A DNA stretch of 30,501 bases from a virus, in IMG/VR virus record IMGVR_UViG_3300020733_000046, positions 1 through 30,501 of that record; one strand, written 5' to 3'. The translations under genes and the position numbers were made by a program. Under the pieces are notes generated by a model. It made no database searches, was not told the origin of the DNA, and saw only the letters and a list, made by a program, of their open reading frames with translations. Shown piece after piece: positions 1 to 30,501 of the stretch (position 1 is the stretch's first letter; each line of letters begins with the position of its first letter).

Positions 1-1
1 T

Positions 2-115
2 CGCGTGGGTAAATATGAAGGTAAAATAACAATATATTTTAGAGATACTAATTTGAATTCGACAGGTACTTTAATTTTGCCGGTTAGAGAAAAATTATAT
101 ATCAACATTTTTTAG
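2..115 (+). CDS. C-terminal end of an unidentified protein (partial)
   Basis: An open frame runs from the window edge to a TAG at 113-115 and gives 37 residues (starts RVGKYEGKITIYFRDT, ends REKLYINIF). Codon use and strand match the polymerase gene downstream, and the alternating beta-like pattern looks like real protein. The rest of the gene is outside the window, so no function can be named. It ends 91 bases before the polymerase start. Confidence 0.5.
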   Translation, partial: RVGKYEGKITIYFRDTNLNSTGTLILPVREKLYINIF

Positions 116-159
116 TCTCATTTTTTTTATGTATATTTAATATTGTAAACAAGGCAAAC

Positions 160-174
160 TGTGGGTTAACCACA
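160..174 (+). promoter_or_regulatory. Near-palindrome in the polymerase leader
   Basis: TGTGG-GTTAA-CCACA is an inverted repeat with 5-base arms, 32 bases upstream of the polymerase ATG. As RNA it would form a small hairpin in the leader; as DNA it would be a dyad operator. T4 gp43 represses its own translation through a leader hairpin, so an analogous role is possible, but this is inference. Confidence 0.3.
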
Positions 175-206
175 AGCTAATACGTCACATTTAAAAAAAT
201 ATATAC

Positions 207-3104
207 ATGAAAGATGTTATCTCTCAAGAGGTTATTGAACAATTCCTCAATGGTGGAGACGATGAAGAATTCATTGTCGGAGTTGAATACGACTACCCCA
301 CAAACACAATCTACAAAATTATTCAAGACCCCGAACAAGGTAAAATTGTAAAACCAGATTCATTCACACCATTTATTTGGGTAGGTGATTTATCTAATTT
401 AGGGTTTTATAAAGATTCAAAATCAATCCAAAAGAAAAAAATGGTTGAACATGGTATTTTAATTGATAAATTAGATACTCATGGAAATGAAAGATTAGAA
501 AATGGTATGAAATACTTGGTAAAAAGTCTTAAAAGTTATACCAATTTAATAAATTTTTTTAGAGATGGAGGTTTGGATCCGTGGGATGAAAAAGTTAGAC
601 ATAATTTTACTGTATTAAATCCTGTTGAGCAATTTCTGATTCAAAAGAAAAAAAGATTATTCAAAGGAATTGATGATTATGGTGGTGTTAATCGATTTGT
701 ATTTGATATTGAAACTACAGGTTTAGATCCTGAAACTTGTAATATTATTCTTATTGGGATTAAAGATAACAGAGGTTTGCAAGAAACCATTCCTGCTTTT
801 GGTGAAGACGGAGAGAAAAAATGTATCGAAAGATTTTTTAAGTATATAAAAGATTTAAAACCAACGATTATTGGTGGTTATAACTCAGCTTTTTTTGACT
901 GGCCGTTCATTCTTAAACGTGCTGAAATAGTAGGTGTCGATGTGAGTGGTTTGACACAAATTTTTACTAAACAAGGAATGAAGGAGAAGGAAGGTATGTT
1001 AAAACTTGCCAATGAAGTTGAGCCCTATACTCAACATGTTATTTGGGGTTTTAATATTATTGATATTGCACATTCAGTTAGAAGAGCTCAAGCAATCAAT
1101 TCTGAAATTAAATCTTGGGGTTTGAAATATATTACACAATATTTGGAAAAGGAAAAACCAAATCGTGTTTATGTAGACGGTGGGAAAATTTCTAAGATTT
1201 ATCTCGAAAATGATAGTTATTATGTTAATCCAAAGACAGGAAACTACAAAAAAATAGGTGATGTGGGAACAGAAGGTCTTTTAGATAAATTTCCTGGTAA
1301 ATTTGAAATATGGCCAGGTAGAAAAATTGTTGAGCAATATCTTGATGATGACTTAACAGAAACTATGGTCGTTGATGATAGTTTCTCACAATCTACTTTC
1401 TTACTTTCTAAATTGGTACCTACAACTTATGAAAGAGTTGCTACAATGGGTACAGCTACATTATGGAAAATTATAATGTTAGCTTGGTCATATGAAAATA
1501 ATTTAGCAATACCCGCTAAAGATGAAAAAAGAGCAATAACGGGTGGTTTATCAAGGTTACTTAATGTAGGATATTCAAAAAATATCGTTAAGTTTGACTA
1601 TGCGTCCCTTTATCCTTCAATCCAATTAGTATATGATGTATTCCCTGAATGTGATGTAATGGGGGTACAAAAATCTATGTTAAAATATTTCCGTAATATT
1701 CGTATCAAATATAAAAGACTTGCTGGTGAATTAAAGAATACTAATCCTGTTGAGTCTGAAATGTATGATCGTAAACAATTACCAATTAAAATTTTTATCA
1801 ATGCTTATTTCGGATCTTTATCTGCACCTCAAGTATTTCCATGGGGTGATATGAATATGGGTGAAACAATTACATGTGTAGGTCGTCAATGTTTAAGGAT
1901 GATGATTATGTTCTTTATGAAAAAAGGATATAAACCTCTTGTAATGGATACTGATGGTGTAAACTTTGAAACACCTGAAAATATTGAAAATACTGTTTAT
2001 ATTGGGAAAGGTTTAAATGAATTAACCGAAAAAGGTAAAGAATATAAAGGTATTGAAGCGGACACTGCTGAATTCAATGATATCTTTATGAGAAATGAAA
2101 TGGGTTTAGATATTGATTATATTGCACCATCATGTATAAATGTTTCTCGTAAAAATTATATTATTAAAATGATGAAAAAGGGTAAGGAGAAAATCAAACT
2201 TACCGGTAATACAATTAAGTCTAAAAAGTTACAACAATATGTTGTTGAATTTTTAGATGAAGGTTTGAAATTCTTATTAAATGGAGATGGACTATCTTTT
2301 GTAGAACTTTATTATTCATATGTAGAAAAAATTTACAATAAAGAAATACCATTATCTAAAATTGCCAATAAATCACGTGTAAAACAATCTGTAGAAGATT
2401 ATAAAAAATATATAAAGAAAACAACTAAAGCAGGTACTTTAATGTCTCGTCAAGCACATATGGAATTAATTATTCAAAATGATTATCCTGCAGGTCTTGG
2501 TGATACTATCTATTATGTTAATAATGGACAAAAAAAATCTAGTGGTGACGTACAAAAAATAACTAAAGCCACTAAGAAACAACAAGAAGATTATTTTATT
2601 ACATTTGGTAAATCAATGCCAACGAATTACATCGAGGTGAACTGTTACATGATTCCTGAAAAGGAAATTCAAGACAATCCAAATCTAACAGGTGATTACA
2701 ATGTTGCTCGTTATTTGAATAATTTTAATAAACGTATTGAACCTTTGTTATGTGCGTTCAAACCTGAAATAAGGGAAGATATTTTAGTTGAGAATCCAAA
2801 GGACAGACAATTTTTTACTAAAACTCAATGTGATTTAATAAATGGGTTTCCATTAAAAGAAAGTGGACAAGATAAATTTGACGAGGTAATGACTTTATCT
2901 GATAGTGAAGTTTTATTTTGGAATCGTGTGGGTCGTGACCCGTTCTTTATGTATGTAGAAGATAGTTTACAACTTGCTGATCCATATTGGGTTGATCATA
3001 ATAGAAAAGTGGTATCACTACAAGCTGAAAGTATAAAAAGTAATGAAGATGAAATAATCGAAACTAATGGTAACGATTATGCTTTACATGCTGTCGAGAG
3101 TTAG
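207..3104 (+). CDS. 43: DNA polymerase, family B, with 3'-5' proofreading exonuclease (T4 gp43-like)
   Basis: Replicative DNA polymerase of 965 residues (T4 gp43 has 898). The exonuclease domain has Exo I FDIETTGLD (D167, E169), Exo II N226...FD231 and an Exo III candidate YxxxD (Y378, D382), so proofreading looks intact. The polymerase domain has motif A DYASLYPS (D464), motif B KIFINAYFG (K528 to G536) and motif C DTD (D581, D583). All catalytic carboxylates are present and no intein interrupts these motifs. Exo II to Exo III is about 45 residues longer than in T4, with a beta-rich insert. The start follows an A-rich leader without a Shine-Dalgarno sequence. The TAG interlocks with the stop of the converging neck gene, leaving no room for a separate terminator. 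The family call is certain; the gp43 name rests on the T4-like context. Confidence 0.96.
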   Translation: MKDVISQEVIEQFLNGGDDEEFIVGVEYDYPTNTIYKIIQDPEQGKIVKPDSFTPFIWVGDLSNLGFYKDSKSIQKKKMVEHGILIDKLDTHGNERLENGMKYLVKSLKSYTNLINFFRDGGLDPWDEKVRHNFTVLNPVEQFLIQKKKRLFKGIDDYGGVNRFVFDIETTGLDPETCNIILIGIKDNRGLQETIPAFGEDGEKKCIERFFKYIKDLKPTIIGGYNSAFFDWPFILKRAEIVGVDVSGLTQIFTKQGMKEKEGMLKLANEVEPYTQHVIWGFNIIDIAHSVRRAQAINSEIKSWGLKYITQYLEKEKPNRVYVDGGKISKIYLENDSYYVNPKTGNYKKIGDVGTEGLLDKFPGKFEIWPGRKIVEQYLDDDLTETMVVDDSFSQSTFLLSKLVPTTYERVATMGTATLWKIIMLAWSYENNLAIPAKDEKRAITGGLSRLLNVGYSKNIVKFDYASLYPSIQLVYDVFPECDVMGVQKSMLKYFRNIRIKYKRLAGELKNTNPVESEMYDRKQLPIKIFINAYFGSLSAPQVFPWGDMNMGETITCVGRQCLRMMIMFFMKKGYKPLVMDTDGVNFETPENIENTVYIGKGLNELTEKGKEYKGIEADTAEFNDIFMRNEMGLDIDYIAPSCINVSRKNYIIKMMKKGKEKIKLTGNTIKSKKLQQYVVEFLDEGLKFLLNGDGLSFVELYYSYVEKIYNKEIPLSKIANKSRVKQSVEDYKKYIKKTTKAGTLMSRQAHMELIIQNDYPAGLGDTIYYVNNGQKKSSGDVQKITKATKKQQEDYFITFGKSMPTNYIEVNCYMIPEKEIQDNPNLTGDYNVARYLNNFNKRIEPLLCAFKPEIREDILVENPKDRQFFTKTQCDLINGFPLKESGQDKFDEVMTLSDSEVLFWNRVGRDPFFMYVEDSLQLADPYWVDHNRKVVSLQAESIKSNEDEIIETNGNDYALHAVES

Positions 3105-4219
3105 ACTACTTGAATAGGGGCCGGCATTGCTCTCATCTTAAGAGCTTTATTAAGATTTTCAGCTTCGCCTGCCTTTCTTTCTAACATTTTATCAGGGCGT
3201 AATCTTTCAAGTCTCTGCATCAATTCCTCAATTAGTTTTTGTTTTTCATCTTTAGCTTCAGTAAGTAATGAATTATAATCTAATTTGACCGAACTATCAG
3301 GGATTTGAAGGTCCCCTGAGAATTTACCCCATATTCTTGCTAAACCCTCTTTAGCATAAGCAATCAAATATTTTCTAACCCAGTTTTGTGCTGGTTTATT
3401 TAAATCACTCCATGTTAATTCATTAGTTTGAACATCTGAAGGTAATTTAACAACATCTTTATTTTCGGCTAAACACGTGTCTCTATCATTTGTTTCATAA
3501 TACCAATACCAAACTTGAGCATTGTTCATTTGAATTTCTCCAAAATCATATTTACCTCCCGGAACATTCAATAAGTGAACAATTTTTGTTCCTTCAGGTC
3601 CCGCAGTAATTCTATATGTCAAATCTCCACCAATTAATCTATTCTTCAAATTTCTATCACCCATTCTAAGTAACAAATCATATGCTGGCAACATAAAATA
3701 TGAACCTGAAGCGCCTACTTGAGCGAATCCTCCCACACCTCCAAAACCAACTCCTCCCAAACCACCAAAACCTCCTAAAAATGGATCCACAATTGAATCA
3801 CTCAAAGCAGCACGTTCAAACCACATCATTTCATTGATTTCACGGCCGGCAGGAATTACATATGTTTGTGTATTGGCAGATAATGTAATGTAATCTTTTT
3901 TCAAAACCCAATCTCCACCCGCTTGTAAACCTACTATTTTAGAGTAAGCATAAGTCCATCTCGTTTCGTAATCTAAACTTTTAGTTGTAAAAGCTCTACT
4001 TAAAGATTGTGTATCAAGATCTAAACCATTCAAAGATGACCATTGAGACTCAATCAACCAATCTTCCACATATTGCTCATATTCTGATACAGATAATTCC
4101 AAAAAGGTATCTAATTGTTCTTCAGTTAATTCTACTCCTCTTACAGGAGCACCTAATAAATTTAAAACTTGGGTATATAATTTGTCTCTATCTGCTGGTA
4201 ATATAATTGTTGAACTCAT
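3101..4219 (-). CDS. 13: Putative neck (head-completion) protein, T4 gp13-like
   Basis: Protein of 372 residues; T4 gp13 has 309. The N-terminal region (LGAPVRGVELTEEQLDTFL, then SEYEQYVEDW) resembles the start of neck proteins of T4-like phages, which close the filled head and offer a docking site for the tail. A glycine-rich stretch at about residues 148-168 (GGFGGLGGVGFGGVGG) is a likely flexible loop. The C-terminus is charged and helical. In T4, genes 13, 14 and 15 are contiguous on one strand; here this gene is inverted and separated from the gp14- and gp15-like candidates by a nuclease and a helicase. The start is ATG at 4219, with a minus-strand TATTTATA 4 bases before it. The assignment is from remembered family pattern and size, without a search. 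Confidence 0.6.
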   Translation of the reverse strand: MSSTIILPADRDKLYTQVLNLLGAPVRGVELTEEQLDTFLELSVSEYEQYVEDWLIESQWSSLNGLDLDTQSLSRAFTTKSLDYETRWTYAYSKIVGLQAGGDWVLKKDYITLSANTQTYVIPAGREINEMMWFERAALSDSIVDPFLGGFGGLGGVGFGGVGGFAQVGASGSYFMLPAYDLLLRMGDRNLKNRLIGGDLTYRITAGPEGTKIVHLLNVPGGKYDFGEIQMNNAQVWYWYYETNDRDTCLAENKDVVKLPSDVQTNELTWSDLNKPAQNWVRKYLIAYAKEGLARIWGKFSGDLQIPDSSVKLDYNSLLTEAKDEKQKLIEELMQRLERLRPDKMLERKAGEAENLNKALKMRAMPAPIQVV

Positions 4220-4267
4220 AAATTATAAATATTTCGTTTTTTGATATATTTTTTGTATCTTTTAAAT

Positions 4268-5281
4268 ATGGAATCAATAGAAATTAAGATAAACTATAAT
4301 TTTTTTAAAGATCTTTTTGACATCGGATGGGATGATGGTAGAGGGTGGAAATCTTTTTATTTCAAAGAAGCTCAAAAATGTTTCAGGAAAAATTATACAA
4401 GATTAAATAAATGGAAACAAAATCCGAATGATTTAAAAAAATGGGGTCATTACGAAAATAATAATTGGTCTTGGACAAATAGAATAAATACTCATCCAAA
4501 TTGTTGTCTATCATTTTACAATTGGGCAATTGAAAGTAATCCAAACATTTTTTACGAAATCGGAAATCCAAATTATCATCGGTACAATGCAAGAAAAATG
4601 TGGGAGTTTGTTGATCAAAATTTTGACTTATTTTTTTCAGAATCAATTGAAAAAAAATATTATCGGGAATTAAAAAGTAATTGTCAGAAATCATGGGTTA
4701 ATGGAAATTTATCTATGATCCCTGTTATTATTAAATTACCATTTATTTTTGATAATGTCACAAATATTGAATATACATTTGACTATGGTGATAGTGGTGA
4801 TATGAATGGTATTGATCTTTCTTTCAAATGTAATGGAGTAAATAAAACTGTACAAATAAAAAGTGGATCTTTCATAAAATCGAATGATGAATTTTTGGTA
4901 AGTGGATCACAAAATAGTTTAGAATATAATTGTGATTATTTTGCTTATGTAAACATTGACAGTTATAAAAATTCAACTTCTTTAATAGTTTTTGATAACA
5001 ACAAAAAACTGATAAAATCTAATAATTATATCATAGTAAAAAATGATTTAATTAAACATAAAGAAATACAAAATATGTCAATACCACAAAAATTAAATGA
5101 AATCGCACAATTATGTTTCAAACAAAATATTGAGTTTATCATGAAAAAAGATGAGAATGTGAATGAAATTATTTATAATTCTGATGATAAAACAATAACA
5201 ATAACATTTTCTGATTTTGAGAATAAACAATTTGAACAAAATATTGATGAAAAAATAAAAGAACTTAAAGGAGACTTTTAA
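4268..5281 (+). CDS. Putative PD-(D/E)XK-fold nuclease
   Basis: Protein of 337 residues from the ATG at 4268; an in-frame TTG at 4241 would add nine residues, but ATG is preferred. The segment GDMNGIDLSF ... VQIKSGS (about residues 178-201) matches the core of the restriction-endonuclease-like fold: D183, then QxK (Q196, K198) twelve residues later, with G-I-D-L and I-K-S-G typical of Mrr-, Hjc- and type II enzyme-like nucleases. The N-terminal 120 residues are rich in W, N and Y and are not recognised. The gene lies alone on the plus strand between two minus-strand genes, and its last 17 bases overlap the 3' end of the intein-bearing helicase gene. A free-standing homing or host-DNA-degrading nuclease are both possible. 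The fold is inferred; the substrate is unknown. Confidence 0.55.
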   Translation: MESIEIKINYNFFKDLFDIGWDDGRGWKSFYFKEAQKCFRKNYTRLNKWKQNPNDLKKWGHYENNNWSWTNRINTHPNCCLSFYNWAIESNPNIFYEIGNPNYHRYNARKMWEFVDQNFDLFFSESIEKKYYRELKSNCQKSWVNGNLSMIPVIIKLPFIFDNVTNIEYTFDYGDSGDMNGIDLSFKCNGVNKTVQIKSGSFIKSNDEFLVSGSQNSLEYNCDYFAYVNIDSYKNSTSLIVFDNNKKLIKSNNYIIVKNDLIKHKEIQNMSIPQKLNEIAQLCFKQNIEFIMKKDENVNEIIYNSDDKTITITFSDFENKQFEQNIDEKIKELKGDF

Positions 5282-8141
5282 TTAAGTCTTTACTAAAAGA
5301 TTCCGAATATTCTCCGTCTCCCATAACTTGATCAATTATTCCTTTCTTTTTCTGAAGGATATTATATATAATCTTTTCAACAGTGTTCTCAAATACAGGA
5401 TAGTAAACGAGAACACTATTTTTTTGACCATATCTATATGCTCTATCTTCTGCTTGACTATGATGTGCAGGGACAAATGACAAATCATTCATAATTACAA
5501 CTTCGGCAGCAGTCAAAGTAATCCCAACACCTCCAGCTATAATGTTAGAAATAAAAACTTTAACTTTATCTTCATTTTGAAATCTATCAACCGCTTCTTG
5601 TCTTCTTTCTTTAGTCATACGACCATCTAATATAACTGAATTTTTTTTGTATTTTTCTTGTATCATATCCAATGTCATAGTAAAATTTGTAAAAACAATA
5701 ACCTTTTTACCTTGATCTAAACATTTATCAATTAACTCACAAGTTGATGGTATTTTTTCATAAGATATTAATTGTCTAATTTTCATTAAACGATTAATTG
5801 TTACACTCAAAGTTTCTTTGTCTTTATTATCATTTGTTATTCTTGTAAACTCCTCTAACTCTTCATCGTACATTTTACTTGTCAGTTCCAAAAATACGGG
5901 TGTAATAATTTTTTCAGGAAGATCTAATATATCCGTTTTCATTCTCCTGAGTACTATATTTTTAGTTCTCTCTCTTAGTTCATCTAAATTACTAGCTCCA
6001 CTGGTGTTCCAAACTTTACGATTACCAACTCTGAACTGATAACCTTTACAATATCTACGGACATAAGACTGCCAATTTAATGTTAATGGAGAATCAACAA
6101 TTTTCAATAAGTTAAAATAGTTAATAGGTCTAGATGTCATTGGTGTTCCTGTTAATAACCAAACTTTAGGAATTTTTTCAAGTACATCATTCAAAAGTCT
6201 TGTTCTGTTAGCGGTAGAATTTGAGATATAATGAGCTTCATCTACAATTGCTAAGTCAAAATTTGCATGAACTAATAGTTTATAATCTTCACTATCTTCA
6301 CTTTTTTCAGTTGTATGATAATTTTTAATTATGTCATAGTTTATTATATAGAAGTCGAAAGTAGATCCCCACTTACGACCTTCAACAATTAACACTCTTC
6401 TATCTGTGTAATTTTTAATTTCTCTTTCCCAGTTAATTTTTAAAGAAGCTGGACATACAATTAGAATCTTCTTTGCTTCACTCTCTAACGAAGCAATAAC
6501 TGCAGAGGTTGTATTGTGAGTAACAATACAATGTTCAGCCACATATAGTTTATCAGGTGAATCAACTGATATACATATTGCCTCACCCTTTCTTTCTAAT
6601 TCTATATTTTTTATATATCTACCAACTTTATATTTTTTGGGTGGATTATATAATATTTTCTTTCTTTCCATTTTGAATGGATTCATATCCCCTTGTAATT
6701 TAATATTAACACGATATGCAATTTTTCCTTCTTTTTTTATTCCTTTGTATGTGTATTTTGGAATTCTACTCGATTTACGAGCAATGCCACCTAAACTATG
6801 TACTATTTCAATTACATCATCGACTAATTTTTCAGATATCGAACAGAATTCAGTTCCTGTAAATTCATTATCTTTTCTTGATTTATTACAAGTACCATCA
6901 GTATCCATCAAACCTTGTAATATACTTAATCTATCTTCAATACTACTAAATTTATATATTTCAGGAATAAATTTATCAATTGAAGTACATCCCATTAATT
7001 CTAATTCTTTTAAATTTTTGATTAAAGAATTTCCACTGCTAATTTTAGTTACAATAGTATAATCACAATTATCTCCTTTTGTTTTTTTTATATCCAAATC
7101 TTCAGGTAATATTTCTTTTATATAATTTATAATTTCATTATCAATGTTACTAAATCTGATTGATTTACCTGAAATACCTCCATCACCTATCAATAGTCCA
7201 AGTAAATAAGGATTTATCGGAAGTTTATTTTGATAATCAAAATTTATAGGTTTAACAATTGGTATTTGCCATTTTGGTTGATTATTTTTAGAAATATAAT
7301 ATGTTGATTGTAATTTATTATTTTTTCCTATATTCCTCTTTAATTGTAATGTATCGTCTAATAATTGTTTTGTGGTTAAATCAATTGTTAATGTTTTTCT
7401 TGAATTACTATTATTACCGTTTGCTCTTGTTGAAACAGTCCAAATATGTTCATCACAACATAAAATAGAATAACCATCATTAAATGTAACACGGTATAAA
7501 TCTTTTATTCCTTGTGGAAAAACACCTGTTACATTATATGAATTACCATCACTTCCAATTACTTTATCTCCAATAGTAAGTTCTCCAATTTTTTTTGTTC
7601 CATTTGGAGTATAAATTTTAGTATTACTTTCTAATGCTTTTCCCAAACCCATGTCATCGGCGAGAATAAACTTATTATTTGCTAATAACTTTTCAATAGC
7701 AATTTTCTGGTGGTCCATCGGAGGTCTAACAGAATATTTGGAATAATCAATTACACGATTTAATTTTTTCTCTTCCTGAACAATAGCGGACTTTGGTAAC
7801 CATAACGCGTGATTTTGTTGACTATCAATAATTTTACCCCAAATATGAAATGCTTTATCTGATTCACATAATAATTTTTCACACCATATTTTCTCAGGAG
7901 TTTTAGGTAATAATCTATCTTCCATAATTTTTTCACCAAAAGTACTAACAATATCGATATATTTTCTAGCGACCTTAGGTGTTACATTATGAAATTTTAA
8001 AACATAATCCGATTGTGGTCTTGTTAAGTTAAAAGACTTTTGATTTTTGAATTTATTTTTCCAATCCAATAATTGATTATTCGAACCTTCATATGTTTCT
8101 AATATATTTCTTGCTTCAATTTCAGGAATTAACGTCTCCAT
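5265..8141 (-). CDS. SNF2-family DNA helicase/translocase interrupted by an intein
   Basis: Precursor of 958 residues; removing the intein (169-543) leaves a 583-residue SF2 ATPase. The exteins carry DDMGLGK|TT (Walker A, split after K168), DEAH at 634-637, LTGTP, and a C-terminal RecA-like half with IAGGVGITLTAA and QAEDRAYRYGQ (motif VI). This is the SNF2/SMARCAL1-like arrangement. In T4-like phages the SF2 helicase UvsW remodels forks and branched recombination intermediates, and a similar role is plausible here. Without splicing the ATP site would be broken, so activity depends on the intein. The gene is divergent from the neck/tail genes at 8192 (50-base gap) and convergent with the nuclease gene (17-base overlap). 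The start is ATG at 8141 behind an AT-only leader. Confidence 0.9.
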   Translation of the reverse strand: METLIPEIEARNILETYEGSNNQLLDWKNKFKNQKSFNLTRPQSDYVLKFHNVTPKVARKYIDIVSTFGEKIMEDRLLPKTPEKIWCEKLLCESDKAFHIWGKIIDSQQNHALWLPKSAIVQEEKKLNRVIDYSKYSVRPPMDHQKIAIEKLLANNKFILADDMGLGKALESNTKIYTPNGTKKIGELTIGDKVIGSDGNSYNVTGVFPQGIKDLYRVTFNDGYSILCCDEHIWTVSTRANGNNSNSRKTLTIDLTTKQLLDDTLQLKRNIGKNNKLQSTYYISKNNQPKWQIPIVKPINFDYQNKLPINPYLLGLLIGDGGISGKSIRFSNIDNEIINYIKEILPEDLDIKKTKGDNCDYTIVTKISSGNSLIKNLKELELMGCTSIDKFIPEIYKFSSIEDRLSILQGLMDTDGTCNKSRKDNEFTGTEFCSISEKLVDDVIEIVHSLGGIARKSSRIPKYTYKGIKKEGKIAYRVNIKLQGDMNPFKMERKKILYNPPKKYKVGRYIKNIELERKGEAICISVDSPDKLYVAEHCIVTHNTTSAVIASLESEAKKILIVCPASLKINWEREIKNYTDRRVLIVEGRKWGSTFDFYIINYDIIKNYHTTEKSEDSEDYKLLVHANFDLAIVDEAHYISNSTANRTRLLNDVLEKIPKVWLLTGTPMTSRPINYFNLLKIVDSPLTLNWQSYVRRYCKGYQFRVGNRKVWNTSGASNLDELRERTKNIVLRRMKTDILDLPEKIITPVFLELTSKMYDEELEEFTRITNDNKDKETLSVTINRLMKIRQLISYEKIPSTCELIDKCLDQGKKVIVFTNFTMTLDMIQEKYKKNSVILDGRMTKERRQEAVDRFQNEDKVKVFISNIIAGGVGITLTAAEVVIMNDLSFVPAHHSQAEDRAYRYGQKNSVLVYYPVFENTVEKIIYNILQKKKGIIDQVMGDGEYSESFSKDLIKSLL
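6513..7637 (-). mobile_element. Class 3 (WCT-type) intein with LAGLIDADG homing endonuclease
   Basis: In-frame 375-residue insertion in the helicase Walker A motif, between K168 and T544 of the precursor. It starts with Ala (ALESNTKIYTPNG), not Cys or Ser, and ends THN before Thr+1. Block B reads CCDEHIWTV (W at intein residue 66), block F reads ICISVDSPDKLY (C355), and block G has T373 before H374-N375. W, C and T in these places with a non-nucleophilic first residue are the defining features of class 3 inteins, in which the block F Cys starts splicing. Two LAGLIDADG-like helices (LLGLLIGDGG, D152; LQGLMDTDGT, D247) indicate a homing endonuclease that should cut intein-free alleles. All key residues appear intact, so splicing and homing are both predicted. 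Confidence 0.93.
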
Positions 8142-8191
8142 ATTATATATAATATATACAAAAAGAATGAAAACTTGTAGTATTTATTGGA

Positions 8192-8704
8192 ATGGATAAT
8201 AGATTACCAATCACAAGATTAAGTAAGTTTTTTGGTCAAGATGATTTTGATTTACAAGTTAGAATGGGTCAAGAATATTTACAAGGTGATTTGAATATGA
8301 AAATTGTACTTTACAGGGTTGATAGACAAAAAACCGATATTGATGATGTTTATTTGGAAGCAGGTACAGATCAAATAAAATATTTCCCTCCTGTTGAATT
8401 TAGGGGTTTAGTTAAAATTGATCCACCTAAGAACGAAACATATAAAGATGGTTTAATTAGATATTTGGAACCAGGTAATATTACAATTTCCACATATCAA
8501 AAACAATTGGACGAATTGAAAATAGATATCAGATATGGTGATTATTTGGGTTATGCTGAGTCTGAAACAAAAATGAGATATTATGTTGTAGTTAATGATG
8601 GTAAAGTGGTTTCAGATAATAAACATAATATGTTTGGATATAAACCATATTATAGAACAATAATAGGGTCTTTTGTACAAGATGTACAATTTAGAGGAGT
8701 TTAA
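8192..8704 (+). CDS. Candidate neck/head-tail joining protein (gp14-like position)
   Basis: Acidic 170-residue soluble protein with no signal peptide or membrane segment. It starts MDNRLPITRLSKFFGQ and contains IDIRYGDYLGYAESE near residues 111-125. It heads the rightward structural cluster, just before the gp15-like candidate and the sheath, where T4 has neck gene 14. Size (T4 gp14 has 256 residues) and sequence only loosely support gp14; a tail-terminator or other head-closure role is equally open. The start is ATG at 8192; a TATTTATT box lies only 3 bases before it. Confidence 0.45.
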   Translation: MDNRLPITRLSKFFGQDDFDLQVRMGQEYLQGDLNMKIVLYRVDRQKTDIDDVYLEAGTDQIKYFPPVEFRGLVKIDPPKNETYKDGLIRYLEPGNITISTYQKQLDELKIDIRYGDYLGYAESETKMRYYVVVNDGKVVSDNKHNMFGYKPYYRTIIGSFVQDVQFRGV

Positions 8705-8705
8705 T

Positions 8706-9941
8706 ATGGCAACAGCAAAAAGAAAAAAAAGTTTATCAGTCTACAATTCTAACCAAGGTATGTACCGTAGGGAAGAGTTGTTGAAGATGTTGACTACAAA
8801 TCAAACTAAATTACCACAAGGTATTTTACATGATGATTTGGATAGAGGGTTTTTAGATTACGTCAAGTCCAATTATGTGATTATATCGGATGGGGAACAA
8901 ATTCCTATCATTGAAAGAATTATGACAATTCAGAGATGGGGGGAATATACTCAAAACTGGCAGTTTAGTGATGGGGATGGTAATGTTGAAATTCCTTTTA
9001 TTGCAATAATCAGAAATCCTGAAGTTGTTTATGGAACACATCCGTCGAATGCATTTAATGTACCACAAAATGAACTTTGGTATTATGCCGCAGTACAAAA
9101 TTGGAATGGAACTACGTTAGGTGCTGATGTTTATAAAATCCCTCAACCAACACCAGTTGACATAAAATATGATGTGACAATTATATGTTCTAAATTTAGG
9201 GATTTAAATTCAATGAATAAAACCGTTCTTGAAAATCTTACAAGTATGCAGGATTATCAAGTTATTAATGGCCATTATATTCCAATTATGTTAGATAGTA
9301 TTACAGATAGTTCACCTATCAATACTGTTGAAGGTCGTAGATTTTACGTACAAACTTATAAGTTTTCATTATTAGGTTATTTGTTGGATCCTGAGAAGTT
9401 CGAGGTTACTCCTGCTATTAGTAGAACTTTAATTTTTACTGAAGTACCGAATGACCAACCGAGTAAAACAGTCAACCAAATTGCCAATTTGGACATTATA
9501 ACTGTTAATTTTAGTGCCGATGGACATGACACTGTTTTCAATGTAAATGAAAATATTGGAATTTTACTTTATGTAAAAATTAATGGTCTAACTCAGGAAC
9601 AAAATATTGACTATTACTTTATAAACGGAACATCAAGAATTGTTTTTTCCGAATCTCCAATTGAAGGTTCCGTAGTTTCAGTTGTTTATATTAAAAGTTT
9701 TAGTACTGTATTAATGGATCCATTTGGTAAAATTATAAATGTGGGTAAGGATTATTATACATACACTGGAGGTACTCCTGAATTTATTATTAAAAATCCT
9801 TTACTAGAAATTATTAGTGTGGATGTCAATGGTTTAACTGAAATTCAAAATTCAGGTTTTCAAATTTTGGGGAACAATTTAATAACAATGAGTTACAATC
9901 CTGTAATCGGTTCAAAAATAGGTATTATATATTTATATTAA
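8706..9941 (+). CDS. Putative tail completion/sheath-stabiliser protein (gp15-like) with two C-terminal beta repeats
   Basis: Protein of 411 residues from ATG at 8706, one base after the previous stop. An upstream in-frame ATG at 8673 lies inside the previous gene and is not preferred. GAGGAG at 8694-8699 is one of the few Shine-Dalgarno-like sites in the window. Residues 1-260 include PVDIKYDVTIICSKF and GRRFYVQTYKFSLLGYLLDP, which recall the tail-terminating, sheath-stabilising gp15 family (T4 gp15 has 272 residues), and the gene stands directly upstream of the sheath block. The C-terminal 145 residues add two related beta modules, about 268-333 and 348-411, sharing (V/I)xVNGL and ending in a V-x-I-x-Y strand. 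These would decorate the tail end or neck. gp15 is a tentative name; the repeats are visible directly. Confidence 0.5.
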   Translation: MATAKRKKSLSVYNSNQGMYRREELLKMLTTNQTKLPQGILHDDLDRGFLDYVKSNYVIISDGEQIPIIERIMTIQRWGEYTQNWQFSDGDGNVEIPFIAIIRNPEVVYGTHPSNAFNVPQNELWYYAAVQNWNGTTLGADVYKIPQPTPVDIKYDVTIICSKFRDLNSMNKTVLENLTSMQDYQVINGHYIPIMLDSITDSSPINTVEGRRFYVQTYKFSLLGYLLDPEKFEVTPAISRTLIFTEVPNDQPSKTVNQIANLDIITVNFSADGHDTVFNVNENIGILLYVKINGLTQEQNIDYYFINGTSRIVFSESPIEGSVVSVVYIKSFSTVLMDPFGKIINVGKDYYTYTGGTPEFIIKNPLLEIISVDVNGLTEIQNSGFQILGNNLITMSYNPVIGSKIGIIYLY

Positions 9942-9942
9942 T

Positions 9943-10209
9943 ATGCCAAACGTTATAACCGATATTACTCAAACCAATCTACAATTACCAAATAGTAAAA
10001 TATTTCAAATAGATATTGAAAATTTTATTTATACGGGAGGAACTACTTCTTTTACTGTCACTAATTTAATTAAAGGAGTAATTAGTGTTAATATTAACGG
10101 TTTAGACAATAACACATCTGTTGGATTTTTTACAATTAATAAAAATACTGTTACTTTTAATGATACATTAGATATACCATCCACTGTTTCAATAAAATAT
10201 TCTTTTTAA
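9943..10209 (+). CDS. Small protein made of a third copy of the gp15-like C-terminal beta module
   Basis: Protein of 88 residues, starting one base after the previous stop, so translation is probably coupled. From about residue 28 it parallels the last module of the upstream protein: YTGGTTSFTV matches YTGGTPEFII, ISVNINGL matches ISVDVNGL, and both end in a strand of the form (V/I)(S/G)IKY or similar. It looks like a tandemly duplicated domain now expressed on its own, possibly a neck or tail decoration. No enzyme motif is visible. Confidence 0.75.
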   Translation: MPNVITDITQTNLQLPNSKIFQIDIENFIYTGGTTSFTVTNLIKGVISVNINGLDNNTSVGFFTINKNTVTFNDTLDIPSTVSIKYSF

Positions 10210-10365
10210 TTATTCTCCATAGATATCTTTCTTTTTAGGTTTACAGCTATCTTCAATCCATTTTTGTATAACCTTGTATATTTTGAGTCCTTTTTCGTCA
10301 CAGTAGTTTTTAATCATTTCATGATGTTTTTTACTGATTTTAACATTTTTCATCTCATTTTTCAT
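10210..10365 (-). CDS. 51-residue putative DNA-binding protein (ribbon-helix-helix-like)
   Basis: Small minus-strand gene from ATG at 10365 to TAA at 10210-10212, back to back with the stop of the plus-strand gene. An alternative ATG lies at codon 5. The protein starts MKNEMKNVKISKKHHEMI and ends in a lysine-rich tail (CKPKKKDIYGE). A beta strand (NVKIS) followed by two helices (KKHHEMIKNYCDEKG, then KIYKVIQKWIEDS) is the order of Arc/MetJ-type ribbon-helix-helix repressors and resembles small orphan proteins of T4-like phages. It is divergent from the tail sheath gene, with an inverted repeat between them, so it may regulate itself or the sheath. The fold is inferred from the pattern. Confidence 0.6.
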   Translation of the reverse strand: MKNEMKNVKISKKHHEMIKNYCDEKGLKIYKVIQKWIEDSCKPKKKDIYGE

Positions 10366-10376
10366 TGTTAGATAGA

Positions 10377-10398
10377 AAAAGATACTTTTTTATCTTTT
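10377..10398. promoter_or_regulatory. Inverted repeat between the 51-codon gene and the tail sheath gene
   Basis: AAAAGATA, 6-base spacer CTTTTT, TATCTTTT: perfect 8-base arms. It lies 12 bases upstream of the minus-strand ATG and 82 bases upstream of the sheath ATG. It is a plausible operator for the adjacent ribbon-helix-helix candidate. AT-rich DNA produces such repeats by chance fairly often. Confidence 0.4.
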
Positions 10399-10435
10399 AT
10401 ATTGAAGATACGGAAATCTTTGAATAAAATAAAGA

Positions 10436-10443
10436 TATTTATT
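10436..10443 (+). promoter_or_regulatory. TATTTATT box upstream of the tail sheath (candidate late promoter)
   Basis: This box lies 36 bases before the sheath ATG. Similar TATTTAT(A/T) boxes precede several other unit-leading structural genes. Promoter function is inferred from recurrence only. Confidence 0.3.
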
Positions 10444-10479
10444 GAATAAGAAATAAAAATTTTAAATTAAATACAATCA

Positions 10480-13431
10480 ATGGCAACTTCAAACAACACA
10501 TTTGTCTCACCAGGTGTTTACACATCTGAGGTAGATTTGACCTATGTAGCTCAAAGTGTCGGAGTAACGACACTAGGTTTAGCGGGTGAAACAATGATGG
10601 GACCAGCTTTCGAACCTATTCTAATTCAATCATGGGATAGTTTTCAATCAACTTTTGGTTCAACTAATCCAATGTTAGATGGTAATGGTAATCCGTCTTA
10701 TGAACTACCTTATGTAGCTAACTCATACTTACAAGAATCTAATCAATTATTCGTAACGAGAGTTCTTGGTTTAACTGGTTATAAACCATATAATACTTTT
10801 TCAATCAAGACTTTAGGTGGTGTGATTGTTGATAAAACAACATACACAACAACTACAGGTATTACTTTCAGTGCAGATACAATAAACCACGAACAATCTA
10901 GTTCAATTTATAATGAACTATCAGATAAAACAGCTTATAATGGTTTAAGTGTAACAGATTACATCTATCAAATTGCAAGCGGTTATACATCATCAGATAA
11001 TGGTAAATGGTTCACAATTGGTTTAGTTCCAAGTACTATTGTAAATTCACAGTCAGGAGCAGAAGTGAAAGGTCCTGTTGCAGGTAATTTCACAATAAAC
11101 AATTATAATAACAAAGAATGGTATAATGTTTATTATCATCAATCGGGTGCTAGCGATTCAACAATCGATGGTGTTTATTCTTATATTTTTGTTTACAACT
11201 ATACTGGTAACACATTTAATGTTGAAAGATTTAAGTACCCTGCTGAACTTAATAGTGATTATGCTGGTAACGTAGTTTTGTCTTTAAGATCTAGAGGTCA
11301 TTATGACAATACAAATACATTAGATCTTGAGGTTGCAGGTGATACTGCTTTTCAAAATGTAGTGACAACTTCATCTAATAACATCGAGGTTAATCCTTTT
11401 GCGGAATTTACATTAAATGTAACAGGTTCAACTTTATCAGGTGGAACTTCTTTTACGTTATCAATGGACAGTTCAAGTACTCAATATGCTTCAAAAGTTT
11501 TAGGTGTTGCCCCTTTTGATAAATCTTATTCCACTTTCCCATTATATGTTTATGAAATTTATGATAATTTCTTAGTAGATGCATATGAACAAGGTTTTGT
11601 TAGAGGTTTGGATATGAATACTTATCAACATATTGATGATGGAGATAGTAAAGATGATTTCTTAACTGAATATATTAAACCAGTTTCTCCATTTGTTGTT
11701 TCAGAAGCAAGAGGTGGTGTGGTTCACAATTTGTTCCAAGTATTACCAATCGCGGATGGTGATTCTGCAAACTATCAAATCAAGATAACTATACAGAATG
11801 TTAATGTTTCTACTGGTGACTTCGACTTAATTGTTCGTGATTTTAACGATACTGATGATAATCAGGTGGTTTTAGAATCTTGGACAAGATGTAATATGGA
11901 TCCAAGTTTAACTACATATATTGGATTAAAAATTGGTACTTCAGATGGTAATTTCCCATTAAAGTCCAACTATATTATGATTAGTTTAGACTCTAATGCA
12001 CCATCAGATGCGTTTCCTGCTGGATTCCAAGGATTTGTTGCTAATAACACTTTCTCAGGTTATAACAATGATGGTAGTGATGCAACAGGTAAAACTGGTA
12101 GTGTAATGTATAAAACAGAATACTTCAATGCAGGTGATGTGTATTCTTATAATCCTGATGGTAGTCCTAATATTTCAAGTGGTGATATTTTGAGAAAAGT
12201 TACTTTAGGTCTATTCTCTTCAGCAACTTCGGCTCAACCTACATCTTATGATAATAGTTTATTTCAATATAAAGGAAAATCTGCTGGACAACAAACGAAA
12301 GGTTTCCACTTGTCAGTAAATGCATCAAGTATTACTGATACAGATGGTAACTATCTATTTGAAACTACTCCATATGATTTGGAAGGTCAATCAGGTACCA
12401 ATAACCCTCTAACTAATAAAAGTTATTGTAAATTTACTTTTGCAGTATGTGGTGGGTTTGATGGTTGGGATATTTACAGACAATCAAGAACTAATACAGA
12501 TGGTTATATCTTTGGTAAACCATTGTATACCGCTTGTAATACAAATAACGGTGGTGTATTCAGTTCTACAATAGGCAACTCTGATTACTACGCTTATTAC
12601 AAGGGTATTCAAACTTTTGCAAACCCTGAAGCAGTTGCCATTAATGTGTTTGCAACTCCTGGTTTGAATTTCAATGATCATTCTTCATTAACAACTTTGA
12701 CAATTGACATGATTGAAGTAGATAGAGCAGACTCTATCTATATTATTAATTCACCAAATTATAATACTTCACAACAAGTTATTTCAGCTTACCAAAATAT
12801 AGGGTATGATAGTAATTATTCAGCAATTTATTTCCCTTGGATTCAAGTGTTGGATACTTATAATTCTACACAAATTTATATTCCACCAACAGGTGAAGTT
12901 GTAAGAAATATAGCATTAACCGATAATGTTGCATATCCTTGGTTTGCGTCAGCTGGTTATACTAGAGGTTTAGTAAATTCTAATAAAGCAGCTTTCAAAT
13001 TGACACAAAGTGATAGAGATTTACTTTACACTAACGCAATTAACCCAATTGCAACATTTTCTGATACAGGTACAATTATTTTTGGTAATAAAACTTTACA
13101 AATTAGGGATTCAGCTTTGAACAGATTAAATGTAAGAAGATTGTTATTACAAGCTAGATTATTAATATCTGCAGTAGCTGTAAGATTGTTATTTGAACAA
13201 AATGACGATACAGTTAGACAAGAATTCTTAAGATTAGTAAATCCAATTTTAACCCAAATACAAAAGGAAAGAGGTTTAACAGATTTCCGTGTAACGGTAT
13301 CTAGTGATCCTTCTGACTTGGATAATAATTTGTTGAGTGGTAAAATCTACATCCAACCTACTCGTTCTTTAGAGTTTATAGATTTAGAATTTATTATCAC
13401 ACCAACAGGTGCTTCATTCCAAAATGTATAA
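10480..13431 (+). CDS. 18: Tail sheath protein (T4 gp18-like), enlarged
   Basis: Contractile tail sheath subunit, 983 residues. The N-terminus NTFVSPGVYTSEVDLT followed by GLAGETMMGPAFEP is the hallmark of T4-type sheaths. The C-terminal domain from about residue 820 (YPWFASAGYTRG, then RLNVRRLLLQARLL and SLEFIDLEFIITP) is the conserved part that packs around the tube. T4 gp18 has 659 residues; the extra roughly 320 lie in the middle (about 100-700), rich in S, T, N and D, and probably form surface-exposed domains. The gene has its own leader, no Shine-Dalgarno sequence, and a strong terminator right after the stop, as expected for a very abundant monocistronic product. Confidence 0.95.
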   Translation: MATSNNTFVSPGVYTSEVDLTYVAQSVGVTTLGLAGETMMGPAFEPILIQSWDSFQSTFGSTNPMLDGNGNPSYELPYVANSYLQESNQLFVTRVLGLTGYKPYNTFSIKTLGGVIVDKTTYTTTTGITFSADTINHEQSSSIYNELSDKTAYNGLSVTDYIYQIASGYTSSDNGKWFTIGLVPSTIVNSQSGAEVKGPVAGNFTINNYNNKEWYNVYYHQSGASDSTIDGVYSYIFVYNYTGNTFNVERFKYPAELNSDYAGNVVLSLRSRGHYDNTNTLDLEVAGDTAFQNVVTTSSNNIEVNPFAEFTLNVTGSTLSGGTSFTLSMDSSSTQYASKVLGVAPFDKSYSTFPLYVYEIYDNFLVDAYEQGFVRGLDMNTYQHIDDGDSKDDFLTEYIKPVSPFVVSEARGGVVHNLFQVLPIADGDSANYQIKITIQNVNVSTGDFDLIVRDFNDTDDNQVVLESWTRCNMDPSLTTYIGLKIGTSDGNFPLKSNYIMISLDSNAPSDAFPAGFQGFVANNTFSGYNNDGSDATGKTGSVMYKTEYFNAGDVYSYNPDGSPNISSGDILRKVTLGLFSSATSAQPTSYDNSLFQYKGKSAGQQTKGFHLSVNASSITDTDGNYLFETTPYDLEGQSGTNNPLTNKSYCKFTFAVCGGFDGWDIYRQSRTNTDGYIFGKPLYTACNTNNGGVFSSTIGNSDYYAYYKGIQTFANPEAVAINVFATPGLNFNDHSSLTTLTIDMIEVDRADSIYIINSPNYNTSQQVISAYQNIGYDSNYSAIYFPWIQVLDTYNSTQIYIPPTGEVVRNIALTDNVAYPWFASAGYTRGLVNSNKAAFKLTQSDRDLLYTNAINPIATFSDTGTIIFGNKTLQIRDSALNRLNVRRLLLQARLLISAVAVRLLFEQNDDTVRQEFLRLVNPILTQIQKERGLTDFRVTVSSDPSDLDNNLLSGKIYIQPTRSLEFIDLEFIITPTGASFQNV

Positions 13432-13450
13432 TAAAAATAATAAAAAACAG

Positions 13451-13478
13451 AAAGGGGTCCAAAAGGATCCCTTTTTTG
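13451..13478 (+). terminator. Intrinsic terminator after the tail sheath gene
   Basis: AAAGGGGTCC-AAAA-GGATCCCTTT forms a 10-base stem with one G.T pair and a four-base loop, and runs into a T tract. It begins 19 bases after the sheath stop. Confidence 0.9.
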
Positions 13479-13492
13479 TTCCACATGGAACA
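13477..13492. repeat. 16-base dyad TGTTCCACATGGAACA
   Basis: Seven-base arms TGTTCCA and TGGAACA around a 2-base centre, directly after the terminator T tract. It is GC-richer than its surroundings. It could be a protein-binding site or a second RNA stem that protects the 3' end. Confidence 0.55.
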
Positions 13493-13533
13493 ATAATAAT
13501 ATAATAATTATAAAATTTTATTTACCCCAGTAT

Positions 13534-13608
13534 ACTAGTTCTAGTTATTATAGTATTTATTTGTATATTTTATTCTTTATTATATGTATTATTAATAACT
13601 GGTCTAGT
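13534..13608 (+). repeat. Imperfect long inverted repeat in the sheath-tube spacer
   Basis: ACTAGTTCTAGTTATT (13534-13549) can pair with AATAACTGGTCTAGT (13594-13608): outer 5 and inner 7 base pairs, with a mismatch and a bulge between. The loop is an AT-rich 44 bases that includes a TATTTATT box. It is a possible structured RNA or cruciform element of unknown role. Confidence 0.4.
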
Positions 13609-13677
13609 AAAAAACTACGGAAAAAAAATGACAAAGTCAAGTATTTCCCGAAAAAAATTTATTTTTCAATATACATA

Positions 13678-13685
13678 TATTTATA
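13678..13685 (+). promoter_or_regulatory. TATTTATA box upstream of the tail tube gene
   Basis: This is an exact copy of the recurrent box, 41 bases before the tube ATG, followed by an A-rich leader with no Shine-Dalgarno sequence. Confidence 0.35.
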
Positions 13686-13726
13686 AGAAACAGAATAATT
13701 AAAACAAAATTTTAAAAAAATAGAAA

Positions 13727-14215
13727 ATGGCAGATTTATTAATGAAAATGCCGGTTCCATATGAACCGAAAAGGGAAAACCGATTTATCGTTAGATTTCC
13801 ATCATCAATGGGTATTAACGAGTGGTATATTACTTCATCTCAAAGACCTAGTGCTAAAATCAATACAGTTGCAATACCATTTATCAATACTTCAACATAT
13901 GTTGCAGGTAGATTTGAATGGAATACAATGAAAGTTAAATTTAAAGATCCAATTGGTCCTTCAGCAGCACAAGCTCTAATGGAATGGTTCCGTTTACATG
14001 CTGAATCTGTTACAGGTAGAATGGGATACGCTGCTGGTTACAAAAAAGATATTGATTTAGAAATGCTTGATCCGACAGGAGTTGTGATTGAAAAATGGAT
14101 TTTACAAGGTACTTTCTTAACTGATATTAACTTTGGTGATTTAGATTACTCAAGAGATGAAATTGCAACTATCGATTGTACTTTACGTCCTGATAGATGT
14201 ATTTTAGTTTACTAA
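13727..14215 (+). CDS. 19: Tail tube protein (T4 gp19-like)
   Basis: Protein of 162 residues, practically the length of T4 gp19 (163). It forms stacked hexamers that make the inner tail tube inside the sheath. Typical features are the N-terminal ENRFIVRFPSSMGI, the central MKVKFKDPIGPSAAQALMEW segment, and the C-terminal strand pattern TIDCTLRPDRC. It lies directly after the sheath gene as in T4, but with its own leader and its own terminator, which would allow separate high expression. Confidence 0.95.
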   Translation: MADLLMKMPVPYEPKRENRFIVRFPSSMGINEWYITSSQRPSAKINTVAIPFINTSTYVAGRFEWNTMKVKFKDPIGPSAAQALMEWFRLHAESVTGRMGYAAGYKKDIDLEMLDPTGVVIEKWILQGTFLTDINFGDLDYSRDEIATIDCTLRPDRCILVY

Positions 14216-14242
14216 AATTATACTATAAAAAAAATACATATT

Positions 14243-14277
14243 AACCGATATCCTATTTTGTGGGTATCGGTTTTTTT
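14243..14277 (+). terminator. Intrinsic terminator after the tail tube gene
   Basis: AACCGATATCC and GGGTATCGGTT form an 11-base stem with one T.G pair, around TATTTTGT, followed by a run of T. It starts 28 bases after the stop. Confidence 0.93.
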
Positions 14278-14322
14278 ATTTAAAATCTTTACTTTATCAT
14301 AGTTATTATATAAATTGATATT

Positions 14323-15072
14323 ATGGAAGAATCACTTAAAATTGACCCAACAATACAGTATGATGTGGTACCATTACCATCTCAGGGAATTTATTATAAA
14401 AACAAAAAGAAATCATTAAGGGTAGCTTATTTAACTGCTGCTGATGAAAATATTCTTAGCTCTCCAAATCTATTGGAAAGTAATACCGTTATTGATGAAT
14501 TACTTAGGAGAAAAATTATAGATAGGGATATCCCTTTTGATGAAATTGTAGATGAAGACAGACAAGCTATATTAATATTTTTGAGAAATACTGCTTTTGG
14601 AAGTGAATTCAAAGTAACAATGACAGACCCATCGAACAAAAAGGAATTTACTACTACTGTGGATTTATCAATAATAAAAGTAAAAGAGTTTAACCTAGAA
14701 GCCGATTCAAACGGAGAGTATGATTTCTTCTTACCCCTTAGTAAAAAAAATATAAAATTTGTTTTTTTAAATAAAAAACAAGAAGACGAAATTCAAAAGA
14801 TTAGAAACGATATTTCATTAACAGTTGTACCATCTAACACCAAAAGGTTGGAAATGATGATAAAGTCCGTAGACGGAACAAGAGATCTTATGGCGATTTA
14901 TAATTTTATTCAAACAATGCCAATTAAGGACTCACAATCATTCAGAAGATTTGTTAACGAAAATAAACCAGGTTTAGACCTAATTGTTGATATTACTGCC
15001 CCATCAGGAGAAAAGATTCCATTGTTAGTGGAGTTTGGGGTTGACTTTTTTCGTCCCTTCTACGGAATATAA
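14323..15072 (+). CDS. Baseplate hub/assembly protein, T4 gp26-like
   Basis: Protein of 249 residues. The start VVPLPSQGIYYKNKKKSLRV followed by LTAADENILSSPNLL and TVIDELLRRKI matches the T4-type baseplate protein family (LPSxGxxY, then T-AADE-IL). The C-terminus ends in VDFFRPFYGI, an aromatic tail common in this family. Such proteins help assemble the central baseplate hub, and the position just upstream of the tape measure fits. T4 gp26 has 208 residues and gp51 has 249, so which T4 gene it corresponds to is unclear. The last 32 bases may overlap a +1-frame ORF. Confidence 0.75.
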   Translation: MEESLKIDPTIQYDVVPLPSQGIYYKNKKKSLRVAYLTAADENILSSPNLLESNTVIDELLRRKIIDRDIPFDEIVDEDRQAILIFLRNTAFGSEFKVTMTDPSNKKEFTTTVDLSIIKVKEFNLEADSNGEYDFFLPLSKKNIKFVFLNKKQEDEIQKIRNDISLTVVPSNTKRLEMMIKSVDGTRDLMAIYNFIQTMPIKDSQSFRRFVNENKPGLDLIVDITAPSGEKIPLLVEFGVDFFRPFYGI

Positions 15073-15205
15073 AAAAAATCAAATTTATACTACTATTTTC
15101 CTGTTAAAACATGGTTTCACTTATACCGATGTTTTGAACATGCCGATTTTCGAGAAAACAAATATAGTAAGTATATTGATCGATGCACTAGAAAATCAAG
15201 AGTAA
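15041..15205 (+). CDS. Small overlapping ORF between gp26-like and tape measure genes (start or frameshift uncertain)
   Basis: An open frame in +1 relative to the gp26-like gene runs from a stop at 15026-15028 to TAA at 15203-15205. The part IYTTIFLLKHGFTYTDVLNM, then PIFEKTNIVSILIDALENQE, looks like real helical protein. It resembles the short proteins (xEIFxLxYHxxxSxxDVMxM pattern) I associate with this spot in other T4-like phages. The only in-frame ATG (15140s) would leave about 22 residues, so the product probably begins at TTG 15041 (54 residues) or arises by a shift from the gp26-like frame, for example on TTTTTTC at 15046-15052. A role in baseplate or tail assembly is inferred from context. 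Confidence 0.5.
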   Translation: MTFFVPSTEYKKNQIYTTIFLLKHGFTYTDVLNMPIFEKTNIVSILIDALENQE

Positions 15206-15207
15206 CC

Positions 15208-15215
15208 TATTTATA
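15208..15215 (+). promoter_or_regulatory. TATTTATA box upstream of the tape measure gene
   Basis: This is an exact copy of the recurrent box, 20 bases before the ATG of the tape measure gene and 2 bases after the preceding stop. Confidence 0.35.
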
Positions 15216-15235
15216 TAATAAGAAAAATTTGATTT

Positions 15236-17230
15236 ATGCAAACTAAAATAGATGACAAATGGGTAGAAAAATTAAAAGAAGCAGATAGAGAACACCCAGG
15301 TTGGGGGTTACTTAAAGGCTTTGAAAGTTCTCTTGAAACGGCAGGAAATGTTGTCTCATCATTAGGTTCAGTTGCAGGATCTTTTTTTGTTGATACAAAA
15401 GCAATAGATAATTATAGGATTAGTTTGACCGATTTAGAAACCACATTGGGTGGTTTAGTTTCTGGTATATTTCAAGGTGGAGGAATCGGAGGAATTATTA
15501 CAGACTTGACAAATACAAGTTCAGCGGCTATTTCAAAAGTTATTTCCTCGTTTGCATCTTTAGATGCTGCAATGAGAAAAAACATGGAAGGTATTGGTGG
15601 ATATTATGGGGAATTTGCCGATGCTATGAGGGATCAGACTTTGGATATAACCGCTGCAACCCAAGGTATAGGAGTAGGTGCAACTGATGTTATTAATGGT
15701 TTAAAATCACTATCAGAAAGTAGTGGTAGGATGGCTCTTTATGGGACTGAAACAATGAAAACAGCTTTGACAGCTTCTGCTGCTTTTACCAAATCAAACA
15801 CACAAATACTTGAAAACGCTGAAAATTTTAGAAACGTAGGATTAGGTTTAGCAGATGCGGGAAGAGAGATTACCAAAATAGGAGAAGGTTCTTTAAAATT
15901 AGGACTGAATGCGAAAGAGGTAAGTGATACTGTAATTAAGAGTTTGGATAAAATGAATCAATTTGGTTTCAAAAATGGAGTAGAAGGATTGGGGAGAATG
16001 GTACAACAAGCTCAGTCTTTAAACATTGATATTAACAAAACATTAAGTATAGCGGAAAAATTATTTGACCCATCCCAAGCTATAGACTTAAGTGCTAACT
16101 TACAGGCTTTAGGAGGTGCGTTTGGTGACTTTGCCGACCCAATCAAATTGATGTACGATGCTACTAATAATGTAGAGAATTTACAAGACAGTTTAATAGG
16201 TGCAGCTAAAAATTTAGCAACATATAATGCTGAACAAGGAAGATTTGAAGTATCAGGTGCAAACCTTAGAAGAGCAAATGAAATGGCCAAAACATTGGGA
16301 ATGTCCACTGGAGAATTAACAAATATGGCAGTTAAGGCTGCATCTAAATTTGAAGCTTTATCTCAGTTAGATATGTTCCCAAGTATCACAAATGAACAAA
16401 AAGAATTCCTTTCAAACCTTACCACAATGAAGGAAGGAAAAATAGGGTTTGATATTCCAAAAGATATTGCACAAAAAATGTTCGGTACAGGAGCAGAGGG
16501 AGGATTTAAATCTATAGATGAAATGGCAGGACATATGGACGAATTTATGAAAATTCAAAAACAGATGTCCGATATGAAACCAGAAGATTTGGCAAGGGCT
16601 CAATACAACGCAATTACAAATATTTTGGACGATGTAAATGCAATTGCTTATCATATGGGTGCTAATGTTTATAGAAGTGATACACAACAAGATATGAGAA
16701 AAATTATGAGTGATTTCTCCAAAACACTTCATAATGAATTGAGTCCTGAAAAAATAAAAGAAGCAGAAAAATCACCCGGTGGAATAACAGAACTTGCTAA
16801 ATCCATAGGTCCAAAATTCCTTGATGCTTTTAAAAATTTAGGTGAAGATGCAGTAAAAGGTATGTTTGAAACTGTTGAAGGTAAAACAGAAGGGGATAAA
16901 ACTTATAATTCAGTTAAAACTTTTCTAAAAGATTCTATTGATAAAATACAAAGTGTTTCAAAACCAATATTTGAGAAGGGTAAAGAAGTAGGTAAAGATT
17001 TATTTGGTTCAAATTATAATCCAAGAAAACAAAAGAGTGAACTACAGAATAATGCAACAAATAATAGTAAAATAGAATTGACTGTAGCATTTGCAGGAAA
17101 TGTTCCATCATATGCAAAAAATGCTTTCGAAAGTTCAGAGTTCAGAACTGGACTAAGTACCGCTTTATCAAGTAGAATTGCGAAAGGTGATTATACATCA
17201 CCTAAAATAACAATACTCCCTAATACTTAA
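15236..17230 (+). CDS. Tail tape measure protein
   Basis: Protein of 664 residues, mainly helical and rich in A, S, G and K. It has a Gly-rich hydrophobic stretch near 78-90 (GIFQGGGIGGII), long amphipathic helices in the middle and a beta-like C-terminus (KIELTVAFAGNVP). It sits between the hub protein and the large baseplate genes, the usual place of the tape measure, which fills the tube lumen and sets tail length (T4 gp29 has 590 residues). Its length suggests a tail similar to or slightly longer than that of T4. No peptidase or lysozyme motif is seen. The start is ATG at 15236, no Shine-Dalgarno sequence. Confidence 0.8.
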   Translation: MQTKIDDKWVEKLKEADREHPGWGLLKGFESSLETAGNVVSSLGSVAGSFFVDTKAIDNYRISLTDLETTLGGLVSGIFQGGGIGGIITDLTNTSSAAISKVISSFASLDAAMRKNMEGIGGYYGEFADAMRDQTLDITAATQGIGVGATDVINGLKSLSESSGRMALYGTETMKTALTASAAFTKSNTQILENAENFRNVGLGLADAGREITKIGEGSLKLGLNAKEVSDTVIKSLDKMNQFGFKNGVEGLGRMVQQAQSLNIDINKTLSIAEKLFDPSQAIDLSANLQALGGAFGDFADPIKLMYDATNNVENLQDSLIGAAKNLATYNAEQGRFEVSGANLRRANEMAKTLGMSTGELTNMAVKAASKFEALSQLDMFPSITNEQKEFLSNLTTMKEGKIGFDIPKDIAQKMFGTGAEGGFKSIDEMAGHMDEFMKIQKQMSDMKPEDLARAQYNAITNILDDVNAIAYHMGANVYRSDTQQDMRKIMSDFSKTLHNELSPEKIKEAEKSPGGITELAKSIGPKFLDAFKNLGEDAVKGMFETVEGKTEGDKTYNSVKTFLKDSIDKIQSVSKPIFEKGKEVGKDLFGSNYNPRKQKSELQNNATNNSKIELTVAFAGNVPSYAKNAFESSEFRTGLSTALSSRIAKGDYTSPKITILPNT

Positions 17231-17249
17231 TAAATTCTTTATTTAAATC

Positions 17250-17257
17250 TATTTATA
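17250..17257 (+). promoter_or_regulatory. TATTTATA box upstream of the large baseplate operon
   Basis: This is an exact copy of the recurrent box, 13 bases before the ATG at 17271. It may drive the overlapping genes 17271-28232. Confidence 0.35.
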
Positions 17258-17270
17258 GAAAACAACAATA

Positions 17271-20200
17271 ATGCCGAGTTACTTAGATTTTAATTCTACA
17301 AACAATTTTAGAAAGGTTCTAATAGGAAGGACGTTACAACAACCTAATGGACCCCAAACATTTACAAGTAACAACTATGAAGCATCATCGTTATTAGATT
17401 TACCCAATATTAGTGGAGGTGGTGTAACTGAGGATCAATTATCTGAATTAAAACAATCTAAAACTATTAATATCTACAAACCAAGTGAATATTATGAAAA
17501 AGATTTGGAAGTTTTACCACGAAACGCTAATTTACAACTCTATCCATATTTTGCAGCAAGTGATCATTCTTTAGTCGGTATTGTTGGACAAACAGACAAC
17601 ACCAACAACGAGTCTGCACTTTATAAATTTGCGGTATCAAATATACTTAATAACCCGAATGGACCTGTTCATTCACGAATAGCACAAAATAATTTATCTG
17701 CCGGTAATGACGCTAATAGTTTGAGTACTCTTTTCAATAGTAATCAAAATACTGTAGGTAATATAATTGGAGGAAAGCAACCATTAGTTAAAGTTAATAA
17801 TTCGATTACAGTTGATCCAAATGCTAAAACAAATGTAGTTAATTTTTTTGGTGTACTTGAAGGTACGGATTCCTATGAAACAACAATACCTGGTCAATAC
17901 TTAACAAACCCAAACAATCCATTTGGTTCAGGACCATCAACAACAGTTGGTAATTTTGTTCAAGATGCCACAGGAGTTTTAGGTTCATTATTGGGTGCTA
18001 AAAACCCATTAGCGTTACAACAAAGACCATCTGATTTATTTTTTGAATATTTGGGTAGTAATCAAAAACAAAATTTATTAGATAATTTATCATATAATTC
18101 ATATGCCCCTGATTATTCATCTACGGCAATGGGTTTAACAAGTACAGGTGGTCCAAATATTGCAGGATCACTTGGTATTGGTTTATTAAGTGCAGCAGGA
18201 TTAGGTAATCCACCATCAACGGCATATATTGGTGACGATAGGATACATGATGTTTATTATGCAATGAATGACTTCAATGATAGACCTGTAAGAAGTCCAT
18301 ATTATTTAAGTCTTTTATTTGATCCTGTACAAACAAAACTTTTACAAATAGACACCAATATCGGAGAAAATGGTAGAATAGGTGGTAATTTAGTTTGGAT
18401 GAGTTACAACTCAACTAAATTGAATAAACTAGGTGCAGATAATCAACAATGGAATGGTCAATCTTCGGATTTTTCAAATATAGAATCAACCAATTTTGTG
18501 TTCCCCGAAAATTCAATATTAGGCCAAACACAAGATTTATTAAATACATTACCAAATACGGGTGGATCGGCAAGAGCTCACGTAGCTAATGTTATTGACC
18601 AAACCAGTAGAATTTTTCAAGATGGGGATGTGTTTATGGCAAGAGGTGCTGCCGTTCAATATACCGACCAATATGGTCAACAAAAGGGTATAGAATTTTG
18701 TAGAACATGGACAAAAGATAGACCCTATTATTCGTATTCAGATTTAATGCCGTTAGCATCAAACACTAATGATATTAAACAAAAGAAATACATTCCAACA
18801 TCCACACCTTATAGAAGAACTAACATAAGAAAGTACGATTCAAGTGTTTTATCATCTACTTGGAACTTGAACATAGCACCAATGTCAGATGGTAATAAAG
18901 GATTTACTAATTCTACAAATATAAGTTCAAGAACTGCAGGTGGAAAAGATTTTTACGCAAAAAAATACATGTTATCTATTGAAAATTTAGCGTGGGCAAC
19001 ATCAAATACACCAGGTTATACCGTTTCTGACTTACCATTTGATGAACGAGGACCAAATGGTGGTCGAGTTATGTGGTTCCCACCATATGATTTAAAAGTT
19101 TCTGAAAACAATACTGCATCTTGGGAAAAAAATATGTTTATAGGAAGACCAGAACCTATTTACACATATCAAAATACAACAAGAACAGGTCAACTTTCAT
19201 TTAAAGTAGTTGTAGATCATCCAAGTATTTTAAATTTATTAACAAGAGAGTATTTTAAAAATGTACCTGACGATCAGGCTGATAATTATATAAACGCATA
19301 CTTTGCAGGTTGTCAGGATTTAGATTTTTATACATTGGTAAGAACTTACACTAACTTAAATGATACTGATATAAATTTAGTATTAAGTTATTTGAACAAA
19401 AATGCTGATCCACAAACAATATCTAATTATAAAACACAAACTATTCCACCTGCAACCCAACAACAACCAACAACACCAACGGGAACGGAAGTAACTTTAC
19501 CAAATTCAGATTTATTTTTTCGAAATGATTATCCAATTAATAATGGTACAGGTATAAATGAGTTCAAATCAATAGACCCTTATAGTATTTTTGTTAATGA
19601 AATAACAGGAACGACATATCAAAATATTGCAATTAATAATTTAACGAATGGTATTAACAATATTTTAACATCCCCAACAGACGGAAATGACCTTTCAGAT
19701 TTAAAAATATTATCAAGTTATACAGATATCAAGACTGCTCAAAATAACGTGAGTTCAATTATAACAACTAACACAAGTTCATTACAGAAAGATTTTATAA
19801 TTGAATCTGATAGTTACAACAATCTTGTAATTTTCATCCAAAATTTGAAAACAGATATCAATAAAGGTAATTTAAATGGACAACAAGTTGTAATAAATAT
19901 TCAATCTTCATCATCCTATGTTGGTGATTTAACAAATAATTTAGCTTTATCAATTAGAAGATCACATTCAATTATTTTGGATATTTTGAATCAATTAGTT
20001 GAACCAGGAACCGATGTACCCGACAATTGGGGTAATTATATTTCATCATTCCCACCAACAAATAGTGGGTCATATACTACAAGTGTCTCTTATGATTTTT
20101 CAACAGATTTAAAATTTCAAAACGGAATTCATGGAACATTAATTATTAAGACATATAATAATGGAACGGCTACAGGAGTTTGTGCAGAGAAAACAAATTT

Positions 20201-22106
20201 TCATAATCAAAATTTACAAATATTTTCACCTATTGCATATGGGTGTAGAAAATCAAGTATATCTTCAACATATACACCACAACCACCTCCTTCAACAACG
20301 ACCACTAGTAACACTGCAACAACACCATTAACCAAAACTGCAATTGTACAAAACGGAAAAGTAACAACTAATCCAACATCATCCAAACCTTCAATTGATA
20401 CAATTAAAAAAATTATTGCTAAAACATTACAGGAATCGTATTATTTCAAACAATTAGAAGATACAAATCCAATAGCATTTAAATCTTTAAGAGAAAAATT
20501 AAAATATTTCCATCCAGGTTTTCATTCAATGACTCCCGAGGGATTAAATAGTCGTTTAACGTTCTTACAACAATGTTTAAGACCTGGAGACACTATACCA
20601 ATTAAGGGAACGTCAGAACCAAGTGATATTGGTGCTAGAAATACAACTTTCGGACCACCACCAATATGTGTATTAAGAATTGGTGATTTTTATCATTCTA
20701 AAATTGTAATTACAGATTTGAATATAACTTATGAAGATTCAACATGGGATTTAAATCCTGATGGAATCGGAGTACAACCAATGATTGCAAATGTAACTTT
20801 ACAGATTGCCTTCATTGGAGGTCAAGGATTAGAAACTCCTGTTAATACATTACAAAATGCTTTATCATCTAATTTTTATGCAAATACTGAAATGTATGAT
20901 GAAAGATCAACAGATACCAATACAACTATTGGTGGACAAACTGTTGAAGCATTCACAAAATCTTTCTTAGATGACTTACAAAAACCCTCACCAAAAACAG
21001 CCAGTTCTAATAATAATAGTAATGGTAATAAATTGAGTTCCCAAAAATACATTGGAGATTTACAAAATTCATCTTCAGATGGTACTGATGGTCAATTAGA
21101 ATATATAAAATTAATTACTGATGTGTTTACACAAACTACATCATATTTTACAAAATTTGAATCAACTTATAATGGAATTTTAACTAATTATGGGTCTTAT
21201 GTTGTTGATATGTTATTGTCAAACAATTATAGAACAATTAATCAATACAATATTTTTAATCAAACATCACCAACACCACAAGATGTAATAACGTTATTTG
21301 GTTTATTTACACCACCATCCGATTCAACATCAAATATTACTGTTTTTGGTAATAATTTATTATCAGCATTAAATGGGTTATCATATTCGGATCTTTGTAC
21401 AATTTTTGGTTTTAATTTCCTTACAGATAGTAAACAACAAATAGTTAATCAAATTCTATTTCCTTGGTTATTAAATTACGTAGGTACTGTTATTGAAAAT
21501 TTAAATCAAGATAAAACAATTAGTACATTCGAATCAACAAGAAATAATTTAATAAGTTGTTTAGATAAAATGAATTTTATTGTCCAATATGGATCGGATG
21601 GTCAATTGACATCAGATACTGTTGGAATAATGGCAACTTTGGATGGATTTGTTTCTTCTGATTTCTATTCTAATTATAGTACTTGTATTGACTATATTAA
21701 ATCAAATACTAACGAATATTTATATACACATTTCAATAATGACATTAATTTTAATGGTTCATATACATTTACAAATAATCAATTAAGTGATATATTGGCA
21801 GTATTCCTAAATGGGCAGACGGATAAAATATTAGGTTTGTTCTCATCTAATTCATTATTAAATGACAATAATACTGTGAATAAAATGACTAAATCGTTAA
21901 ATAAATTTATTTATAAACCAGCAGAAATTACTTTCAAAACTAACGGAACATTAACATCACCGACTGTTTCATCAGTTGAATTTGATATCAGTAGTATTGA
22001 TAATATAACAGATCAAACGATGTTAAAAAATTTACAGAATTTAAATTCTAATAATGTTCCCCCAATAAATAATTCTTTAAATTACTATAGAAATCCAAAT
22101 TCATGA
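17271..22106 (+). CDS. Very large baseplate structural protein with an OmpA-C-like domain
   Basis: Protein of 1611 residues. A structural N-terminal half (to about 720) is followed by a Pro/Thr linker (about 726-740). An OmpA-C-like region lies at about 843-912, with VVINIQSSSSYVGDLTNN then LALSIRRSHSIILDIL (R896, R897), resembling the GHTD...NxxLSxxRAxxV pattern of peptidoglycan-binding domains. A second linker (PPPSTTTTSN, about 1003-1020) leads to a conserved-looking domain at about 1045-1190 (KYFHPGFHSMTPEGLNSR, FGPPPICVLRIGDFYHSK, then WDLNPDGIGVQPMIA). That last pattern recalls baseplate/tube-junction proteins of contractile systems. The gene overlaps the gp53-like gene by four bases (ATGA), so the two are translationally coupled. 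The exact T4 counterpart is not known; baseplate assignment rests on context and the C-terminal domain. Confidence 0.7.
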   Translation: MPSYLDFNSTNNFRKVLIGRTLQQPNGPQTFTSNNYEASSLLDLPNISGGGVTEDQLSELKQSKTINIYKPSEYYEKDLEVLPRNANLQLYPYFAASDHSLVGIVGQTDNTNNESALYKFAVSNILNNPNGPVHSRIAQNNLSAGNDANSLSTLFNSNQNTVGNIIGGKQPLVKVNNSITVDPNAKTNVVNFFGVLEGTDSYETTIPGQYLTNPNNPFGSGPSTTVGNFVQDATGVLGSLLGAKNPLALQQRPSDLFFEYLGSNQKQNLLDNLSYNSYAPDYSSTAMGLTSTGGPNIAGSLGIGLLSAAGLGNPPSTAYIGDDRIHDVYYAMNDFNDRPVRSPYYLSLLFDPVQTKLLQIDTNIGENGRIGGNLVWMSYNSTKLNKLGADNQQWNGQSSDFSNIESTNFVFPENSILGQTQDLLNTLPNTGGSARAHVANVIDQTSRIFQDGDVFMARGAAVQYTDQYGQQKGIEFCRTWTKDRPYYSYSDLMPLASNTNDIKQKKYIPTSTPYRRTNIRKYDSSVLSSTWNLNIAPMSDGNKGFTNSTNISSRTAGGKDFYAKKYMLSIENLAWATSNTPGYTVSDLPFDERGPNGGRVMWFPPYDLKVSENNTASWEKNMFIGRPEPIYTYQNTTRTGQLSFKVVVDHPSILNLLTREYFKNVPDDQADNYINAYFAGCQDLDFYTLVRTYTNLNDTDINLVLSYLNKNADPQTISNYKTQTIPPATQQQPTTPTGTEVTLPNSDLFFRNDYPINNGTGINEFKSIDPYSIFVNEITGTTYQNIAINNLTNGINNILTSPTDGNDLSDLKILSSYTDIKTAQNNVSSIITTNTSSLQKDFIIESDSYNNLVIFIQNLKTDINKGNLNGQQVVINIQSSSSYVGDLTNNLALSIRRSHSIILDILNQLVEPGTDVPDNWGNYISSFPPTNSGSYTTSVSYDFSTDLKFQNGIHGTLIIKTYNNGTATGVCAEKTNFHNQNLQIFSPIAYGCRKSSISSTYTPQPPPSTTTTSNTATTPLTKTAIVQNGKVTTNPTSSKPSIDTIKKIIAKTLQESYYFKQLEDTNPIAFKSLREKLKYFHPGFHSMTPEGLNSRLTFLQQCLRPGDTIPIKGTSEPSDIGARNTTFGPPPICVLRIGDFYHSKIVITDLNITYEDSTWDLNPDGIGVQPMIANVTLQIAFIGGQGLETPVNTLQNALSSNFYANTEMYDERSTDTNTTIGGQTVEAFTKSFLDDLQKPSPKTASSNNNSNGNKLSSQKYIGDLQNSSSDGTDGQLEYIKLITDVFTQTTSYFTKFESTYNGILTNYGSYVVDMLLSNNYRTINQYNIFNQTSPTPQDVITLFGLFTPPSDSTSNITVFGNNLLSALNGLSYSDLCTIFGFNFLTDSKQQIVNQILFPWLLNYVGTVIENLNQDKTISTFESTRNNLISCLDKMNFIVQYGSDGQLTSDTVGIMATLDGFVSSDFYSNYSTCIDYIKSNTNEYLYTHFNNDINFNGSYTFTNNQLSDILAVFLNGQTDKILGLFSSNSLLNDNNTVNKMTKSLNKFIYKPAEITFKTNGTLTSPTVSSVEFDISSIDNITDQTMLKNLQNLNSNNVPPINNSLNYYRNPNS

Positions 22107-22432
22107 GTAGAAGTTATTTAAATAGATATCAATATTTTGTTAATGATTCAGGTAATTTCAATATAGTACCGGGAATTGAACTACCAATTAAATCAACCGA
22201 TCAATATGTACAATACAAAAAAGGAAAAGATAGGTTAGATAAATTATCACAACAATATTATGATTCACCATTATTTGGTTGGTTAATCATGCAAGCGAAC
22301 CCATCAGCGGGTGGACTTGATTTTCTAATACCTGATAATTATATTCTTAGGATTCCTTTTCCGTTAACAACAACTTTACAGGATTATAAAACAGCGGTAG
22401 ACACGTATAACTTATATTATGGCCAACAATAA
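22103..22432 (+). CDS. 53: Baseplate wedge protein, gp53-like, LysM-type
   Basis: Protein of 109 residues. It starts RYQYFVNDSGNFNIVPGIELP, continues with KGKDRLDKLSQQYYDSPLFG and WLIMQANP, and ends near LRIPFPL. The middle is a LysM-like motif (G-xxDxLxxLSxxYY...WxIxxAN), as in T4 gp53 and related baseplate wedge proteins, which are longer in T4 (196 residues). It probably joins the wedge to the hub. The start overlaps the previous gene (ATGA), and its last 14 bases overlap the next gene, so three baseplate genes form one coupled unit. Confidence 0.8.
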   Translation: MSRSYLNRYQYFVNDSGNFNIVPGIELPIKSTDQYVQYKKGKDRLDKLSQQYYDSPLFGWLIMQANPSAGGLDFLIPDNYILRIPFPLTTTLQDYKTAVDTYNLYYGQQ

Positions 22433-25400
22433 TTTATCTGGTAATGAAAATATATTAGTAAAAATAGATCAAAACAATTTAATTTATATTGATCCGAATA
22501 ATGTCATTGACAGTACAGGAAAAATAGTACCAAGAGGAATTGAACAAGAAAAATTAGTTACATATGTTAATTTAGAGGCTGATATAATACCAAGAACAAT
22601 ATTAGCTGCTAATAATGATAAAATAACATATACCTCAATTGCTAAAGGAACTCTTAATTTTCTAAAAAATCAAGATGGTCGTGATTACGATACAACATGG
22701 ACTAATTCATATGGTGAAACTACATTAAACAGCGTTAGTGGAAATATATCAGGAAATTTTTCTAAACCAGATACATCTGGTCAATCATTAGGAATCTCTT
22801 CAATTAGTATTTTAATTAAAGGAGCTAACTTTGTTCCTCAAGTTAATATCAATTTTATAGATGTTAGAGGAAAAACATTATTTGAGGCTCCAGATGATTC
22901 ACCTTATAATGCGTTTTTTCATTTACCATGGCCAATATTCTATTTGACCGTTAAAGGATATTATGGTCAAGCAATTAGATATAGATTACATCTCGTAAAG
23001 TTTAGTTCGAAATTTAATGAAGCGAACGGTAATTTTGAAATTACAACAAACTTTGTAGGTTCTACATATGCATTTATGAATGATATACCACTGAAAGGTG
23101 TTTTAAACGCCCCTTACATGTATAGTTATGACAATCAAACACCTTCAACTAAACAATATAATGCACAATCTCAAACATATAATGTAACAGTTAATAAATT
23201 ATCAAGAGGATATGAATTATTAACATCTGTTTATGCTGAGTACAAATTAATGGGATTATTAGATCCGAATTTTCCTGTCAAAACTTTGAAAGAATTAGGA
23301 GAAACAGCTAAAATTCTTGATAAAATTTTAGAAAGAGAAATCTTTTCAGGAAAAAATAGTGGTATTGATCCCAAAATTTTACAAGCAATGAAACAATTAG
23401 GTGAGGCAGTGGAAACTTATCAAAGAGACATAACTACTTGGAAAAATCGATATTCAAAAAATCAAACTTTTACCAATAATAATATTGTTTATAATTATTT
23501 GGTTGGTAATGGAGAAGATGCTACAACATTAAAGAATATAATAGGAACCTCAAGTAACACATTGGAAAATATCATTTTAATTAATAATAAAAAAATCCAA
23601 GATGTTAACGACCTAATTAATTCTGTAAAAAATAAAAATAAAGATTTACCTGTAGTAAACATTCAAACAATTTCATTTGATAAAACCTTATATTCTTCGA
23701 AAGAAGGATTAGTTGGTGTTGCAATATCATATATCTTAAATTTGGTAAATGATATTGCTAACAAATACAATCAAGAAAAACAAAATATAGATAATTTTTT
23801 AGAAAAACGAATCAATACAGTATTAAAAGATCCTAAGTTAGGTATTGGATTTGAACCAACAATTAGAAATATTTTTGCGGTAATTTGTGCTAATGCAGAT
23901 GTTTATATAAGACTTTTAAAAGAAACACATCAGAAAGCATTCGATGCTGGTCCAAATCGAAAAAACATGGTGAATCAGTTTTCAATCGAGACTAAAAATA
24001 ATAACAACATTTATCCTTGGCCTGAAATTAGAAAAAAAACAGATAAAGGAAAACAACAAGTTATAGCTTACCCAGGTGAAGCTGAATTAATAAGTAAATT
24101 ACAGTCAGATAAAGCAAGTATATGGCCTGAAGTACAATTTTTGGAAAATTATTATAAAATAACTACATTGTCAGTAGATCCAAATGGAACAAAAGAGGCA
24201 ACAGCTAGTAATGTAAATTTTATATTTCCAAATAATTTACCCACTAAAAATGTACGAAGTGTTTCTACATCATCTAATTTGTTTTATAATATTCCTTATT
24301 ATAATCAAACACCATCCTCATTTATATATGAAATATGGGAAAGATGTTATTTCTTTTCATTATTCGATTCGTTCAATTCGGAAACAATAAATGAATTGGC
24401 TCAAGTTGAATTTGATAATAATATTAAAAATATCATTAATAATGGTTATAATGATAATAGTGAACTTATAAGTTTACTAAAAACAATTACAGTACCTATG
24501 CCAACAGGAAATGTTCAGTTGTTTACTGTAATTCAAAATATGTTATCACAATTATCACCATTTCAAGGAATGTCATATTATAATGATCAATTACCAACAA
24601 CACCATATTTGATTAATGTTATGAACAATCCGTTTAAAACGGAACAGTACATTAATATAACAGATACTAATAACAATGATTCATCATATACCAAAACAAG
24701 TCAATTTCTAAATAGCTATCAAAACGAACCATATAGAAATGACATTTATCCTTTTAGTTCATCCCTTTATAAACAATATGTAGAAAAATATAATCTTAAT
24801 ATCAAAGGGTTATTTAATATCGATACTATAAATGGATTTATTTGTTCACCTAAGAAAAATAATTTTTACGTTAATTCAGTTTATACTACTAATCTTTTTG
24901 TAAACGATTTAACAATTGGTTCAACTAAAATTAATATAGTAAACACACCATATTTTCATAACCAACTTTTTACTGATTTCAATAGTGAAGGTGTTTATGG
25001 GAAATATAAAGGATCTGCTTATTTATTATTAAACTCATTACCTTTTAATGATTTATTTAATTCAAAAGATAATATTTTTTATTCTTCTATTTTTAAGGAA
25101 ATTGGAGCAACACATTTTATTCCGTATCATTTGATACTTAAATGGGGTTCAATTTATCATAGATATAAAAATTATTTATTAAATGGAGTTGATATACTTC
25201 AAGGAAGTTTAAACAATAATTTTCAAACACAACCAGTCAATATAAGTGAATTTTTTGACAATAATACAAATGATACTTTCAGTATAGATTATGGAGGAAA
25301 CACTTATGACATTTCATATTCATATGAAAATAACATGGGTATTCATCCGTTTTATGATGCTATATTTCATCAAATCATAAATGGATATGATCATTATAAT

Positions 25401-28232
25401 GTTTCAGAAGGTAGTTCATCCTTTGAGGCAAATGTTTCCGCTGGTGGTATTATTGAAGTAGTACAACAAAATGGTAATGATTTAAATTATTTTACACAAT
25501 ATGTAGATAACTCAAAATACGACTCAACAGATTTGAGATATACGTTATTACCAAGTTGTGCCTTAAATAATACACTAAATAAAGATCAATTTTTAAAGAA
25601 CAATGAAGATTATTTCAGAGTTATATGGAGCGATTTAGATAGTAGTTATATAAATGATACATTAAGTGGACAAACATTTCCATCACCATACGATTATAAT
25701 TATTCATTAATTGATGGATACTCACTTTCAAAAAATTATTTGAAAATAATCGATTTAATGGGTACATTTTCACCGAACATTTTATCTGAGTTCGAAACAA
25801 TGTTTTTAGATTTTGCTTCAGATATCGGTGCAACAACAAATATTGAAACACCAAATCCTAAATTTTATAATACAAAATATGTACATTTTCAAAATTTATT
25901 GAGAGATATGTTCTCAGTAACAGGATTAACAAAATCTTCAAATGGTATTACATTTGTTAATTCTTTGAAAGACGCACAAATTCAAAATTTAGAAAAAATT
26001 ACAACAGTAATTTTGGATGATCATAATTTAGTAAAATTAACAATGGCAAATCCAAAAGAATTAGACGCTCACGTACTAAATGGATTTGCACAAACCTCAT
26101 CAACAAATACTTTAAGTTGGAATCCATTTGATCTCTCACAAGAAACACAAACAAATTTGAATTTAATTGATTTATATTTAGGTCAAGATATTGATAATAG
26201 TTATAGAGATTTTTTCATATTGAATAATATTGAATTAAATGAAACTAACATACTATTGTTTAGACCTTTAATTCTAATTTTTGCGGGATTTTTAAATAAT
26301 CCAAATTTTCAAGGAATGACTTTTCCTGATTATGTAAAAAATTACATAATTCAAAGTAAAAGTCCTAATAATCCAAATTTAACACCTGATGGTTTCAATA
26401 ATAGATTTATACAATTTATTACAACCTTATCCAAAAATTTTGCCGGATTAACATTACCACCAAGTGATAATCAACAAGACTCTACAAATATTTCTGGAGG
26501 ATATAATAATACACCAATAAAAATAGATTTATACAATCATTTTAAATCTTTTAATGATAAATGGGTTGCGGGAAATTCAATCGGACAACGATCGTTGATT
26601 GAAGAATTTTTATTTTTAGATAGAAGAAATAAAGATATTGGTGATGAATATTTTTTAGATATTCAAAAATTAATTCCAATTATTGATGAAAGAAATAAAG
26701 ATATAAATTTATATGAAGCAATTTCATTATTAATTGAAAATTCAGGTTTAGATATGAGACCTTTACCAGCCTATATCAACTTCTATGGAACTAATTATAA
26801 TAATAAAACAAGAACAACTGCATCAAGTAAAACAGCAGGAGACTTGTTTGGAACATTTTTGGAGGTTGATTATCAAGATGCGTCACCAAAAATTGTTATT
26901 CAATTTGTTGGAGACAACTCCAAACATTTAGATAATGGAAGTTCGAATAATACTTTTAATGACGATAGTTTCAATTGTTCAATGGTAAACAATAATCCAC
27001 TTTTATTAACAACGGCAAATGTTGTTAGTCTTGGTGATTTAACTAAGTCAAATAAAGCAGTTTCATTTGAAGTTAGTTTTGGTGATCAAAATCAAGGTAT
27101 TTTTAAATCAATTCAATTGGATCAAACTTCAATTAGAAATACCGCCGCATCATCATATGTTTTAGAAGCTTTAGCAAGATCTGAAACAGGTGCTAACGCT
27201 GCAAGTATGGATGTAAGTCTATTCGATTATTATAAAACCGCAGCTTATAGTTGTGAAGTTACTATGTTAGGAAATGTAATGATTCAACCTACAATGTTTT
27301 TTTATCTGAAAAATGTACCTATGTTTAGAGGTTCATATTGGATAACAGAAGTAAATCATAGTATTAGAAATAACCAAGTAGTAACGACATTTAAAGGTGC
27401 AAGAGTCCCAATCGGAGGATTCCCTGATCCTAAAGATTCGTTTGTGTCATCATATAAGACTTTATTCGACAGGTTAACGGCCAACGCAATTAAATTAGTC
27501 CAATTAGAAAGTACAATAAATCCTGTAACCGATATAATAGTTCACGATTCTAATATTGGGTTTGTGGTTACAGAACCAGGTATTTTACAAAAATGGGAAA
27601 CCCCAAATACATTAATTACATCTTATGCAGGTAGAACTGCTTATGGGGTACCATTTAATGGATGGGGACAAGGAACTGACGGTAAATTTGTACAACTTGT
27701 AAATTATAATGGGACAACATGGTTAAGAGCAAATGTAAAAAGGATGGTTGAAGCCGATTATGGTACGAGAAATATGATGATGTTAAATTCATTACCTAAC
27801 AACTCGTTCGGTATAGTAGATTGGAATTCCGTTTCTGGTTTAACAACAACTAAAAGTTTTTTCACTTTAAATTATGAATTTTTTGCATCAAATGGGAAAG
27901 GACAAATTAGAAATGAAATATATTACCCAAATAGAAATAACCAACCACAAGGTGGAATTAAATGTACCTTTTTTAATCCTGCTAATAATAAAAAAGTACC
28001 TCTGACAACAACGTTCAGTTTTACAACAGTAAACAATGTTAAAGTAATTAATCAAATAGAAGGACCTATAGATACATTTGTTCCAACTGGTTATGGAATT
28101 AGTATGTCATCTAAATTAATGAGTGATTTAGGTTTATCAGATGGTGATATTGTTTATTTCGATGTTGATAATAATGATATTATTAACGGTATTGAGAATT
28201 TAGCATCTCCATCAACATTAAATGGTTACTAA
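22419..28232 (+). CDS. Giant baseplate hub-like protein
   Basis: Protein of 1937 residues, the longest here. An N-terminal domain at about 115-240 contains IRYRLHLVKFSSKFNEANG and FEITTNFVGSTYAFMNDI, a pattern typical of large baseplate proteins of T4-like environmental phages. At about 1581-1668, YSCEVTMLGNVMIQPTMFFY then FRGSYWITEVNHSIRNNQV resembles the hub beta-barrel domains of the gp27/gpD type (C-x-V-x-x-x-G-N-x-x-I-x-P ... G-x-Y-x-I-x-x-V-x-H). The C-terminal 270 residues form a further domain ending GYGISMSSKLMSDLGLSDG then DIVYFDV (about 1892-1916), which could be a double-psi barrel; no catalytic residue can be named. A hub that carries the cell-puncturing or wall-active tip is the likely role. 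It is strongly N/T/Y-rich, with no signal peptide. Confidence 0.65.
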   Translation: MANNNLSGNENILVKIDQNNLIYIDPNNVIDSTGKIVPRGIEQEKLVTYVNLEADIIPRTILAANNDKITYTSIAKGTLNFLKNQDGRDYDTTWTNSYGETTLNSVSGNISGNFSKPDTSGQSLGISSISILIKGANFVPQVNINFIDVRGKTLFEAPDDSPYNAFFHLPWPIFYLTVKGYYGQAIRYRLHLVKFSSKFNEANGNFEITTNFVGSTYAFMNDIPLKGVLNAPYMYSYDNQTPSTKQYNAQSQTYNVTVNKLSRGYELLTSVYAEYKLMGLLDPNFPVKTLKELGETAKILDKILEREIFSGKNSGIDPKILQAMKQLGEAVETYQRDITTWKNRYSKNQTFTNNNIVYNYLVGNGEDATTLKNIIGTSSNTLENIILINNKKIQDVNDLINSVKNKNKDLPVVNIQTISFDKTLYSSKEGLVGVAISYILNLVNDIANKYNQEKQNIDNFLEKRINTVLKDPKLGIGFEPTIRNIFAVICANADVYIRLLKETHQKAFDAGPNRKNMVNQFSIETKNNNNIYPWPEIRKKTDKGKQQVIAYPGEAELISKLQSDKASIWPEVQFLENYYKITTLSVDPNGTKEATASNVNFIFPNNLPTKNVRSVSTSSNLFYNIPYYNQTPSSFIYEIWERCYFFSLFDSFNSETINELAQVEFDNNIKNIINNGYNDNSELISLLKTITVPMPTGNVQLFTVIQNMLSQLSPFQGMSYYNDQLPTTPYLINVMNNPFKTEQYINITDTNNNDSSYTKTSQFLNSYQNEPYRNDIYPFSSSLYKQYVEKYNLNIKGLFNIDTINGFICSPKKNNFYVNSVYTTNLFVNDLTIGSTKINIVNTPYFHNQLFTDFNSEGVYGKYKGSAYLLLNSLPFNDLFNSKDNIFYSSIFKEIGATHFIPYHLILKWGSIYHRYKNYLLNGVDILQGSLNNNFQTQPVNISEFFDNNTNDTFSIDYGGNTYDISYSYENNMGIHPFYDAIFHQIINGYDHYNVSEGSSSFEANVSAGGIIEVVQQNGNDLNYFTQYVDNSKYDSTDLRYTLLPSCALNNTLNKDQFLKNNEDYFRVIWSDLDSSYINDTLSGQTFPSPYDYNYSLIDGYSLSKNYLKIIDLMGTFSPNILSEFETMFLDFASDIGATTNIETPNPKFYNTKYVHFQNLLRDMFSVTGLTKSSNGITFVNSLKDAQIQNLEKITTVILDDHNLVKLTMANPKELDAHVLNGFAQTSSTNTLSWNPFDLSQETQTNLNLIDLYLGQDIDNSYRDFFILNNIELNETNILLFRPLILIFAGFLNNPNFQGMTFPDYVKNYIIQSKSPNNPNLTPDGFNNRFIQFITTLSKNFAGLTLPPSDNQQDSTNISGGYNNTPIKIDLYNHFKSFNDKWVAGNSIGQRSLIEEFLFLDRRNKDIGDEYFLDIQKLIPIIDERNKDINLYEAISLLIENSGLDMRPLPAYINFYGTNYNNKTRTTASSKTAGDLFGTFLEVDYQDASPKIVIQFVGDNSKHLDNGSSNNTFNDDSFNCSMVNNNPLLLTTANVVSLGDLTKSNKAVSFEVSFGDQNQGIFKSIQLDQTSIRNTAASSYVLEALARSETGANAASMDVSLFDYYKTAAYSCEVTMLGNVMIQPTMFFYLKNVPMFRGSYWITEVNHSIRNNQVVTTFKGARVPIGGFPDPKDSFVSSYKTLFDRLTANAIKLVQLESTINPVTDIIVHDSNIGFVVTEPGILQKWETPNTLITSYAGRTAYGVPFNGWGQGTDGKFVQLVNYNGTTWLRANVKRMVEADYGTRNMMMLNSLPNNSFGIVDWNSVSGLTTTKSFFTLNYEFFASNGKGQIRNEIYYPNRNNQPQGGIKCTFFNPANNKKVPLTTTFSFTTVNNVKVINQIEGPIDTFVPTGYGISMSSKLMSDLGLSDGDIVYFDVDNNDIINGIENLASPSTLNGY

Positions 28233-28258
28233 TAATCAAATTATTACAATTTTCTTGA

Positions 28259-28266
28259 TATTTATA
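28259..28266 (+). promoter_or_regulatory. TATTTATA box upstream of the small-gene unit
   Basis: This is an exact copy of the recurrent box, 12 bases before the ATG at 28279, in a 46-base gap without a terminator. Confidence 0.35.
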
Positions 28267-28278
28267 TAAAAAACCTTT

Positions 28279-28482
28279 ATGGATAATAATAAATTAAAAA
28301 ATACCATGGATCAATTTTTAAATCCAAAAAAGATTCAAAATGTATCTAATGATGGTATGGAAAGAGAAGAATGTGATTTAGTAACAGGAGAATGTTATAC
28401 AATCAGAGAAAAAGACGGAATTGTAGAAAGAATAAATAAAAAATACGTTACAAACGACGGTAGACAATTATTACAAGATTAA
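28279..28482 (+). CDS. Small conserved-looking phage protein of unknown function
   Basis: Protein of 67 residues with no recognised domain. A charged helical N-terminus is followed by a compact segment with two cysteines (EECDLVTGECYTIREKDG), which could form a disulfide or a metal site with partners. It ends 4 bases before the next gene, so the two are probably cotranscribed. Its position after the baseplate operon suggests a virion or assembly role, but nothing proves this. Confidence 0.7.
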   Translation: MDNNKLKNTMDQFLNPKKIQNVSNDGMEREECDLVTGECYTIREKDGIVERINKKYVTNDGRQLLQD

Positions 28483-28486
28483 TATT

Positions 28487-29158
28487 ATGTTAGAAAAAAA
28501 ATTAATGGAAGAATTAAATCGTTATAAATCCATAAATGGATACAATTATGGTAACGGAAAAAAAATGATTATGGAACAAGAAGCACCAGTAGACCCAACA
28601 GCAGGTGCAATTCCTCCACCACCAGCAGGTGATGCAGGAGCAGTTCCCCCACCTCCTACAGCAGATGATGCTGCAGGTGCAGTCCCTCCACCACCGGCAG
28701 GAGATGAAGGTGCGATGCCTCCGTCAACAGACACAACTGAAGAAGTGGATATTACTGATTTAGTTAATATGACAAAAAGTATCAAACAAGATCTTGACGA
28801 TAACAGAAATGACTATAGTGGTGCAATTCAAAAAATGGATGACGTTTTTACTAAGTTAAATGATTTAGAATCAAAACTTAGTGAAATGGATGCATTAATG
28901 ACAAAAATCGATCAATTAGGTGAAAAAGTTGAATCAATGAAACCTGAAACACCTGTTGAAAAATTAGAAATGAGATCTTTGGATTCTTATCCGTTTAATG
29001 AAAAACCTGACGAATTTTTTAGTCATAAACAAGATGAAATGAGAAAAAGCGGTAAAAATGAATATGTTTTAACTAAAGATGATGTAAATACATACTCTAA
29101 CGACCAAATTAAACAAACATTTAACCCAGAACAAAAAGAAAATGAATATAAGTTCTAA
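28487..29158 (+). CDS. Pro-rich, coiled-coil protein of unknown function
   Basis: Protein of 223 residues in three parts. Residues 1-35 are a basic helical head. Residues 39-79 hold about three and a half repeats of AGA(I/V)PPPPAGD, a flexible Pro/Ala linker. Residues 87-155 form a predicted coiled coil (LVNMTKSIKQDLDDN, MDDVFTKLNDLESKL, MDALMTKIDQLGEKV), and an acidic/polar C-terminus follows. Such a layout suits a virion linker or fibre-associated protein or an internal scaffold; no family is recognised. The last 17 bases overlap the Dps-like gene. Confidence 0.75.
   Translation: MLEKKLMEELNRYKSINGYNYGNGKKMIMEQEAPVDPTAGAIPPPPAGDAGAVPPPPTADDAAGAVPPPPAGDEGAMPPSTDTTEEVDITDLVNMTKSIKQDLDDNRNDYSGAIQKMDDVFTKLNDLESKLSEMDALMTKIDQLGEKVESMKPETPVEKLEMRSLDSYPFNEKPDEFFSHKQDEMRKSGKNEYVLTKDDVNTYSNDQIKQTFNPEQKENEYKF
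28601..28723 (+). repeat. Tandem repeats coding for the PPPPAGD linker
   Basis: Imperfect units begin at 28601, 28634, 28673 and (partial) 28709, each opening GCAGGTGCA-like and containing a run of proline codons. Unit length is 33-39 bases. The region is clearly GC-richer than the rest of the window and could expand or contract by slippage. Confidence 0.8.
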
Positions 29159-29513
29159 AGTAAAGTTTCTTTTAGAGGTACAATTACAAGTAAAAATTAA
29201 CCATTGGCAAACAAGAGGGTATGCTAGACATAAAGCTTTTGACCAATTATACGAAGAATTAGGTGATTTAATTGATACCTTTGTTGAAACGGCAATGGGT
29301 AAGTATGGTAGATTTAAACTGGAAGAAGAGGATACATCACTTTCATTAGTTAATCTATCTGATTTAGATATCAAAAGTTTTATGAAAACTTCAAAAGAAG
29401 CACTTATTCAGTTTACAACAGAATTTGAAAAAGTTGACACAGATTTAATGAATATTCGTGATGAAATCTTAGGTACGTTTAACCAAATAAGTTATTTACT
29501 TACTTTAGAATAA
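29142..29513 (+). CDS. Small Dps/ferritin-like helical protein
   Basis: Protein of 123 residues, all helical. The segment VKINHWQTRGYARHKAFDQL, then YEELGDLIDTFVE, has H21, H30, D45 and E49. The H30-D45 and D45-E49 distances (15 and 4) equal those of the Dps ferroxidase site (E. coli H63, D78, E82), while H21-H30 is 9 instead of 12. The WxxxGxxxHxxxxxxY pattern is also Dps-like. It is shorter than Dps (about 160 residues), so a four-helix bundle would be trimmed. It also fits a family of small uncharacterised phage proteins. Iron storage or DNA protection is inferred, not shown. It overlaps the previous gene by 17 bases and is followed by a terminator. Confidence 0.6.
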   Translation: MNISSKVKFLLEVQLQVKINHWQTRGYARHKAFDQLYEELGDLIDTFVETAMGKYGRFKLEEEDTSLSLVNLSDLDIKSFMKTSKEALIQFTTEFEKVDTDLMNIRDEILGTFNQISYLLTLE

Positions 29514-29539
29514 AAAATAAATTTTTTTAAAAATAATTG

Positions 29540-29570
29540 AACCCGGATTTTTTAATTCGGGTTTTTTTTT
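29540..29570 (+). terminator. Intrinsic terminator before the SSB gene
   Basis: AACCCG and CGGGTT form a 6-base stem around a 12-base AT-rich loop that can extend the pairing, followed by a long T run. It closes the 28279-29513 unit and isolates the SSB gene. Confidence 0.88.
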
Positions 29571-29614
29571 GTATATTTTATACATAAGATTTTAAAAATT
29601 TAAATTTAAACAAC

Positions 29615-30478
29615 ATGAGTACATTTGATGCAGTACTACAACAGTACGAAAAAAACAAAAACACCGCAGGCGGTAATCAAAACAAAGTATCACAAGAAGA
29701 AAGAATGAAAAAGTATTTCACAACTGTATTACCTAAGGGTACAAGAAGTGGTGAAAAACGTATTCGAATTTTACCTACAAAAGATGGTTCTTCACCATTT
29801 GTAGAAGTTAAATTCCACGAAATCCAAGTGGATGGTCAATGGATGAAATTATATGATCCAGCACAAGAAGGAAAACGTTCCCCATTGAATGAAGTTTATG
29901 AAGCTTTAACAATGACAGGTGTTGAATCAGATAAAGAATTAGCAAGAACCTATCGTTCTCGCAAATTTTATATTGTTAAAGTTATCGATCGTGATAATGA
30001 ACAAGATGGACCAAAATTTTGGAGATTTAAACATAATGCAAAGCAAGATGGAATTTTAGACAAAATTGTACCTGTTTGGAGAAATAAAGGTGATTTAACC
30101 GATACTCAAAAAGGTAGAGATTTAATTCTTTCTTTAACATTAGCTAAATCAGGTAACGGAAAAGAATACACAATAGTAAATTCAATCATTCCTGAAGATG
30201 CTGGTCCATTGAATGAAGATTCATCAGTTTCTGATTCATGGGTTAACGATCCACTAATTTGGTCAGATGTCTATTCTAAAAAAGGAGAAGATTATCTTGA
30301 ATTAGTTGCTAAAGGTGAAGTTCCAAAATGGGATACAACAAATAACGGATGGATTTCAAGTAGTGTAAGTGCTTCTTCTAATGAAGAAACAATAGGATCA
30401 TCAAAAAAATCAACAACACCAACTCCTGTGGTTGACCCACAAGAAGATGCTGAGGTAGATGAAGATTTACCATTCTAA
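29615..30478 (+). CDS. 32: Single-stranded DNA-binding protein, T4 gp32-like, without zinc ligands
   Basis: Protein of 287 residues (T4 gp32 has 301). It has the gp32 layout: a short charged N-terminus with QYEKNKN, an OB-type core (RIRILPTKDGSSPFVEVKFH, then YRSRKFYIVKVIDRDNEQDG and KFWRFKHNAKQDGILDKI), and a Ser/Thr linker leading to an acidic tail. The core pattern RxxRxLP...FxEVxxH and YxxxxxVxxDxxxxxxxGKxxxxxFG-like segments point to phage SSBs. Two oddities: the whole protein has no cysteine, so the zinc site of T4 gp32 is absent, and it ends EDLPF, like the DDDIPF tip of bacterial SSB. It has its own leader after a terminator. It would coat ssDNA during replication and recombination with the polymerase and helicase. 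Confidence 0.88.
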   Translation: MSTFDAVLQQYEKNKNTAGGNQNKVSQEERMKKYFTTVLPKGTRSGEKRIRILPTKDGSSPFVEVKFHEIQVDGQWMKLYDPAQEGKRSPLNEVYEALTMTGVESDKELARTYRSRKFYIVKVIDRDNEQDGPKFWRFKHNAKQDGILDKIVPVWRNKGDLTDTQKGRDLILSLTLAKSGNGKEYTIVNSIIPEDAGPLNEDSSVSDSWVNDPLIWSDVYSKKGEDYLELVAKGEVPKWDTTNNGWISSSVSASSNEETIGSSKKSTTPTPVVDPQEDAEVDEDLPF

Positions 30479-30501
30479 TTATCAATGGAGGGTCTTATTA
30501 T

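Follow-up and report, generated by a model that had tools for sequence, protein, structure and literature searches.

A class 3 intein with a LAGLIDADG endonuclease in the Walker A motif of a phage SNF2-family helicase

When the ATP-binding motif of a helicase gene is split by a long in-frame insert, the question arises what the insert is, how it would leave the protein and whether it is a selfish element or a device that controls the enzyme. This situation is found in a 30.5-kb virus record (IMG/VR IMGVR_UViG_3300020733_000046, 30,501 nucleotides), the whole of which was analysed and is hereafter referred to as the window. An earlier note, made from the DNA letters, had proposed a class 3 (WCT) intein at the Walker A motif of a phage SNF2 helicase; here we explore which parts of that proposal hold and which explanation best fits the locus.

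The gene (5265..8141; it and all features within it lie on the minus strand) encodes a 958-aa precursor of which the flanks correspond to Pfam domains SNF2-rel_dom (6e-27) and Helicase_C (3e-18). The N-extein of 168 aa (7638..8141) ends in ADDMGLGK, hence with Walker A through its Lys, and the C-extein of 415 aa (5268..6512) starts with TTSAV, in which the Walker A Thr is the predicted +1 nucleophile. Joining the exteins in silico gives a 583-aa helicase in which GLGKTT, DEAH, LTGTP and R.YR.GQ are all in place. The window also codes for a tail sheath, a tail tube, PolB and an SSB-like protein, and the Pfam domains together with the two tail genes bear out that this is the SNF2-family helicase of a contractile-tailed phage. 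The more specific label of a Bacteroidota-type T4-like phage was not established, since the window polymerase shows just 24% identity to Salinibacter phage polymerases, with weaker matches to cyanophages. Contigs that carry intein-free relatives reach lengths of 211-336 kb. Two further genes of the window deserve mention. A 346-aa ORF (4241-5281, listed start TTG) converges on the helicase gene, the 3' ends of the two overlapping, and had no match when compared with Pfam and PHROG. A small protein encoded at 29142-29513, adjoining the SSB-like gene, matches PHROG 858 (starvation-inducible transcriptional regulator).

The insert comprises 375 codons in frame (6513..7637; precursor residues 169-543). 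Its junctions, ADDMGLGK/ALESNT...CIVTHN/TTSAV, fall exactly within GLGK/TT of Walker A. Class 3 inteins are characterized by Trp at B:12, Cys at F:4 and Thr at G:5, lack a nucleophile at position 1 and are usually followed by Ser or Thr (PMC5222942, PMC5050341, PMC6195587). Their splicing relies on Cys F:4, by way of a branched intermediate at block F. In the window intein position 1 is Ala, hence there is no class 1 nucleophile; W66 (7440..7442) is found at block B position 12, C355 (6573..6575), the predicted initiating nucleophile, at block F position 4 and T373-H374-N375 (6513..6521) in block G, where they form the G:5 Thr, the penultimate His and the terminal Asn, followed by Thr at +1. 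Alignment with class 3 inteins from the PDB placed W, C and T at B:12, F:4 and G:5. Among 100 aligned homologues C355, the three block G residues and H64 (His B:10) are conserved in all sequences, with position 66 being W in 95, F in four and H in one; H64, W66, C355, T373, H374 and N375 are also among the invariant columns of a 12-homologue alignment. Pfam recognized LAGLIDADG_3 (5e-12, two stretches) and Hom_end (5e-5) in the insert, with Hom_end_hint under the cut-off. The nearest PDB sequences are the gp41-1 intein, of which the top-ranked entry is a WCT-engineered variant (PMC7664689), and Mycobacterium class 3 DnaB inteins.

Relatives were searched for an intein-free allele by a scan with the C-extein, from which the 80 nearest loci were taken. 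An uninterrupted GLGK-T was found at the same place in 78 of these, whereas two (contigs L002 and L003) carry the intein. The insert is therefore real and exactly bounded. Chance insertion or misassembly was considered and ruled out, given the two contigs that carry the insert at 99.7% and the 78 exact empty sites.

The intein was modelled by AlphaFold with ten extein residues on each side, resulting in a mean pLDDT of 91.4 and a pTM of 0.91. The whole model aligns with PI-SceI-type inteins (Z 25.8). Its splicing domain has the Hint fold expected of class 3 (Z 17.9-18.1 to class 3 structures), aligning with MchDnaB-1 at Z 18.1 (1.8 Å, 128 residues) and with the class 3 Msm DnaB1 at Z 17.9 (1.4 Å, 123 residues). 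Class 1 mini-inteins rank narrowly below these, the Ssp DnaB mini-intein having Z 17.0, and because this margin is slight the class is settled by the signature rather than by the fold alone. Splicing by the class 1 or the class 2 pathway might be considered, since Cys1 and a full WCT occur together, as a mixture of class 1 and class 3 features, in four related inteins at this helicase site (L102, L119, L122 and L123). With Ala1, W66, C355, T373 and Thr+1 in the window intein, and with class 3 structures as the closest matches to its splicing domain among solved mini-inteins, if by a small margin, such a pathway is highly improbable. Hence sequence comparison, the predicted fold and the 78 intein-free relatives support the insert as a class 3 intein, and both the class assignment and the individual residues named in the earlier note stand.

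The same holds for its claim of a full-length intein with an apparently intact nuclease. Both LAGLIDADG motifs are present and helical in the model: LLGLLIGDG (7176..7208) with acidic residue D152, which is D in 95 and N in five of 100 homologues, and LQGLMDTDG (6894..6920) with D247, which is D in all 100. Two such helices with acidic catalytic residues, combined with the PI-SceI-type fold, identify a LAGLIDADG endonuclease. The whole intein has a dN/dS of about 0.14 and the nuclease region, with 0.14-0.15, equals it; the nuclease is therefore maintained by purifying selection, as a homing cycle requires. These data also bear on the idea that the intein has decayed and lost splicing, as did the class 3 intein of Arthrobacter FB24 Arth_1007, which puts a class 3 pseudogene on record (PMC3196547). 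With all catalytic residues intact, an open frame, the low dN/dS and intact helicase motifs, decay hardly seems credible for the window intein.

The intein and its host gene have different histories. The inteins of L004 and L005 are 87% and 86% identical to that of the window, whereas the L004 exteins are just 51% and 57% identical to the window exteins. Intein and extein trees were compared for 24 SNF2 loci of the window type. The intein tree pairs the window with L004 at 100% SH-aLRT support. The clade of window and L004 is rejected by the extein data (p-AU 2.7e-53) and the extein clade that holds the window is rejected by the intein data (p-AU 4.8e-73), p-values that are indicative since the groups were named after inspection of a first tree, with log-likelihood differences in the hundreds. 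For the same pairs, dS is 0.5-0.6 for the intein versus 1.2-1.4 for the N-extein, and GC3 is 0.09 for the intein versus 0.19-0.22 for the exteins; lower intein dS and lower GC3 are what is expected following transfer. The intein has moved laterally between divergent helicases. Intein and extein distance matrices are partly correlated (Mantel r 0.41), therefore the exchange took place mostly inside this set of phages. As a separate observation, L111 and L118 have near-identical helicase exteins with clearly different inteins at one site, which points to replacement or invasion on more than one occasion. A homing target was sought in the DNA flanking the site in the empty alleles, where only codon conservation was found; since these flanks vary mainly at third codon positions, the target of the nuclease is only inferred.

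The insert is best explained as a full-length class 3 intein, probably acting as a selfish homing element, a reading to which we assign a probability of roughly 0.93. At the DNA level, the LAGLIDADG nuclease would cut intein-free helicase copies at the Walker A codons or close by, upon which repair off an intein-bearing copy would install the intein in the cut gene. Lateral transfer and purifying selection lend such homing indirect support. At the protein level, signature and precedent suggest that C355 attacks the peptide bond between K168 and the intein's Ala, that the +1 Thr, i.e. the Walker A Thr, then takes over the acyl group on its side chain, and that N375 cyclises, such that the exteins would join to give an intact 583-aa helicase. 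The phage may tolerate the intein because splicing would restore an ATPase site that is costly to lose.

The position of the insert also invites a regulatory reading, in which conditional splicing, for instance redox-sensitive splicing involving C355 and the neighbouring C60 and C61, times the switch-on of the helicase. A precursor interrupted in Walker A should have no working ATP site, a disulfide on the catalytic Cys inhibits the class 3 P-loop intein of M. smegmatis DnaB (PMC6195587) and the window intein has a Cys at B:7 (C61), three residues ahead of the active-site His. That Cys, however, is common in the family (45 of 100 homologues), 78 of the 80 closest loci lack the intein and the intein moves laterally. 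Sporadic presence combined with lateral movement is more in line with a selfish element that can be dispensed with than with a conserved regulatory device, and we regard conditional splicing as very unlikely. Slightly less likely again is the specific scenario of an intein recruited to control the SNF2 helicase post-translationally, with C355 and C60/C61 forming a redox lock that delays helicase activity during infection. The possible control of helicase activity by splicing, as suggested in the earlier note, has been put forward before for other inteins in P-loops: silencing of an ATPase until splicing has been proposed for P. horikoshii RadA and M. smegmatis DnaB (PMC6195587).

Several known systems resemble the intein described here. 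PMC3196547 and PMC11219805 describe the Deinococcus radiodurans Snf2 intein as class 3, in an SNF2-family helicase and with demonstrated splicing; it differs by its location on a bacterial chromosome and is likened to the window intein by class and host protein rather than by sequence or site. M. smegmatis DnaBi1 (6bs8) and M. chimaera DnaB-1 (6rix, 6riy) share WCT and the Hint fold, with Z about 18. DnaBi1 is also located in a P-loop (PMC6195587) but has DnaB as host, is a mini-intein without endonuclease, is followed by Ser+1 and has Asp at B:7 where the window intein has Cys. Mycobacteriophage class 3 inteins, found in TerL, RecB and others, are likewise phage-borne and several combine LAGLIDADG with evidence for lateral transfer (PMC5050341), although they reside in other host proteins and in actinobacterial phages. 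Helicase inteins such as those of Aeromonas phage AerS_266, Erwinia phage Kwan and Brevundimonas phage Papperlapapp are about 35-39% identical over the full length and share WCT, a nuclease, GK/T insertion and an origin in helicases of large phages, albeit of other phage lineages and other host proteins. The Kwan intein has Asn instead of the first LAGLIDADG Asp, D152 in the window.

A tblastn search with the intein matched 569 phage records, 388 of them over 80% or more of its length; the genes concerned are often annotated as helicase, terminase or DarB-like protein. The 168 homologues that were fetched come from viral contigs, from bacterial genomes and from six phage records taken as a sample; 162 of these have K at -1 and S or T at +1, nearly all carry WCT and the insertion sites, as judged by eye, are mostly P-loops of unrelated ATPases. 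A 2020 survey counted 1701 class 3 inteins, 82.5% of which with LAGLIDADG (PMC7891396), and KlbA was the sole known source of class 2 inteins as of 2011 (PMC3196547). Given these survey counts and the 569 matching records, the statements that class 3 is the rarest class, class 2 being rarer, and that an intact nuclease in a full-length copy is out of the ordinary were wrong. Within its well-known group the window intein is unexceptional, hundreds of relatives occupying like sites in other phage and bacterial proteins. Taken by itself, it lengthens the list of well-preserved class 3 inteins by one. Its value is comparative: one position in a phage helicase that is empty in dozens of relatives and holds several divergent inteins in others, with clearly conflicting intein and extein trees, makes a good natural data set on intein homing in uncultured phages.

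The family further shows variants in signature and site. In L095, L096, L097 and L104 block B has Phe instead of the WCT Trp, with Cys F:4 and Thr G:5 kept, which amounts to an FCT variant. Homologous inteins at L163:2959-4020 and L219:2959-4020 are inserted between Lys and Ser of VDYK/SGK or TDYK/SGK, a site that resembles the catalytic D-x-K of PD-(D/E)XK nucleases and not a P-loop. Finally, in L180-L246, representing some thirty genomes of Streptomyces and related organisms, the same intein family is found at LLQGEVGSGK/TMVALRAM, where the surrounding extein resembles RecG.
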